64,000 nucleotides of DNA from Colwellia sp. 75C3 (GTDB lineage: Bacteria > Pseudomonadota > Gammaproteobacteria > Enterobacterales > Alteromonadaceae). Of this stretch, positions 1-64,000 are shown piece after piece. Every line of letters starts with the position of its first letter. Positions within the stretch are counted from its first letter, which is position 1. A program made the translations under genes and the position numbers. The notes beneath the pieces were generated by a model. That model did no database searches, was not told the DNA's origin, and saw nothing but the letters and a program-made list of their open reading frames with translations. The stretch spans positions 1 through 64,000 of the forward strand of contig NZ_PJAU01000052.1 in NCBI RefSeq assembly GCF_002836255.1, written 5' to 3'.

Positions 1-56
1 TCGCTTCGCTACACAATTTTAGCCAACCATTACTTAGCCTGTTATTTGGGCGTTAG
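1..56 (+). repeat. attC site, 3' part only
   Basis: The right half of a cassette recombination site, cut by the window edge. It contains TTTTAGCCAACC and ends in the GGGCGTTAGC core at 48-57. It belongs to a cassette lying left of the window. Confidence 0.75.
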
Positions 57-293
57 CAGGCACCACTTAGTTCGAATTAATTATGTGGTTAGCTTTGCAC
101 TTCACATCAAAGGATTGGTGTTTGTTTCCCTTCCTTTTCGTGAAAATTATTTTAGTTTAATAAATTGCTAAGCATTCTATGTTATTGTTTATCAATCAAG
201 TTTAGTGGGTAAGTGGCGCAGTAATTTAACTTCTCACTCCCACTAATTTAATTTTAGCGTTAGCCGTGGGTTTAGTGTTTTTAACTACCTGCT
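57..293. other. ORF-less integron cassette
   Basis: The body of a cassette without a convincing reading frame. It shares the 23-nt block at 101-123 and a following pyrimidine-rich tract with a second ORF-less cassette (block at 4777-4799). An extra GCGTTAG-like word at 257-263, near short complementary AGTGGG/CCCACT segments, may be a decayed site. Function is unknown; a promoter or small RNA is possible but not shown. Confidence 0.55.
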
Positions 294-383
294 GCTAACA
301 AGGTATTCAAACGGACACGTACAGTTTGCTCGCGCTCCGCGCAGTTTAGCAAAGTGTACTTAGCCGCTTAATATAAGCGTTAG
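294..383 (+). repeat. attC site
   Basis: It starts with TAACAAGG, carries the AAACGGACACGTACAG / AAGTGTACTTAG dyad around a GC-rich loop (CTCGCGCTCCGCG), and ends with AAGCGTTAG. It is nearly identical in its centre to the site at 4640-4726. Confidence 0.85.
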
Positions 384-407
384 AGGCTTTCGAAGTCGGA
401 GCAAAAT

Positions 408-1712
408 TTGGATCCTTATTATGAATTAGCATATGCTTTGGAATCAAAATCCTTATGTCTATTTGTAGGCACTGGATTTTCAATGCATATCACAAATGGA
501 AAAGCACCTAACTGGTTAGAGTTACTCCAGAAATGCTGTAAAAAAATTGCAGATGGTGATGAATTATCGGAACAATTATTTCCTGATGGCAAACCCATAA
601 TGCCTTTAGAAGAATGCGCTAGTGTAATCAAAGTTAAAATGGATGTTCAAGGGAAATGCCTCCATACAGAAATATCTAAAATTATAAAAAAAGTAAAAGT
701 TGGATCCAATGCCAAAGTAACTAAGGATTTTTTAAATAAATTTCCTTATTTAAAAGCTATAACAACAAACTATGATTTACTTTTTGAAAGCGAATTGCTT
801 GATAAAGATATGTCTACCTCTTACTCAAGTGGTTATCCTGTTAGCAGACAACCAAAGGGAGTTGAGATCTACCATATGCATGGGTCTATCAAATACCCCT
901 CTAAAATGGTAGTAACTGCGGAAGACTACTTCAGGTTTATTAATAAGCCAGATTATTTTTCAAGTAAAGTACAAACTTTAATTGAAGAAAATACAACAAT
1001 CATAATGGGTTACTCTTTAGGTGATATAAATTTCAAGTCAATTCTTAACAAGCTACGTACAAACAGACAGCATGATATTAATAGGCAACACCTATTCTTC
1101 TTATCTAGATCCAAAGTTGATGGCCTTTTGAAAGATTATTATGATCGGACTTACGGTTTAAGAGTTATTGATGAAACTGATATCGATATATTTATTAAGA
1201 ATATTTCTAAAAAGCATAAATTAATAAAAGATCGGGTTTCAAAATCTAGAGCTTTGTTAATTCCTGTTTTAGAAGGCACTCAAAAATTTACGGATTCTTA
1301 TTTAAAGAAGAGAGAATCATTTTTCGAAATACTTTCAACACTTTCTTCAAATGGAATAATAGTTTCGCATTCGAATGTAGTAAATTTTCTTAAAGACGTA
1401 CTGAAAAGGAAAAGAGGGTTTACCGGTGAAAGTGGTGCTTGGAACCAATATGTTCACCTAGCAAGCTGGTTAGTCCAATTAGGTGCGATTATGGATATTA
1501 GTGAGACCCCACTTGAAGAAATATATTTAGCTGCAGTTGAAAAGTCTTTTGATAACATGTCTAAAAGACAAGTTTTGGGACTGTCTTGGGAATCTTTTAA
1601 TATTTGGAAGCAGGGGTGGCAGCATCTGACTTATCAAAATAGGGTTATGATCTGTAGCTATGTAAAAGACAAAAACCTGTCAGAAGATGTAGATGAAGTT
1701 ATTGAACAATAG
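408..1712 (+). CDS. SIR2-like domain protein, candidate antiphage NADase
   Basis: A 434-residue protein with a SIR2-like Rossmann domain in its first ~215 residues. The NAD-site signatures are GTGFS at 21-25, TTNYD at 119-123 (Asn122), HMHGS at 156-160 (His158, the usual catalytic His) and GYSLGD at 201-206. Residues ~220-434 match no domain I recognise and may sense or oligomerise. The TTG start at 408 follows a GGAG at 398-401 with 6-nt spacing, and no ATG fits the N-terminus better. The gene fills one cassette between two attC sites. SIR2-like proteins of this type are known as NAD-depleting effectors in phage defence (for example in Thoeris and DSR). That role is inferred here, as no partner gene is present. 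Confidence 0.8.
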   Translation: MDPYYELAYALESKSLCLFVGTGFSMHITNGKAPNWLELLQKCCKKIADGDELSEQLFPDGKPIMPLEECASVIKVKMDVQGKCLHTEISKIIKKVKVGSNAKVTKDFLNKFPYLKAITTNYDLLFESELLDKDMSTSYSSGYPVSRQPKGVEIYHMHGSIKYPSKMVVTAEDYFRFINKPDYFSSKVQTLIEENTTIIMGYSLGDINFKSILNKLRTNRQHDINRQHLFFLSRSKVDGLLKDYYDRTYGLRVIDETDIDIFIKNISKKHKLIKDRVSKSRALLIPVLEGTQKFTDSYLKKRESFFEILSTLSSNGIIVSHSNVVNFLKDVLKRKRGFTGESGAWNQYVHLASWLVQLGAIMDISETPLEEIYLAAVEKSFDNMSKRQVLGLSWESFNIWKQGWQHLTYQNRVMICSYVKDKNLSEDVDEVIEQ

Positions 1713-1716
1713 CCTC

Positions 1717-1808
1717 TAACAAGTTACTCAAACGGACGCTAAACTGTTGGCTAGCTTCGTTCCTCGCTATTTTAGCCAACAATTTCGCGCCGCTTAGTAA
1801 GGCGTTAG
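1717..1808 (+). repeat. attC site
   Basis: TAACAAGTTACTCAAACGG at the left, the CTGTTGGCTAGC...TTTTAGCCAACAA dyad, and GGCGTTAGG at the right. It closes the SIR2 cassette. Confidence 0.85.
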
Positions 1809-1817
1809 GTTACTAAT

Positions 1818-2222
1818 ATGCAGTGTCCATTTTGCACTTATCGGAGAAAGAAAAGCGATTCTAATCCTCATTGGCAATGTCCTAGTTGTGAAAAAGCATA
1901 TAACAAAGTTCATACTAAAGATTTAAAAAACAATTCAAGGTTTGGAAGTAGCGTTACTTATAATGATAGGCTTAGTGATTTTATAACTAATTTTGTTCCG
2001 AATGTTAAAGGAATATTAACAATAGCCTTATCCATATTTTTTATATTTTGGGGCATTGAAGAGTTTCTAATAGAAGGCGTTTATTACACATCTAATTATT
2101 ATCAGTATTTCCAAATGGTTCTAGGTAATGATTTATTTATACTTAGTGTTTTAGTGTTTTTCTTTCTATTTTTTATCGGTGCTGTTATTTTTATCGGGCG
2201 AAAAGTAATTGGTAGTGATTAA
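1818..2222 (+). CDS. Unknown membrane protein with N-terminal zinc ribbon
   Basis: A 134-residue protein. Cys3/Cys6 and Cys21/Cys24 form a CxxC...CxxC zinc-ribbon pattern in the first 25 residues. A polar stretch follows, then two hydrophobic helices at about 58-78 and 105-128, rich in Phe and Ile. The layout implies a cytoplasmic metal-binding head on a two-helix membrane anchor. The start lies 9 nt after the attC core, without a strong ribosome site. I do not recognise a family. It is the only gene of its cassette. Confidence 0.7.
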   Translation: MQCPFCTYRRKKSDSNPHWQCPSCEKAYNKVHTKDLKNNSRFGSSVTYNDRLSDFITNFVPNVKGILTIALSIFFIFWGIEEFLIEGVYYTSNYYQYFQMVLGNDLFILSVLVFFFLFFIGAVIFIGRKVIGSD

Positions 2223-2246
2223 AACACGGTTAAGGTTTATGTAACC

Positions 2247-2339
2247 TAACAAGCTAATTAATAAGGACAAAAAACAGTTGGCTGTTTTCGTTCCTCAACA
2301 TTTTAGCCAACAATTTTTTGCCCATTATTAGGGCGTTAT
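2247..2339 (+). repeat. attC site with variant core GCGTTAT
   Basis: It starts with TAACAAGCTAATTA and has the ACAGTTGGCTGTTTTCG...TTTTAGCCAACAATTTTTTG dyad. It ends with GGGCGTTAT rather than GCGTTAG. Very similar to the site at 3804-3896. Confidence 0.85.
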
Positions 2340-2360
2340 GTTTAAATGGAGAATATTGAA

Positions 2361-2573
2361 ATGGACGTTGTTACATCTGGTATGGGGGTATTCGCCGCCT
2401 TGTTTTATCTACTATTAATACTCTTATGGATTACAGTGCCTGTATTTGTTTTTTTAATATCCAAAAGGGTAAAACAGATGCTTACTGTTATAGAATCGTC
2501 TCAGTCTGAAATTAAAGAATTAAACGCAAGCATCAAGTATTTAAAACGTAAATATAATGAATCTAATGAGTAA
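2361..2573 (+). CDS. Small single-span membrane protein with coiled-coil tail
   Basis: A 70-residue protein with a hydrophobic segment at about residues 8-34, then a charged helix rich in Glu, Lys and Ser that looks coiled-coil. The start at 2361 is preferred because GGAG at 2348-2351 sits 9 nt upstream. An in-frame ATG at 2346 would add five residues but lacks a ribosome site. It is the sole gene of its cassette. No family is recognised; it could be a phage-holin-like or signalling accessory protein, but nothing here decides that. Confidence 0.6.
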   Translation: MDVVTSGMGVFAALFYLLLILLWITVPVFVFLISKRVKQMLTVIESSQSEIKELNASIKYLKRKYNESNE

Positions 2574-2580
2574 TTAAACA

Positions 2581-2668
2581 TAACAAGCAATTCAACAGGA
2601 CTAAAAACAGTGGGCTATCGCTTCGCTCATTTTAGCCCACAATTTTTAGCTCGTTAATTGGGCGTTAG
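2581..2668 (+). repeat. attC site
   Basis: TAACAAGCAATTCAACAGG at the left, the CAGTGGGCTATCG...TTTTAGCCCACAA dyad (GTGGGCT instead of GTTGGCT, with a compensating change on the other arm), ending GGCGTTAGC. The paired change supports a selected folded structure. Confidence 0.85.
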
Positions 2669-2683
2669 CAGTACAAGGAAGTT

Positions 2684-3115
2684 ATGAGCAAGCAAATCTG
2701 GGATATCACTCTTCAAGACTTATCAGATCATTCTGTTTGGCATTTTCCTATATGGAAAGACGATAGCTGTGATGAAACAATTATTTCCCCTGCAAATGAA
2801 AGTGATGCTTTAAACCCTAACTCAAACATCATCGTTAAAGCCCAATTTATTGATGCAGTCGGTTCTGAATTTGTAGGTTTTATATATTACGGTTTAACTG
2901 AAATTGGATATTCTCAACCATGTATGTTCGTAAAAAGTGAAATTGTAAATTTTTGGTTTGGTATTTCTAAACCAAACGAAGTTGGTTTAATTAAGCTTAA
3001 CTTTCCAATAGTAGCCACATCAATTCCGGTTTATGGTTTAGAATCTAAATCAGTGAAGATTGATGGTTACGGTTATATAAATGAAGACTCTAGCACTTGC
3101 GTAATGCACTGCTAA
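2684..3115 (+). CDS. Unknown soluble cassette protein
   Basis: A 143-residue protein with no signal peptide or membrane span. AAGGAAG lies just before the ATG. Alternating hydrophobic and polar stretches and many aromatic residues suggest a mostly beta fold. It ends in a Cys-containing tail (STCVMHC). No motif or family is recognised. It is the single gene of its cassette, and its stop is directly followed by the attC site. Confidence 0.65.
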   Translation: MSKQIWDITLQDLSDHSVWHFPIWKDDSCDETIISPANESDALNPNSNIIVKAQFIDAVGSEFVGFIYYGLTEIGYSQPCMFVKSEIVNFWFGISKPNEVGLIKLNFPIVATSIPVYGLESKSVKIDGYGYINEDSSTCVMHC

Positions 3116-3206
3116 CAAGGCGTTCAAACGGACAAAAAACAGTTGGCTGTTTTCACTCCGTTCAACATTTTAGCCAACAATTTTTTGCCGCTTAACGTGG
3201 CGTTAG
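3113..3206 (+). repeat. attC site
   Basis: TAACAAGGCGTTCAAACGG, then the ACAGTTGGCTGTTTTCACTC...TTTTAGCCAACAATTTTTTG dyad, ending GTGGCGTTAGC. Nearly identical to the sites at 4162-4254 and 5902-5993. The left boundary shares the TAA stop of the upstream gene. Confidence 0.87.
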
Positions 3207-3271
3207 CATGAATACGCTTGATTTCGAGTCTTGCATTTCAATTTACTATTTAACCCATAAGGAAATACCGA

Positions 3272-3790
3272 ATGTCAGAAACTATTAATGCTTTATCAAA
3301 AGAAATTGTTGATGTTTTAATAAAACATAACATTGTCCCTTCATCAACCGAGTACGATGCTGTTGAAAGTGTTTATGACGTCAGAGAGTTAATTGCTGAG
3401 CATGATTCAGATAAAATATTTGGCGTTTGGGTTGAAGACATTGGTACGGAAGATGACGCAGGAGAAGATTATGAAGAAATATTACAAATGTTCTCAAGTC
3501 GCTCAGATGGTAAAGTGACATTTGATAACTTACAGTCTCAAACTGATGGTGATAATGTCACACTCACTTTTTCCTTCAATGGACTTGAAAAAAAGTGGGA
3601 GTTTGAACAAGAATCTGATCATCTTAGCTCTGAATTTTTAAACAACCTTCTGAACATTCAAAAAGAAAATAATGATGGAATGTTTGTCTCTTTACTTAAT
3701 GATGATATGCCAGAGTTTTACTTTGTTCCTAGCGAAGTCTTTGCCGTATTAACAAAGCACGAAGCCATCACTGTCCCATACGAATATTAG
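3272..3790 (+). CDS. Unknown acidic soluble cassette protein
   Basis: A 172-residue, strongly acidic protein with runs such as EDDAGEDYEE near residue 60. It has no signal peptide or membrane helix. TAAGGA precedes the ATG at a good distance. Sixty-odd bases separate the attC core from the start, enough for a promoter or leader. High acidity and size resemble DNA-mimic or immunity proteins, but no family is recognised and the role is unknown. Confidence 0.65.
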   Translation: MSETINALSKEIVDVLIKHNIVPSSTEYDAVESVYDVRELIAEHDSDKIFGVWVEDIGTEDDAGEDYEEILQMFSSRSDGKVTFDNLQSQTDGDNVTLTFSFNGLEKKWEFEQESDHLSSEFLNNLLNIQKENNDGMFVSLLNDDMPEFYFVPSEVFAVLTKHEAITVPYEY

Positions 3791-3803
3791 TGTTATTTCA
3801 TGC

Positions 3804-3896
3804 TAACAAGCTATTAAACAAGGACAAAAAACAGTTTGCTGTTTTCGTTCCTCAACATTTTAGCAAACAATTTTTTGCCTGTTAATAGGGCGTTAG
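3804..3896 (+). repeat. attC site
   Basis: TAACAAGCTATTAAACAAGG at the left, the CAGTTTGCTGTTTTCG...TTTTAGCAAACAA dyad (with compensating T/A changes), ending GGGCGTTAGG. Confidence 0.85.
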
Positions 3897-3903
3897 GTTA
3901 AAT

Positions 3904-4164
3904 ATGGATAATCTCCAAGTTTTATTATCAAATGTAACGATTTTGAGAACTGGACATGATGGTGGTCATTTATATTTAATGGGCAAAACTGATGTTCCTG
4001 CATACGGTAAAACGGATGCTTACTGTTATTTTGAGAGTAAAATCGCAGAGCGAGAATTCGAAAGCAATTGGAACAACTCTGATCTTGTTATCACTAGTTC
4101 AAGGTGGGAGTTTAATAAAGGTACAGGTTTAAGCCTTCATGAAATTTCGTGGTCTTTAACCTAA
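3904..4164 (+). CDS. Unknown small cassette protein
   Basis: An 86-residue soluble protein starting 8 nt after the attC core, without a clear Shine-Dalgarno sequence. Its TAA stop is part of the next attC site (CCTAACAAGG), so gene and site are fused. The sequence has many aromatic residues and no charge bias. No motif or family is recognised. Confidence 0.6.
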   Translation: MDNLQVLLSNVTILRTGHDGGHLYLMGKTDVPAYGKTDAYCYFESKIAEREFESNWNNSDLVITSSRWEFNKGTGLSLHEISWSLT

Positions 4165-4254
4165 CAAGGCGTTCAAACGGACAAAAAACAGTTGGCTGTT
4201 TCACTCCGTTCACAATTTTAGCCAACAATTTTTTGCCGCTTAACGTGGCGTTAG
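4162..4254 (+). repeat. attC site
   Basis: TAACAAGGCGTTCAAACGG, the CAGTTGGCTGTTTCACTCCG...TTTTAGCCAACAATTTTTTG dyad, ending GTGGCGTTAGC. It overlaps the stop codon of the preceding small gene. Confidence 0.87.
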
Positions 4255-4268
4255 CAGGAAAAGGAATT

Positions 4269-4634
4269 ATGCAGAAGTCTTCGATTATATTTGGTTTAAT
4301 TATGTTTGTTACCGCATTTATCTTAACCTATTTCAAAATCTCTAAAGTTAATGGTACGGATATCGACTTAATATTGAACCTGCTAATAACATCAACTATT
4401 CTAGCGGTGCCGTCGGCTATTGCTTTCTTTTACGGAGTCAAGAAAAGCACTATAATCCCCACAATCAAACAAATAGTAATGGCAGTAGCATTTGCCTTTT
4501 TGCTCGGCAATACGACAGCTATGTTTTTTGGTTTAAGAGAAATTAGTTGGTTTTTATTTGCATTGGTAGTCATTATTCTTTCATATCTTGCGCCTATTCA
4601 ATTTTTAAAACCAAAAGAGGCTGTTGGTGAATAA
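4269..4634 (+). CDS. Unknown four-helix membrane protein
   Basis: A 121-residue, very hydrophobic protein with four predicted membrane helices (about 5-22, 33-55, 66-88 and 92-112) and a short polar tail. The start at 4269 is chosen because AAAGGAATT immediately precedes it. The frame stays open upstream to 4149, but that extension is only translated attC sequence. No family is recognised; it is the only gene of its cassette. Confidence 0.65.
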   Translation: MQKSSIIFGLIMFVTAFILTYFKISKVNGTDIDLILNLLITSTILAVPSAIAFFYGVKKSTIIPTIKQIVMAVAFAFLLGNTTAMFFGLREISWFLFALVVIILSYLAPIQFLKPKEAVGE

Positions 4635-4639
4635 CCTGC

Positions 4640-4726
4640 TAACAAGGCAATCAAACGGACACGTACAGTGTGCTCGCGCTCCGCGCAGTATAGCAAAGTG
4701 TACTTAGCCGCTTATCGCGGCGTTAG
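4640..4726 (+). repeat. attC site
   Basis: TAACAAGGCAATCAAACGG, then ACACGTACAGTGTGCTCGCGCTCCGCGCAG in two parts, AAGTGTACTTAG, ending GCGGCGTTAGT. Its centre is nearly identical to the site at 294-383. Confidence 0.85.
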
Positions 4727-5025
4727 TTGCCGCAACTTGTTCGAGTAAATTTATTTATTTATTAAACGTGCGGTATTTCACATCAAAGGATTGGTGTTTT
4801 TCTCCTTCCTTTTTTTTTCAATTTTTAGTTTTTAAAAGTCGTTTTGTGTTCTTGGCTACACAGTTTTCGCCTTAGTTTTGCAAGGTAAAAACAATTAGCA
4901 AAAGGCGTAAACGGCTCAAAGTTCACGGTTTGTGGCAAAGTTGCGGGTTTGTATTTATTGCATCTTCCGCTTATCCCGTGAACATGGTAACTTACTGTTA
5001 GTTATGTGATTTAACGCGCAGCAAC
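4727..5025. other. Second ORF-less integron cassette
   Basis: No convincing reading frame. It contains the same 23-nt block (4777-4799) and a long pyrimidine tract (about 4800-4825), as in the first ORF-less cassette. Further on it has short complementary pairs, CGCCTTAG...GCAAAAGGCG and GTTCACGG...CCGTGAAC, that could fold into hairpins. The body may encode a structured RNA or supply a promoter; this is inference. Confidence 0.55.
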
Positions 5026-5113
5026 TAACAAGGCAATCAAACGGACAGTTGGCTCGGTTCCGCTTCGCTTCACATTTTAGCCAACAATACTTAGCCGCTT
5101 ATTGTGGCGTTGG
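5026..5113 (+). repeat. attC site with variant core GCGTTGG
   Basis: TAACAAGGCAATCAAACGG, the ACAGTTGGCTCGGTTCCGC...TTTTAGCCAACAA dyad, ending GTGGCGTTGG. Confidence 0.85.
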
Positions 5114-5139
5114 TATTTATTCGAGGCAAGGAGAGCTCA

Positions 5140-5688
5140 ATGATTACATTTAAAAAACTATGGGATAATCACCCTACAAATACAGATATAGAAAACCCAT
5201 GCACAACTAAAGGTAAGAAAAAATTTTCTAATCAATGCGCTATCCGTGTAGGCGTATCTTTAACAAAATGTGGAATAAAAACTACATCTATACCCGGAGC
5301 GACGCATTGTTGGCATGGACATGCAAAATCAGAGGGGCATGTAATAAGAGCTGAAGAATTGGCAAAAGGCTTAGATAAAATACAACTTTCAGGTTTAAGA
5401 CCTGTGATCAAAATTGTTCCTAATGACTTCTCAAGTAAAATCAAAGGAAAAAAAGGGATAATATTCTTTAAAGACTATTGGCGAAGATCGCCATCAGGCA
5501 ATAAAGAATCTTTTCGAAACCGTTCTGGTGATCACATTGATTTATGGAATGGAAGTAGTATGACGGATTCAACTTCTTGGGCCCGAATTAATCTTCGAAT
5601 CGGTTCATTCGGATTGCACTCTATTACTGATGATTTTTCAGACTTTGAAGATTCAAAAGAAATATGGTTCTGGGAAACAATGCAATGA
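5140..5688 (+). CDS. tae4: Tae4-family T6SS peptidoglycan amidase effector
   Basis: A 182-residue protein matching type VI secretion amidase effector family 4. It has KLWDNHPTN near the N-terminus, then NQCAIRVG with the catalytic Cys33, HVIRAEELA at 67-75, GIIFFKDYW near 106-114, GDHIDLWNG with the catalytic His132, and IWFWE at the C-terminus. Family enzymes cut the D-Glu to meso-DAP bond of peptidoglycan in the periplasm of rival cells. There is no signal peptide, as expected for a T6SS cargo. The start at 5140 follows AAGGAG; the frame open from 5104 is attC sequence. The stop overlaps the next gene by ATGA, suggesting translational coupling. No T6SS structural gene is nearby. Confidence 0.9.
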   Translation: MITFKKLWDNHPTNTDIENPCTTKGKKKFSNQCAIRVGVSLTKCGIKTTSIPGATHCWHGHAKSEGHVIRAEELAKGLDKIQLSGLRPVIKIVPNDFSSKIKGKKGIIFFKDYWRRSPSGNKESFRNRSGDHIDLWNGSSMTDSTSWARINLRIGSFGLHSITDDFSDFEDSKEIWFWETMQ

Positions 5689-5906
5689 AGTATTTAACTG
5701 CATTAATATTTGGCTTTGTTTTTTTATTTGGTTTAAGTTTTTTAATCACACCATATCTTAACGAAATATATATTTATTATAACGATATACAGCCTGGACC
5801 TGATGGAGAAAGTGAGTTATTTAGCTTCTTTATGTATGTTCAATGGCCAGTGTTTTTCTTAATAGGACTTATCGTTGGCTACTTAATGCATATAAAATAC
5901 CTATAA
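5685..5906 (+). CDS. Two-helix membrane protein, candidate Tae4 immunity protein
   Basis: A 73-residue protein whose ATG overlaps the tae4 stop (ATGA). It has two membrane helices (about 3-23 and 47-69) flanking a short acidic loop of about 22 residues. An alternative ATG at 5664 would add seven residues and overlap tae4 more. Position right after the effector, in the same cassette, is the classic place for an immunity gene. Known Tai4 immunity proteins are soluble periplasmic proteins of about 110 residues with a signal peptide, so this would be a different type. Immunity is inferred from position only. Confidence 0.65.
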   Translation: MKYLTALIFGFVFLFGLSFLITPYLNEIYIYYNDIQPGPDGESELFSFFMYVQWPVFFLIGLIVGYLMHIKYL

Positions 5907-5993
5907 GAAATTAAACAAGGACAAAAACAGTTGGCTGTTTCACTCCGTTCACAATTTTAGCCAACAATTTTTTGCCGCTTAACGTGGCGTTAA
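5902..5993 (+). repeat. attC site with degenerate left end and GCGTTAA core
   Basis: The left end reads TATAAGAAATTAAACAAGG instead of TAACAAG. The GTTGGCTGTTTCACTCCG...TTTTAGCCAACAATTTTTTG dyad is intact, and the right end is GTGGCGTTAA. It closes the tae4 cassette and overlaps the end of the small membrane gene. Confidence 0.82.
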
Positions 5994-5999
5994 GTTTCT

Positions 6000-6287
6000 C
6001 TAGTTGATGCGATCCATTGCCGCCTTATATACTTTTCCTTTATCGCGTTTTCCAACCGAGATCACGGTGACCGTAACTACACTATCATTTACTTCGTAAA
6101 CTAACCGATAACCCGCTTGCCTAAGCTTAATTTTATATAATTCGTTACCGCCAGATAGCTTAGCGCTTTCAATATGTGGGTTGCTTAAAACATCGGTTAA
6201 TTTTTTCTTAAACTGTGATTGAATTGTCGCACCTAACTTTTTCCACTCTTTAAGTGCAGACTTTTTAAATTCTAAATCATAGGTCAT
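6000..6287 (-). CDS. relE: RelE-family toxin (mRNA interferase)
   Basis: A 95-residue basic protein of the RelE fold. Family motifs are LKEWKKLG, LYKIKLRQAGYRLVYEV with the conserved Arg pair, and VISVGKRDKGKVY near the C-terminus, close in order and spacing to E. coli RelE. It should cut mRNA in the ribosomal A site. It overlaps the upstream antitoxin gene by 11 bp. The pair lies opposite to the array direction, and the toxin ends 6 bp from an attC site. Confidence 0.9.
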   Translation of the reverse strand: MTYDLEFKKSALKEWKKLGATIQSQFKKKLTDVLSNPHIESAKLSGGNELYKIKLRQAGYRLVYEVNDSVVTVTVISVGKRDKGKVYKAAMDRIN

Positions 6288-6525
6288 TTAAACTAACCTT
6301 TATACTTGCTTCGTTTTTGCGTTGTGCAACAATTGCAAGTAACTCTAAATCTTCAATATGATCCATCATAAACTCATAAGTCTCTGCTGGTATGCAATAA
6401 AATGCAGGTTCATTTCTATTCAATACAGCAATAGCTTCTCCGTGAGCACTCAATGCGACCTTCATAGGGTTTGCTTTAAGCTCACTAATACTTGCAGCTG
6501 CTTCAGTTAATATTCTAGTTGTCAT
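6277..6525 (-). CDS. StbD/YefM-type antitoxin partner of RelE
   Basis: An 82-residue protein with an N-terminal Phd/YefM-like DNA-binding part (SISELKANPMKVA, then VLNRNEPAFYCIPAETYE) and an acidic, likely disordered C-terminal part that would wrap the toxin. It is the first gene of the minus-strand pair. The minus-strand word TATACT at 6565-6570 may be its -10 element, giving the cassette its own promoter independent of the integron Pc. Autoregulation is usual for the family. Confidence 0.88.
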   Translation of the reverse strand: MTTRILTEAAASISELKANPMKVALSAHGEAIAVLNRNEPAFYCIPAETYEFMMDHIEDLELLAIVAQRKNEASIKVSLNDL

Positions 6526-6582
6526 GCTTTACTCAGTACGTTAAAGTGGTCTTTAATTAAGGCTAGTATAAACAACGAAACT

Positions 6583-6676
6583 TAACAAGTCACTCAAAAG
6601 GACAAATAACAGTTGGTTTTTGCTCCTTCGTCGCTTATTTTAACCAACTATTATTTGCCTCTTAGTGAGGCGTTGG
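6583..6676 (+). repeat. attC site with GCGTTGG core
   Basis: TAACAAGTCACTCAAAAGG, the ACAGTTGGTTTTTGCTCC...TTTTAACCAACTA dyad (compensated GGTT/AACC), ending GAGGCGTTGG. Confidence 0.83.
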
Positions 6677-6694
6677 CTGAATAAGGAGGCATCG

Positions 6695-7159
6695 GTGCTT
6701 ATTATCAGAAAGTTTCAAAATGGTGATGAATTAGCTTTAAGAGAAATCTTTTTTAATACAATCCGAAACGTGAATATTAAAGACTATTCTGAAGTACAGG
6801 TTCAAGCTTGGGCTCCAGATGATTATAACCAATCTGAATGGTATAAACGTATTAGCTCTATTAATCCTTTTGTGGCTGTTTTAGATAGCGAAATTGTAGG
6901 TTATGCAGATATTCAAGATGATGGTTATATCGACCATTTTTTTTGTCATTGGAATCATCAAGGTAAAGGTATTGGTAAAGCCCTAATACACAAACTAATC
7001 GCTGCAGGGCAAAAGAAATGTATTAATCGTTTATATTCTCATGCAAGTATTACCGCAAAACCATTTTTTGAGCATTTCGGTTTCAAAGTGGTTAAAAAGC
7101 AACAAGTAAAAATTCGCGGTCAAGTGCTTACTAATTATGTACTGGAAAAATTTGTGTAA
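6695..7159 (+). CDS. GNAT-family N-acetyltransferase
   Basis: A 154-residue GNAT protein. It opens with IIRKFQNGDELALREIF, typical of strand 1 and helix 1. A later motif reads HQGKGIGKALIHKLI, the Q/RxxGxG/A acetyl-CoA pyrophosphate loop, followed by SHASITAKPFFEHFGF, the usual C-terminal signature. The substrate is unknown. The GTG start at 6695 follows AAGGAGG; the frame upstream to 6665 is attC sequence. The gene fills one cassette, and no antitoxin partner is adjacent, so a toxin role is unlikely. Confidence 0.85.
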   Translation: MLIIRKFQNGDELALREIFFNTIRNVNIKDYSEVQVQAWAPDDYNQSEWYKRISSINPFVAVLDSEIVGYADIQDDGYIDHFFCHWNHQGKGIGKALIHKLIAAGQKKCINRLYSHASITAKPFFEHFGFKVVKKQQVKIRGQVLTNYVLEKFV

Positions 7160-7166
7160 ATTCAGC

Positions 7167-7262
7167 TATAAGAAATTAAACAAGGACAAATAACCGTTGG
7201 CTGTTTGCTCCTGCGTCGCTTATTTTAGCCAACAATTATTTGCCCATTAACGAGGGCGTTAG
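7167..7262 (+). repeat. attC site with degenerate left end
   Basis: The left end is TATAAGAAATTAAACAAGG, as at 5902. The CCGTTGGCTGTTTGCTCC...TTTTAGCCAACAATTATTTG dyad is intact, ending GAGGGCGTTAGC. Confidence 0.82.
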
Positions 7263-7303
7263 CTACTCCTCATTACTTTTGATTAAGGTGTTCGATTTTG
7301 GAT

Positions 7304-7759
7304 ATGAAAAAAATATTAATCTGTTTGTCTTTTATGATACCTAGTGTTGCATTTGGTTGTCCGTCATTAGAGGGGACTTGGTCATCTTCTATAGAAAAAT
7401 TTGAAACCTTCAATAAACGATGGGCAAACATAGATAACAAAGCTTGGTCTTTTATGATCCAAACGCAAGGGCATGAAGTTATTACGTTCCAGAGCAACAC
7501 AATGATGATTATTGCTACCCCTGAATTGGAACTCAAAATGGGTGAAAGAAAAATAAAGCGTGCACCTAAAGAAGAGCGTATAAACATCAATGTATTAGGC
7601 TGTACGGATAAGAATATCGTTTTGAAGTACGAAAGAAATGGTGTAGTAAAAATATCACAATTGCACTTTGAAAATGATGAAACCTTTTGGGAATATATGG
7701 GGGTTGCTGGTAGAAGCGGTAACGGACATATAAGAGAGTATTACACTAAAACTCAGTAA
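7304..7759 (+). CDS. Unknown secreted cassette protein
   Basis: A 151-residue protein with a signal peptide (hydrophobic core at about residues 4-17, cleavage near AFG-CPS). The residues before the Cys do not form a good lipobox, so a soluble periplasmic product is more likely than a lipoprotein. The mature part contains SLEGTWSS, reminiscent of lipocalin-like domains that open with GTW, but no family can be assigned. The ATG at 7304 is preferred over an in-frame TTG at 7298. Confidence 0.65.
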   Translation: MKKILICLSFMIPSVAFGCPSLEGTWSSSIEKFETFNKRWANIDNKAWSFMIQTQGHEVITFQSNTMMIIATPELELKMGERKIKRAPKEERININVLGCTDKNIVLKYERNGVVKISQLHFENDETFWEYMGVAGRSGNGHIREYYTKTQ

Positions 7760-7766
7760 ACGTAGC

Positions 7767-7861
7767 TATAAGCCAATAAAGCAGGTCTGCTAACAGTTTG
7801 CTCAGTTCCGCTTCGCTACACATTTTAGCAAACTATTAACAGCCCCTTATTGGGGAGTTAG
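7767..7861 (+). repeat. attC site, most divergent, GAGTTAG core
   Basis: Left end TATAAGCCAATAAAGCAGG, the ACAGTTTGCTCAGTTCCGC...TTTTAGCAAACTATTAACAG dyad, ending TGGGGAGTTAG instead of GCGTTAG. It is the last complete site before the array ends. Confidence 0.75.
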
Positions 7862-7886
7862 CCCTTTTTCATAGTATGGAGACAAA

Positions 7887-8687
7887 ATGAAATTTTTAGC
7901 ATTAACCTCACTGTTATTCTCTTTTTCTTGTTTAGCGCAAGTACAAACAATCAATATTGGCGATTTTGATATTGAATATGAATTGTCAGGCTCAGGTAAA
8001 CATATTGTTTTACTTGAAGCCGGAATGACACGTGACTTAAGTGACTGGGATACTATTATTCCAGATATATCAAAAATGGCACGAGTAATACGTTATTCAA
8101 GAGCTGGTAATGGAAACTCATCGAAAACCAATCAACAATTTAGTGCTGAGCAATATGTCAATCATACAAAAAGCTTACTAGACGCCTTAAAAATTAATGA
8201 ACCCATTATTCATATTTCTCATTCATATGGTGGAATGTTAGCAAGAGCGTTTGCTGGTAAATATCCTAATTCAGTAAATGCTTTACTTTTAATAGACCCT
8301 TCCACGGAGCATGATTTAGATATAGTAAAAAAAATAGATCTCTCTAGAGCAATAAAAGAAACCAAATGGATGAAAAGTATAGGCATCAAAGATGGCATGG
8401 CTAATGAGTATTTAGATTATTGGGCAAAAAGACCAATGCCAAATTTCGATGAAATTGGTGATAAGCCATTAACAATAATTACTTCTATTAAAAAGTTTGA
8501 GAATCCAGTCGTACTGCAAATAACAGATTTAGGTAGAGAAAAAATGGCTAAAGCACTTAAGGTTTGGGCTGAAACTTTTCCACAAGGTAAAGCTGTTTTA
8601 ACTAAAAAGAGTAATCACTTTATTCAAAAAGAAGAGCCTGAATTGGTTTTAAAAGAATTAGCTGAATTGATAGCTAAGTTGAAATAA
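7887..8687 (+). CDS. Secreted alpha/beta hydrolase
   Basis: A 266-residue alpha/beta-hydrolase fold protein with an N-terminal signal peptide (cleavage near residue 18, CLA-QVQ). The nucleophile elbow is SHSYGG with Ser113. A likely acid is Asp137 in LLLIDPS, and the catalytic His is about 244 in KSNHFIQK. The ATG follows TATGGAGAC. The substrate is unknown: it could be an esterase, lactonase or peptidase of the prolyl-iminopeptidase type. It is the last gene of the array and has no recognisable attC site after its stop. Confidence 0.85.
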   Translation: MKFLALTSLLFSFSCLAQVQTINIGDFDIEYELSGSGKHIVLLEAGMTRDLSDWDTIIPDISKMARVIRYSRAGNGNSSKTNQQFSAEQYVNHTKSLLDALKINEPIIHISHSYGGMLARAFAGKYPNSVNALLLIDPSTEHDLDIVKKIDLSRAIKETKWMKSIGIKDGMANEYLDYWAKRPMPNFDEIGDKPLTIITSIKKFENPVVLQITDLGREKMAKALKVWAETFPQGKAVLTKKSNHFIQKEEPELVLKELAELIAKLK

Positions 8688-8737
8688 AAGGTGTCCGTTT
8701 TATCGGGGGATAGATCATGTTGTGAATCGCAGGGCTA

Positions 8738-9505
8738 TTATTGTTCTTTGAGCAGTTCACCTAATTCGATGGCTGCCTGACGCAATACTGATTCATACTC
8801 GAGTAACTCATCTAAACTTTTGCGGATAACCGGGGCATGAGTGAAAAGACAAGCAAACAACTTGCCGTCCTGATCTTTAATGGGTACCGCACAGGCAACC
8901 ATACCATCGACAAATTCTTCGTTATCCGTTCCTAGCTCATTTGCCTCAATCTTTAATAGCTCGCTTTCTAATAACCCCGGCTCAGTCAATGTATTACGTG
9001 CCAACTTGTCCAGTGATAGTTTACTGACAATACGGTGACGACGCTCTTTGGGCAGAGAGCTTAAATAAAGTTTACCGCTGGCAGTACACCATACAGGCGT
9101 ATGACTGCCGACAGGTAAATGGATCCGCAACGGCCAATTAGTTTGAACACGATCGTAATAGATCATATCAGTACCATCGGGAATCGAGATACCGCAAGTT
9201 TCACCAATGGTTTCCGCCAGGTTTTTTAATATAGCCTGACGCAACGCTTTAAAACGGCTGCTATGGAGCACCCCTAAAGCGATATTATGCATGCGGTCAC
9301 CTGGAAGCAACAAGCCACGCATATTAATTTGTATATAATTATCAGCTTCAAGTTGCTGCAATAAACGATGTATACTCGGTTTTGGAATATCGAGTAAAAA
9401 GGCCAATTCAGCAGGTGACATAGGTCGCTCGGCACGAGAAATAGCCTCGATAATTTCGAGTACCCGAGTTATAGATGATCCTTTTTCTCTTCGCTGAGCT
9501 GTCAT
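8738..9505 (-). CDS. IclR-family transcriptional regulator
   Basis: A 255-residue IclR regulator. The N-terminal winged helix-turn-helix includes SSITRVLEIIEAI and PMSPAELAFLLDIPKPSIHRLL. The C-terminal effector-binding domain includes SGKLYLSSLP. The start at 9505 is chosen because AGGA lies 7 nt upstream and a good promoter at 9534-9563 places transcription start near 9527. The frame is open to 9592, but that start would lie upstream of this promoter. It follows the last enzyme gene of the catabolic operon by 177 bp and probably controls it. Confidence 0.88.
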   Translation of the reverse strand: MTAQRREKGSSITRVLEIIEAISRAERPMSPAELAFLLDIPKPSIHRLLQQLEADNYIQINMRGLLLPGDRMHNIALGVLHSSRFKALRQAILKNLAETIGETCGISIPDGTDMIYYDRVQTNWPLRIHLPVGSHTPVWCTASGKLYLSSLPKERRHRIVSKLSLDKLARNTLTEPGLLESELLKIEANELGTDNEEFVDGMVACAVPIKDQDGKLFACLFTHAPVIRKSLDELLEYESVLRQAAIELGELLKEQ

Positions 9506-9533
9506 TTTATATCCTGTCATAAATTTCGTGTTC

Positions 9534-9563
9534 ATTATAAGCAAGCCTGACATAGATAGGCAA
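9534..9563 (-). promoter_or_regulatory. Predicted promoter of the IclR gene
   Basis: On the minus strand, -35 TTGCCT (9558-9563) and a consensus -10 TATAAT (9534-9539) are separated by 18 bp. Transcription would start about 22 bp before the chosen ATG. Confidence 0.5.
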
Positions 9564-9594
9564 GCAACAACAGTGTCAAGAACACTTCTCATAA

Positions 9595-9636
9595 ATGATA
9601 AAGGCTAGCCTATCGATGATAAAGACTAGCCAATAG
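9595..9636. promoter_or_regulatory. Two tandem 21-bp direct repeats, possible operator
   Basis: ATGATAAAGGCTAGCCTATCG (9595-9615, 21 bp) is followed at once by a copy at 9616-9636 with about four differences. The 21-bp period equals two DNA turns, placing both sites on one face. They lie just upstream of the IclR promoter and after the stop of mmsA. Confidence 0.4.
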
Positions 9637-9682
9637 GAGCTCATGCACAACGCGCGAGCAATCTTAATTATGCTTGGTTAAC

Positions 9683-11173
9683 TTAAGTTGGCATTGAAAA
9701 CTGTGCACCTTCACGAACTCCGGCAGAAGGCCAACGCTGGGTAACCGTTTTACGTTTGGTGTAAAAGCGTACCGCATCTGGACCGTAGGCATGTAAATCA
9801 CCAAACAAAGAACGCTTCCAACCACCAAAACTGTGATATGCAACAGGAACAGGCAGTGGCACGTTGATACCCACCATACCCACTTGTATGTTGTCAGAGA
9901 AATAACGCGCCGCTTCACCGTCACGGGTAAAGATACAAGTACCATTGCCATATTCGTGGGCATCAATTAAATCCATGGCTTCTTGCATTGTTTGTACCCT
10001 AACAACCTGTAATACCGGACCAAAAATCTCTTCTTTATAACTCACCATATCAGCCGTAACATTATCGATTAGCGTACCACCAACAAAGAAACCATCCGAA
10101 TAACCTTCAACCTGTGGGTTTCGACCATCAACGACAATCGTTGCGCCCTGCTCCTGGGCATGATTAATATAACCAACCACTTTGTCACGATGTTGGGCGG
10201 TAATAACGGGGCCAAAATCATTGCTGCTTTCGCTAAATGCACCCACTTTAAGTCCTGCCATCGCCTTAGTCATTTTTTCAACTAAGGCATCACCAGCGAC
10301 ATCACCAACGGCAACAGCAACAGATAATGCCATGCAACGCTCACCAGAAGAGCCAAAGGCAGCACCCAGTAACTGATTAACTGCATTGTCCATATCAGCA
10401 TCTGGCATCACGATGGCATGATTTTTAGCGCCACCTAATGCCTGACAACGTTTACCATTCGCGTTAGCGGTAGCATAAATATATTCAGCAATTGGTGTTG
10501 AGCCAACAAAGCTAACGGCTTTAACACGTTGATCAGACAACAACACATCAACTGCGACCTTGTCGCCATTAACTACATTCATCACACCATCGGGTAGTCC
10601 CGCTTCTTTTAATAACTGAGCAATAAATAATGTTGAGCTTGGATCGCGCTCTGACGGTTTCAAAATGAAACAATTACCACAAGCAATAGCCATTGGAAAC
10701 ATCCACAGTGGCACCATCGCAGGGAAATTAAATGGCGTGATACCAGCAACAACACCTAAAGGCTGAAATTCACTCCATGAATCAATATTTGGTCCAACAT
10801 TTTTACTGTGCTCCCCTTTTAATAATTCTGGTGCGCCACAAGCATATTCAACATTCTCGATACCGCGTTGTAATTCGCCCGCAGCATCATGGGATATTTT
10901 ACCGTGCTCTTCACCTATCATTTTGCAAATTTTATCGGCATTGGCTTCAAGCAATTCTTTAAAACGAAACATCACTCGCGCACGTTTGATCGGCGTCGTA
11001 TTACGCCATGCAGGGAATGCAGCTTGAGCACAGCTAATTGCTTGCTCTACTGTTTCAACAGAAGCTAATGCCACTTGTCGAATCGCCTGACCCGTTGCTG
11101 GGTTAAATACATCTTGAGTGCGAGTAGCATCGGTGCTGATTTCACCGTTAATTAAGTGTCCAATAGTATTCAT
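9683..11173 (-). CDS. mmsA: CoA-acylating methylmalonate-semialdehyde dehydrogenase (DddC-like)
   Basis: A 496-residue aldehyde dehydrogenase of the MMSDH type. It has FQPLGVVAGITPFNFPAMVP at 136-155, GSTPIAEYIY, and the catalytic Cys280 in GSSGERCMALS. The general-base Glu of ordinary ALDHs is replaced in LGGAKNH, as is typical for the CoA-dependent subfamily. It oxidises methylmalonate or malonate semialdehyde to propionyl- or acetyl-CoA with NAD and CoA, releasing CO2. AGGA precedes the ATG. It follows an iron alcohol dehydrogenase by 44 bp, so malonate semialdehyde from 3-hydroxypropionate is the likely substrate. Confidence 0.93.
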   Translation of the reverse strand: MNTIGHLINGEISTDATRTQDVFNPATGQAIRQVALASVETVEQAISCAQAAFPAWRNTTPIKRARVMFRFKELLEANADKICKMIGEEHGKISHDAAGELQRGIENVEYACGAPELLKGEHSKNVGPNIDSWSEFQPLGVVAGITPFNFPAMVPLWMFPMAIACGNCFILKPSERDPSSTLFIAQLLKEAGLPDGVMNVVNGDKVAVDVLLSDQRVKAVSFVGSTPIAEYIYATANANGKRCQALGGAKNHAIVMPDADMDNAVNQLLGAAFGSSGERCMALSVAVAVGDVAGDALVEKMTKAMAGLKVGAFSESSNDFGPVITAQHRDKVVGYINHAQEQGATIVVDGRNPQVEGYSDGFFVGGTLIDNVTADMVSYKEEIFGPVLQVVRVQTMQEAMDLIDAHEYGNGTCIFTRDGEAARYFSDNIQVGMVGINVPLPVPVAYHSFGGWKRSLFGDLHAYGPDAVRFYTKRKTVTQRWPSAGVREGAQFSMPT

Positions 11174-11217
11174 AAATAATTCCTAATATTAAAAAATAAT
11201 AATTTAACTAGCAGGGT

Positions 11218-12378
11218 TTAATCCCACAGCCCTTGATAAATAGCGACCATATCGCTGATAGACGGTTCAATCGGGTTATTAGCTGGAGAGCCTGAAGCTA
11301 ATGCTTGCTCGGCCATGGTTTGACAAACGTCGAAAAATTCATCGCGCTTAATACCAAATTGCTCTGGCGTTGGCACAGCTAATTCATCGTTCAATGCACG
11401 AAGTTCAATTAATAGTTTCTGATTAGCGATCTCATTGCTGTCTTGCGCGGTTGTGATACCCATAGCTCGCGCACAATCAGCATAGCGTTCTGCTGCCGCT
11501 GGCATTGAGTAAGCGGTAACACTTGGTAATAACATTGCATTTGAAAGGCCATGGGGCACATGAAAAAAAGCACCTATCGGGCGACTCATGCCATGCACTA
11601 AGGCCACTGATGCATTAGAAAACGCAACGCCAGCTAAGGTAGAACCAAGCATCATAGCTTCACGAGCACGTTGATCTTCACCATTGTGATAGGCTTTGCG
11701 CAAGTTTGGTCCAATCAATTTCATCGCAGCAATTGCCTGACTATCACTGTATGGATTGGCTTTTTTACTCACATAAGCTTCAATAGCATGGGTTAATGCA
11801 TCAATGCCAGTATCGGCGGTTATTCTTGGCGGCAAACTGATGGTTAACTTATAATCCACCAACGCCGCAACGGGCATAAAACCAATGCCGACACAAAGCA
11901 TTTTTTCATCAGTGGTTTCATCAGTGATGATGGTAAACCTTGTTACTTCAGAGCCAGTCCCAGCAGTGGTAGGTACTGCAATGACAGGCAAGCCTTGTTC
12001 CATGACCATGCGGGGAAAGCGATAATCTTGCATCACGCCGCCATGTTTGGCCAAAATCGCGATCGCCTTCGCACTATCAATCGGGCTTCCGCCACCTAGA
12101 GCAATAATACAGTCGTAATTACCCTTCTGTGCCTTTTCAACACCCGCTTGAATGGATTCTACCGTGGGCTCTGGCACAGTATCATCAAAGATAGGGGCAG
12201 AAATATTTTGTGCTCCTAAACTCATTTGAATACGACCGGCATATCCCAGTGCTACCATCATTTTGTCGGTAATGATCAAGGGGCGGTTGCAGCCAAGGCT
12301 AACTAATATATTAGGTATTTGCAGGATAGCATCTTCACCTACCTGCATAATACGTGGCAGAATAACTTGAGTAGACAT
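11218..12378 (-). CDS. Iron-containing alcohol dehydrogenase (DddB-like)
   Basis: A 386-residue group III alcohol dehydrogenase. The nucleotide-binding motif GGGSPIDSAKA lies near residue 97. Metal-ligand regions are TGIDALTHAIEAYVS and VALVHGMSRPIGAFFHVPHG. In its operon it probably oxidises 3-hydroxypropionate to malonate semialdehyde, as the related DddB does in DMSP/acrylate catabolism; another short hydroxy acid is possible. It lies 86 bp after the hydratase gene and 44 bp before mmsA. Confidence 0.88.
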   Translation of the reverse strand: MSTQVILPRIMQVGEDAILQIPNILVSLGCNRPLIITDKMMVALGYAGRIQMSLGAQNISAPIFDDTVPEPTVESIQAGVEKAQKGNYDCIIALGGGSPIDSAKAIAILAKHGGVMQDYRFPRMVMEQGLPVIAVPTTAGTGSEVTRFTIITDETTDEKMLCVGIGFMPVAALVDYKLTISLPPRITADTGIDALTHAIEAYVSKKANPYSDSQAIAAMKLIGPNLRKAYHNGEDQRAREAMMLGSTLAGVAFSNASVALVHGMSRPIGAFFHVPHGLSNAMLLPSVTAYSMPAAAERYADCARAMGITTAQDSNEIANQKLLIELRALNDELAVPTPEQFGIKRDEFFDVCQTMAEQALASGSPANNPIEPSISDMVAIYQGLWD

Positions 12379-12464
12379 ATCAACTTCTCTCTATTTTTTA
12401 AACATAAGGGCTTGTGGTTTCTTCAATATCAAAGGTCTCACCACCACCCGCGAATTAGATTATT

Positions 12465-13343
12465 CTAACGATGACGAAAAACAGGTGCTCGCTTGGCGAT
12501 AAACGCATGCATACCTTCTTTTTGCCCTTCTGTAGCAAAGGCTGCCTGAAATAACCGACGCTCATGACGCATTCCTTCAGTTAGGCTGGTCTCAAAGGCT
12601 ACGTTTACCGCTTCTTTAGCCATACGTACCGCAGGACTGTTATACCCTGCAATAGTATGTGCTGCTTCTAGTGCGGTTTGTAACAGCTCTTTACCCGGCA
12701 CAACTCTCGCTACTAGGCCAGCAGCTTTTGCTTCATGAACATCAATTGTTCGACCGGTTAAGACAAGGTCCATCGCCAGTGACTTACCGACTGCATTAGC
12801 CAAGCGTTGTGAGCCACCGATACCAGGTAAAATACCAAGCTTAATTTCTGGTTGTCCAAACTGGGCATCTTCAGAGGCAATGATAAAATCACACATCAAC
12901 GCTAGCTCACAGCCCCCACCTAGCGCATAACCACTAACGGCAGCAATGATAGGTTTACTGATTGAACGCAATTCATCCCAGGGTGCAAAGATATCGTCAC
13001 AATAAAATTCGGCGTAAGTCAGATTTGCCATTTCCTCAATATCTGCCCCAGCGGCAAATGCTCTAGCACTGCCGGTAATAACAATCGCGCCAATATTATC
13101 GTCGGCGTCAAAGGCCTTTAAGGTATCAACAACTTCTCTGGCAAGTTGTCTACTTAGGGCATTTAGGCTTTTAGGCCTATGAAGGGTGATCATACCTACC
13201 CGTTCACGGCGTTCGACCAATATGGTTTCCATCGCTGCTACCGTCGGTTGAGCGGCAATTACAGATTCGGCATTTTCTTTGCTTTCTCTACTTTGCTGCT
13301 CTGTGCTATCGGGTTTAGATTTAACACCTTTTTTACTGTTCAT
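12465..13343 (-). CDS. Enoyl-CoA hydratase with hydrophilic N-terminal extension (AcuK-like)
   Basis: A 292-residue crotonase. Both catalytic glutamates are present: Glu146 in [11 protein letters not shown] and Glu166 in [10 protein letters not shown]. The oxyanion region reads [11 protein letters not shown]. Unlike typical 257-residue bacterial enzymes it starts with about 37 charged, low-complexity residues before METILVERR; an internal start at Met38 is possible but lacks a good ribosome site. It probably hydrates acryloyl-CoA to 3-hydroxypropionyl-CoA, judged from its neighbours. It is 31 bp downstream of the CoA-transferase gene. Confidence 0.9.
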
Positions 13344-13374
13344 AATTCGATTCTCTCTTTTGGCATATGAAGGA

Positions 13375-14643
13375 TTAAGTGGCAGAAGTGGCTTTGGAAT
13401 GACTCTCTAGCTCACTATCACCCGAATTCTTTTGAGGTTGAGGGCTCGGCGCATACGCACCGTTGTTTGCCATCAATTCTGCTAAGATTGCCTCGCGGTG
13501 CTCGTTAAGCGCTGGGGACTTGAGCGGTACCTCGGGATCAATTTCTGATACTGAGCTCATCTTTATTGGGTTACCGGCCGTTCGTATTGCTCTCTCGTTT
13601 TCCCCTTTTACTTTAACGATCATGTTACGAGCTAGGAGTTGTGGGTGGGTAAATAATTTATCAATGCTATTTATCGGTGAGCAAGGTACTCCAGCTTCAT
13701 TGAGGGCATCAATCCAATGCTGCATTGGCTCGCTGAGTGTTATTGCCTCAACATCTTTAACCAGTTGTTTACGGTTTTGCACACGTAAATCGTTGGTTAA
13801 GAATTGTTCTTCTAAGGCCATTTGAGGAGAGCCTAACGCATCCATCATGAGCAAGAATAACGTATCATTACCGGCACAGATCACGAACTTTCCATCCTTT
13901 GCGGCAAAGGTTTCAAAGGGTGCAAGCGATGGATGATTGTCACCGGTGCGTGTTGGCACAATCCCTTCCACGTCATATCTTGCTAGTGCCGTTTCCATCA
14001 ACGCCGCCTGGCAATCTAGCATGCCTATATCGACTCGAGTTCCTTGAGCATCACGGGTTCGACTATAGAGTGCCGACAAGATACCAATAACACCAAAGAG
14101 TGCCGCACCTAAGTCACCAAAGCTGGTGCCAACGCGAGCAGGCTCTTCATCTGGCCAGCCCGTCAAACTCATCACCCCGCCCATGGCCTGTACCACCATA
14201 TCGTAGCCTGGTAATTCACTAAATGGGCCGCTGTGACCAAAACCTGAAATCGACGTATAAATAATATGAGGATGCGTTTTTTCAAGGCGCTCAGGCCCGT
14301 AACCCAGACGTTCCATCACTCCAGGTCGAAAATTCTCTACCACCACATCACAACTGTCCAACAGGCGCTCTAGTAGTTCGCGGTCGCGTGGTGATTTAAT
14401 ATCCAGTGAAATACTTTCTTTACCACGATTGAAGCACATGAAATAGGCCGAATCAACGCCAACAAAAGGCCCAAATGCACGCGTATCATCGCCAGTGCCA
14501 AATCGTTCAATTTTAATAACCCGCGCACCAAGATCCGCCAAAACCATGGTGCAATAAGGTCCTGCTAGCACACGAGAGAAGTCCAACACGGTAACTCCAG
14601 ACAAAGGGCCTGGCTTTTCATCTGTTTCACTTATTTGATTCAT
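13375..14643 (-). CDS. CaiB/BaiF family III CoA-transferase (AcuN-like)
   Basis: A 422-residue family III CoA-transferase. It has [18 protein letters not shown] and [19 protein letters not shown] at the N-terminus, [11 protein letters not shown], and [20 protein letters not shown], where Asp177 matches the family nucleophile. The last ~25 residues are polar and low in complexity. It transfers CoA between acyl groups without free intermediates. As first gene of an operon with hydratase, iron ADH and MMSDH, it most likely activates acrylate or 3-hydroxypropionate. Confidence 0.9.
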
Positions 14644-15402
14644 AATTGCTAATCCGAAGGTTGGTTAAAACTTACGAGCAGTCAAAATGAGACAGAACGT
14701 ATCGAATTAACAACACTACAGAAAGTCACATAATGAGTCAATACGTATCAATATATACTTTAGTAGTAGGGTGTTATTAACAATAGATATAAGTGATATG
14801 GAAGACTGCACTATCAATCAAACAACAATATCGCTTATATTCAAACAGTTAGTAACATAAAGCCACTAAACCCAATTGACTAAGGCTAACTTACAGGATT
14901 TGTTCAAATGCAGTGGTACATATGATTCAAGAGAATAATTATTCAGCTTTAACACTCAGGAGCTAACTTTTATGAAGTATTTTGAAATCGGTTTATCGCT
15001 AATAAAAGTGTCATGAGTATTTTTATTAGCAAGGGATTTAGCAGACATGAGTACAATAGATTTAATACATAAGAAATCACGTAAATCGGTATTAATATAA
15101 TGTCCGCTTTACGTATTTCAAATCAAATTTGAGTATTTATTTTTCAAGTTTCAAGATGAAGATTTAGAACACTTCATTATCTAATGTAGGGAAGATTTTG
15201 TCGGATCAGTTACCGTTAGATAAGCCAAGCGTAAGGTCCGCTATCGTCTCAAAGCAGTCATCGAACTAGCCCCTCGCTCTATCGCTTTGAGGAAATAGCC
15301 CCCTAAGTTTTCATTTTAATTTAGACTGCTATGTACAAAAAGGGGATATTATTCAGGCCTAATTTAGCTCCATCTGCTCAAGGTAACTTATGTTCAGTTT
15401 TA
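14644..15402. other. Intergenic region, 759 bp
   Basis: It holds the promoter region of the minus-strand catabolic operon near its left end. A CGTATC-containing word occurs twice (about 14698 and 14744), perhaps regulator half-sites. No ORF above 15 codons with a start and ribosome site was seen in the rest. Confidence 0.4.
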
Positions 15403-16380
15403 TTAGCTTATTAGCTTTTTAAGCTTCTTTTTTAGTTTCTTAATTTTACTTTTTAAATCGTCATCTTCACCAACATTAATATTGGCAATATAGCTTTGGG
15501 CTTTATCTAACTCTTTATTGTGAATATAAAGTTGTACCAAACGATACTCTGCCCATGGCTTATATTGTTCATCGGCTAATGGTATCGCCTCAATAAGTGA
15601 CTCAATGCCTAATTCAATTTCTTGTCTTGATTCGGCAGAAACCTTACCTTGTTGATATAAAGCACGACTTTTTTCTTCATTGTCTTTGGCATGTTTTATT
15701 GCAAGATTTAAATCAATACGGGCTTTTTTCCACGCTTCATCTTTAATATAAGCACTTGCTCTAGTCAAATATAATGCAGCGCTTTCAGGAAATTCTTTTA
15801 AACCTTCAAGCAACGTTTGCTCGGCTAAATCAGCTTTTTCAATTTGCCAATAAACATTGGCTAGTTGTTCATAACCTTGCTCTTTATTAAAGCTTTGCAG
15901 TTGCTTTGCATAGGTAAGCGCTTTATCTGTATCACCACCTGCAATGCTCGGCGCTCCTAAATGAAAACCAATCAAGGTATTTAACGCATCTTCATGAACG
16001 GGGTTTAATTTAATTGTTTTATCCATCGCTTCTAGAAAATCTTCGGCATAACCTAGCTTTGAAAAAATACTCGCTTTTTGTGCCATGATCACTGCGCTAA
16101 CACCTAAGTAATAATTTACGTCAATGTTTTCGGTATGGTCATCGCGTAATTCTTCAAAATAATCAAACGCTTCTTCAGTTTTATCTTTTTGCAATAAAAT
16201 TCTGCCACTTAATATTTTCCCTTCAATACTTTGCTTCTCTTCCAAGGACAGTTCATTAAAAGCAATTTTAGCAGCTTTTACATCATCATTTTCTAAAGCC
16301 GTAGCAACAAGGGTAGTATCTGCGTAGCTCGTAATGCTCATTGCTGCGGATAAAGCTAAAGCAATTAATTTTTTATTCAT
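15403..16380 (-). CDS. Secreted TPR-repeat protein
   Basis: A 325-residue periplasmic protein. A signal peptide (MNKKLIALALSAAMSITSYA) precedes helical TPR-like repeats across most of the mature chain, for example DEAWKKARIDLNLAIKHAKD and a run with DVNYYLGVSAV. It ends in a Lys-rich helix. TPR proteins are protein-interaction scaffolds; the partner is unknown. AGGAAG lies 5 nt before the ATG. It stands alone between two long spacers. Confidence 0.8.
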   Translation of the reverse strand: MNKKLIALALSAAMSITSYADTTLVATALENDDVKAAKIAFNELSLEEKQSIEGKILSGRILLQKDKTEEAFDYFEELRDDHTENIDVNYYLGVSAVIMAQKASIFSKLGYAEDFLEAMDKTIKLNPVHEDALNTLIGFHLGAPSIAGGDTDKALTYAKQLQSFNKEQGYEQLANVYWQIEKADLAEQTLLEGLKEFPESAALYLTRASAYIKDEAWKKARIDLNLAIKHAKDNEEKSRALYQQGKVSAESRQEIELGIESLIEAIPLADEQYKPWAEYRLVQLYIHNKELDKAQSYIANINVGEDDDLKSKIKKLKKKLKKLIS

Positions 16381-17191
16381 TTTACTTCCTGTAATTATTT
16401 TTATTATATAATTTATGCTATTTGCGTTATCTATATTGTACTTTTTTGGAATCTTTGGTTACTAACCAAATCACTCTGACCATAACAATATGAAGTGGTT
16501 CAATTATATTGGCCACAATTTAATAGTGTCTAACTCGCTTCAGGGACGGAAGCGAGATAAAAATTTATTCTAATGTCAGCTACCCTTGAAAATAGCTGAC
16601 ATAAAAATGGAGTTTGTTGTTCTAATTACTAAGACCGCTTTGTGGCAGCTACTGCCCTTAGCAATCATTCCAAGAACCCTTCAATTATTAAAATTCTTCA
16701 GAGATCACCTTCATGTCAAAAATGTGCCTTGAGTTCAATCGATGGACGCAACACACATGTTATTTAGGTCAACTGATAGCCAATAGGTGGCGTTAACTTT
16801 TCAGGAAATAACAGCAGAGCAGAGATTCTTAAGCTTCCTTTTTCATTTAAAACCCACATCCATTCACAACTAAAAATATAACTATTACTTTTGCATGGCG
16901 TTAGATCTTAAATCCCCAAAGCGGACATTGGAATTATTTAAGTTTTAAATAAATTTAGGGTATTAAGTCTATGGCGGTTTCGCCCCCATTGCGAGTTAAC
17001 CTTCACTATTACCACATAGATCTAGATATTTTATCGTTTTTTGTTTTAATGCATACATTAGGTTCTCAATATTCTCACGCCTTCTTATCGCCTTGAATTC
17101 AACCGCTGGTGGCAATACATTGGATAAATTTAATTGTTGGTGTTGTACTTACTATTAACCTTCCATCATCTAACTACATTAGTCATTCGAA
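16381..17191. other. Intergenic region, 811 bp
   Basis: Apart from the start-side promoter region of the TPR gene and the possible gene remnant at 16996-17148, I see no gene or clear element here. Confidence 0.4.
16996..17148 (-). pseudogene. Possible remnant of a coding sequence
   Basis: A 50-codon minus-strand frame ending in TAA at 16996 reads like the C-terminal end of a real protein (LPPAVEFKAIRRRENIENL in its middle, basic and helical). It has no start and is preceded at once by three in-frame stops. A transposase tail is one possibility. The evidence is only composition and length. Confidence 0.25.
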
Positions 17192-18097
17192 TTAGTTGAG
17201 CAATCGTTGTTTAAATACTATTTGAATGAAATCTACAAATGCCTTCACTTTCGGCAAATTAAGTCTGTGTTTAGGATATAGCGCATATACATCTACATCT
17301 GTCATGCCCCAGTTTGGCATCAGCTGTACTAACTTGTTATTCGCTACTTCTTCCTCGCACATATAATCCGGAATAATTGCGATCCCTATCCCCTCCAAGA
17401 TCATTTGTTTTAGTATCAAAAAATCATCAACAAGCACCCTCGGCTTAACTTTTAACTCCTGCTGCTTTTCTTTGGATGTTAATAATATACGACCGCTACC
17501 TTGAATACTGCTCATCAATAGAAAATCAGCATGGCTCAGTTGTTCTATTGATTTTATTTCTCCATGATGTTTCATATACTCTGGGCTAGCGAATATCTTT
17601 CTTCCCACCTTACCAAGTCGTTTAGCGACCAAACGTGAATCAGACAGTTCACCAATACGAATAACTAAATCATAACCTTCATCAATCAGATCAACATGAC
17701 TATTTAATAAACTTAGCTGTAAGTTTATCGCTGAATGTTGACGCAAAAACTGCCCCAATACGGGTTTAATAATTTCATGGCCCATGCCAACTGAAACACC
17801 AATACGCAGTTGTCCTTTAATTTCGGTTAGGCTCTGAGTGATAGATACCTCGGCTAGCTCTATCTCCTGACTGATACGTCGGCAATGAGCCAGGTAATGA
17901 TTTCCCGCTTCTGTAATATGCTGTGTTCGAGTCGTTCGCTCTAATAAAGTCACCCCTAATTGTTGCTCTAAACGTGAAATTTTTCGACTTAAATTTGCCT
18001 TAGGCATATTTAATCGCTCTGCTGCCAGCGTAAAACTACCTGCATCTATTACGGCGATAAATAACATCATGTCGTTGAGATCTCTTGTCTTTGCCAC
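17192..18097 (-). CDS. LysR-family transcriptional regulator
   Basis: A 301-residue LysR regulator. The winged helix-turn-helix includes MMLFIAVIDAGSFTLAAERL and PKANLSRKISRLEQQLGVTL, then a periplasmic-binding-like effector domain. The N-terminal pattern matches the CrgA/aaeR-like branch. It is divergent from a pirin gene 167 bp away, a common arrangement, so it probably controls that gene and itself. Confidence 0.9.
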   Translation of the reverse strand: MAKTRDLNDMMLFIAVIDAGSFTLAAERLNMPKANLSRKISRLEQQLGVTLLERTTRTQHITEAGNHYLAHCRRISQEIELAEVSITQSLTEIKGQLRIGVSVGMGHEIIKPVLGQFLRQHSAINLQLSLLNSHVDLIDEGYDLVIRIGELSDSRLVAKRLGKVGRKIFASPEYMKHHGEIKSIEQLSHADFLLMSSIQGSGRILLTSKEKQQELKVKPRVLVDDFLILKQMILEGIGIAIIPDYMCEEEVANNKLVQLMPNWGMTDVDVYALYPKHRLNLPKVKAFVDFIQIVFKQRLLN

Positions 18098-18200
18098 GAA
18101 ACACCTATTGTTGTTTTAAATGGAATAATGATTTTAATTTATCGGTATTTATTAAACAATAGTTATTTCATAAAATGGTTTCATCAACTGAGAAAACAAC

Positions 18201-18245
18201 AAAATAAACAAAATAAACAAAATAAACAAAATAAACAAAATAAAC
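18201..18245. repeat. Perfect 9-bp tandem repeat, five units
   Basis: AAAATAAAC is repeated five times without error, then followed by an A-run. It lies between the LysR gene and the pirin gene, about 20 bp before the pirin ATG, inside the 5' leader or promoter. Slippage here would change leader length in 9-bp steps. Confidence 0.9.
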
Positions 18246-18264
18246 AAAAAAAGAGATCATAATT

Positions 18265-18969
18265 ATGAACATAATATCAAGAAATTCAGTATCACTAGGC
18301 GGTTTTGCAGGTATTAAAGAGCACAGATTAGTAACTGATAGTCGTATTTTTGGCAACCGTAAAAAACCAGGAACTTCAGAAGGATTAGGCAATATGGTTT
18401 ACCTAGCGGATGCTAAGTACAACCCTAATGGCAAGTCTGGCATGCATCCACATAGCGAAATTGATGTAATTTCAGTGATTATTGACGGTAGAGTCAGCCA
18501 TGAAGGCTCAATGGAACATGGTAAAGATCTTGTCGCTGGAGATGTTCAGGTGCAACGTGCCGGTGGTGAAGGTTTTGAGCATAATGAAATCAATCCTGAC
18601 AATCGAAAAAATAGAATGTTGCAAATATGGGCTTTGCCAGAAGTTAAAGGGCAGCCCGCTGCATATAAATCCTATACACCTAAATTGGATGGTGCTACGC
18701 GCATTTATGGCGGAAATAAAAGCCAATCAGAAACCTTTGATAGCCATACCTTAATTGACATAGTGCACTTAAAAGCTGGAAAAAGCCTTATCTTAGACCG
18801 TGGACAATTATCCTACGTAATTACAGGCGAAGCGGTAATTAGAGAACTTAAAAACACCAAAAAAAGTGGCTATTACAATGTCAAAGAAGGCGATTTGATC
18901 CGCAGTAGAGATGCAAAAATAACAGCCTTGGATAATTTACATATGCTACTGGTAAGTAAGCAAGGATAA
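18265..18969 (+). CDS. Pirin-like bicupin protein
   Basis: A 234-residue pirin-family bicupin, close in length to E. coli YhaK. The N-terminal cupin keeps metal-ligand candidates in MHPHSEIDVISVIIDG and RAGGEGFEHNE. The C-terminal cupin is degenerate. Pirins are iron-binding proteins; some oxidise quercetin or act as redox sensors. GAGATC precedes the ATG after the A-rich leader. It is divergent from a LysR gene. Confidence 0.87.
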   Translation: MNIISRNSVSLGGFAGIKEHRLVTDSRIFGNRKKPGTSEGLGNMVYLADAKYNPNGKSGMHPHSEIDVISVIIDGRVSHEGSMEHGKDLVAGDVQVQRAGGEGFEHNEINPDNRKNRMLQIWALPEVKGQPAAYKSYTPKLDGATRIYGGNKSQSETFDSHTLIDIVHLKAGKSLILDRGQLSYVITGEAVIRELKNTKKSGYYNVKEGDLIRSRDAKITALDNLHMLLVSKQG

Positions 18970-19386
18970 AATCAGTCAGGATGTTATTGACCCCTGTCCT
19001 TAGTACACAAAGTGGGACACCCATACTTTATTGGTTAGCGATGACCATTTAGCTTTTTTAAAGTATGGGTGTCCTACTTTAGTTAATAATACCGTCTTCT
19101 ATGAGGGGTCTTACTGGGGGGTGGGCTTAGTAACATCCTATTTTTAATAAACAAGTTGGTTACAGTGGTTTCTAATGCTTTGAATTTGTGGGATGAAAAT
19201 TCAATTTAAAGTTATTGCATATTAATTCATAGTTTTACTTTCCCACAATACTTTTACATGGCGCTGCTAACAAGCGTTATTCTGAAATAAATAAAAGCTT
19301 TTTCGACGTAGCAGCGCTGAACTGATTGCGCTCCTTGCCATCAATGGCTCTGCACTTTACCGTTCATCCGAACCTATGCTTGCGCT
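18970..19386. other. Intergenic region, 417 bp
   Basis: It contains the long inverted repeat at 19009-19080 and a weaker hairpin, GCGCTGCTA (19261-19269) with TAGCAGCGC (19309-19317). No ORF with a plausible start was seen. Confidence 0.5.
19009..19080. repeat. 22-bp inverted repeat (REP-like hairpin)
   Basis: The left arm at 19009-19030 (AAAGTGGGACACCCATAC...) pairs with the right arm at 19059-19080 with one mismatch, around a 28-nt loop. It lies 40 bp after the pirin stop and could act as a terminator, but there is no U-tract. It may be a palindromic intergenic repeat. Confidence 0.75.
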
Positions 19387-20472
19387 CTAATTTGGGGGCG
19401 GCGTTTCAGTTAATTCAGAAAGAGATACACGGGTAACCAAAGGAACAAAGCCCTCACGACGAGAGTTTCCGTAGGTCATGTTGGCATTACTCTCTGATAT
19501 GCAGTAATCAACGGTAAAGACAGGCACACCGAAATCAAGATAAACATGGTTTTGAGTGATTCTGCTGGCAGTAGAATATTCATCATTATGCCTTTCCCCT
19601 CCGGAAAGATCACCGGCATTGGAATCACCCCATTCAGCATCACCCTCACCATAAAACCAGGTATCTTCCAACGCGATAGCATCAATCATCGCCGCATAAC
19701 GCACTGGGTCATGATCAAGTAGATAAGGCGCATTCTGAGCAATCACAATAAAATCGGAACGAATAGCTCGACCAGCAGCACCTATTTCTTCGATAAATAG
19801 CATCATTTCTTCTTCAGGATTTACACCTTCCTCTTGCGCATAAGCACGAACAGTATCATCATCATAGGCTTCTACCCAGTCTAAATAAATCCCATGAAAT
19901 CCTGCATTTGCTAACTCGGCAACTATTCCGTCTGGTCCTAACCAAATATCTTTCCACTCATTCTGCCAGTATGCTACAGGATAGTTTCCAGTCCAGCCAT
20001 CAGGGTCAATCGTAACCAAAAAGCTGGGAGAACCTGGAGCATTTTCCGTGGGAGCAACCCAGTCGGACTGCCAATAAGTACGATAATCTTCGGCCTCTCC
20101 GATATCGACATAGGCTAAAAGAATACGTTCATCACCGTTTGATTTACTTTCAAGCTGATTTACTAGGTAATCTGTGTCGTAGGAAAATCCAATAAAATTA
20201 TGCCCGGGTTCCACCACTATCATGTCGTAATCTGTTACGGCTAAGGTGTCAATTTTAGTATTATCATCCAACCCCTGGATTTGATACATCCAGGTATCGA
20301 TACTAACATCGTTGATAAGCACTGAAATGGGCTCCACGATATCGTCTGGGGCGACAATTTCAACAGGGTCTACAGTTACTCCAGGGTCATCTGAGCTATC
20401 AGAGCCACAAGCTGTTATACCCAAGACAAGAAATACAACCGATCCGAATAATGCAATTATTTTATGGTACAT
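19387..20472 (-). CDS. GH114-like lipoprotein (endo-alpha-1,4-polygalactosaminidase family)
   Basis: A 361-residue lipoprotein. The signal peptide ends in lipobox ITAC followed by GSDSSDD. The domain opens with TWMYQIQGLD and continues with LLAYVDIGEAEDYR, YPVAYWQNEW, GIYLDWVEAYDD and IVIAQNAPYLL, as in the TM1410/GH114 barrel. Asp in YLDWVE and Glu in DIGEAE are likely catalytic. The family degrades galactosamine-rich exopolysaccharide. The ATG at 20472 is preferred over TTG at 20478 because AAGGGG sits 6 nt upstream. Confidence 0.85.
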   Translation of the reverse strand: MYHKIIALFGSVVFLVLGITACGSDSSDDPGVTVDPVEIVAPDDIVEPISVLINDVSIDTWMYQIQGLDDNTKIDTLAVTDYDMIVVEPGHNFIGFSYDTDYLVNQLESKSNGDERILLAYVDIGEAEDYRTYWQSDWVAPTENAPGSPSFLVTIDPDGWTGNYPVAYWQNEWKDIWLGPDGIVAELANAGFHGIYLDWVEAYDDDTVRAYAQEEGVNPEEEMMLFIEEIGAAGRAIRSDFIVIAQNAPYLLDHDPVRYAAMIDAIALEDTWFYGEGDAEWGDSNAGDLSGGERHNDEYSTASRITQNHVYLDFGVPVFTVDYCISESNANMTYGNSRREGFVPLVTRVSLSELTETPPPN

Positions 20473-20640
20473 GGTCAACCCCTTTTTTAGTAAAATAGAC
20501 TGTTAACGTGCTAAACCAAACACCCGCTTCGAAATTAAAATCAGCATAAATGAAAATAAAACTGTAATTTAATGTGTGACAACTGAGTTATCTCCACGAA
20601 AAAAAACAGCGTAATATATTGAAAAATAAAGAAGTGGTAG

Positions 20641-20698
20641 TCATTCATGCGGTAATAAAATATTTTAGACTAAAAACATTTTATTACCGCATGAATGA
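20641..20698. repeat. 58-bp palindrome, 21-bp perfect arms
   Basis: The left arm 20641-20661 (TCATTCATGCGGTAATAAAA...) pairs perfectly with 20678-20698. The 16-nt centre is itself nearly palindromic (TTTTAG-A-CTAAAA), so almost the whole 58 bp can form a cruciform or long hairpin. No U-tract follows on either strand, so it is not a standard terminator. Confidence 0.9.
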
Positions 20699-21080
20699 GA
20701 GTTAAGTATGGCATAAAACCTATTTCTTGCATGACCAGGAATCTATAAAAAATAACTAGGACACCCTGTGTTATTTTTCATTCACCCACCATAGAATCTA
20801 CATAACAGGTTGCTTAATTTGCTCACTTATTCCCATTAGCAAAACATTACCGATACAAAATATAATCCGAATCAACTTTCCATTCTCATGGGATAATGTC
20901 CGTAAAGTGGCATCAAGTTGCCATTATTTTCTTGCTTTTTGTGACGTTTTTTATAGTTTTATCACTACTTTTGATGCAAGAATTTTAATTATTCTTCCCA
21001 ATCTATCTCCGGCCCAGAAAATACGGTTCAAAAAACTTTTATAATTTGTGGCTATCCACAGACGCGGTAATGCACATATA

Positions 21081-21117
21081 AAAAAGCGCTAAGTAGGTTA
21101 ACTACTTAGCGCTTTTT
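21081..21117 (-). terminator. Rho-independent terminator of slyD, bidirectional
   Basis: A perfect 16-bp stem (AAAAAGCGCTAAGTAG with its complement at 21102-21117), loop GTTAA, with A/T runs on both sides. It lies about 50 bp after the slyD stop. Confidence 0.9.
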
Positions 21118-21167
21118 ATTTATCAATTATTCAACCGTACAACGGCTAATTAATAGTAAATTTTGAA

Positions 21168-21671
21168 CTAGTGATCGTGACCACAGCTACTATCAGCACT
21201 ATGTACATGGCCGTGAGTAACTTCTTCTTCAGTCGCTTCACGTACGTCAACTATTTCAATATCAAAAGTCAGTACTTTACCCGCTAATGGTGGGTTGATA
21301 TCAACAGTAACCATAAACTTACCGACTTTAACTACAGTAACTTGGCGTTGACCCGCGTCAGTTTGAACTGCAGCAGTCATACCTTTTTTCCATTTAGCAT
21401 TCTTGCTTACTAAACCGTGTAAATGTTTAACAGGAACACGCTGCTCTAAGCCTTCTTGATAAGGACCGTAAGCTTCTTCAGGTTGTAAAGTTACTGAAAA
21501 CTTCTCGCCTCTACTTTTACCTGTTAATGCTACTTCTAAGCCTGGTAAAGTGTTGTTAGCGCCATGTAAATAGGTTAGAGGCTCATGACCGTCTGATGAT
21601 TCTATTTCTTCACCCGCTTCATTTTTAAGGGTGTAGTGAAAGTGAGCAACGGTTTTTTCAGCAATTTTCAT
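21168..21671 (-). CDS. slyD: FKBP-type peptidyl-prolyl isomerase SlyD
   Basis: A 167-residue SlyD. The FKBP part includes VAHFHYTLKNEAGE and a PGLEVAL motif, with the inserted chaperone flap in the middle and AGKVLTFDIEIVDVREAT closing the fold. The tail HGHVHSADSSCGHDH is the metal-binding, His-rich end of the family. It catalyses prolyl isomerisation, helps folding and supplies nickel. It has its own terminator. Confidence 0.93.
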   Translation of the reverse strand: MKIAEKTVAHFHYTLKNEAGEEIESSDGHEPLTYLHGANNTLPGLEVALTGKSRGEKFSVTLQPEEAYGPYQEGLEQRVPVKHLHGLVSKNAKWKKGMTAAVQTDAGQRQVTVVKVGKFMVTVDINPPLAGKVLTFDIEIVDVREATEEEVTHGHVHSADSSCGHDH

Positions 21672-21811
21672 AGTAATCTCTTCTTTAGTACTTTATTAAT
21701 AATTAGGTTAATATTTAGATTCATACTCGCGTGAGTAAAAATAAACTTTAATGTTATGGTGTGCAGTTTACCTATCTTTACTCAGTAATCAAATGGATTT
21801 ACCACCATACT

Positions 21812-22711
21812 TTACGACCAAAGTAATAAGATAACCACACTTAACACAATCAGGAACATGCCTAGGTATTCTTTTAAGGTAATAGTTTCTTTAAAGACGC
21901 GGTAAGTTAATGCCAATGTGATAAAGAATTCAACCTGTCCCAATGCTTTTACATAAGCAGCATTTTGATAACTCGCCGCCGTAAACCAACCAATAGAGCC
22001 TAATACACTAGTTATGCCAACAAATAAACATAACCGCCAGTGTTTAAACATAACGGGGAATTGTGATTTATCTTGAAGGTAAACGTAAATGAATGAGATC
22101 AACGATTGCACCGTGATCATAAACACTAAGGTAACGGCTGCACTGACCATTAAATCAGTATTAAGTGCTAAACTTGATTCTCGAATAAGTAAGGTGGTAA
22201 TAGCTAAACCAAGACCTGCTGCTAAACCATAGCCCATACCAATAAGACTTTGTGAATCAGCCAATAAATCTCTGGGGTTAAACTTCACTTTAGAGACTAA
22301 AAATACGCCAACTACACCGACAACGACACTAAACCACCCTAAACCAGAAAGCGTAGCGCCAAAAAACAAAGCGCCAACGATGGCTACTTGAATCGCCTCC
22401 GTTTTAGCTAAACTGGTAGCGACGGCAAAGTTACGGTAACGAAAAGCCGCCACCAAACACGCGGTGCCCCAAATTTGCATCACACAAGCAATTAACGCGT
22501 ATTGTAAAAAGTCGTTATTTAACGGGGGGACTGCTACTTCCCTAAAATCGAGCAACCACCAAAGATAGCCCCATGCAAAAGGTAAGGCAAAGAAATAACG
22601 TACTCCGGTAGTCGCCATTGAATTAAGCTTACCCGATAACTGCTTTTGTCCTGCTGTTCTTACCGCCTGCATAGTTGCAGCTAATAAAGTGAAATAAATC
22701 CAAATTTCCAA
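21812..22711 (-). CDS. EamA-family (DMT) transporter
   Basis: A 299-residue membrane protein with about ten hydrophobic helices in two EamA halves, ending LKEYLGMFLIVLSVVILLLWS in one helix. It starts with TTG at 22711, with AAGGG about 8 nt upstream. The exported or imported substrate is unknown. It lies 52 bp downstream of sbcC, but the sbcDC terminator lies between them. Confidence 0.85.
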   Translation of the reverse strand: MEIWIYFTLLAATMQAVRTAGQKQLSGKLNSMATTGVRYFFALPFAWGYLWWLLDFREVAVPPLNNDFLQYALIACVMQIWGTACLVAAFRYRNFAVATSLAKTEAIQVAIVGALFFGATLSGLGWFSVVVGVVGVFLVSKVKFNPRDLLADSQSLIGMGYGLAAGLGLAITTLLIRESSLALNTDLMVSAAVTLVFMITVQSLISFIYVYLQDKSQFPVMFKHWRLCLFVGITSVLGSIGWFTAASYQNAAYVKALGQVEFFITLALTYRVFKETITLKEYLGMFLIVLSVVILLLWS

Positions 22712-22749
22712 AGAAGTGCCCTTACCTGTTAATTAGTAATAATAAAAGA

Positions 22750-22770
22750 TAGCTAGCATCGTGCTAGCTA
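22750..22770 (-). terminator. Terminator of the sbcDC operon
   Basis: TAGCTAGCA (22750-22758), loop TCG, TGCTAGCTA (22762-22770); on the minus strand it is followed by ATCTTTTATTATT. It overlaps the sbcC stop codon. Confidence 0.7.
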
Positions 22771-25700
22771 ACAGTCTCAGCATGAAATTCATACTGCTTA
22801 TCTAAACTGCTAACACCTAGACCACTGAGTTTTTTAACTTTGATTTGCACGCCAATGCGTTCTTTTAGTGCTTCAACATGGCTGATCACACCAATCATTT
22901 TTCCACTGGCGTTTAAGTTATCGAGCGCATCAAGCGCCACTTCAAGGGTGTTGTTATCTAACGTACCAAAACCTTCATCAAGAAAGAGTGAGTCGATACT
23001 GGTTTTGTTACTTACTAAATCTGATAGAGCTAAAGCGAGCGCCAAACTAATTAAAAAGCTTTCACCGCCAGATAAGGTTTTAATATCGCGTGCAGTATCT
23101 CCTTGCCACGTATCAACGACTTCCAGCGCCAATGTATCACTTTGCTGACATTGCAGTTGATAGCGACCAAAGAGTCGCTCTAATTGCGCGTTAGCTAAAT
23201 GCACTAAATTACTTAACGTTAGACCTTGCGCGAACTTTCTAAATTTAGCACCATCGGCAGAGCCAATCAGTGCATTAAGATGGCTAAGATCATCTAACGC
23301 AAGTTGCGCGTTTTTGATTTGTTCAAGCAGAGATTGTTGCTGGATTTTATTGGCTTTATCATGGCTAATTTGCTGACTGAATTGTCCTGTTTTTTGCTGG
23401 CACTGCTTCAGTAATTCTGACAGTTTAATTAGCGTGTTTGAAACAGATTCATCATCAAAATCTACAGCGCCATTTTCACTCAATTCAGCCTTTTTATTAG
23501 CTAACTCCAGCGCTACTTTTTCACCTTGAGCAATCAATACTTGCGCTTGTTTTTTGTTATCACTAATGTCACTAGCAAGTTTATGAAGTTGCTGTGCTTT
23601 TTCGGGACTAATCAATGCCAACAAGAACTGTGCTTCATCGATAAAGCTGCTGGTAGAGAAGTGTTTTTGCCAATCATCATTTACGGCATCATTTTGTTTC
23701 AACAAACTTTCTAACTGGGCAGTTGCCGTAGTTAATTGACCTTTATTAAGCTGGTGAACGGATAGCTTTTCTTTATGTTGATTATCAGCAATACTCAAAG
23801 AGTTTTCGTTATCGCCCCGTTGTTTGCTGATATCAGCCCTCAAAACAGTAGTATCTTGCCTACTAAGCTCATCAAAACCCAGTTCAACAAACAAACTAAG
23901 GCGTGAGTTATTATTAATGGCTAACTCACTTTCTTGCTGAGTTAACTGTGTTTTTTCTTGGTTTAGCTGATTTTGTTGCTGTTCCACTTGCTGCTTTAAT
24001 AAAGCAAGATTGTTTTCAAGGGCTATTAACTGTGCTTGTGCGGTTTGGTGCGTGTTAACAATACCCTGATATTCTTGCCCTTGTTTGGAAACTGACGCCA
24101 GCCAGTTTTCATCAATACAGATATTTTGAGTTTGCTGGTCACTCTCACTCATTGGTAACGCTATCTTTTCTGCTATATGAGTGGCTGTGATATCTGTTAA
24201 CAATTGCCCATTGTGCATAACAATAGCTTCTTGCTCAGAGGCTAAGTCGGTAACAATTTTTGTCTTAACATTGTGCTGCGCATTACCTTGCTCTTGCACC
24301 AATTGTAATTGGCTCTGACGAGCCGATAATTGCTTATCACAATGAATTATTTGTTCCGCGATTTGTTGCTGAGAATGGCTATTTTCTTGTAATTGTTGCT
24401 GCAAAGAAACTAACTCTTCAAGCTGATGTAAGGATTCGTTTAATTGGTTATTTAAGTCTTGTTCAGTATTCATGTTCTGTAATGAAAACTGCTGTTCAGG
24501 TTGGTTACAAAATTGGTTCACATTTAATGATTGCCAATGCTGCTCAATAGTATTTTGCTCATTCACTATGCCTTGCAAGCGATTTTGTTGAGCAGTTAGT
24601 TGCGCGGTAAATTGTGCTTGCACTTTATTGAGCTGTTTTCCTTGAATCTCTAAGGTCGCTAATTCATGTTTAAGCTGTGCTAAACGGTTTTGATGTTCAT
24701 CACTATCCAAAGATTTATAGTCACTGATTGCTGGATGTTCAAGCGAGCCACACAAAGGACAAGCATCTTCAGGTTGAAGTTTTGCTCTATGCTCACTTAA
24801 CGCCATAATAGTTTGTTGCTGAGCAAGTAATGTTTCTACATCTTTTTCCTGACGTTTGGTAGCACTATAAGTATGGCGTAACTGTGTTAGATCTTGCTCT
24901 GTTACATCGAGTTGTTGCTGGTCGTTTAGTTGTTGCAATGAAAGCGTTTGCTGCTCTTGCCCTAACACATGAAAACGTTGTGCTAGCTGTATAGCTTGCT
25001 TTAACGTTAACTGTTGGTTCTGCCTATCAACAACCGCTTGATTAAGCGCCGTAGCTACTGCGGTAATATTCAGCTCTGTTTCTTTTTCCGCGTCTTGAAC
25101 AGCAACATTAACTAAGATCCCTTGAGCCACTTGGCTGTTTTGGACAAGTTGTTGTACTTGCTCAGACATCACTTGCTTTTGATTATTAAGTTGCTGTAAT
25201 TGCCCTTCACTCTCAGCAATCTGTTGCTGTTGGACTTGCTGCTCTGACGTTAAGCCTAAAAGCGTTTTTTCAACATTGCTTTGCTCACTTAATAAGCGTC
25301 GCACACTCGCATGCTGCAACGTTAATTGTTGATATTGGTTTTGCCACAGTGGTAATTTTTCCGGCAATTGTTGTAACGATTGGCTGTTAGCTAAATACGC
25401 TTGTTGTTGCCCAACCGTTGATAATGCTTTTTGTTGCTCAACGCCAGCAACCTCAAGTTTATTGGTATCATCATTTAGTTTTTGGCTTTGTGTCGAAACA
25501 TTGTTGCTTGTTGCTAACAAAATCGTTTTTTGATGGCTGATAGCATGCTCAAGTGGCTCAATCTTTTCATGTAAAACTTGCTCAACCACTTTACGCTGTG
25601 CTTCGGCTTCAAGCTGAGTAGTTTTTAATTGTGTTAAGGTTGCTTCACTGGCTACAACAGCTTGATCAAGTACAGATAACTGCTCTGTTTGACTGGTAAC

Positions 25701-26630
25701 TTGCTGTAAGGTTTGTTGATATTGCTCACGGTAGTGCACCATTTTCTCATAAGGCGCGCGAAGTGGCTCTGCGATTGTAGATTGTGCGAGTAAACCAAGA
25801 TCGCCTTCAGCGAGTTTCTCTTGCGCTTCTACCGCTGACAATTGCTGTTTGGCTGCAGTTTTCGTCTGTTCATTAGCGACAAAGTTTGAGCTCCAATTTT
25901 TTACTAATTGGGCTTGCTGCAATTGTTTATTTAACTGTTTTTCTTCATTAGTTGTGTGTTCAAGTTGCTGCTCAAGATCACTGACTTGCTCATCGTTAAG
26001 CAAGGTGACACCCTGACTTTTCGCTTGTAATAGTTTTAACTCGTCACTGGCACTACGGTGATTATCAAAAACTTGTTTTGATATATCGCCATACACTTCA
26101 GTGCCGGTAAGCTGTTCAAGTAATTGCGCGCGTTCATTAGCAGGCGCATTTAAAAAGGCGGCAAACTCTCCTTGAGAGAGCATCATAGATTTGGTAAAAC
26201 GTGAAAAATTTAGCCCTGTTAATTCACTAATGTCAGTACGCACTGTTCTCAGTTTATCTGACACTATGGTGCCATCAAGTTTGGCTAACTCGGCAACAGG
26301 CTCTAATAAATTACCATCTAGCTTATTTCGTGCGCGTTTTTGGCTCCAAAAAGCTCTGTAGCCCTGTCCCTTCACCTCAAATTCAACCTCGCTCATACAA
26401 TGGCTGGTATGGCGTGTCATTAATTCATTTTGCTTTTTAGAGACACTTAGTCGTGGTGTTTCATGATAAAGCGCTAAACAAATGGCATCGAGTATGGTGG
26501 TTTTACCTGCGCCCGTAGGACCTGTAATGGCGAACAAGCCATTGTTATCAAAGGGAGCTTCAGTAAAATCTATTTTCCAACTGCCTTTGAGTGAATTAAT
26601 GTTCTCAAAGCGTAAACTTAATATTTTCAT
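22764..26630 (-). CDS. sbcC: SbcC, ATPase subunit of SbcCD nuclease
   Basis: A 1288-residue SMC/Rad50-type protein. The Walker A loop is GPTGAGKTT at 37-45. Two very long Gln-rich coiled coils flank the zinc hook CPLCG (in [13 protein letters not shown]). The C-terminal lobe has the signature [18 protein letters not shown] and Walker [13 protein letters not shown]. It is longer than E. coli SbcC (1048), with the extra length in the coils. With SbcD it cuts DNA hairpins and blocked ends. Its ATG overlaps the sbcD stop by 4 bp. Confidence 0.96.
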
Positions 26631-28129
26631 AAATTTTCTTGTCCAACTTCTTCAGTATTTACGCTTAGATCAGCTTCTTTTATTTTTATTGTCTCTATAC
26701 TTTGCTCGGCAGGTAAATTAGCTGGTTTCTTCTCATCAGCTAACGCTACGGAAATCTCGGTAAATAACTGCTTCAATCGTGTTTTACGGGCGACTTCTTC
26801 ATCGGTTTGCCAATCAAGTTGCGATAACCGCGAATCAAAGACTTCAGCTAAAGATAACTCACTTAATGTGCTGTTATCTTGTTGTGAAAGTTGTGCTTGT
26901 CTGCGTTGACGCGCCTTTTTACAACGACGTACCAGCAATACTTCAAAAGGCATATCAGCAGCTAACTCACTCACCCGTTGTGATAAGTCACTTAAATGGT
27001 CACCATTATCAATTTCGATATCAAGCCAGGCTTTAATATTTAAAGCAGAGCCAGCAGAAATCGCCGCAGTGAGCTCGGTAGAATCATCTGTTTTTGCTTG
27101 TTTCTCTTTAAACAGTTCAAACTCAGTCAAGGTCTCTTTCAAACTTGACTCAAGTTCATCTACCGATGTTTTCACCATATACAAGGGCTGAAAACACGGC
27201 ACAATAAGATCTTCAACTTGATTTAACTTACCTGAAGTAAAATCAACCATCAGCACGCGTTTATCCTGCTTAGCTTCATCAAAACTTAATGGTATTGGCG
27301 AGCCGCAATAGCGTATATGGTCTGATTTAGCGACTTGCTGCGCTCGGTGAATATGGCCAAGGGCAATATAGTCCGCTGGCGGAAAAGCACTGGCTGGAAA
27401 GGCTTCTAATGAGCCAATATAAATATCTCTTACCGAATCGCTTTTACTATCACTTACCGAAACGCCAAGCGCCGTTAAGTGACCTGTTGCAATGATCGGC
27501 AGTTGCTCGTCCTCATCTAGTTCCTGCTTTTTAGCAATCTGCTTTGATAATTTTTTTGATAAGGAAAGCGCATGTTGATAAAGATATTGATAATGGTCAC
27601 TGATCGCTTGTTGTAAGCTTTGTTGCTTATCCTTAGCTGACTGGCCTGCCCTGCTTTTAATAACATCACGGGGACGAACAAAAGGTATAGCGCAAAGGAT
27701 GGCACTTGGCTGTCCGTTAGCATTGTACAATGGGAAGACTTGCTGATTTAGTGCAGTACTTCCAAGTGTACTTTCCAAATCACCTTCACCAATTGAGGCA
27801 GGAATAACTTGAGTAATAACACGGGTAGATAAACTGGCTAAAACAGCTTGGGACTCACTCAGCATAGCAACAGAGTCATGATTACCGGCCAAAATAACGA
27901 GCTGACATTGGGTCAGATGTAACTTAGCAATAAAATCAAAGTACATTTCACGGGCATAACTTGGCGGTGTTGAGGTATCAAAAATATCACCGGCAACAAT
28001 AATTGCATCAATGTTATGGGTAGTAACTTGGGCTAATAACCAAGTAAGGAATTGCTGATGTTCATTGGCGCGGCTTTTGCCGTAAAAATATTGGCCAAGA
28101 TGCCAATCTGAGGTATGGATAATGCGCAT
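26627..28129 (-). CDS. sbcD: SbcD, nuclease subunit of SbcCD
   Basis: A 500-residue Mre11-type phosphoesterase. Metal motifs appear in order: [29 protein letters not shown] and LGHIHRAQ. The C-terminal third is an acidic capping extension longer than in E. coli (400 residues). It is the first gene of the sbcDC operon; SbcC binds its C-terminal part. Confidence 0.96.
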
Positions 28130-28265
28130 AAAACGGTAAGGGACTGTGCAATGAAGAAGTGCCCATAGTTTACCTGAACAGATAAACTAAGTGTAGTAAC
28201 TCATCTGTTATCTACGCTGTTACTTTTACGTTTTTAATCTTGAAGGGGGCATCATTAAAATACTT

Positions 28266-28295
28266 CTATGGTGCTCTTAGCTACCAGCACCATAG
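28266..28295 (-). terminator. Hairpin after the esterase gene
   Basis: CTATGGTGCT and AGCACCATAG form a 10-bp stem around a 10-nt loop, 15 bp after the stop. On the minus strand AAGTATTTTAATG follows, only a weak U-tract. Confidence 0.55.
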
Positions 28296-28309
28296 GAAAG
28301 TTATAGGAT

Positions 28310-29539
28310 CTATTTCATCTCCCAGATCTGCCACATAGGTAAGTGCTGCTTACTAGCCAATGCCATTGCTTGTTTTTGAGATGCCTTAGCTAGCTCAAAT
28401 TGTCCTAACCCTGTGTGAGCTAAACTATATTGATGGTGCCACAAGGCTGTTTTTTCACCCTGTGCTTTAATGCGTTCTAGAATTTCTTTAGCTTTTTCAA
28501 ACTGACTTTTCCTATTAAAACCTAACGCTAAGTAGTTAGTTACATTGACTATTGAGTCAGGAAAGCGTTTATTAATTTCAACGAGAATATCGTCTACTTT
28601 ACCCGTTTGTTTTGAACCAAAAACATACTTTGAAAATTTATAAGCTTGTAACCACTCCACTCTAAAGCCATTATAGTCTTGCTTTTTCTTCTCAAATGTC
28701 GCTAAAACATCTGCAACATCGTTATGTTCACTTAGCTCATATCCGTCTTCGTAATAGCCTTCAAATAAAAAGCTTAACCCATCATGTATTGCCGGTAGTG
28801 CTGTGCTGAAGTGATTTTCATTAGGATATTGTTTATAAACTAACGTCCAATCCTTAATCTTGAGGTCGTTCAAGCTCTTATACACTTTATCCACCCCCAT
28901 TCCTTGCTCATTTGCTACCGATAAAAATAATGGTGATGGCGGTGTTTTTTCATCTTTTGTTTTTCCATCAATAAATTTTGCAATAGACTTTTCTGCAGAA
29001 TAATCATCGAACCAGTAACTAGGACTCATCGCTAAGTACGCATTAAACGGGGTACTTTTTTGTACCATTGCATAGGTTGTAAATAATCCACCTAAAGAGT
29101 ATCCAGAAAGAATTCTATTATTATTAGTTCGGTAGTCTCGATCAATATGGGGAACCAGTTCTTGCTTGATATATTGATAAAATTCTGATGTTCCACCATA
29201 GTCAGGCTCATCATCAATTGCCCAAGTTGTTTGGTAAATATAATCGGCGTTACCTTGAGTAGCGATGCCAATCACTATCATTGGCGGTATTTTACCCATT
29301 CGAGTCATATTTTTAACAACCGCTGAAACATGGTGAAATTGAAAGTCACCATCTACGACATACAAAGTAGGATAATCACGTTCATTATCATGATAATTTT
29401 CAGGTAAATCGATCATAAAACGTCGTTCTTGCTTTAACACCGTAGAATGATGACTCATTATATGGCCTGAAATGATAGGCTCATTAGCTTGAGTATATGT
29501 AGTAAAAACTGTAATTATAATGAAGAGTAATCGAAGCAC
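28310..29539 (-). CDS. Secreted esterase (Fes/IroE-like) with TPR-like tail
   Basis: A 409-residue protein with a signal peptide (LRLLFIIITVFTTYTQA). The esterase domain has YPTLYVVDGD, GYSLGG with the nucleophile Ser, and NENHFS with the likely catalytic His. The C-terminal ~120 residues form TPR-like helices (YSLAHTGLGQFELAKASQKQ). The GTG start at 29539 is preferred because AAGGAA lies just before it; the frame stays open to 29587 with no ribosome site. It is last in the ABC-exporter operon, 56 bp after the adaptor gene. Substrate may be a siderophore or peptide ester. Confidence 0.8.
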   Translation of the reverse strand: MLRLLFIIITVFTTYTQANEPIISGHIMSHHSTVLKQERRFMIDLPENYHDNERDYPTLYVVDGDFQFHHVSAVVKNMTRMGKIPPMIVIGIATQGNADYIYQTTWAIDDEPDYGGTSEFYQYIKQELVPHIDRDYRTNNNRILSGYSLGGLFTTYAMVQKSTPFNAYLAMSPSYWFDDYSAEKSIAKFIDGKTKDEKTPPSPLFLSVANEQGMGVDKVYKSLNDLKIKDWTLVYKQYPNENHFSTALPAIHDGLSFLFEGYYEDGYELSEHNDVADVLATFEKKKQDYNGFRVEWLQAYKFSKYVFGSKQTGKVDDILVEINKRFPDSIVNVTNYLALGFNRKSQFEKAKEILERIKAQGEKTALWHHQYSLAHTGLGQFELAKASQKQAMALASKQHLPMWQIWEMK

Positions 29540-29595
29540 TTTATTTCCTTTATGGTAAATGTAATAAACTAAATTTTTAGCCATCACAATAATGA

Positions 29596-30819
29596 CTATA
29601 GACGTTGAGTAACACTCATCCCTACATCGATGTTGTTATTTGGGTGCACTATAAGTTGCTCACCAACCGTTAAACCTGCGGTAATTTCGGCAAAGAAGTT
29701 ATTTCGCTTTCCTACCATAACCTTTTGTAAGACAACTTTTCCATCAATAACTTTCAATACAGACCATTCACCCTGTTGACGAAATAATGCAGATAGTGGC
29801 ACTTTATTAACCTTTTTAATATCGTCAATAACGATTTCAGCTTCGACTCTGAAAGCATCGCCTAAACTTTTCCATTTATCATAAGGGTCCGTTAACGTTA
29901 AAATTACATTAACCCTTTGCTCCTCCACACCCAGCGCTGAAATTTTAGTAAAACCTGATGGTTCAATAACCTTAACTATTGCCGCAAGATCTTCCATGCC
30001 TCCCCAACGTTTAATCAACGCTTTATCACCAACATTCACTTTGACGGCATTGGTCGATAGCATTTCAATATTGACTTCTAAATCTTTAGGGTCACCGATT
30101 TCAACCAACGCAGTACCAACAGGTATAATGCTTTCACTTTTATGTAATAGTCGTAATACATAGCCATCAATGGGCGAATAGATGCAAATTTGACAGCTAT
30201 CACTTTGATTATTGCTAATAGAGGCAGGCTGCAACGACTTAGCGTGTGCTGCTCTTAATCGAGACGACATTAATGCTCTATTGGCTTTAGAAGTATCCTC
30301 TTCGGCTTCTTGCATCGTTAATTTAATTTCGGCACGTTCAAGTTCAGCCTTTGAAACCATCTTATTGTTAAATAGTTCTTGTGTACGCTTATATTCAGAT
30401 TGATCAAATTTCAGCTGTGCTTGAGCTTGTCGCATTCTTGAACTTGCTAACTCAAGGGCGGCTTCTGCACCATTGATATCAGCTTTTGCTTGGATTTCTG
30501 AACGCTTATCTAAAAAGGCAGGATTTGCTGGGTACATGTTAGCAATAATGCTTTTACCCGCAATAACACTGTCTCCGGCAATACTTTCTATACGGGTTAT
30601 TCTGCCCTCAATCGGGGTGTAAATCGTATAAATATCATGAATACGCGTTTTTCCTTCGCCCTCAACCGATATAATTAAGTCGCCATTTTCTACAGAAATC
30701 AGATCAACTTGTAATTTTTCAGGGATAAAAGCAAAAACTAATAAGGCAACCGCACTAATAACTAGGGTTATTTTAGCCACACGTTTTGTTCCTGCATATG
30801 GCATTGTATTTTTTAACAC
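29596..30819 (-). CDS. HlyD/MacA-type membrane fusion protein
   Basis: A 407-residue periplasmic adaptor. One N-terminal membrane helix (VISAVALLVFAFIP) is followed by a lipoyl-type beta hairpin, a coiled coil around residues 110-185, and beta-barrel domains (GYVLRLLHKSESIIPVGTAL). It links an inner-membrane exporter to an outer-membrane channel. It overlaps the permease stop by one base, so it belongs to the same exporter. Confidence 0.85.
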   Translation of the reverse strand: MLKNTMPYAGTKRVAKITLVISAVALLVFAFIPEKLQVDLISVENGDLIISVEGEGKTRIHDIYTIYTPIEGRITRIESIAGDSVIAGKSIIANMYPANPAFLDKRSEIQAKADINGAEAALELASSRMRQAQAQLKFDQSEYKRTQELFNNKMVSKAELERAEIKLTMQEAEEDTSKANRALMSSRLRAAHAKSLQPASISNNQSDSCQICIYSPIDGYVLRLLHKSESIIPVGTALVEIGDPKDLEVNIEMLSTNAVKVNVGDKALIKRWGGMEDLAAIVKVIEPSGFTKISALGVEEQRVNVILTLTDPYDKWKSLGDAFRVEAEIVIDDIKKVNKVPLSALFRQQGEWSVLKVIDGKVVLQKVMVGKRNNFFAEITAGLTVGEQLIVHPNNNIDVGMSVTQRL

Positions 30820-33200
30820 TATTCAACTCCTTTTTGAGCACTAACAAGATCTATGCTATCAACTTGTCGCCAGACCAAATAAAATGAAACGATGGCACTT
30901 AGCAGAACAATCAGCACAGCATAACCATAAGTACTATTTTTTATATAAACGGGGATACGAAATAATTCACTGTCCATAGATTCAGTCATGCCAACAGACA
31001 TGCTATAGCCTAAAAATAGCCCTATCGGTAGAGAAAGTAAGGTGATTAAACCCAATTCACCAAATAATATATAAGCAACCTCAGCCCGAGTAAGGCCCAG
31101 CACTCGTAAACTAGCTAGCTCTCTGCCTCGCTCAGAAATGGTAATTCTCGCGGTATTATAAATAATACCGAAGCTGATAAAGCTGGCAAAAATAACATTC
31201 GTCGCCACCATTTTCAGTAAGTTCTCCGCCATAATATCTTCAAATATTTGCCGTAATACTGATGTGATATTCAAACCAACAATGGCAGGGATCGCTTTAA
31301 GTTTTTTATATAACAAAGCACTGTGGTTTTGGTCGACCAATAACGAGGCTCCGGTTATTTTTGGTGTGGAATCAAGCACTTTATTCAGTTGGTGTATATT
31401 CATAAATGCGCCTAAACCAATGAATTCCTGCGTAATTGCAGCAACAGAGATGGTTAAGGTTTGTCGTTTATCTTCAAGTATTTCTACTTCTACCGTGTCG
31501 CCTACTTTAAGCTGTAAAATACCCGCCAGTGTTTTATTCAGCACTATACCTTCATTTGGCATGGTAACAGCCGCCAAATTTTCATCAATGACTCGTCTTA
31601 ATAGAGGATTACTGACTAATCCCATGATTGAACCACGCTTCTTAAAATGCTTATTTTTAAAGTAGACGGGTACATTTCTAAGGGGTTCAACCATTAACAC
31701 ACCGGGAATCGTCTTAATTTCTTCAAGGGCTTTGGCCGCTTTTGGCTCAACAAACCCTATGCTCACATCTTCACGTTGTGTTATGCCGTATTGCACATCC
31801 ATTAAATACTCCATCGAGTCTTCCATGAAGAAACTAAAAACTAGAATGGACAGCGCAAACGCAATACCAACCGATGACATCACTGTTCTCACCGGGCGTC
31901 GTTCTATCTGCCTCATAATGATGCGGCTAGTAAATGATAAGTATTGATCAGCACCAATACGCTCAAGTAGTCCAACCTTAAATATTGCCGGGCTCTCAGG
32001 ATGCATCGCTTCAGCAGGCGGAAGTTTCGCCGCTTTGTTAATAGCGAATAAAGTGCCTATCACCGCGGCTAATGTGCATGAAAACACAGCTAGAATCATA
32101 ACTTCTAATGAAAAACTATATTTCAGTATGGGAAAGTGAAAAAACTGTGTATACATTTGAGTCATGCCTGAGCCCATCCAAGCACCCAGCGATAAGCCAA
32201 TAATAGAACCTAAAACCGTTATCACTAAAACCATTTTTAAATAATGTAGCGAGACTTCTTTATTGCTATAACCTACCGCTTTGAGCATACCAATTTGTTC
32301 TCGTTGAGTGGCTATTTGTCTCGACATAACGACATTAATTAAAAAGGCAGCCACACTTAAAAAGATCACGGGAGCCAGTGATCCCATGCCCTCAAGTTGT
32401 TTTAATTCATTACTGACAAAAAAGTTGGATAGTTGGTCTTCTCGCGCAAATGATATTAAGCCGCCATAAGGTTTTAGAATTGAATCTACCTGTGACAATA
32501 TTGCTTCAATGGGAACATTTCTTTCTGTTTTAATGGAAATATCATTAAAGGCACCTTTCATATTAACAGCAGCTTCAAGTGATCGACGACTCATCCAAAA
32601 CACGCCAAAACGTTTACTGTCTGGCATTAATGCACCCGGTGCTATGCTGTACACATATTCAGGTGACAAAACTATGCCGACGATATGAAGCGTTCTTTTA
32701 TAGCCGTTCATGATAACGGTTAAGTTATCACCCAAACTTAAATCATGTGCTTTAACAAAGCTTTCATCAGCTAAAATTGCATTTTCTTCATTAGGGAAAA
32801 GCATACGTCCTTCACGTAAATAAAGCTTATTTAGCAAAGACGGAGAGCTATCAGGTAATGAGATAATTCGACCCGTAGCAGGCTCTAACATAGACTCCAT
32901 TTGTAAGGTAACACCGAATACAACACGGCTTTGTGCTACTGAAACACCAGGTATTTCACTTATTCTATCTTTTACCGCTTCAGGTGCTCTTTTTAATGAA
33001 GCAAATACATCCGCAAATTGGTAGCGGTCATAATAGGTATCTCGCGTTAATTTTAAGCTATCAAGTACACCAAACATAATGATAAATATAGCGATTCCAG
33101 CAGCCATCACTAACGTAATTGCAGCTACCTGACCTTTGATATTTAATAGGTCGCGAAATAATTTTTTATTTAACACACTCAAGAAGGGTGTCATTACCAC
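30819..33200 (-). CDS. FtsX-like ABC transporter permease
   Basis: A 793-residue permease with two FtsX units. Each has an N-terminal helix and a large periplasmic domain, followed by three C-terminal helices (around residues 280-400 and 690-785). The duplicated layout resembles YknZ/LolC-like exporters fused in tandem rather than MacB, since the ATPase is separate. GLTRAEVAYILFGELGLI marks the second unit. It overlaps the ATPase gene by 7 bp. Confidence 0.88.
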   Translation of the reverse strand: MVMTPFLSVLNKKLFRDLLNIKGQVAAITLVMAAGIAIFIIMFGVLDSLKLTRDTYYDRYQFADVFASLKRAPEAVKDRISEIPGVSVAQSRVVFGVTLQMESMLEPATGRIISLPDSSPSLLNKLYLREGRMLFPNEENAILADESFVKAHDLSLGDNLTVIMNGYKRTLHIVGIVLSPEYVYSIAPGALMPDSKRFGVFWMSRRSLEAAVNMKGAFNDISIKTERNVPIEAILSQVDSILKPYGGLISFAREDQLSNFFVSNELKQLEGMGSLAPVIFLSVAAFLINVVMSRQIATQREQIGMLKAVGYSNKEVSLHYLKMVLVITVLGSIIGLSLGAWMGSGMTQMYTQFFHFPILKYSFSLEVMILAVFSCTLAAVIGTLFAINKAAKLPPAEAMHPESPAIFKVGLLERIGADQYLSFTSRIIMRQIERRPVRTVMSSVGIAFALSILVFSFFMEDSMEYLMDVQYGITQREDVSIGFVEPKAAKALEEIKTIPGVLMVEPLRNVPVYFKNKHFKKRGSIMGLVSNPLLRRVIDENLAAVTMPNEGIVLNKTLAGILQLKVGDTVEVEILEDKRQTLTISVAAITQEFIGLGAFMNIHQLNKVLDSTPKITGASLLVDQNHSALLYKKLKAIPAIVGLNITSVLRQIFEDIMAENLLKMVATNVIFASFISFGIIYNTARITISERGRELASLRVLGLTRAEVAYILFGELGLITLLSLPIGLFLGYSMSVGMTESMDSELFRIPVYIKNSTYGYAVLIVLLSAIVSFYLVWRQVDSIDLVSAQKGVE

Positions 33201-33898
33201 GCGATCTCTTGAGGCGTTTTTCGTGTTTCGTTAATCTGTACATGATGAATCATACCATCAGAAAAATGAATAACACGGTGGGCTAACGATGCAATAGCAG
33301 CGTTATGCGTGATAATAATAGTGGTGGTAGCATATGCTTCATTGACTTTCATCAAGGCGGAAAGCACAACAATGCCCGTTTCACTGTCAAGTGCTCCGGT
33401 AGGCTCATCACACAAAAGTACTTCTGGGCGTTTTGCTAATGCTCTAGCTATAGCAACACGCTGTTGCTCACCACCTGACATTTGTGAAGGAAAATGATTA
33501 GCTCTGTTTTTAAGCCCTACTATTGCTAGCGCTTCTAAGGGGTCCATTGGATTGGGAGATATCTCAGTCACTAACGCTACATTTTCAAGTGCCGTTAAAC
33601 TTGGCACTAAATTATAAGCTTGGAAAACAAAACCGACATGCTCTCTTCGATAATAGGTCAATTCATGATCACTCAAGTTAGCTAAGTTTTTTCCTTTAAA
33701 AAGCACTTTGCCTGATGCGGGTTGATCTAAACCACCTAAAATATTCAAAAAAGTCGATTTTCCGCTGCCTGACGGTCCCAACATAACCACTAACTCACCA
33801 CTAGGTATCTCAGTTGTGACCCCTCTAAGGGCATGAATTTCAGTGTCACCGGTAACATAAGATTTTTTTAATTGTTCTGTTTTAAAAAGGCTTGTCAT
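33194..33898 (-). CDS. ABC transporter ATPase (LolD/MacB type)
   Basis: A 234-residue ATPase. Walker A is GPSGSGKST, the Q-loop lies in VFQAYNLVPSLTALENV, the signature is MSGGEQQRVAIARAL, and Walker B is LLCDEPTGALD. The start at 33898 follows AGGA with 5-nt spacing; the frame is open to 33955 but lacks a ribosome site. It is first in the four-gene operon ATPase, permease, adaptor, esterase. Confidence 0.92.
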   Translation of the reverse strand: MTSLFKTEQLKKSYVTGDTEIHALRGVTTEIPSGELVVMLGPSGSGKSTFLNILGGLDQPASGKVLFKGKNLANLSDHELTYYRREHVGFVFQAYNLVPSLTALENVALVTEISPNPMDPLEALAIVGLKNRANHFPSQMSGGEQQRVAIARALAKRPEVLLCDEPTGALDSETGIVVLSALMKVNEAYATTTIIITHNAAIASLAHRVIHFSDGMIHHVQINETRKTPQEIAW

Positions 33899-34480
33899 TA
33901 GTGTCCTATCGCTATAGTTGCATGCTGAAATTATTTTGGTAAATATTATAAACAAGGTTCTAAGAATTTAGATCAACTCATCTGTTTAATGAATCTCATC
34001 ATCGAGTAATCACATTATTAAAGAAAGTATGTTAAATAAATGTACTAGGGATGAAATGGACTTATTAGGTGTCCAAATTAACTATAACATTACAAAATAC
34101 AATCTTCGATGCCAAAGGTCTTGATTAACTACGGTAAAAACCAAAGTAGCATTAACTTTAGAATACTAGATTATAGAAAGTTAATTATGACATTTGTCAT
34201 AATACTTTAGTGACAGAGGTTTCTATTTATACGCTGCATAATTCATCATGGTATGTCTTAATAAAATATCGTATGTATGTCGTTATTACTCCCTGCTTTT
34301 CGTGTACAGGCGAAGTTTTTGACCTAAGCGTAATTTGATAAGTAAATGTTAAGTTAACTAATTATTTGCGGTATTCATCACTTCGAACAGAAACGCTTTA
34401 TTGGGGCAATCTATTTACAAGACCACGCATATACCTTATAAAGAAGAGCTATGCTTAAATTTTCCGATTAAGGATTATCG
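33899..34480. other. Intergenic region, 582 bp
   Basis: A divergent spacer between the exporter operon and the secreted-protein gene. It must hold both promoters. I see no repeat, hairpin or small gene I can support. Confidence 0.4.
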
Positions 34481-35023
34481 ATGATAAATCGATTGTTTTT
34501 TTTAATAATAGTGCTTTCTTATTGCCTTGTTTCTCATCTTGAAGCCGCTGAATTATATCAGTGTGGTAACGATACCTATCAACAAGTGCCATGTAATGAA
34601 GGTGTCGAACAAAAAACGTTAAAGCCTGATATATCTAAGAAAGGTGTTCAATTTAGTAAGCCCAGCGTAATAATAGAACAAGCACCGCAAAGCAGCAGTG
34701 AGAAAAGAAACCTAAATTGGATTAATAACTTACAAAAAAAATATAATACAGCCCAAAAATTTTGTCGTTCAGACAGAAATGGATTAAAAAAAGCAAAGCA
34801 ACGAATAATTGATACGTGTAAACAAAGACGCGATACCTATTGTCACGAAAGTGTAGAAAAGATTGCCGACAGAAATTATAACAAGGCAGCACGCAGTTCA
34901 TCACGACCTGGATGGAGCCCTAATCATGAGCTGAATGGCTTTTCCTCAAACACACAATATTGTAAAGAAGCAAAACGTATTAAAAAACAACTTAAAGACA
35001 ATTATGATGTCACCGTTTACTAA
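34481..35023 (+). CDS. Unknown secreted Cys-containing protein
   Basis: A 180-residue protein with a signal peptide ending near LEAAELYQC. The mature start (ELYQCGNDTYQQVPC) looks like the short DUF4124-type beta unit. The rest is basic, helical and has several Cys residues (for example IIDTCKQRRDTYCHE) that could form disulfides. No function can be given. It stands alone, divergent from the exporter operon. Confidence 0.7.
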   Translation: MINRLFFLIIVLSYCLVSHLEAAELYQCGNDTYQQVPCNEGVEQKTLKPDISKKGVQFSKPSVIIEQAPQSSSEKRNLNWINNLQKKYNTAQKFCRSDRNGLKKAKQRIIDTCKQRRDTYCHESVEKIADRNYNKAARSSSRPGWSPNHELNGFSSNTQYCKEAKRIKKQLKDNYDVTVY

Positions 35024-35220
35024 AAAATAAACAGTGTAATTTATATAGAAACTTGCTTCATCCCGATCTTAGCTAGCGCTTACATCTCACTTTATATTAT
35101 TGAGTAGTAAGCCCTCGTATATCCATTTGTTAACATTCAAAGCATATTATTATATGTAAAATGGCAAGAATATGCCGACTATATTAAAAATAATCTAACT
35201 AAAAATATAGTAAGCTTCGG

Positions 35221-35253
35221 AAAAAACTTGAGGTCTATAACCCCAAGTTTTTC
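35221..35253 (-). terminator. Terminator of the SUMF1-like gene
   Basis: AAAAACTTGAGG and CCCCAAGTTTTT form a stem with one mismatch. The minus-strand T-run follows, 17 bp after the stop. Confidence 0.75.
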
Positions 35254-35269
35254 TATTTAGTCACGAAAT

Positions 35270-36919
35270 TTATATTTTGTTTAATTCTAACCAGTTTAGC
35301 TTCCAGTTATTATCAAGTGATTGTAATACTAGCGTAATCTTGCCCTTGTTAAGGTGTAACATTCCACCTTGTTGAGTACTCCATTTATTATAGCCACCGG
35401 TCTTCATCACTTTTTCGATTGCCACTTCTTTACCATCAACCAACACCTTAAAACCTTTTGTATCTCTAGGTGCAGCAGCACGGTAATTAAGAGAATAATC
35501 GCCTGACTTTAATACATCTATTTGATATGTCATTTCTGCGCTATCTGCTATACCGCCAAATCCTGTCAGATTGTATTTACCCTCAACATCTGAAGTTCTT
35601 GTGACGTCTGCGCCTTCCAATTTAACAGCACCTTCCGCTTCTATTCGACCAGGCGCTCTAGCTATAGGAGCTTTAGTCGTGACCACATCACTATAATCAC
35701 TTTGTTGATGCTGTCTTACGGCTACTACCGTGTATTCATATCTAAGGCCATCAACATTTGCATCTTTAAACGTTGTTTCTATTAAATTAGCTGCCATCAA
35801 CTTAAAAGAACCACCGATACCGGCATTTCGATAGATACGATAACTATCAATCCCCTCTTGCAAGCTTTTATCCCATGTCAATGTCACTAAACCGCTCGCT
35901 TGGCTTAATGTTAAATTGGTTATTTTATCTGGATAAGGAAGCAGTGAATCACGTCTGCGTTGTTCATTTCGTTGAGCTGTTTGTAATTCTTTTGAGAAAG
36001 ATTTTGTATTGTTTGATACTGAGTCAAGGCTGCCATCAAGTGCAACCCTAAAACCTTCAACTCCGCCGACAAAGGTTTCATTTATTTGTCCTCTTTGGCT
36101 AGTTGAAAATGTATTCCAATGCCAACTGCCACCGCGAGTGACACGATATTCACATACGTCATCAATAAGCGCGTCACTAGTATTGTGTGCATTCTTATAA
36201 CTGTCTTGATAACAATCAGCAATATACTCAACAACATTACTTACCATATCATGTAGACCGAATGAATTAGCTTTATACATGCCGACAATACTTGAATAGG
36301 CCGAGTGATCTACACAACTGGATTTACCATTAAAAAAGTTTACATAACTGGTATTCGAATCACGCTGTAATATATTTTCACCCGTTAAATCTGCGGTGTT
36401 TTCATAATCACAGACCAAGGTTTGGTCGACATCATCGCCAAAGTAAAACTTGGTTTTTGTACCTGCTTTCGCTGCATATTCCCATTCTGCCTCACTAGGT
36501 AATCTATATGGTCGGCCAGTTTCTTTTGCTAGCCAATTGGTGTAGGCATTAGCAGCTTTCCAGCCAATACAATTCACCGGTTGATAATCATTCGTTGTCA
36601 ATGAATTATTGTCCCAACTACCTGCAGTTTCACCATAATTAAACCAACCATTAAGTTGATGAATACACTGTGAGGGCATTTCATACCCTGTTGCTTCAAC
36701 AAATTGCCTAAATTCTTTTCTGGTGATTTCGTATTTTCCTAAACTAAACTCTGCAACGTTTACGTTATGGATAGGTTGACTGTTTTTCTCGCTAGTATCC
36801 CCCATTGCAAAACTACCACTTGGTATTTCAACCATAATAGGCTCTATAGGTTCAACCGCATAAAGATGATAACTAGTTGCTGATAAGCAGAGGGTCAATA
36901 CGAATTTATTTAATTTCAT
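35270..36919 (-). CDS. Secreted SUMF1-like protein with FN3 and carbohydrate-binding modules
   Basis: A 549-residue exported protein with a signal peptide. A formylglycine-generating-enzyme-like domain covers about 28-293 (MVEIPSGSFAMGDTSE, YRLPSEAEWEYAAKAG, VTRGGSWHWN, GFRVALDG). An FN3 module (about 333-420) and a CBM6-like beta module (about 425-549, RIEAEGAVKLEGADVTR) follow. The Cys pair used by true FGE is absent around RGGSW and GFRVA, so sulfatase activation is unlikely. A paralogue lies divergent 430 bp away. It may bind or process surface glycans. Confidence 0.82.
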   Translation of the reverse strand: MKLNKFVLTLCLSATSYHLYAVEPIEPIMVEIPSGSFAMGDTSEKNSQPIHNVNVAEFSLGKYEITRKEFRQFVEATGYEMPSQCIHQLNGWFNYGETAGSWDNNSLTTNDYQPVNCIGWKAANAYTNWLAKETGRPYRLPSEAEWEYAAKAGTKTKFYFGDDVDQTLVCDYENTADLTGENILQRDSNTSYVNFFNGKSSCVDHSAYSSIVGMYKANSFGLHDMVSNVVEYIADCYQDSYKNAHNTSDALIDDVCEYRVTRGGSWHWNTFSTSQRGQINETFVGGVEGFRVALDGSLDSVSNNTKSFSKELQTAQRNEQRRRDSLLPYPDKITNLTLSQASGLVTLTWDKSLQEGIDSYRIYRNAGIGGSFKLMAANLIETTFKDANVDGLRYEYTVVAVRQHQQSDYSDVVTTKAPIARAPGRIEAEGAVKLEGADVTRTSDVEGKYNLTGFGGIADSAEMTYQIDVLKSGDYSLNYRAAAPRDTKGFKVLVDGKEVAIEKVMKTGGYNKWSTQQGGMLHLNKGKITLVLQSLDNNWKLNWLELNKI

Positions 36920-37349
36920 TTAGGCTTCCTTTTTTTAAGTGGGTTGATAATGAGCAGTAGACTATTAAAAGTCTTACTAAAAACCTAGGATGTATGAAAA
37001 TAGAAAAATTATAGAAATAAATAAAGCTAACAAGCTGTAATAGTTGACTTTATCTATACCTCATAGATCGGCGACCAACTTTATTTTCTTTTTAATTTTT
37101 CTTGTATATCCAAATAAACTTCTGAACGTTTACTTTAACAAGCAAGTTTCGCGACAAAAATGAGTTAGGTAATTACTCTACAGCGTTTAATTTACTTGGG
37201 GTTTATGATTGCTTATTTACAGTAGTTAAATACTGCTTCATAAATAGGTGGCTTTATTTTTGTAAGATAAATAATAGAACAACAATAGATAAATTCTAAG
37301 ACGTCTAAGCTCAAACCTCTTAATCTGAATAAAACTAAGAGGAACATAC
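36920..37349. other. Intergenic region between the SUMF1-like pair, 430 bp
   Basis: A divergent promoter region. No hairpin, repeat or short gene was recognised. Confidence 0.4.
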
Positions 37350-39092
37350 ATGCGCAATAATTCATTTGTTTATACAATTTCAAATCTCGCGGTAAAAATA
37401 CTGTTATTAAGTACAGCCTCCGCTTCAACAACCTGGGCTGAAGATTATATTGCTCCACCGATGGTTAACATTCCTGCCGGAAAATTTATGATGGGAACAG
37501 AAAGCGGAGCAGCATCTGCCAAACCAATACATTCAGTATCAATTGCAGCTTTTCAAATGGCGAAATATCCAGTTACCATGGCTGAGTTTAGAAAATTTTC
37601 TGAAGATACTGGATTTAATCCTGAAGCAGAATGTTTAGACCATTTAGATAAAAATTGGTTAAGCGGTCCTACAGATATAGGAAGCGCTAGCTGGGATAAA
37701 CATAGGTATACCAACAGTGAGTATCTGCCTGTGACTTGTATGTTACGAAAAGATGCAAATGCTTATGCCGATTGGTTAACTGCTAAAACAGGGGTTCAAT
37801 ATCGTCTGCCGACCGAACAAGAGTGGGAGTATTCAGCAAAAGCTAACACAACAAGTCGTTACTTTTGGGGAGACGATCCTACAATGACCCAAGCCTGTTT
37901 ATATGGAAACTTCGCCGACCAATCGGGTGAGTATATTGCATCTAAGCAATATGGGGCCAGTTATGTTGGCTTTTTAGGCTATGCAAATTGTGATGATGGC
38001 GAAGCCTATAACTCTATTGTTGGCTTGTATCGAGCAAACCCCTTTGGTTTGTATGATATGGTCGGAAACGTATCACAACATTTAGACACGTGTTATTACG
38101 AAGATGGCTACAAAGAACGTTCTAAAGACGACATGGATTTAAGTAAATGCGAATTTACCGCCACTAGAGGAAACACTTGGCACTATCCACCACAGCCTAT
38201 AGCAAGCAGAGGTCGTAATAAAAAAACATGGAAACCCTTTTCTGGTTCCGGTTTTCGTTTGGCCGCTGATGGTCATAGCGATAAAGTTGACCCTTCAACA
38301 ACAACGTTTGAAATAACCTTAAAAAGCGCCCAAAAACAACGTGTAGCCACTAGACCTAATTTACCCTCAGCTCCTAAAAACCTGCAATTAGTTAAGTTAA
38401 AAAATAATAACAGCAATAATACCTACGAGTTAAGTTGGCAACCAAGCAATGCCCTTCATGTACAAGGTTATGAAATATACAAATCAACTAGCCCATATGC
38501 GCATTTAAACGACGGGTTCTACCAAAATCATTACGTAAAAGTTCAAACAGTCAACGCAACGAAAAACTCAATTAAACTGAGCTTACCTGATGAAGGCGGG
38601 AGTTTTCGTGTAGTGACCAAAACAACTAAACTCACTAGCTTACCTAGTCAGCCTGCGGTAGATGTGAAAGCTAAGACGGTAAATATTCCAGGTCGAATTA
38701 ATATGCAGGACAGTGTCGCTTTAGAAAATGTACATCTGGTCTATAGAAAAGCAAAAAACGATAAGCCCGAGTTATATTATTTATCAAAACTGAATAAATC
38801 CTTCGAGCAGCCTTTAGTCGCGACAACGTTTAATATAAATGTAGAAAAAACGGCTTGGTATAAATTAAATTATCGAGGAAAATCTTTTCACAACAGACCA
38901 TTTTTTAAGTTATGGCAAAACAATACCTTAGTCGGTGATATTGATTACGATCCAAATATTGACGATAAAAGCTCAAATCGCCATAAAGTTTTCTTAAAAA
39001 AAGGCATACATACTATGCAATTAAGTATTATGCATGAAGGTTTTGATTACTGGTCAATGACTTGGCTTGAATTCATAGCAATAAAAAATTAA
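37350..39092 (+). CDS. Secreted SUMF1-like protein, paralogue
   Basis: A 580-residue exported protein laid out like its divergent neighbour. A signal peptide is followed by a SUMF1 domain (MVNIPAGKFMMGTESG, YRLPTEQEWEYSAKAN, TATRGNTWHYPP, GFRLAADG), an FN3-like module (about 338-440) and a C-terminal beta module. The two differ widely in the C-terminal modules, so the duplication is old. No catalytic Cys pair is present. AAGAGGAAC precedes the ATG. Confidence 0.8.
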   Translation: MRNNSFVYTISNLAVKILLLSTASASTTWAEDYIAPPMVNIPAGKFMMGTESGAASAKPIHSVSIAAFQMAKYPVTMAEFRKFSEDTGFNPEAECLDHLDKNWLSGPTDIGSASWDKHRYTNSEYLPVTCMLRKDANAYADWLTAKTGVQYRLPTEQEWEYSAKANTTSRYFWGDDPTMTQACLYGNFADQSGEYIASKQYGASYVGFLGYANCDDGEAYNSIVGLYRANPFGLYDMVGNVSQHLDTCYYEDGYKERSKDDMDLSKCEFTATRGNTWHYPPQPIASRGRNKKTWKPFSGSGFRLAADGHSDKVDPSTTTFEITLKSAQKQRVATRPNLPSAPKNLQLVKLKNNNSNNTYELSWQPSNALHVQGYEIYKSTSPYAHLNDGFYQNHYVKVQTVNATKNSIKLSLPDEGGSFRVVTKTTKLTSLPSQPAVDVKAKTVNIPGRINMQDSVALENVHLVYRKAKNDKPELYYLSKLNKSFEQPLVATTFNINVEKTAWYKLNYRGKSFHNRPFFKLWQNNTLVGDIDYDPNIDDKSSNRHKVFLKKGIHTMQLSIMHEGFDYWSMTWLEFIAIKN

Positions 39093-39173
39093 TTATCAAT
39101 AATATTTTTACTGATTTACCCCTAACTCTGTAACGTCGCGAACTTTAAACTCGTGAGCTTACAGAGTTTCATA

Positions 39174-39204
39174 GGACAGCTATTATTATGGCTGTCCAAA
39201 TATT
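39174..39204 (+). terminator. Possible terminator after the SUMF1-like gene
   Basis: GGACAGC and GCTGTCC form a 7-bp stem around a 10-nt AT-rich loop, then AAATATTTTG. A further dyad AACTCTGTAA/TTACAGAGTT lies at 39124-39168. Both are weak terminators. Confidence 0.4.
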
Positions 39205-39222
39205 TTGCCTGTGACGGTTTAT

Positions 39223-39813
39223 CTACTTTAGCCTATTTCGGATACGACTCAGCGCTATTGGGGTAATGCCAATATGTGAGGCGATCATTTTAAGTGGTAT
39301 TTTGTCACGTATTAGTGGGTTCTTATCTAGAAACGTTAAATAACGCTGTTCAGCACTTTGTTGTACAAAAGCATATTCACGTTCTTCTTTTTTAATAAAC
39401 ATATTTTCAAGTAAACGATTGTAAGCCGCCATGAATCCGGGTTGTGATTTCATCTGTTCAAAAAACACTGGCCAATCAAATTCTAAACAAATCACATCGT
39501 CTAATGCTTCGATACTAAACAGTGAGTTTACATTTTTGGTCATCGCCCGCGTTGAACCACTAATACCTGGTGCATAAGCGAAAGATTGCGTAAATTCTTT
39601 GCCTTCAGCAGACACACTCAAATAACGAACAAATCCTTTAACTAGAAAAAAAAACGTCGGAGCTGGCTGTCCCTGAATAATCAACTGCTGACCTTTTTGA
39701 TAATGTTTCACTTTAGGTTTTAAGCCAAATTTATCAAAATCAGCTTTATCAATATTAAGGTTGTTACCCAAAAAGTAGTGGACGAAGTCTTCCATAGGTA
39801 TTTGCAGGCTCAT
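39223..39813 (-). CDS. Crp/Fnr-type cyclic-nucleotide-binding regulator
   Basis: A 196-residue protein with an N-terminal cNMP-binding barrel (KHYQKGQQLIIQGQPAPTFF) and a short C-terminal helix-turn-helix (IASHIGITPIALSRIRNRLK). There are no Fnr cysteines. It is last in a three-gene minus operon with an EamA transporter and NAT. Ligand and targets are unknown. Confidence 0.85.
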   Translation of the reverse strand: MSLQIPMEDFVHYFLGNNLNIDKADFDKFGLKPKVKHYQKGQQLIIQGQPAPTFFFLVKGFVRYLSVSAEGKEFTQSFAYAPGISGSTRAMTKNVNSLFSIEALDDVICLEFDWPVFFEQMKSQPGFMAAYNRLLENMFIKKEEREYAFVQQSAEQRYLTFLDKNPLIRDKIPLKMIASHIGITPIALSRIRNRLK

Positions 39814-39847
39814 TTGTTAATTATTTCCATATAGAGTTCCTATAAAA

Positions 39848-40723
39848 TTACTGATACTTGGCGGATATCAGGTAAAGTGCTAAGAAGGTTAACATTATCC
39901 CAGGTAAAGCGCTGTATAATTGGGAGGAATTCGCTATCACCTGTGGTATCACTACCAGGCTAGGTATTAAATAAGTAAAGGCTAAAAGACGATTAGGCCC
40001 TACTTTTTTTAATAGATGTTGCTGTAATAAAAAAGTCGCTATCGTGGTAAATATCGTTAAATATAACAACGTCTGCCAGAAGGTCGTTTGCTGCCAAGCA
40101 ATGTTAGCCAAGTCACCAAAAAGTATTAAAAATGGCAATAAAATTATACTGCCTAGTAGCATAATATAAAATGCCCCCGACATAGGCGGTACATCAGTTG
40201 TCCATTTCTTAATTAAAATCACGTGTAAAGCCAAACAACAACAAGCGGCTAAAAAAATACTATCGCCAAGTCGCCATTCTGACCATGCTAATTTTTCTTG
40301 GGTTACGCTCAATAAAACCCATACTGACCCTAGCGTTCCAACCAAAAAACCCGCTATTTGCCTATTCGCTGTTACCTGTTTTAAAGCGATATACGTTATT
40401 ACCACACTCATTAACGGTAGCAAGGTATAAATGACCGAGGTTCTCATCGCATTAGTCGTTTTAAGTGCCTCAAATAGGCCAATAAAAAACAAAACTAAAC
40501 ATAAACTGATGACGCTATAGTGAAATAATATTTTATAGTTTAATTGTTGGATTGACGTTTTCCCTATAAAAGGCATCATCAACATTGTTGCTAAAATAAA
40601 TCTTAATGCCGTACTCGCAATGGGATTAACAAAAGGTATTAATTGCTCTGAGACAACAAATGATGATGCCATTAAGCTAACCCAAAGCAGTAAAGTAAAA
40701 TTATCAATAAGTACTGATTTCAT
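39848..40723 (-). CDS. EamA-family (DMT) transporter
   Basis: A 291-residue protein with about ten membrane helices in two EamA repeats. The second repeat ends LPGIMLTFLALYLISAKYQ. It lies 34 bp before the Crp-like gene and 18 bp after nat. Substrate unknown; a small amine or drug fits the neighbour but is a guess. Confidence 0.85.
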   Translation of the reverse strand: MKSVLIDNFTLLLWVSLMASSFVVSEQLIPFVNPIASTALRFILATMLMMPFIGKTSIQQLNYKILFHYSVISLCLVLFFIGLFEALKTTNAMRTSVIYTLLPLMSVVITYIALKQVTANRQIAGFLVGTLGSVWVLLSVTQEKLAWSEWRLGDSIFLAACCCLALHVILIKKWTTDVPPMSGAFYIMLLGSIILLPFLILFGDLANIAWQQTTFWQTLLYLTIFTTIATFLLQQHLLKKVGPNRLLAFTYLIPSLVVIPQVIANSSQLYSALPGIMLTFLALYLISAKYQ

Positions 40724-40741
40724 CTGCTGTTATCCAAAATT

Positions 40742-41566
40742 TTATGCTGCTTTAGCCGTAACGAACTTATGAAATAAAAACGCTGAAATAGCAATATCAA
40801 GATCGAGTTCATATACCTCGATAAACAATTGATGTAATTGATTAATACTTGTTATTTTAGTTATTTTAGTTATTTTGTTAATACCGTCTTTGACGTGATG
40901 AAATTCATTATTTCGTAGTGATTGAATATCATTAAAGAACTTACGGCAAATCACTAAATTATTAACAAAAGCCGCGTTAGGGTGTTTATGTGAATAGAAG
41001 TGACCTAACAAACAATCTGATTCAGTATAGTGATGTAAATCAAACGTATATAGCGTGAAAAAGCCATCATCTTTAAATACTTGATAACAATAATCACCCC
41101 GACCATTTTTGATAATACGGTACTGAGCATCTCCCTGATCTTGTACCAAGCCAAGTGACACTTTTACCGGAAAACGCGCGCCTAAATGACCAAAACCAGC
41201 ATCAACAATATAGTCTTCACCGGCTAAGGTAAGCAGTGTCACTCGATGCGTTCTTGCAACTTCAACATCTTGATTATAAATAACTTTAGATAACAATATC
41301 CGTACATCAAATTTCAGCTCAGATAAAACGGTAAAAACCAGTTTATTATGCTCAAAACAATAACCGCCGCGGCGTCGTTCAACTATTTTATTAAATAGCG
41401 ATTCAATATCGAGGGGTAGTTCCTGCCCTAAAATTACCGCAAGATTATTAAAACTATATTGTGCAATGTGTTTGCTTTGTAATTCATTTAAAAAACCTAT
41501 CTCTAATGAATTCCCTTTAATAGTTAAGTCGGCTAAATATGATTGAGCTATTTGGGCGTTGGTCAC
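40742..41566 (-). CDS. nat: Arylamine N-acetyltransferase
   Basis: A 274-residue NAT. The Cys-His-Asp triad is visible in RRGGYCFEHN, VARTHRVTLL and DYIVDAGFGHLGARFP. It transfers acetyl from acetyl-CoA to arylamines or hydrazines. The GTG start at 41566 follows AAAGGA; a nearer ATG is out of frame. A three-unit 9-bp repeat near the 3' end encodes TKI-TKI-TKI (40851-40877). First gene of the operon, divergent from an NmrA-like gene. Confidence 0.92.
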   Translation of the reverse strand: MTNAQIAQSYLADLTIKGNSLEIGFLNELQSKHIAQYSFNNLAVILGQELPLDIESLFNKIVERRRGGYCFEHNKLVFTVLSELKFDVRILLSKVIYNQDVEVARTHRVTLLTLAGEDYIVDAGFGHLGARFPVKVSLGLVQDQGDAQYRIIKNGRGDYCYQVFKDDGFFTLYTFDLHHYTESDCLLGHFYSHKHPNAAFVNNLVICRKFFNDIQSLRNNEFHHVKDGINKITKITKITSINQLHQLFIEVYELDLDIAISAFLFHKFVTAKAA

Positions 41567-41637
41567 TTTGTCATTCCTTTATTTATTGCTTTGTTTATTT
41601 GATAAGGGCAGCTTAACCGAGAAATTCTCTACTGTAA

Positions 41638-41651
41638 TTAACCTAGGTTTA
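41638..41651. promoter_or_regulatory. CCTAGG palindrome, possible operator, site 1
   Basis: TTAACCTAGGTTTA. The 10-bp core AACCTAGGTT (41640-41649) is a perfect palindrome. An exact inverse copy lies at 41709-41722, 71 bp away centre to centre, in the same divergent spacer. Confidence 0.5.
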
Positions 41652-41708
41652 GTGAATAAAGTTACTTAGTTATAAGTGAATTGCCTACGATAATTATTAT
41701 TCAAATAA

Positions 41709-41722
41709 TAAACCTAGGTTAA
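41709..41722. promoter_or_regulatory. CCTAGG palindrome, possible operator, site 2
   Basis: TAAACCTAGGTTAA, the reverse complement of site 1. It may overlap the -10 region of the NmrA-like gene, where it could repress. Confidence 0.5.
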
Positions 41723-41796
41723 TGTTGTTATCAAAACTTGTTTGTAGACTGGCGCTATCAAATCGATAACACACCAATTTTAAAAAGGCATTATAA

Positions 41797-42438
41797 ATGA
41801 AAATAACAATTTTTGGCGCAACGGGTAATGTAGGTACTAGAGTTATAAAGGAAGCGTTATTACGAGGGCATGAGATAACTGCCGTTCTAAGAAATAATGC
41901 TCGGGCCAATGAATTTGATACTGCAGTAAATGTAGTTATTGGTCATGCTGACAATGTTGATGATGTTATAAAGTGGAGCGACGGACAAGATATCGTCATT
42001 AGCACAACTCGGCCCCCTCAGGGTCAAGAAAATCAACTAGTAGACACGGCTAAAGCTTTATTATCAGGATTAGAGCAAACCCAAGTGCGTTTATTATTGG
42101 TCGGCGGCGCCGCAAGTTTAACAGTACCAAATAGCCAGGGAATATTAGTGGTTGATGATGCAAATTTAGTGCAACCTGCATGGCGAGATATTGCGCTGGC
42201 ATGTCTTGCTCAGCACAATCTTTGCCAAGAAAATGAGTCTGTCAACTGGAGTTACTTAAGTCCTCCAGCGATCATTAAGCCTGGAGAGCGTACCGGGATA
42301 TTTAGAACAGGAACAGATGAGTTGTTAGTCGATGAACAAGGACAATCTACCATTTCATTTGAGGATTTTGCCATTGCATTATTAGACGAAGCTGAGTCCG
42401 AAAAGAATAGCAGAAAGCGCTTTACCGTTGCTTATTGA
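41797..42438 (+). CDS. NmrA-like NAD(P)-binding oxidoreductase
   Basis: A 213-residue single-domain Rossmann protein (ITIFGATGNVGTRVIKEAL) of the YwnB/NAD(P)H-binding type. The family includes NADPH sensors and flavin- or quinone-related reductases. No catalytic Tyr-Lys pair of classical SDRs is evident. It is divergent from nat across two matching palindromes and may be co-regulated with it. Confidence 0.85.
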   Translation: MKITIFGATGNVGTRVIKEALLRGHEITAVLRNNARANEFDTAVNVVIGHADNVDDVIKWSDGQDIVISTTRPPQGQENQLVDTAKALLSGLEQTQVRLLLVGGAASLTVPNSQGILVVDDANLVQPAWRDIALACLAQHNLCQENESVNWSYLSPPAIIKPGERTGIFRTGTDELLVDEQGQSTISFEDFAIALLDEAESEKNSRKRFTVAY

Positions 42439-42502
42439 TATTACTGAAATATCCGTAATGGAAATATTCAAGATTATTCCAGTAATTTCATCACATATTA
42501 TT

Positions 42503-42546
42503 CAGCTTAGCCTGTTACTAAGTCGTCTCAGCAACAGGCTAAGCTG
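42503..42546 (+). terminator. Hairpin after the NmrA-like gene
   Basis: CAGCTTAGCCTGTT pairs perfectly with AACAGGCTAAGCTG around a 16-nt loop. It lacks a following U-run, so it may be a processing stem rather than an intrinsic terminator. Confidence 0.5.
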
Positions 42547-42704
42547 ATGTGGCTCAGTTCGGGTCTAAAGACTACATAACTAATAGCTCTTTTTGGGTTA
42601 CGAAATCTAAATTTTGATCGAGTGACTTTTATTTTTTTCTATCATTTCATCTCTATGTGCTTCAGTAACAATCAACGAAGTACATACTCTCCATTATGCG
42701 TTAT

Positions 42705-42766
42705 AAAAAACTAACCGGTAATAAATGCACATTATAAGGGAGAAACATGCAACTATTACCGGTTAG
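42705..42766 (-). terminator. Terminator of gabT
   Basis: CTAACCGGTAATA (42711-42723) pairs with 42754-42766; the minus-strand U-run (from AAAAAA at 42705-42710) follows directly. It lies 10 bp after the gabT stop. Confidence 0.7.
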
Positions 42767-42775
42767 GAAGCAGTT

Positions 42776-44056
42776 TTACTGAGCTAATTCATTAAACAGC
42801 TCGGTAAATGTCGCTAAACCTTCTTCGATAATTTCATTGCTAGCGGTTAACGCCGGTAAAAATCGAATAACATTACTATAAAAACCGCACGCTAATAAAA
42901 TTAAGCCGTATTTAGCGGCGTTAGCAATAATAGCCTGGGTTAAGGCAGTGTTTGGTTGCTCGGCATCGCCATTTTGAACCAACTCCATGGCAATCATAGA
43001 ACCTGAATTTCTGACATCTAAAATCAAATCAGGGTGTTGAGATTTAATAGCGCTTAATCGCTCATTAAATAAAGCACCTATTTCATTTGAACGCTGTACC
43101 AGGTTCTCTTCTTCGATGATCTCTAAAACCGCTAGTGCAGCAGCACATGCAACAGGAGAACCGCCGTAAGTTCCACCTAATCCACCGGGTAATGGTGCAT
43201 CCATAATTTCGCTTTTACCAACAACCGCAGCAATGGGGAATCCGCCCGCGATACCTTTAGCCATGGTGATTAAATCGGGTTCAACCCCTGAATATTCAAA
43301 GTTAAACATTTTACCGGTACGGCCAAAACCTGTTTGAATTTCATCGGCAATTAAAACAATGCCATGTTGATCACAAATTTTACGTAATGCTTGTAAAAAC
43401 TCAGCCGGTGCTTGATAAAAACCCCCTTCGCCCTGGACAGGCTCAACAATAATTGCGGCAACATCAGTAGGTGCAATATCTACTTTAAATAAATTCTCTA
43501 CTGCTTTGAGAGATTCTTTAATGGTAATGTCATGACATTCTATAGGGAATGGTGCGTGGAAAATATCACCAGGGAAAGGACCGAATAAATTTTTATACGG
43601 GGTAATTTTACCTGTTAGTGCCATGGTTAAATTTGTGCGTCCGTGAAAACCACCGTTAAAAGCAATAACGCCACGACGCCCTGTGTGTGCACGCGCAATT
43701 TTAACGCAATTTTCTACCGCTTCTGCACCCGTAGAAACAAAGATCGCTTTTTTATCTGAATCACCCGGCGCAATGGCAGTTAACTTTTCAGCTAATTCTA
43801 CTGCCACTTCATAAGGATTAACCATCACACAGGTATGGCTAAATTTATCAATTTGCGATTTTGCTGCGGCAACAACTTTAGGATGACAATGGCCGGTATT
43901 ACAAACGGCGATGCCGGTACCAAAATCTATGTAACGTTTACCTTCAACATCCCAAACCTCAGAATTTTTAGCATGGTCAACATAAACTGGATATACGTTG
44001 CCTTGTCCGCGTGCGATAACTTTAGTTTTTCTCGTCTGTAATTGTTCGTTATTCAT
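42776..44056 (-). CDS. gabT: 4-aminobutyrate aminotransferase
   Basis: A 426-residue class III aminotransferase. It has DFGTGIAVCNTGHCHP, FNGGFHGRT, LIADEIQTGFGRTG with the PLP-binding Asp, and TMAKGIAGGFPIAAVVG with the PLP lysine. It converts GABA and 2-oxoglutarate to succinate semialdehyde and glutamate. The start at 44056 follows AGGA with 6-nt spacing; the frame is open to 44119. It follows gabD in the same operon. Confidence 0.92.
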   Translation of the reverse strand: MNNEQLQTRKTKVIARGQGNVYPVYVDHAKNSEVWDVEGKRYIDFGTGIAVCNTGHCHPKVVAAAKSQIDKFSHTCVMVNPYEVAVELAEKLTAIAPGDSDKKAIFVSTGAEAVENCVKIARAHTGRRGVIAFNGGFHGRTNLTMALTGKITPYKNLFGPFPGDIFHAPFPIECHDITIKESLKAVENLFKVDIAPTDVAAIIVEPVQGEGGFYQAPAEFLQALRKICDQHGIVLIADEIQTGFGRTGKMFNFEYSGVEPDLITMAKGIAGGFPIAAVVGKSEIMDAPLPGGLGGTYGGSPVACAAALAVLEIIEEENLVQRSNEIGALFNERLSAIKSQHPDLILDVRNSGSMIAMELVQNGDAEQPNTALTQAIIANAAKYGLILLACGFYSNVIRFLPALTASNEIIEEGLATFTELFNELAQ

Positions 44057-44117
44057 AATATGTCCTAATTCTTTATAATTTGGTATCGTTCTAGATGGAG
44101 ATAGATTGCTTGTAACC

Positions 44118-44202
44118 ATGTTGTTTCAGTTAATTTTTCTGACAAGCACGGCGTCATAAACTGAATAAGTACTCGTAACAATAAAGTTGGCTGAAACAAC
44201 AT
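44118..44202. repeat. 12-bp inverted repeat between gabD and gabT
   Basis: ATGTTGTTTCAG (44118-44129) and CTGAAACAACAT (44191-44202) are perfectly complementary across 61 bp. They lie in the gabD-gabT spacer and could fold in the transcript. Confidence 0.5.
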
Positions 44203-44223
44203 AAACATTAACTATTTACGCAG

Positions 44224-45681
44224 TTACTTAGCTAAGCCGCCCATGCATAAATACTTAATTTCTAAGTAATCATCTAAACCGTATTTAGAGCCTTCTCGGC
44301 CATTACCTGATTGTTTGACGCCACCAAAAGGTGCTGCTGTATTAGAAATGATGCCTTCGTTAATGCCTACCATGCCAAATTCTAGGCCTTCAGCTACGCG
44401 CCAAATAGTGCCTATATCACGAGAATAAAAGTATGCCGCTAAGCCGTATTCGGTATTATTAGCCATTTCAATCACTTCATCTTCACTATCAAAAGCAATT
44501 ATCGGTGCAACAGGACCAAAAATTTCATTCGCGGCAATAGGCATATCATTAGTGACATTAGTGAGAATAGTCGGTTGATAGAAGCTTGATCCCTCACTGT
44601 GTTTTTCACCACCCAGATGAACAATTGCGCCAGCGGCAACTGAATCAGCCACTAATTTTTCAACGTCGTTAACCGCAGTTTCAGAAATCATTGGGCCAAG
44701 CACCACACCATCAGTTAAGCCATTACCTACTGATAATGCCTTTACCGCGGCAGAAAACTTTTCAGTAAATTCTGCTAACACGCCCTTTTGAACAAAAATA
44801 CGGTTAGTACAAACGCAGGTTTGACCAGCATTGCGGTATTTCGATACCATAGCGCCTTGAACAGCCGCCTCAATATCAGCATCATCAAAAACGATAAAAG
44901 GTGCATTACCGCCTAATTCCATCGAAACCTTTTTAACGGTTGTCGCACATTGTTGGATCAAGGTTTTACCCACAGCAGTTGAGCCGGTGAAGGTGAATTT
45001 TGCTACGTCTGGGTGTTGCGTTAAGACTTTACCCATGCCTCTTGCATCGTTACCGGCCACGACATTAAAGACGCCGGCAGGGATGCCTGCACGCTCTGCC
45101 AGTTCAGCCATTGCGAGTGCTGACAAAGGTGTTTGTGTTGCTGGACGAACAACAAAAGTACAACCCGCAGCTAATGCCGCTGCTGCTTTACGCGCAATCA
45201 TGGCATTAGGAAAGTTCCATGGCGTTATTGAGGCAACAACGCCAACAGGTTGCTTAACAACGATTAGCCTTTTATCGCCCGATGGTGCAGGTATCACATC
45301 ACCGTAAACGCGTTTACCTTCTTCAGCAAACCATTCAATAAAAGAAGCGCCATAACCTATTTCACCTTTGGCTTCTGCTAAAGGTTTACCTTGCTCGAGT
45401 GTTAATATACGACCAAGATCCTCTTGGTTTTCCATCATCAAGTTAAACCAGTTGCGCAAAAGATTAGCGCGCTCATTCGCTGATTTTGCCGACCACATTT
45501 TTAATGCAATTTTAGCTGATTTAACCGCCAGCTCTGTTTCAGCAATACCGGCGTTACTTACACTGACAATAAGCTCACCCGTTGCAGGATTGGTTACATC
45601 AAAAGTAGTTTCACTGCTGTGCCAACTGCCATTGATATAAGAAAAATTCTTCAGTAATTGCGTGTCTTTAATACCTTGCAT
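44224..45681 (-). CDS. gabD: Succinate-semialdehyde dehydrogenase (NADP type)
   Basis: A 485-residue aldehyde dehydrogenase of the GabD branch. It has ITPWNFPNAMIARKAAAALA, FTGSTAVGKTLIQ, VSMELGGNAPFIVFDDAD with the base Glu, and RNAGQTCVCTNR with the catalytic Cys. It oxidises succinate semialdehyde to succinate. First gene of gabDT, 108 bp from a divergent LysR gene. Confidence 0.93.
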   Translation of the reverse strand: MQGIKDTQLLKNFSYINGSWHSSETTFDVTNPATGELIVSVSNAGIAETELAVKSAKIALKMWSAKSANERANLLRNWFNLMMENQEDLGRILTLEQGKPLAEAKGEIGYGASFIEWFAEEGKRVYGDVIPAPSGDKRLIVVKQPVGVVASITPWNFPNAMIARKAAAALAAGCTFVVRPATQTPLSALAMAELAERAGIPAGVFNVVAGNDARGMGKVLTQHPDVAKFTFTGSTAVGKTLIQQCATTVKKVSMELGGNAPFIVFDDADIEAAVQGAMVSKYRNAGQTCVCTNRIFVQKGVLAEFTEKFSAAVKALSVGNGLTDGVVLGPMISETAVNDVEKLVADSVAAGAIVHLGGEKHSEGSSFYQPTILTNVTNDMPIAANEIFGPVAPIIAFDSEDEVIEMANNTEYGLAAYFYSRDIGTIWRVAEGLEFGMVGINEGIISNTAAPFGGVKQSGNGREGSKYGLDDYLEIKYLCMGGLAK

Positions 45682-45789
45682 GTTTATCTCCGATGATATT
45701 TCTATTGTTACGCTTGTTGCTATTGAAACTTAAAAACAACTCTGGTTAAATACAAAACATTAAACCTTTAGTTTTATGTAGGCCAAACA

Positions 45790-46770
45790 TTGACTGACAT
45801 CCTGAATAATAACTTAAGCAGTCCCCTAAATAGCACCTTAAGTAAAACATCAATTATTCCAAAACCTATTACCGAATACGATCTTCGGTTATTACGAATT
45901 TTTGTCTCTGTTGTTGAACATGGCGGCTTTTCCGCCGCTGAAAAGGGCTTAGGCATAACCCGATCTACCATCAGTGTGCATATGTCTAATTTAGAAACAA
46001 GAATGCAGCTAAAACTTTGTTTACGTGGCCGTGGGGGATTTTCACTTACGGAAGATGGCCAATCGGTTTATCGAGCAGTTATCAATTTATTTGATTCACT
46101 CAATGATTTTTCTTTGCACGTGGGTACCCTAGGCAAAGAATTAAGTGGTGAATTGGTCATACTATGTGCTGATCAGTTAGATAATAAAAAACAACAGAAA
46201 TTGGCTCGGGTGATTGAGCTAGTCCATGAAACGGCCCCTAACCTACATATTGTTTTAGATGGGGATTCAATTTCAAACATTGAAAGATTATTGTTTAAAG
46301 ATAAAGCTCATATAGGGATATTCCCAGGTTATCAGCAAGTTGAGGGACTAAATTATGTGCCTTTATCAAGTGAGCCCATTTACCTATGCTGTAGTAAAAA
46401 ACACCATTTTTTCAATATAGTTGATGCTAAAATAACCAGTGAAGATTTTGCTTCAGTAGCTGCTATTCACCCAGGAATTGATATTGATTTTGCTGGCCGA
46501 GAACAACTGAAAAAGCTCAATTTAAATGCAAAGGCTTATCAATTTGATACGCGTAAGGCGATGATATTGTCTGGGAAATATATTGGTTATATGCCCCAAA
46601 GCTACATTCAACAAGAATTAAATGCCGGTGAAATCCGTATTATCCAGCCAAGTGTGCTTACCTATCAATTTAATTTATCTCTGGTAAACAAGAAATCACC
46701 AAGGGAAGTCCGTAAGGTTAAATTACTGCGCAATGCGTTTAGGTCGGCATTTAATTTGACCGATAAGTAA
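45790..46770 (+). CDS. LysR-family regulator, probable gabDT regulator
   Basis: A 326-residue LysR protein. The DNA-binding domain begins unusually late, at about residue 30 (YDLRLLRIFVSVVEHGGFSA, ITRSTISVHMSNLETRMQL), after a polar N-terminal stretch. The start is TTG at 45790; no in-frame ATG precedes the domain. The effector domain follows. It is divergent from gabD, so it probably responds to GABA or succinate semialdehyde. Confidence 0.87.
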   Translation: MTDILNNNLSSPLNSTLSKTSIIPKPITEYDLRLLRIFVSVVEHGGFSAAEKGLGITRSTISVHMSNLETRMQLKLCLRGRGGFSLTEDGQSVYRAVINLFDSLNDFSLHVGTLGKELSGELVILCADQLDNKKQQKLARVIELVHETAPNLHIVLDGDSISNIERLLFKDKAHIGIFPGYQQVEGLNYVPLSSEPIYLCCSKKHHFFNIVDAKITSEDFASVAAIHPGIDIDFAGREQLKKLNLNAKAYQFDTRKAMILSGKYIGYMPQSYIQQELNAGEIRIIQPSVLTYQFNLSLVNKKSPREVRKVKLLRNAFRSAFNLTDK

Positions 46771-46918
46771 TGTCTGTAAAAGCAGAGAGTAAGTTTCATG
46801 ATATCCCATTTGTCTAATGATCATACTTTTTCATTACTTTGTGATCTTATTATGCCTAAGAATACAAATCATCTACCGTCCTGTCATTATCATTATCAGA
46901 ACAAAGAAAAACAATAAA

Positions 46919-46949
46919 AATGCCTGTCAGCTATTAGCTAACAGGCATT
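46919..46949 (-). terminator. Terminator of the small secreted protein gene
   Basis: AATGCCTGTCAGCTA pairs with TAGCTAACAGGCATT (one mismatch) and is followed on the minus strand by TTTTATTG. It may also end the convergent LysR transcript. Confidence 0.8.
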
Positions 46950-46994
46950 AGGTATGAAAATCGCCTTTCCATACCTCATGTAAAATAAAATCAC

Positions 46995-47390
46995 CTAATC
47001 AGTGCTTGTTACATAAACCGTTATAGGTGCTAGTTTTGTCTCAGGTGCAAGCATTGCAATATCACTGATAGTGACATTGGTTTCTACTTTATTTTTTCTA
47101 TTACTAAAATGATTAATAAACTTAAAAGTTTCACTCGCATTATATTTATGAGCAAACTTTGCTAATCCTAGATCATTACAGAGGTAAACATTGGCAAGGC
47201 GTTTCTTATTAATATCAAATCTCCATATAATGTTTTTTAATTTCGATAAATTATTTGACCCGACTAAAACACAAACCTTAGTTTCAAGAGTATTATCATT
47301 AGCAACAAATCGATATTGTTGAGCATTAACATTTACGCATGCAATTGATAGAGCTACAGCAATTAAAATTGAGAATTTTTTAATCTTCAT
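46995..47390 (-). CDS. Small secreted protein, DUF3718-like
   Basis: A 131-residue protein with a signal peptide (MKIKKFSILIAVALSIACVNVNA). The mature part has YRFVANDNTLETKVCVLVGS and YLCNDLGLAKFAHKY, matching in spacing the Cys and CN motifs of the DUF3718 family of marine gammaproteobacteria, as far as I recall. Function unknown. It lies alone with its own terminator. Confidence 0.65.
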   Translation of the reverse strand: MKIKKFSILIAVALSIACVNVNAQQYRFVANDNTLETKVCVLVGSNNLSKLKNIIWRFDINKKRLANVYLCNDLGLAKFAHKYNASETFKFINHFSNRKNKVETNVTISDIAMLAPETKLAPITVYVTSTD

Positions 47391-47792
47391 TGGAAATCTC
47401 CTTTATCAAATTATCCTAATTAACAGTGGAGGAAACACTCAAACAACGAGATAACGTCAATCCTGCTAAAACAATTCCTTTTGCTTAATTAATAATTTTA
47501 ACCAATAATCGAAAATTTATAAGTAATCTTAAACAGCTAGATGTAACAAATCATGCCCAACATTATCGACCTATTCGTTATTATTTCATCAGCGTTGACT
47601 GAATAAATATAAAACTTAGCAACTTAACATCGCTATAAAATAATAAATCATAAAGTGAAATCATGTCATTTTATGTGAATTACAAATTTAGTAACAACTC
47701 TATAAGGCGAAGCTATAAATTGAGCTGTATTTCCCTATTAGCAGAAACAACAGTCATAAGAAATAATGTAGCTAGCCTTCAATGGATATAGA
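47391..47792. other. Intergenic region, 402 bp
   Basis: It lies upstream of the small secreted protein gene and downstream of folD. I see nothing further I can support. Confidence 0.4.
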
Positions 47793-48641
47793 TTATTTTT
47801 GTAACGTTAACTCAGCAGCTGCTACTGTCTGATAGATTAATGTGTTTATTGTCATTGGTCCAACACCACCAGGTACTGGGGTATATGCCTTAACTCGATT
47901 CACAAGCGGTGATAATTCAATGTCACCAACACCACCTTCATGATAGCCAGCATCGATTACAACAGCATCGTCTTTAATCCAATCGGCTTTTATAAATTCA
48001 GGTCTACCAACAGCGCCAACGATGATATCTGCATTACTTATAATTTTATCAAGGCCTATAGTTTTTGAATGACAAATAGTCACTGTACAATTTTTATTAA
48101 GTAGCATCATTGCCATTGGTTTGCCAAGAATAGGGCTTCTGCCTACAACAACGGCATGTTTGCCTTCTAGCTCTATATCATATGCTTCTAAAATTCGAAT
48201 GATTCCTTTTGGTGTTGCACTGCCATAAGAGGTCTCATTCATTGCCATTCGACCGAAGCCCAAACAAGTTACCCCATCAACATCCTTAGATAAATCTATG
48301 GCATCAAAGCATTGTCTTTCATTAATTTGTGTTGGTACTGGGTGTTGTAAGAGAATGCCGTGTATGTTTGGATTGGCATTAAGTTTTTCAATTTCAGTCA
48401 GTAACTCTTCTGTCGTGGTGTGCTCTGACATTTCGACCTTCAACGAATCCATACCAATGCGAGTACAGGCGTTCGACTTCATTTTTACATAGGTTGCCGA
48501 TGAAGGATCATTGCCTACGAGAATTGTCGCTAAAATAGGAACAACACCGTTACTCAGTGTCTTAATCTGTGCAACTCTTGTACGTAAATCTTCTTCAGAT
48601 TTTTTGGCTACGCTTTTTCCATCTAAAATCAATGCTGACAT
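47793..48641 (-). CDS. folD: Methylenetetrahydrofolate dehydrogenase/cyclohydrolase
   Basis: A 282-residue FolD. It has [17 protein letters not shown] with the catalytic Lys, [41 protein letters not shown] and [16 protein letters not shown]. It interconverts methylene-, methenyl- and 10-formyl-tetrahydrofolate with NADP. Full family length, single gene. Confidence 0.96.
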
Positions 48642-48868
48642 TGAAATAATCCTTAACTGTTATGTATTTTTATTAAAGGGCTAACGCTACAAAAAGCGAA
48701 AATATGGTGGCTAAAATAGTAAAGATATTAAGGTGATGAAAAGTATCATTAATAAATAACTTGTCAATTTTTACTTTATTAAGTGATAGTATTTTTAAAC
48801 ATGAGTAATAAGGGTAACGTCTGGGATGTCTTTATTTGGACAAGCAGTAATACCAAGAGCTTTAACTT

Positions 48869-48985
48869 ATACCAATCTCATTAAGTTTGTGATCTTGTTG
48901 TGCATAGTAAATATAAATCAGGGCAAGGCGCTTGATTGAGCAATAGCTGGCTATTGGGATTGAGAGCAACGCTGACATGGAGTAT
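48869..48985 (-). repeat. Intergenic miniature repeat D
   Basis: It starts with ATACCAATCTCATTAAG and carries a 48-nt core at 48924-48971, 46 of 48 identical in inverted orientation to the core at 62692-62739. The right end is not well defined. Confidence 0.7.
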
Positions 48986-49007
48986 TTTAACCCGCACAAG
49001 TGGGCAA

Positions 49008-49035
49008 TAAAAAAGGGTAACTTTCGTTACCCTTT
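49008..49035 (-). terminator. Terminator of the S8 protease gene
   Basis: AAAGGGTAAC, loop TTTC, GTTACCCTTT (49012-49035), with a minus-strand T-run following. It lies 43 bp after the stop. Confidence 0.85.
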
Positions 49036-49077
49036 CAATGGTTTACTTATGCTTAATTTATCAAGCTATTTCACAGG

Positions 49078-51429
49078 TTACTGTGGTGTAGCTTGCAAGT
49101 TTAACGTTACGCCTGATGCTGCTGAATAACCGTAGATATCAACATACCAAAGACCTTTAGCAGGAGCGGTAAAGTTACAGGTTTCATTGTTACCATTTTT
49201 ATAAGGACGACAATCATAAGTAGAGGTTGTTGATTGCTTACCCTGTGTTACATATAAATCCGCATCACCAGTACCGCCTGATAACGTAACCGCTAAGTCA
49301 GCATAACCTTCAGCTAAATCAAGGGTATAACGAGTCCATGATCTACTTGCTACCGAAACATCATTCACTGTGCTATCAATTGGATTTACAGTACCGCCAC
49401 CTGTGCTCGGCTCAGTATAGCTACCCGTTAAGGTAACATCTGCAAAATCACTATACGCTTTAACTCTTACGTAATAAGTGCCACCTTCTTGTGTGCTTGC
49501 ACATGATTCAACATTACCTGATTTATATGGACGACAATCGTAAACACCGTCAGTTGGCTCTGCGCCAAACTTCACATATAAATCTGCATCACCACTACCG
49601 CCAGTAGTCGCAATATTAATATCTGTTGCGCCAGCAGGAACTTCCATCGTGAATACTAAGTCATTACCCGTGGAAGCTGTTAAACCACCTTTTACAACGC
49701 CATTTTCAAGTACAGTATCGCCTGGTGTTGTGCCGCCACCTGAGCCACTGCCATCACAACCGTTCGCGGTTATGTAATCAATCGCATCTTTAGTTTGCGC
49801 TAAGCCGTGACCAAATTTCACATCGCGACCTGTAGCACCAAGATCTTGTGCACTTGCGTTAAGTACATTACGGATCTCAACGTTAGTACAAGTTGGATGA
49901 TGGCTCCAAACCAGGGCAGCAACACCAGCAACATGAGGAGATGCCATTGACGTACCACTCATTTTACCGTAGTTACCCGCGCCAATATTTACCGTAGCAC
50001 TTAAACCAAGGTTAGCTAACATCGCAGCGCCATCGGTATCAGATACAGTAACACTAGGGATATTGGTTGCATTGGTATCGCCTAAAGTACCACCAAAGCT
50101 GCCTGCTGCATTGTTATAAAGAATAGCACCAACACCACCACTGTCTTGACAAGCTTTCACTTTATCATGGAAAGAAATGTTACCTCGCTGGATTAAACAA
50201 ACATTGCCACTAGCGCCTGAATCTATAGCTTCACCTGTCGCAAAGTTATATAAAGAGCCTGTTGCGCTGCCTTGGTTTTCCATAGCATTGGCGGTATAAC
50301 CTGTACCAGAAACTGATACTTCAACGACTGAGCCTAATCCTTCAGGATAAGTAGAATAAACATCAACACCTGGGCCTGATATTTCAACTTGACTATTTTT
50401 CTGTGAAAAATCAGCTAATACTTTAGCGCTATCAATTGCGGCTACTGACATTACTGAGTCGTATGATGCTGGAAAGCTTTCAACATCGGTTGTGCTTGTT
50501 GCAACACCATCGTTACCTGCAGCAGCGATAAGTAATACACCTGCATCATAAGCGGCTTGAATGCCATTTTTCTCACTAGTGCTTGAACCTGTACCACCTA
50601 AACTCATGTTAATAACATCTGATCCATTGCTCACACATTTATTTATAGCGCTAACTAAGTCAGAAGAGTAACCCCAACCAGCTTCATTAAAAACTTTAAT
50701 GATATGTAAATTAGGGTCGGTACCAATTACGCCACGCACACCAATACCATTATTAAGTGCTGCAATAGTACCCGCTACGTGAGTACCGTGTGGTCCACCA
50801 TGGTCAAACCAATTACCCGTGCCACTATCACTCGTACCATTAATAGTACCGCCTTGTGCGCCCATGTCTTCATGAGGTAAATTTAGACCTGAATCAATGA
50901 TACAAATTTTCTTACCGCCAGCATTAGCTGATGCAACACTGTCATCAACTTGGTCGGCTTGCACCATACCAATACCGTAAGGTACGCTTTGTGCCATAAA
51001 ACGACGTTGTAAATCTTCTTCTACGTATTCAACGTTTTCATCAGTTGCTAGACTCATTGCATCAGCAGCAGTTAACTGGGCACTGATCATATTCATTTCT
51101 GGGTATTCAGCTTTATCTTTAGCACCTAGGCTCTTTAACTTTCTTTTTACTTTTGCAAGACGAAGGTTAGCTTGAGGGCTAGCAAAATTACTGGTACTTG
51201 GAGCGTTATTCATCAGCGATTGGCTATTACCAGCTTGCTTATATTTAACAATAAAGCGTTTTGGTAAAGGGGAGCTCGCAACGGCAGATAATAAGTTATC
51301 TGTTGTTTGCACGCCCACTGGTTGCGCTGCATAAAGTGCCGTTGATATAGAGAGTGACAATACACTTGCTGTAGTTATTATTGCTGTTTTACTTATTATT
51401 AATTTGAATTTTTTATTATTATTTGACAT
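49078..51429 (-). CDS. Secreted S8 (subtilisin-like) serine protease with PA and two PPC domains
   Basis: A 783-residue exported protease. A signal peptide (to about residue 35) is followed by an I9-type propeptide (about 57-140). The S8 domain has Asp179 (ICIIDSGLN), His214 (HGTHVAGTI) and Ser494 (SGTSMASPHVAG). A PA insert (about 370-485) precedes the catalytic Ser. Two pre-peptidase C-terminal domains follow (about 580-665 and 690-780), which help secretion and are often removed. A likely nutrient-scavenging extracellular protease. Confidence 0.94.
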   Translation of the reverse strand: MSNNNKKFKLIISKTAIITTASVLSLSISTALYAAQPVGVQTTDNLLSAVASSPLPKRFIVKYKQAGNSQSLMNNAPSTSNFASPQANLRLAKVKRKLKSLGAKDKAEYPEMNMISAQLTAADAMSLATDENVEYVEEDLQRRFMAQSVPYGIGMVQADQVDDSVASANAGGKKICIIDSGLNLPHEDMGAQGGTINGTSDSGTGNWFDHGGPHGTHVAGTIAALNNGIGVRGVIGTDPNLHIIKVFNEAGWGYSSDLVSAINKCVSNGSDVINMSLGGTGSSTSEKNGIQAAYDAGVLLIAAAGNDGVATSTTDVESFPASYDSVMSVAAIDSAKVLADFSQKNSQVEISGPGVDVYSTYPEGLGSVVEVSVSGTGYTANAMENQGSATGSLYNFATGEAIDSGASGNVCLIQRGNISFHDKVKACQDSGGVGAILYNNAAGSFGGTLGDTNATNIPSVTVSDTDGAAMLANLGLSATVNIGAGNYGKMSGTSMASPHVAGVAALVWSHHPTCTNVEIRNVLNASAQDLGATGRDVKFGHGLAQTKDAIDYITANGCDGSGSGGGTTPGDTVLENGVVKGGLTASTGNDLVFTMEVPAGATDINIATTGGSGDADLYVKFGAEPTDGVYDCRPYKSGNVESCASTQEGGTYYVRVKAYSDFADVTLTGSYTEPSTGGGTVNPIDSTVNDVSVASRSWTRYTLDLAEGYADLAVTLSGGTGDADLYVTQGKQSTTSTYDCRPYKNGNNETCNFTAPAKGLWYVDIYGYSAASGVTLNLQATPQ

Positions 51430-51669
51430 CTTGTATCCTATTGGGTTAGTTATAATTATTATTTTTATGTTTGTTATATAAACTCCCTTTTATACAAACT
51501 CAGTACACAATGATTTTTATCAGAGCAAACAAAAGATAACATTAATGCCGTAAATGTTACAATAGTGTTACGCGTATGTAACAAAATAATTGCACTGCGA
51601 TTTAATTAAGACGAAAAAGGCATAAGTACATGCCTCTATCAAAATAAATAATAATTTATAGGATTTTTC

Positions 51670-52365
51670 ATGAGCCAATTTATAGGTGTTTTTGATAACG
51701 CTTTACCTGATGAACTGTGCGATAGACTAATGCAAGGCCATCAAAAAAGTGACAGAATAGTTAAAGGTCGTGTTGGTAGCGGCGTGAATACAGATCTAAA
51801 AGATAGCCATGATGTCACTATGGCTGAGAAAGACTGGCAAGCACTGCAACTTGAGCTTATTAATGCCAGCTACCCCCATGTAAAAGCTTATTTGACTGAG
51901 CATTATATGGCGTTAATTTCAGCATTGAACCCAACAGTCACAGATCCAGATACCGGTCTACCTATCTCAGTAACCAAAGAAAACTTTGAACGTTTAGGTC
52001 CTGTTTATCTTGACCAATTGATCCAATATGTTTTTTGTTACGATAATTTTACCGTTCAGCGCTATGAACAAGGGGTTGGTGGTTATCATTACTGGCATTC
52101 AGAAATCTATCCGCAACTACCGCATAATAAGCCTCTACATAGGGTACTCGCCTTTTTGTATTACTTAAATGATGTTGAAGAAGGCGGCGAAACTGAATTT
52201 CATTATCAGGATATGAAAGTTAAACCTAAAAAAGGTTCACTCGTTATTTTTCCTGCGGGGTTCACTCATACGCATAAAGGTCATGTTCCTTTATCAGATG
52301 AGAAATATGTAGTCACTTCATGGTTAATGTATAACAAAGCTGAGCAGCTTTATGGTAAGACATAA
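51670..52365 (+). CDS. 2-oxoglutarate/Fe(II)-dependent oxygenase (prolyl 4-hydroxylase-like)
   Basis: A 231-residue protein. The iron site appears as YWHSE (His143, Glu145) and FTHTHKG (His202), and the 2OG-binding residue may be Lys212 in DEKYVVTSW. HxE replaces the usual HxD. LAFLYYLNDVEEGGETEF is typical of the P4H fold. TATAGGATTTTTC precedes the ATG. Substrate unknown; it is divergent from the protease by 240 bp. Confidence 0.87.
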   Translation: MSQFIGVFDNALPDELCDRLMQGHQKSDRIVKGRVGSGVNTDLKDSHDVTMAEKDWQALQLELINASYPHVKAYLTEHYMALISALNPTVTDPDTGLPISVTKENFERLGPVYLDQLIQYVFCYDNFTVQRYEQGVGGYHYWHSEIYPQLPHNKPLHRVLAFLYYLNDVEEGGETEFHYQDMKVKPKKGSLVIFPAGFTHTHKGHVPLSDEKYVVTSWLMYNKAEQLYGKT

Positions 52366-52499
52366 CGGGTGATTATAATTCAAGGAAACTAAAGTTATTT
52401 ATTTAATCCTATATTAGAGATATCCCGTACGACGAGTTAAGGCATTCCTGCTAGGGTGCTTTAGCTATCTGAATGGTCATTTGCATATAACAAATATAA

Positions 52500-52527
52500 A
52501 AAAGCTCAAGCAATAGCTTGAGCTTTT
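52500..52527. terminator. Bidirectional terminator
   Basis: AAAAGCTCAAG, loop CAATAG, CTTGAGCTTTT. It separates the convergent oxygenase and PEP-CTERM genes. Confidence 0.85.
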
Positions 52528-52550
52528 AACAGTATCTACTTGAAGCTAAA

Positions 52551-53216
52551 TTATGCTTTACGGCGTGCCGCAGCTAAACCAAACAAAGCTAAAGCAAATA
52601 CTGCGAGTGTAGTAGGCTCTGGTATTGCAGAGACATTGAACTGACCTTTGGTGTTCCACTCTTTAAAATTGTGCTGGGTGGCATTATTATTTTTATCAAA
52701 AGATAAAAATTGGTAGTTACCCCATAAACCTTTTTTATTAGTAATGGCGATATCTAAATTAAAGCTATTAGCATTATCTAGTTGAAAAATTAAACCATCT
52801 GTTCTTTTTGCAGACCAAGCCCAATTTACACCATTTTCTGTCCAGTCATCAGCTTCATCATCTTTGAAAATAATTTCACCCGATTGTGCTAAGTTATCAA
52901 TCGTAAAAGTAGCAGAACCTTTATTTTTATTCCAAACGTTACCATCTCTATACTGGTCGCTGATCGCAAACAAAGCTACGTTGTCTTGATATTCAGCAAA
53001 AAACATAACTAACTTATTTTTTTGTTCATAGCCAGTATGAGCAGAATACTTACTGTAATTGTAAAAACTTTCAAAGCTCTCATCTAGAGAAAGTACGCCT
53101 AACTCGATGTCTGCTTTTAAAGAACTAGTACTTAGTTTGATAATACCTGCATTAGCGTTAGTTATAACACTTATTGAAAGTGTTAGTATTAATGCCAATT
53201 TGTTTAATAATTTCAT
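52551..53216 (-). CDS. PEP-CTERM sorting-signal protein
   Basis: A 221-residue exported protein with an N-terminal signal peptide and a C-terminal PEP-CTERM anchor: AIPEPTTLAVFALALFG followed by the basic end AAARRKA. An exosortase would cut and anchor it at the surface; none is in the window. The middle is beta-rich and unassigned. Such proteins often accompany exopolysaccharide. Confidence 0.88.
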   Translation of the reverse strand: MKLLNKLALILTLSISVITNANAGIIKLSTSSLKADIELGVLSLDESFESFYNYSKYSAHTGYEQKNKLVMFFAEYQDNVALFAISDQYRDGNVWNKNKGSATFTIDNLAQSGEIIFKDDEADDWTENGVNWAWSAKRTDGLIFQLDNANSFNLDIAITNKKGLWGNYQFLSFDKNNNATQHNFKEWNTKGQFNVSAIPEPTTLAVFALALFGLAAARRKA

Positions 53217-53680
53217 CTTTTACCTTGTTAAATCTAATTTTAAATTAGTACAGCTTAACGGAGTTCGTTAAATACGCCGGCATTAAAGCAATGTTAGTGC
53301 CAACATTTACAACCCGTAGTAAAACAGCTAGTTACCAACCCATTATTTTGAGTGTTTACAAAAGCAATTCTGCGATGTAAAAATTACTGACAGAGGTTAA
53401 CCAGTCACACCTAAAATACGCTACAAGCCAATTAAAACGGCACCTTATTGATTTAAATAAACTAACTAGTGTCAATAGAATTAATGTTTCAATACGTAAC
53501 TTTTGAAGTGGTATAAATAACTCAATTAATTAACAAGAAGTTACGTTCTTTTATGGCTTCTGTAGGTGAAATGTATTCAATTCACCACATAAATGTTAGT
53601 TTCCACAGAACTAATCCCCCCCAAAGATTTGAAATACTAGCGTATGGGCTCTTCCTCCGTATATAATTGAGGCAACAATA
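53217..53680. other. Intergenic region, 464 bp
   Basis: A divergent spacer between the PEP-CTERM gene and the molybdoenzyme gene. No element was recognised. Confidence 0.4.
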
Positions 53681-53728
53681 GTGGTTGAATTTTTCAATTG
53701 TCTGCGTAGTTATTTCAAGGTGTATTTC

Positions 53729-56056
53729 GTGTCTGAGCATTTTAGTAAAAAACCCAAAAAAGCCGGTGGCCTATCATCATTAACTTCGACCTTAAAGCAC
53801 ATAATTCAAAGCCAACAACCACAAACTAATGTCAAAAATTTATTAAAGGCAAATAAAGATAAAGGTTTTGATTGTCCAGGTTGTGCTTGGGGTGATCAAA
53901 AAGAAGAATTACTGCAGTTTTGTGAGAATGGCGCTAAAGCTATTGCCTGGGAATCAACCAGCAAAAAAGTAGACGCCGCGTTTTTCGCCCAACATAGTGT
54001 CCGCCAATTACAAAAACAAAGTGATTATTGGTTAGAGTACCAAGGTCGGTTAACTGAGCCGATGAAATACAATACACAAACTGATCATTATGAACCTATT
54101 GACTGGCAAGAAGCCTATCAACTGATAGGCAATAAACTAAAAAGCTTAACCTCCCCCCACGAGGCTGAATTTTATACATCTGGCCGCGCGAGTAACGAAG
54201 CCTCTTTTCTTTATCAATTATTTGGCCGACTCTACGGCACTAATAACTTTCCTGACTGCTCAAATATGTGCCACGAAGCCAGTGGCGTAGCATTAAATGA
54301 ATCAATTGGTATCGGTAAAGGCACAGTAATACTAGACGACTTTAATCACGCCGATGCGATATTTGTTTTTGGACAAAACCCAGGAACTAATCACCCAAGG
54401 ATGATGAATGCCTTGCGTAAAGCCGCAAGAGGCGGTTGTAAAATAGTGAGTTTCAACAATTTAAAGGAAGTAGCACTCGAACGTTTTGCTAGCCCGCAAG
54501 ATCCGATAGAACTCCTCACCACCAAAGCAACAACTATCAGCCATGCATATTTCACCCCTAAATTAGGCGGTGATATGGCTGCCATTCGTGGCATGGTAAA
54601 AATTATACTTAGCCGTAACGAAGAGCAGATAATCAATGGCAAGCCAGCGATAATCGACAATGGCTTTATCAAGCAACATTGCCAGAAATTTGACCAATAT
54701 CAACAAGTGGTTAATGACACCTCATGGCAAAAAATTGAACAACAATCAGGGCTATCGTTTGAGCAATTATCACAAGCAACTGATGTTTTTTTAAATGCGG
54801 ACAAAGTAATTTGTACCTGGGCAATGGGAATCACTCAACACAAACATTCTGTCGCTACCATTCAAGAAATTGTTAATTTACAGCTGCTGTCAGGCAATAT
54901 AGGTAAAAAAGGCGCCGGTTTGTGCCCCGTTCGTGGTCATTCAAATGTGCAAGGTAATCGCACTATGGGCATCAATGAAAAACCTACTGCTGCTTTTATC
55001 GATAAACTGTCGCTAGCCGTTGATACCAAACTACCGAAAGAAAAAGGCCATAACGTTTATTATGCGTTAAATGCTTTGTTGGATAAAACCAGCAAGGTAC
55101 TGATTTGTTTAGGCGGTAATATCGCACAAGCGGCACCAGATACAGAACAAACTCATCAAGCATTAAAAAGTACCGAATTGAATGTACAAATTAGTACTAA
55201 GCTCAACAGAAGTCATTTATGTATCGGTCAAGACGCCCTCATCCTTCCCTGTTTAGGACGTACGGAAATAGATAACCAAGACACTGGTGAGCAGTTTATT
55301 ACAGTGGAAGATACTTTTAGCATGGTGCATGCATCACAAGGTAGCGTAGTTCCTCTTGCAAAGTCATTGCGGTCTGAAACCGCCATTGTCGCGGATATCG
55401 CTGATGCAACGCTAGCTAATATCAATACTAACTCCGCCATTAACTGGCAAGAGTTAAAAGGAAATTATGACCTGATTCGTGATTTGATCGAGCAAAGTAT
55501 CCCAGGTTTTACCAACTTTAATCAACAGCTTGAACAACCGGGTGGCTTTCATCTTGGTAACAGTGCTGCACAACTTAAATGGTGCAATTTACCAGAAAAA
55601 GCATTATTTTCTGCCCATGATCTGCCAACAAGTATTATCAATATTTCTGAAGATAAACTCAACGATCTGCAAAACAAAAACCAGCCAATTTATACTTTAC
55701 AATCACTACGTTCGCACGATCAATACAATACGACTATCTATGGTATGAACGATAGATACCGCGGTATTAGTAATGCGAGAAACGTGTTATTTATTAATAA
55801 AAAAGATGCGTTAAAACAAGGTTTTAAAAATGAAGATTATGTCGATATCACTTCTATATGGTCTGATAACAAAAATCGAACGGTAAATAATTTTATACTC
55901 TGTTTTTACGATATTCCAAGAAGTAATCTTGCTGCTTATTACCCGGAAACCAATCCTTTGGTACCACTGGATAGTTATGGTGATCGCTCTTATACACCAA
56001 CCTCAAAATCGGTCGCGGTAATTATCAATAAAGCTAAAAATCCACCACTGATTTAA
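53729..56056 (+). CDS. FdhF/YdeP-family molybdopterin oxidoreductase
   Basis: A 775-residue molybdopterin oxidoreductase of the YdeP branch. The N-terminal GFDCPGCAWGD is the family signature; the spacing does not form the 4Fe-4S site of FdhF. It has EFYTSGRASNEASFLYQLF, FPDCSNMCHEASG, NPGTNHPRM and VRGHSNVQGNRTMG, and the C-terminal cofactor domain (about 640-770). YdeP is linked to acid resistance; the substrate is unproven. The GTG start at 53729 follows AAGG; the frame open from 53681 is less supported. Convergent with fdhD. Confidence 0.85.
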   Translation: MSEHFSKKPKKAGGLSSLTSTLKHIIQSQQPQTNVKNLLKANKDKGFDCPGCAWGDQKEELLQFCENGAKAIAWESTSKKVDAAFFAQHSVRQLQKQSDYWLEYQGRLTEPMKYNTQTDHYEPIDWQEAYQLIGNKLKSLTSPHEAEFYTSGRASNEASFLYQLFGRLYGTNNFPDCSNMCHEASGVALNESIGIGKGTVILDDFNHADAIFVFGQNPGTNHPRMMNALRKAARGGCKIVSFNNLKEVALERFASPQDPIELLTTKATTISHAYFTPKLGGDMAAIRGMVKIILSRNEEQIINGKPAIIDNGFIKQHCQKFDQYQQVVNDTSWQKIEQQSGLSFEQLSQATDVFLNADKVICTWAMGITQHKHSVATIQEIVNLQLLSGNIGKKGAGLCPVRGHSNVQGNRTMGINEKPTAAFIDKLSLAVDTKLPKEKGHNVYYALNALLDKTSKVLICLGGNIAQAAPDTEQTHQALKSTELNVQISTKLNRSHLCIGQDALILPCLGRTEIDNQDTGEQFITVEDTFSMVHASQGSVVPLAKSLRSETAIVADIADATLANINTNSAINWQELKGNYDLIRDLIEQSIPGFTNFNQQLEQPGGFHLGNSAAQLKWCNLPEKALFSAHDLPTSIINISEDKLNDLQNKNQPIYTLQSLRSHDQYNTTIYGMNDRYRGISNARNVLFINKKDALKQGFKNEDYVDITSIWSDNKNRTVNNFILCFYDIPRSNLAAYYPETNPLVPLDSYGDRSYTPTSKSVAVIINKAKNPPLI

Positions 56057-56091
56057 CACCTTTTGTATGCTTAATTAATTAACTATTAGCC

Positions 56092-57012
56092 CTAATTAGT
56101 TAAGCGCCAATCACCATGATAAACATTAAAGCCTTTATTACTGGCAAAGCCTATCAAAGTTAGGTCAAATTGCTTGGCTGCTTGTATTGCGAGATCAGAA
56201 GGTGCTCCAACCCCAACTAAGACACTAATACCCGCCATAATGGCTTTTTGTACAATTTCAAAACTGATTCGACTACTAACCAGTAATATCCATAAAGGTG
56301 TAGCTTCGCTGAATTTATCCGACGCTAATAAAGCGCCTACCACTTTATCGACTGCGTTATGACGACCAATATCTTCATAGAGTTGCTGCATATTTAACTT
56401 ACTATCAAACAATGCTGCGCCATGTACCCCACCTGTTTGGTCAAAGAGTCCTTGTTCGCTACGCATTTTATCTGACAATAACAGTATTGATTGCGCAGCA
56501 AGCCCATTTTTATGATCGCTATGCGATAAGTTTATGTCCGTCTTTAATTGCAGTGTTTTTAATGATGTAGTGCCACAAAGTCCACAACTAGAGTAGCTCA
56601 TCATATATCGATCTAGTGATGATAAGTCGGGGATAAAACCCTTAGTGAACTTGACCAACCATTCATTATATTTACCTTCGCCAGCAACATCTTCTGATTC
56701 TAGTTTTATTGATTCAACATTCTTAAGTTGTTTTATTACCCCTTCACTATGCAACAAACCAATAATTAAAAAGTAATCATACCCGGGTGTACGCATAGTA
56801 ATAGTAAACACTTTGTTTTTTACTATGCCTTGCTCTAACCAAGATAAAGTAATCTGCAAAGGTTGTTCAACAATAACAATATCTTCGCTGGCTTTTCTTC
56901 TCAACTTGGTTAGATTATTTGCTGACACGTCACCGGTATCTTCCCGGGAAAATTCATAGCTGACTTTGTTGATTTTTTTTGTTGAATAGTTAAATATTTC
57001 AGTATTTTGCAT
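56092..57012 (-). CDS. fdhD: FdhD, formate dehydrogenase sulfurtransferase
   Basis: A 306-residue FdhD. The motif SSCGLCG with two Cys is the sulfur-transfer site; DQTGGVHGAALFD and EDIGRHNAVDKV are family blocks, and LVSSRISFEIVQKA is near the end. It passes sulfur from the cysteine desulfurase to the molybdenum cofactor before insertion. It converges with the YdeP-like gene, its likely client. Confidence 0.93.
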   Translation of the reverse strand: MQNTEIFNYSTKKINKVSYEFSREDTGDVSANNLTKLRRKASEDIVIVEQPLQITLSWLEQGIVKNKVFTITMRTPGYDYFLIIGLLHSEGVIKQLKNVESIKLESEDVAGEGKYNEWLVKFTKGFIPDLSSLDRYMMSYSSCGLCGTTSLKTLQLKTDINLSHSDHKNGLAAQSILLLSDKMRSEQGLFDQTGGVHGAALFDSKLNMQQLYEDIGRHNAVDKVVGALLASDKFSEATPLWILLVSSRISFEIVQKAIMAGISVLVGVGAPSDLAIQAAKQFDLTLIGFASNKGFNVYHGDWRLTN

Positions 57013-57506
57013 ATAAAATGTATTACTAGTTTAAGGGGACTTAATGTTTGAAAGTTTACCGACTTACTTTCAAACTGGGAAGCTGCAGTTTCACTGTTTA
57101 ATAAGTCAATAATTAAAATCTTGTACAATTTTTGTTGCAAATAAATTTATCAACATTAAATTGACACTAATCTCTCGATATTATTTTTTATTTGAAGTCT
57201 CCTTGAATAACATAGTACTGTTTACGCTGATCTGCGAGGTATAAGTTTCCCAATAGCTTACTATCCGCTGTAATTGATAATAATATTTATCAATATAAAG
57301 GCCCTTAAAGTTCTCATAAAGCGATCAATAACTTAGTCCGATTGGTATTATTGCTAATGCTGTATTACTTTTAAAGTAGCACCTATTTTAAAATTCTAAT
57401 ATCTCAATCCAATAAATTCACGTTAATTTAACTTTATTGCAGTTTTGACTCAGTTTTAATGCGCTTTTACTTTGATTTAGATACTTAAATAAGTTCACAG
57501 TCTTTA
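57013..57506. other. Intergenic region, 494 bp
   Basis: It contains a partial miniature repeat (57300-57348). No gene was seen. Confidence 0.4.
57300..57348 (-). repeat. Partial miniature repeat E
   Basis: Read on the minus strand it starts ATACCAATCGGACTAAG, then TTATTGATCGC, matching the left end of element B at 63515. Only one end is present. Confidence 0.6.
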
Positions 57507-58790
57507 ATGGATGGTTTTTCTATGAAAGTAGCGAAGGATAATCAACGAAGCAAAGGGTTTTATGCCTCTATTTTATTGGTATTTTTAACCTTAATCACCT
57601 TAGCCTTACTGCTTCTCAACTTAGAAAAGCATAAAATAATCAATTTAAATTCGGCTACTGTTAACGTTATCGATGATCGAGAAGTGCTAGGTGCATCGGT
57701 AGCAAGGGTGGTGAAAACGAATCATGGCCTTGAATTTAGCTGCCAAGTAACAAAATCACATTTAGATCGACCCTATTGTGAGCTAATCATAGACTTACAA
57801 GATTTAAAAAAACAAGCATCTTTTGCTGGAGTAGATTTATCTAATTATGAACAAATTGGTTTATGGATAAAACATAAACATCCAACACAACCGGGTACGC
57901 GCATTGAGTTACGAAACTTCAATCATGATTACTCTACTAAAGAGAATGAAGTGATATTAAAACCTAACAGCTTGCAGTATCTAGAAGCATACGTGGCTAA
58001 TCCTGTTTGGCTGAAGATGAATGATTTTTCTATCCCTCAATGGTGGCATAACAGCCATAATTTAACGCTAACCCATGGCGGTACTGACTTTTCAAATATC
58101 CATTCCATTGTCATAGCACCCAGTACACAAGTCCAGCAGGGTAACTATAAACTAACCATTGAACGCATTGAGTTAAAAGGTCAATATATTAGTACAATAA
58201 CACTGACTTCACTGCTGATCATGCTATGGAGCATAGCGTTAGGCTATGTCATCAGAGGTTTTAGAACCGCGGTAAAAGTAAAGGTAGAGGTACCTGAAAA
58301 ATTGACACAGACGATTAAATTTGGTGCCATGAGTTGCCCTTTAACAGGTGCACTTAACCGTATTGGCTTACGAAAATGTTTTGATCAGTTAGCGCCAACC
58401 GATTTAAAGAATTTAAGTATTATTTTTATTAGTATTGATTACTTCGAAGAGCTTTATTCAAAAAACGGCAAGAATAAAGCAGATGAAGTTTTACGACAAT
58501 TTGTCAATAAAATTAATAGTACTTGCCGCTCTAGCGATACCTTGGCCCGTTGGAATGCTGAAGAGTTTTTATTAGTATGCCCTGATACGGTAATATCCCC
58601 TGCGGTTGATGTTGCTGATAAAATCAGAAAAGCGATACAGGACAATGCTTGGCCAAATGAGATTAAAATAACCTGTAGTTCCGGTGTTGCACAAATGCAT
58701 GATGAAGATCTTAATGATTTAATTTCTCGTGCAAATAGAGCGCTATATAAAGCAAAAAATACCGGTAGCAATAGAACAGCCGCCGCTTAA
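57507..58790 (+). CDS. Membrane GGDEF-domain protein with degenerate signature
   Basis: A 427-residue protein with membrane helices at about 20-37 and 233-252 bounding a ~195-residue periplasmic domain, which may sense a ligand. The C-terminal GGDEF domain covers about 268-425. The active-site loop reads RWNAEEF instead of RWGGDEF, so cyclic-di-GMP synthesis is doubtful. SRANRALYKAKNTGSNR closes the domain. ATG at 57522 is an alternative start. Confidence 0.88.
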   Translation: MDGFSMKVAKDNQRSKGFYASILLVFLTLITLALLLLNLEKHKIINLNSATVNVIDDREVLGASVARVVKTNHGLEFSCQVTKSHLDRPYCELIIDLQDLKKQASFAGVDLSNYEQIGLWIKHKHPTQPGTRIELRNFNHDYSTKENEVILKPNSLQYLEAYVANPVWLKMNDFSIPQWWHNSHNLTLTHGGTDFSNIHSIVIAPSTQVQQGNYKLTIERIELKGQYISTITLTSLLIMLWSIALGYVIRGFRTAVKVKVEVPEKLTQTIKFGAMSCPLTGALNRIGLRKCFDQLAPTDLKNLSIIFISIDYFEELYSKNGKNKADEVLRQFVNKINSTCRSSDTLARWNAEEFLLVCPDTVISPAVDVADKIRKAIQDNAWPNEIKITCSSGVAQMHDEDLNDLISRANRALYKAKNTGSNRTAAA

Positions 58791-58836
58791 GTTTTAATAT
58801 CAAATCCTTACTTAACTAACGCGGCTAACTTGAGTA

Positions 58837-60027
58837 TTAGTGATATAACAAATAAGGCTTTCGCGTTTGCTTAAATTCAGTAAGACCCGATTGCCAACTT
58901 AATTTAATTTGCTCAGCGCTTTGCCCTGCAATAATCGCCTTTCTTAATTTATCTGTGCCTGCCAATTTATCCATAAATTTGGGACTATTAAAGAACATCA
59001 TCTTTTTATCTGCAAATGCTTTATACCAGTGCAGGATAAAATGTAAATTTAATCCGTGACTATCAATGTGGCGAAGATCCTCTCCTTGTAATTTTATATT
59101 CATGAATTTAGGTTGACTCGCAGCCCCCGATGTCGACACTGGTGTGAAGTCGAAGTCGCCAATGGTTATATTATCATGACCGATCACCTGAAACGGAAAA
59201 GGTGTTCCCCTGCCTATACTTACTGGCGTTGCTTCAAAAAAAGCCAGTGAGGGGTATAAAAAAATTGATTGTGCATTAGGTAGATTAGGGCTCGGTTTTG
59301 TTGGCAAACTATACGCTAAAAATCGCTGGTAATTTTTTACTTTAACAACGCTCAGAGCTAGTTCTTTTTCAGTTGCTAACCAACCTTCCCCTTTAATCAT
59401 TAATGCTAGCTCTGCGACAGTCATGCCATGTAGTAACGGGATTGCATGCATGCCAACGAATGAACGAAACTCTTTTTCCAGTATAGGACCATCAACAAAA
59501 GAACCATTGGGGTTAGGTCTATCTAAAACGATAAATTCTACACCCGCATCAGCTGCAGCTTCCATCATATAATGCATAGTACTAATGTAAGTATAAAAGC
59601 GCACACCTACATCTTGAATATCAAAAACAATAATATCGAGATCTTCCATGATGCTTAATGAAGGCTTACGGTTTTTACCATAAAGTGACACCAGCGGTAT
59701 CCCGGTTTTAGTATCAACACTTGATTCAAATTTTTCACCAGCATCTCTATTACCACGAAAACCATGTTCAGGCGAAAATATCATTTTGATATCGATATTA
59801 TTTTTTAACAATACATCCACTAAATGTTCATCGAATACGTTAGAAGTTTGATTGACCACTAACGCGATATTTTTTCCTTTTAGTTGCGGTAAATATTTTT
59901 CAATTTGCTCCGCCCCCACAGTTATTCGGTTTTCGGTACGAGCACTAGCGCCAGCAGGCAAGCTAAAACAGTATATATTTAAGGTAAATAATAGGATTAT
60001 TGCTTTGATAATAATAGCTAACTTCAT
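58837..60027 (-). CDS. namZ: Exo-beta-N-acetylmuramidase (NamZ, DUF1343)
   Basis: A 396-residue exported protein of the DUF1343/NamZ family, with a signal peptide (IIIKAIILLFTLNIYCFSLP...). Blocks include LVVNQTS, IFSPEHGFRGNRDAGE, PLVSLYGKNRKP, DIIVFDIQDVGVRFYTYIST and VLDRPNPNG. NamZ releases MurNAc from peptidoglycan ends. The start at 60027 follows AAGG and sits 10 bp after the murQ stop; the open frame to 60078 would overlap murQ. Confidence 0.88.
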   Translation of the reverse strand: MKLAIIIKAIILLFTLNIYCFSLPAGASARTENRITVGAEQIEKYLPQLKGKNIALVVNQTSNVFDEHLVDVLLKNNIDIKMIFSPEHGFRGNRDAGEKFESSVDTKTGIPLVSLYGKNRKPSLSIMEDLDIIVFDIQDVGVRFYTYISTMHYMMEAAADAGVEFIVLDRPNPNGSFVDGPILEKEFRSFVGMHAIPLLHGMTVAELALMIKGEGWLATEKELALSVVKVKNYQRFLAYSLPTKPSPNLPNAQSIFLYPSLAFFEATPVSIGRGTPFPFQVIGHDNITIGDFDFTPVSTSGAASQPKFMNIKLQGEDLRHIDSHGLNLHFILHWYKAFADKKMMFFNSPKFMDKLAGTDKLRKAIIAGQSAEQIKLSWQSGLTEFKQTRKPYLLYH

Positions 60028-60037
60028 CGGTGCGACC

Positions 60038-60964
60038 TTAACAACCTTGCTGCTCAACAGCTTTGCGTAAAAAGCCATTATTACTGGTTAACGCGGTTTT
60101 CGCTTGAGTACTATTTAGTCCGGTTAACACCATTAAGCTAGCGAGTTTGGTTTGATTATTTGCTTGCTTTAACGCTTGCTCTGCGGTGACAAAATCACAT
60201 TCTGTTGCTTGCATTACAATTCTAACCGCACGTGCGTATAACTTTTCATTACTGGCATTAACATCAATCATAAGGTTTTGATAACTTTTACCACTGCGGA
60301 TCATACTGGCAGTGCTGAGCATATTTAAAATAAGCTTTTGTGCGGTACCTGATTTCATACGCGTAGAGCCGGTTAATACTTCTGCTCCAACTACCGCACA
60401 GATATCAACATCGCTACTTTGCGCATAAATGTTGTTAACACTACAGCTGATACCGATAACTTTAGCACCTTGCTCTTTGGCAAAGGCCATTGCAGATAAC
60501 ACATACGGTGTACGCCCACTAGCAGCTATTCCCACTAAAACATCTTTACTAGATAAGTTGATTGCGTGTAAATCATCAATGGCCAACTGTTTATTGTCTT
60601 CTGCTCCTTCAACAGCTTTATACATAGCGCCAGCGCCTCCAGCAAGAATACCGACAACTTGTTCACTCGACACACTAAAAGTAGGCGGACACTCAACCGC
60701 ATCAAGTACACCTAATCTGCCACTGGTACCTGCACCGATATAAATAAGACGACCACCACAAGCAAAAGCATCGACGATAAAATCTACCCCTTTTGCTATT
60801 TCAGGTAATAGTTGACCGACTATGGCTGCCACCTTTTGGTCTTCCGTATTTATTTTTTTAAGTACGCCTAATGAATCAAGTAAATCTATATCTAAGGTAT
60901 TAGGATTTTGTCCTTCGGTGGTAATGTTTTTTAATTCATTAACTAAGTCTACTTGCGTATCCAT
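60038..60964 (-). CDS. murQ: N-acetylmuramic acid 6-phosphate etherase
   Basis: A 308-residue MurQ. The SIS domain holds YIGAGTSGRLGVLDAVECPP and TGSTRMKSGTAQKLILNMLS; a C-terminal helical part (ATECDFVTAEQALKQA) follows. It cleaves the lactyl ether of MurNAc-6-P to GlcNAc-6-P. Operon with namZ points to recycling of MurNAc from cell wall. Confidence 0.95.
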   Translation of the reverse strand: MDTQVDLVNELKNITTEGQNPNTLDIDLLDSLGVLKKINTEDQKVAAIVGQLLPEIAKGVDFIVDAFACGGRLIYIGAGTSGRLGVLDAVECPPTFSVSSEQVVGILAGGAGAMYKAVEGAEDNKQLAIDDLHAINLSSKDVLVGIAASGRTPYVLSAMAFAKEQGAKVIGISCSVNNIYAQSSDVDICAVVGAEVLTGSTRMKSGTAQKLILNMLSTASMIRSGKSYQNLMIDVNASNEKLYARAVRIVMQATECDFVTAEQALKQANNQTKLASLMVLTGLNSTQAKTALTSNNGFLRKAVEQQGC

Positions 60965-61473
60965 TAAATTCTCTCGTGATGGTTTGAGGGCCTATTTATC
61001 TGCGTAATTAACTTTAAGTAAAGCTAATTACGCTCGTCTCTTAACCATAAATATTACAATTAAGCTAAGGCGCATAATATTTATCATGGTACACTGAACA
61101 GTATTAATATATAAAGAAATTAACGACCTTTTTGATTGTCGAATAATTTTTATTTTCCGTCTTTATTTATCAGTAATACCAATTTGATTAAATTTCTTCC
61201 CAGCTCAGAGCTGTGATCAATGTTCAATAACAAGGGAAATTTGTTTAGGTCTAGTCATTCTAAACCAAATAAATTTAACGATGTTAGTGGGCATTGGGTA
61301 TGCTCCCATAGGGCGAGTTTAAAGGGTTCATATGCGGCGTTATTGATTTTGAGAAGGGAATAACCATTCTATTCAATCAATGCCTTGCCTCTAAACCCTT
61401 TAACTCTCGCTGAGTGGGAAAGAACTTAATCAACTTGGTATAATCATTCATCAGTAAATTATCAGCCACAGAT
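60965..61473. other. Intergenic region, 509 bp
   Basis: It is largely filled by miniature element A (61176-61441). The rest holds the divergent promoters of murQ and alr. Confidence 0.5.
61176..61441. mobile_element. MITE-like element A, 266 bp
   Basis: It begins ATACCAATTTGATTAAATT and ends in the complement of ATACCAAGTTGATTAAGTT, so the terminal inverted repeats match with few changes. About 100 bp of its interior is similar, inverted, to element B. It has no ORF, so any movement would need a transposase in trans. It ends 32 bp before the alr start. Confidence 0.7.
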
Positions 61474-62631
61474 ATGAACCATACTTCCAGACTTACCCAA
61501 GCAGTTATCGACCTAGACGCCCTAGTTAAAAACTATCAATATATCGCTAATCTCGCGAGCAATAGTAATACCATTGCAGTTATTAAAGCAGATGCCTATG
61601 GCCATGATGCCACTAAAGTAGCTAGTGCTTTAAGCACTAGCGTTAATCTTTTTGCCGTTGGCTTTATTGATGAAGCGTTAGCACTGCGAAGTGATGGCAT
61701 TGATAACACAATACTCATTCTTGAAGGACCTTTTAAAGAAAGTGACTTTGAGATAGCGGTAGAGAATAATTTCTCTCTTATGCTACACAGTGACTATCAA
61801 ATTAAATGGCTGAGCGCTATGAATCCTGAGTTTTCTGGGGATGTATGGCTAAAAGTAGATACAGGAATGAACCGCTTAGGTTTCCAAGTTGAGCAAGTTG
61901 ACGACATCATGTCGAAATTAACCACTCAACAAAGAAAAAAATTGGTTCTGTGTTCACATTTTTCAACGGCTGAACAGATTAATAGCACTAAACCTGTAGA
62001 GCAACTGGCTAAATTAAAGAAGTTGGTTTCACAATATCACTGTAAATTTAGTATGGCTAACTCTGCGGGTATTTTAAATTGGCCAACAAGTCATGGCGAT
62101 CATACCCGATTAGGTTTAGCGCTTTATGGCATTTCTCCTATTGGTGATACTCCATTAAGCCAACCACTCATTCCAGTGATGACCTTACAAGCAAAGATTA
62201 TTGCTATACATACTGTAAAAACAGGTGAATATGTTGGTTACGGCGACATTTGGCAAGCTCAACGCGAAACGATTCTAGCAACCGTTGCCATTGGTTATGC
62301 TGATGGTTACCCGCGTAATGCTAAAGCAGGTACACCTGTATTCATCAAGGGTGCTATTGCTCCGCTGGTTGGTCGAGTTTCAATGGATATGGTCACTGTA
62401 GATATTACGGATCTAAATAATAGCGATTTAACGAATACCGGTTTAGATAACACCCATGTAGATAATACCGATGTAGATAATACCGATGTAGATAATATTA
62501 TAATCGGGGATACTGTTGAATTATGGGGTAAGAATATAAGTATTGATACCGTTGCTCAAAACAGCGATACCATTAATTATGAATTATTAACTCGCGTATC
62601 AAAACGGGTACCCAAAGTGATTGCGAGTTAA
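61474..62631 (+). CDS. alr: Alanine racemase with pentapeptide insertion
   Basis: A 385-residue PLP enzyme. The PLP lysine is Lys38 in AVIKADAYGH. VDTGMNRLGF, FSMANSAGIL, RLGLALYGISP and YVGYGDIW (catalytic Tyr) follow. It makes D-alanine for peptidoglycan. In the C-terminal domain the native VDITDL is followed by five further five-residue units (NNSDL to DNTDV) encoded by a 15-bp tandem repeat at 62401-62490, absent from usual Alr proteins. Confidence 0.94.
   Translation: MNHTSRLTQAVIDLDALVKNYQYIANLASNSNTIAVIKADAYGHDATKVASALSTSVNLFAVGFIDEALALRSDGIDNTILILEGPFKESDFEIAVENNFSLMLHSDYQIKWLSAMNPEFSGDVWLKVDTGMNRLGFQVEQVDDIMSKLTTQQRKKLVLCSHFSTAEQINSTKPVEQLAKLKKLVSQYHCKFSMANSAGILNWPTSHGDHTRLGLALYGISPIGDTPLSQPLIPVMTLQAKIIAIHTVKTGEYVGYGDIWQAQRETILATVAIGYADGYPRNAKAGTPVFIKGAIAPLVGRVSMDMVTVDITDLNNSDLTNTGLDNTHVDNTDVDNTDVDNIIIGDTVELWGKNISIDTVAQNSDTINYELLTRVSKRVPKVIAS
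62401..62490 (+). repeat. 15-bp tandem repeat within alr
   Basis: Six 15-bp units in frame. The first (GATATTACGGATCTA) encodes the conserved DITDL. The last two (GATAATACCGATGTA) are identical; earlier ones have diverged, so growth seems recent at the 3' side. Confidence 0.9.
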
Positions 62632-62634
62632 GTT

Positions 62635-62794
62635 ATACCAATTGCACTAAGTAAGTGATCATTTTCAAATGGGCTAAATATCCAATAACGTCGTTGCTTT
62701 CAATTCCAATAGCCAGCTATTGCTCAATCAAGCGCCTTGTTCTTGAAAATTTATTCTCATTAAATTCTGAAACCTTAATTAATCCAAATGGTAT
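62635..62794. mobile_element. Miniature repeat element C, 160 bp
   Basis: It is bounded by ATACCAATTG and the complement of ATACCATTTGGATTAATT, starting 3 bp after the alr stop. Its core (62692-62739) matches element D in inverse orientation, 46 of 48 bases. Confidence 0.65.
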
Positions 62795-62806
62795 TACTGA
62801 TATTTT

Positions 62807-63475
62807 TTATTCAATACCAATATATTTATGAACTTGCACTGATAAACGCCAGTTATTAGCGATACATGTTTCAATAGCTAATTCAGTTGCTCGTTGCTTT
62901 TGGCTAATCGGTTGTAAATATATTGGGGTATTTTCAATGTGATGTTTTGCCAATAGCGCCTTTAAGTCGTCAACATGTTGCTCTGTCGCCACCGGATGTT
63001 TTATTTCATTAGCACGTAACATAGCGCTTGCTAATACTTCATAACCACCACGCATATTGATTTTAGGCGAAACTGTTACCCAACATTTTTCCGTGGTGAC
63101 AACTTCAAACGTGCCTGATGTTTCAATTTGCGTACTATACCCTTGTTGTTCAAAGGTTTCACACAATGGCGTTAAGTCAACCATACAAGGTTCGCCGCCA
63201 GTAATAACAATATGTTTTGCTCGAAATTGTTTATCTTTCACTAACGCTAGAATATCTTCGGCTGTAAAATTAGACCATTGCACCGTTTCTGCTGTTTTAT
63301 TAAACATAACGTCAGGAGTAACTTGATCTTTAAGTTCAATATCCCAAGTATGTTTGGTATCACACCACGAACACCCTACAGGACAACCTTGTAATCGGAT
63401 GAAAATTGACGGCTGGCCCGTAAAGGAACCCTCCCCTTGAATCGTTTCAAAAAGTTCATTAATTTTATAGTTCAT
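62807..63475 (-). CDS. queE: 7-carboxy-7-deazaguanine synthase
   Basis: A 222-residue radical SAM enzyme. It has ETIQGEGSFTGQPSIFIRLQ, the cluster motif CPVGCSWC (Cys31, 35, 38), VITGGEPCMVD, and SPKINMRGG. It makes CDG from carboxy-tetrahydropterin in queuosine biosynthesis. It is divergent from queC, with element B between. Confidence 0.94.
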   Translation of the reverse strand: MNYKINELFETIQGEGSFTGQPSIFIRLQGCPVGCSWCDTKHTWDIELKDQVTPDVMFNKTAETVQWSNFTAEDILALVKDKQFRAKHIVITGGEPCMVDLTPLCETFEQQGYSTQIETSGTFEVVTTEKCWVTVSPKINMRGGYEVLASAMLRANEIKHPVATEQHVDDLKALLAKHHIENTPIYLQPISQKQRATELAIETCIANNWRLSVQVHKYIGIE

Positions 63476-63881
63476 TGGTGTTATGGTTTTCTCTTCTGCA
63501 TGGTGGTTTATTTCATACCAATCGGACTAATTTATTGATCACTTAGCGAGAATTAAAAGGCTTAGAGGTAAGGCATTGATTGACGAGAATGGTTATTCCC
63601 TTGTCAAAATCAATAACGCCGCATGTAAGCCTTTTAAACTCGCCCTTTGGGAGCTAATTAGCAAACTGATAACATCACAAAATGAATGAAATATAGAATA
63701 ACTATGTTTAACTCATTTTGCTTGTTTTAAGCTCGCTAATATAGCTCTAAGCTGACCAATAAATTAATCCGTTTGGTATTATTCGGCGTGGTATTCACTT
63801 TCTGCTTTAGCCTGTTGCTTATTTCAAGTAAAATAACAGTTGTTTATTATTATACCTTAGATCAATTAAGAGAGCTTTCAA
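63476..63881. other. Intergenic region, 406 bp
   Basis: It contains element B (63515-63779) and, right of it, the promoter region of queC. No preQ1 riboswitch was recognised. Confidence 0.5.
63515..63779. mobile_element. MITE-like element B, 265 bp
   Basis: It begins ATACCAATCGGACTAATTTA and ends in the complement of ATACCAAACGGATTAATTTA, giving about 33-bp terminal inverted repeats with few mismatches. It has the size of element A and shares an inverted interior of about 100 bp. No ORF. Confidence 0.72.
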
Positions 63882-64000
63882 ATGACTGAAAAAGTTGTTG
63901 TTATTTATTCTGGTGGCATGGATTCCTTTACTGTATTAAACCGTGCTCGAAAAGACGGCAAAGAAGTCTTTGCGTTATCCTTTGATTATGGTCAACGCCA
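63882..64000 (+). CDS. queC: 7-cyano-7-deazaguanine synthase, N-terminal part
   Basis: The first 39 codons are present before the window ends. [18 protein letters not shown] is the PP-loop ATP-binding motif, and ALSFDYGQR matches QueC. It converts CDG to preQ0. The start follows AGAGAGC. Partial because the window is cut. Confidence 0.93.

Follow-up and report, generated by a model that had tools for sequence, protein, structure and literature searches.

What are the two similar sequences that flank alr and queE in Colwellia sp. 75C3, and can they flip the genes between them? An initial annotation of this locus had described a pair of MITE-like elements, A and B, in opposite orientation. We analyzed them in the window, the 64,000-nucleotide stretch at the start of contig NZ_PJAU01000052.1. 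As a MITE pair, A and B are ordinary. What is unusual is the family that shares their hairpin core.

Three elements around alr and queE

Both elements are real and lie where they had been annotated, with ATACCAA-type ends. Counted by those ends (ATACCAA..TTGGTAT), A is 266 bp and B is 265 bp long, and the exact limits in Table 1 are set by the target duplication. The inverted interior that they share is present but larger than the roughly 100 bp described at first, since 140 bp align at 84% identity in inverted orientation (61302-61441 with 63515-63654). The remainder of the alignment has lower identity and many gaps, and the shared stretches are 2073 bp apart. Words resembling the ends occur 30 times in the window versus a mean of 7.79 in shuffled sequences, and none of 100 shuffles reached that number.

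The annotation had overlooked a third element, C, in the spacer of alr and queE, a second C-like copy elsewhere in the window, and the strong folds of A and B. All three elements (158-266 bp) have paired ends and contain no ORF of 80 aa or more. Element A folds strongly (z −8.1), as does element B on its minus strand (z −13.5); the fold of element C alone is not significant (z −1.4). In the folded A and B, the terminal repeats form a closing stem, which is joined by two long arms. A profile of element C had 30 matches in 24 sources, several of which overlap one place. At one locus (L079, positions 523-998; G000:C1:144822-145297), three C-like elements form a tandem array that repeats every 160 bp. 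The alr gene carries an in-frame repeat, NTDVDNTDVDN, ahead of its C-terminal part (window positions 62440-62500).

Table 1. Positions of the elements, their target duplications and the hairpin units in the window.
Feature	Position	Strand	Description
Element A	61177-61440	+	Two-arm MITE, TACCAA..TTGGTA; murQ-alr spacer; conserved arm faces alr
Left target duplication of A	61174-61176		TAA
Right target duplication of A	61441-61443		TAA
Conserved hairpin unit (right arm) of A	61307-61420	+	Model R1, 123.6 bits; A is among the 24 model sequences
Element C	62636-62793		Short MITE, ends as in A and B; immediately follows alr; probably a member with one arm
Left target duplication of C	62633-62635		TTA
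Right target duplication of C	62794-62796		TTA
Element B	63516-63778	-	Two-arm MITE, TACCAA..TTGGTA; queE-queC spacer; inverted relative to A
Left target duplication of B	63513-63515		Now TCA; single TTA at the site in G005
Right target duplication of B	63779-63781		TTA
Conserved hairpin unit (right arm) of B	63536-63649	-	Model R1, 127.4 bits; B is among the 24 model sequences
Second C-like element in the window	48870-49010	-	124.0 bits to the C profile

Copies, insertion sites and gene order

A search for further copies returned many. Within the genus, each of the 36 further genomes searched contains A-like sequence, as do 2 of 24 genomes from the rest of the order; counting Colwellia sp. 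75C3 itself, the total is 39 of 61. In the genome of Colwellia sp. 75C3, where 40 of 118 candidates were scored, at least 47 rows match A, with some elements contributing a second row. We also built a covariance model, R1, of the right arm from 24 sequences of several genera (114 positions, 35 pairs). It gave at least 132 rows at no fewer than 110 places in the same genome, counts that are lower bounds because 150 of 4299 candidates were scored.

The surroundings of 85 copies were classified with a crude ORF caller, using named loci of at least 5 kb and copies at least 700 bp from the locus ends. None of the 85 lies inside an ORF of 100 aa or more. Of the 83 that were classed, 43 have co-directional, 19 convergent and 21 divergent neighbors, with background gaps numbering 146, 46 and 73, respectively.

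Relatives of Colwellia sp. 75C3 provide empty sites. In genome G005, whose QueE is 96% identical, the matching spacers contain none of the three elements. The sites of B and C are clean there, with one TTA each, and the A site shows a few further base differences. For A, the clean empty site comes from G029 (QueE 93%), which has a single TAA. Other insertions occupy these spacers as well, namely one of the C type in G029 and one of type II, described below, in G023. A, B and C are MITE insertions and represent separate events. The MITE-like nature proposed for A and B is borne out by the terminal inverted repeats, the TNA duplication, the sites found empty in relatives and the large number of copies.

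Target duplication was assessed in 56 copies, after leaving out 3 with incomplete ends from the 59 that scored at least 150 bits. Identical 3 bp, mostly TNA, stand on both sides of 35 of the 56 (shuffled mean 17.8, maximum 29 in 5000 shuffles). The middle base is equal in 41 copies and complementary in 5, which indicates that the flanking 3 bp are a direct repeat and not a continuation of the stem.

Two observations concern individual sites. The murQ-alr spacer of L158 (genome G062) has an apparently identical A at the corresponding site, with a QueE only 85% alike, while closer relatives are without A; this suggests local recombination or transfer. In L335, a 33-bp remnant (positions 2588-2620) contains little beyond the two ends and has TTA on both sides.

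The initial annotation had further proposed that recombination between A and B could invert the alr-queE segment. We collected 40 queE matches in 39 genomes, which gave 30 loci, and alr is visible in 25 of these. In all 25, our own locus included, queE adjoins queC and alr lies on the other side, so the inversion found no support. The A/B-type profile matches four of the 30 loci (L145, which is our own, L152, L158 and L173). The opposite orientation of A and B and their shared 140 bp would suit an invertible cassette around alr and queE, but none of the loci with both genes is inverted and A and B are two independent insertions in a set of more than 100 copies, which makes such a cassette very improbable. 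Recombination between A and B is possible in principle only, because the shared tract is short and diverged.

One hairpin unit between different ends

In five loci (L160, L113, L114, L173 and L079; 36.9-68.2 bits, both arms counted), R1 also finds the left arm, on the opposite strand. The full element may therefore be interpreted as a single hairpin unit of about 113 nt that is present twice, in inverted orientation, with the terminal inverted repeats as the predicted closing stem. Part of the left-arm match is expected from shape, as R1 scores about 25-28 bits on the reverse complement of the hairpin in A and B. R1 fails to match the left arms of A and B themselves, and it also misses element C. 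In the Psychromonas loci L312 and L306, the C profile and R1 match at one place, so C is probably a one-arm, that is one-unit, member of the same superfamily.

In a chosen subset of 30 of the 59 high-scoring copies, 34 of the 75 predicted pairs include one or more sequences in which both partners have changed. When the two terminal repeats of each type-I copy are compared, positions 1-7 and 9-12 agree in 51-54 of 54 copies and position 13 in 37 of 54. Position 8 is a near-obligate mismatch of changing identity (52 of 54 copies; equal in 2). In four elements, an additional sequence of about 48 bp that consists of small hairpins is nested in the tip of an arm (L008, L010 and L084, right; L130, left). 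At the gathering score, Rfam had no match in the window and, among 20 loci, only three tRNA matches, in L118. A MIR1444 match in B reached 25.6 bits where 80 are needed and was taken as a chance hairpin. The identity of an integron attC site was considered and dropped, and phages gave no match to element B.

Together with its relatives, the unit makes up a superfamily present in many families of the class. Across the class, R1, which models one arm, was found in 39 of 369 genomes and 31 of 272 genera, our own included. Across the phylum, it was found in 38 of 398 genomes, 11 of these 38 in one family outside the class. A strict pattern occurs in 12 of 394 genomes of the order (10 of 114 genera), with none for the reversed control. 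A pattern scan of named genomes gave at least 111 stretches. The matches listed come mostly from Colwellia and Shewanella and further include Psychromonas, Pseudoalteromonas, Motilimonas, Catenovulum, Endozoicomonas, Pseudomonas, Nitrosomonas, Thiotrichaceae and Chromatiales. Matches in an Aquificaceae MAG (L281, L332) may be mis-binned. Four matches in genome G956 cover only model positions 28-82, the arm tip, with nearly equal scores, and are perhaps a shorter kind of unit.

We searched for ends at 51 sites from other loci and found them at 39, the other 12 having none or only the arm itself. Judged by their length, these 39 comprise 34 two-arm and five one-arm elements. Lengths, which are good to a few bases because the script extends the ends outward over complementary bases, are 261-277 bp for 32 of the 34 two-arm elements (median 267) and 163-180 bp for the five one-arm elements. 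The end sequences around the shared core differ widely, yet they stay complementary. They include TACCAA with TNA, TATACCC, TACTC flanked by CTAG, and the IS5-type GGGGCTGTTGATC. The flanks of TATACCC ends resemble TA irregularly and were not counted as duplication, and at the CTAG-flanked ends a duplication is not distinguishable from a longer palindrome.

The ends of type-II elements (L160, L084 and L139) equal those of an IS of 852-884 bp (L103-L105, L109). The 253-aa protein of this IS reaches 258.5 bits with the NCBIfam IS5 model NF033580 (cut-off 110). Of 263 aligned bases, L160 and L084 share 232; L160 and L139 share 208 of 262. R1 matches both arms of L160 (58.8 and 44.1 bits) and the arms of L139 only with E-values of 0.03-0.08; it does not match L084.

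For the TACCAA ends of A and B, a partial search of the genus found no transposase with matching ends. The families searched were PF13340 (8 genomes), PF01609 (6) and PF13586 (39), the first two covering part of the genus. No autonomous partner with TACCAA or CTAG-flanked ends was found by end pairs (98 loci; 364 loci), around transposase loci, or in 16 stretches around end-only matches in three distant genomes. Among the transposase loci examined, no IS5-type locus had TACCAA ends. Two candidates were rejected. The best pair of ends, in L335 (1232 bp, 22/22 identical), is the 33-bp remnant plus a separate full element, and L239, considered as an IS with one arm per end, is two single-arm elements about 1.2 kb apart, each with its own ends. 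We assume that TNA and TA target duplications fit IS5-type enzymes, with TNA matching IS5 subgroups. An IS5-related enzyme most likely mobilizes the TACCAA-ended elements, and elements sharing the core appear to have exchanged ends.

Alternatively, a single enzyme might recognize the hairpin and its closing stem by shape, in which case the ends could be any sequence and no change of transposase would be needed. The complementarity kept by such different ends and the narrow length range of the two-arm elements are consistent with this, but the type-II ends are those of an IS5-family IS and type-I elements hardly vary in their outermost TACCAA. We regard recognition by shape as quite unlikely.

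Covariation of the core and relation to known elements

Covariation was measured in 135 arms (134 distinct) from 84 chosen loci, using an alignment fitted to the structure and statistics that ignore relatedness. The consensus pairing holds in 91.4% of the cells versus 61.1% in shuffled alignments (none of 500 as high) and 33-47% in slid ones. Cells changed on both sides number 1438 versus 427 in shuffles, and the covariation score is 0.739 versus 0.180 shuffled and 0.07-0.12 slid. The pairs with a two-sided change (29 versus 27.0; 9 of 500 shuffles as high) and the pair types (115 versus 110.0; 22 of 500) hardly exceed the shuffles. The GC content of the arms ranges from 27% to 71%, and the islands GTTA, AAGGGAA.AACCATT and GCCTTG are nearly fixed. 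We infer that selection is the cause of the covariation.

A somewhat unlikely alternative is that the covariation is unselected, with template switching in near-palindromes copying arm onto arm in what would be plain MITEs. Blocks of the terminal repeats (columns 9-11) do change on both sides together, with hardly any intermediates. Such copying should, however, mend the mismatch at position 8, which persists between neighbors that are nearly always equal, and the nearly fixed islands are unpaired and shared across distant genera. It is also conceivable, but unlikely, that selection sees a transcript, the element making a functional structured RNA that, for example, sets the stability of a neighboring mRNA. 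The fold and the covariation would agree with this, and in 45 of 54 type-I copies the element-sense RNA has a better fold than the antisense RNA, with 192 G.U against 100 A.C. In unit orientation, by contrast, A.C exceeds G.U inside helices (62 versus 20) and antisense folds better in 86 of 135 arms. Within the helices of type I, G.U and A.C number 23 and 41 in the left arm on the top strand, which again speaks against a transcript, 15 and 19 in the right arm, and 22 and 17 in the closing stem. Folding nevertheless favors the top strand in 49 of 54 left arms and 38 of 54 right arms. Since these strand tests conflict, we do not conclude that there is a single functional RNA. Further points against it are that the arms are inverted copies, so that one transcript reads two different sequences, that the copies have no consistent orientation relative to co-directional neighbors (24 same, 19 opposite), and that no Rfam family matches in the window or the 20 loci.

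Taken as a whole, we consider it fairly probable that A, B and C were inserted separately as non-autonomous elements, mobilized in trans by a cut-and-paste transposase. This enzyme would most likely be IS5-related and create the TNA duplications. Inside, A and B would consist of an inverted pair of the unit of about 113 nt from a class-wide superfamily, with C probably containing one unit, and the core would hitchhike between different terminal repeats and so be able to use different transposases. The core behaves like a hitchhiker in that pairing is kept while the stems are rewritten, and in that it occurs between quite different terminal repeats. More tentatively, the family might be a class-wide mobile hairpin module with its fold under selection, whose conserved part is the middle and whose ends are adopted from available transposases, making it a transposase-agnostic genomic parasite.

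If this is true, MITEs are not necessarily deletion remnants of one IS, and a structured core can outlive and exchange transposases. With hundreds of natural variants showing covariation, the family is a good system for studying the function of the MITE interior. The insertions also show how the murQ-alr-queE-queC spacers of Colwellia come to differ between species.

The available parts of the open-access literature (including PMC10969869, PMC4853749 and PMC3733652) gave no description of this family, and a partial prior description is possible. Bacterial MITEs described there include ERIC, NEMIS/Correia, RUP, YPAL and QMITE2 (PMC10969869, PMC3733652). Like these, as far as those excerpts describe them, the present elements are shorter than 500 bp, gene-less, intergenic and folded, with terminal inverted repeats and direct repeats in younger copies. 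Unlike the MITEs in the same excerpts, they have an inverted-pair core that is found across many families between several kinds of ends. The IS5-family IS shares its ends with the type-II elements and has TA on both sides, but it encodes a transposase, whereas A, B and C are gene-less and have other ends (TACCAA, with TNA). REP dimers, GTAG and CGTC families, are, in the excerpted account (PMC3733652), likewise inverted pairs of hairpin units in many intergenic copies. Compared by length only, REP units are given there as 20-40 bp, whereas the units described here are about 113 nt and are closed by terminal repeats with target duplication.
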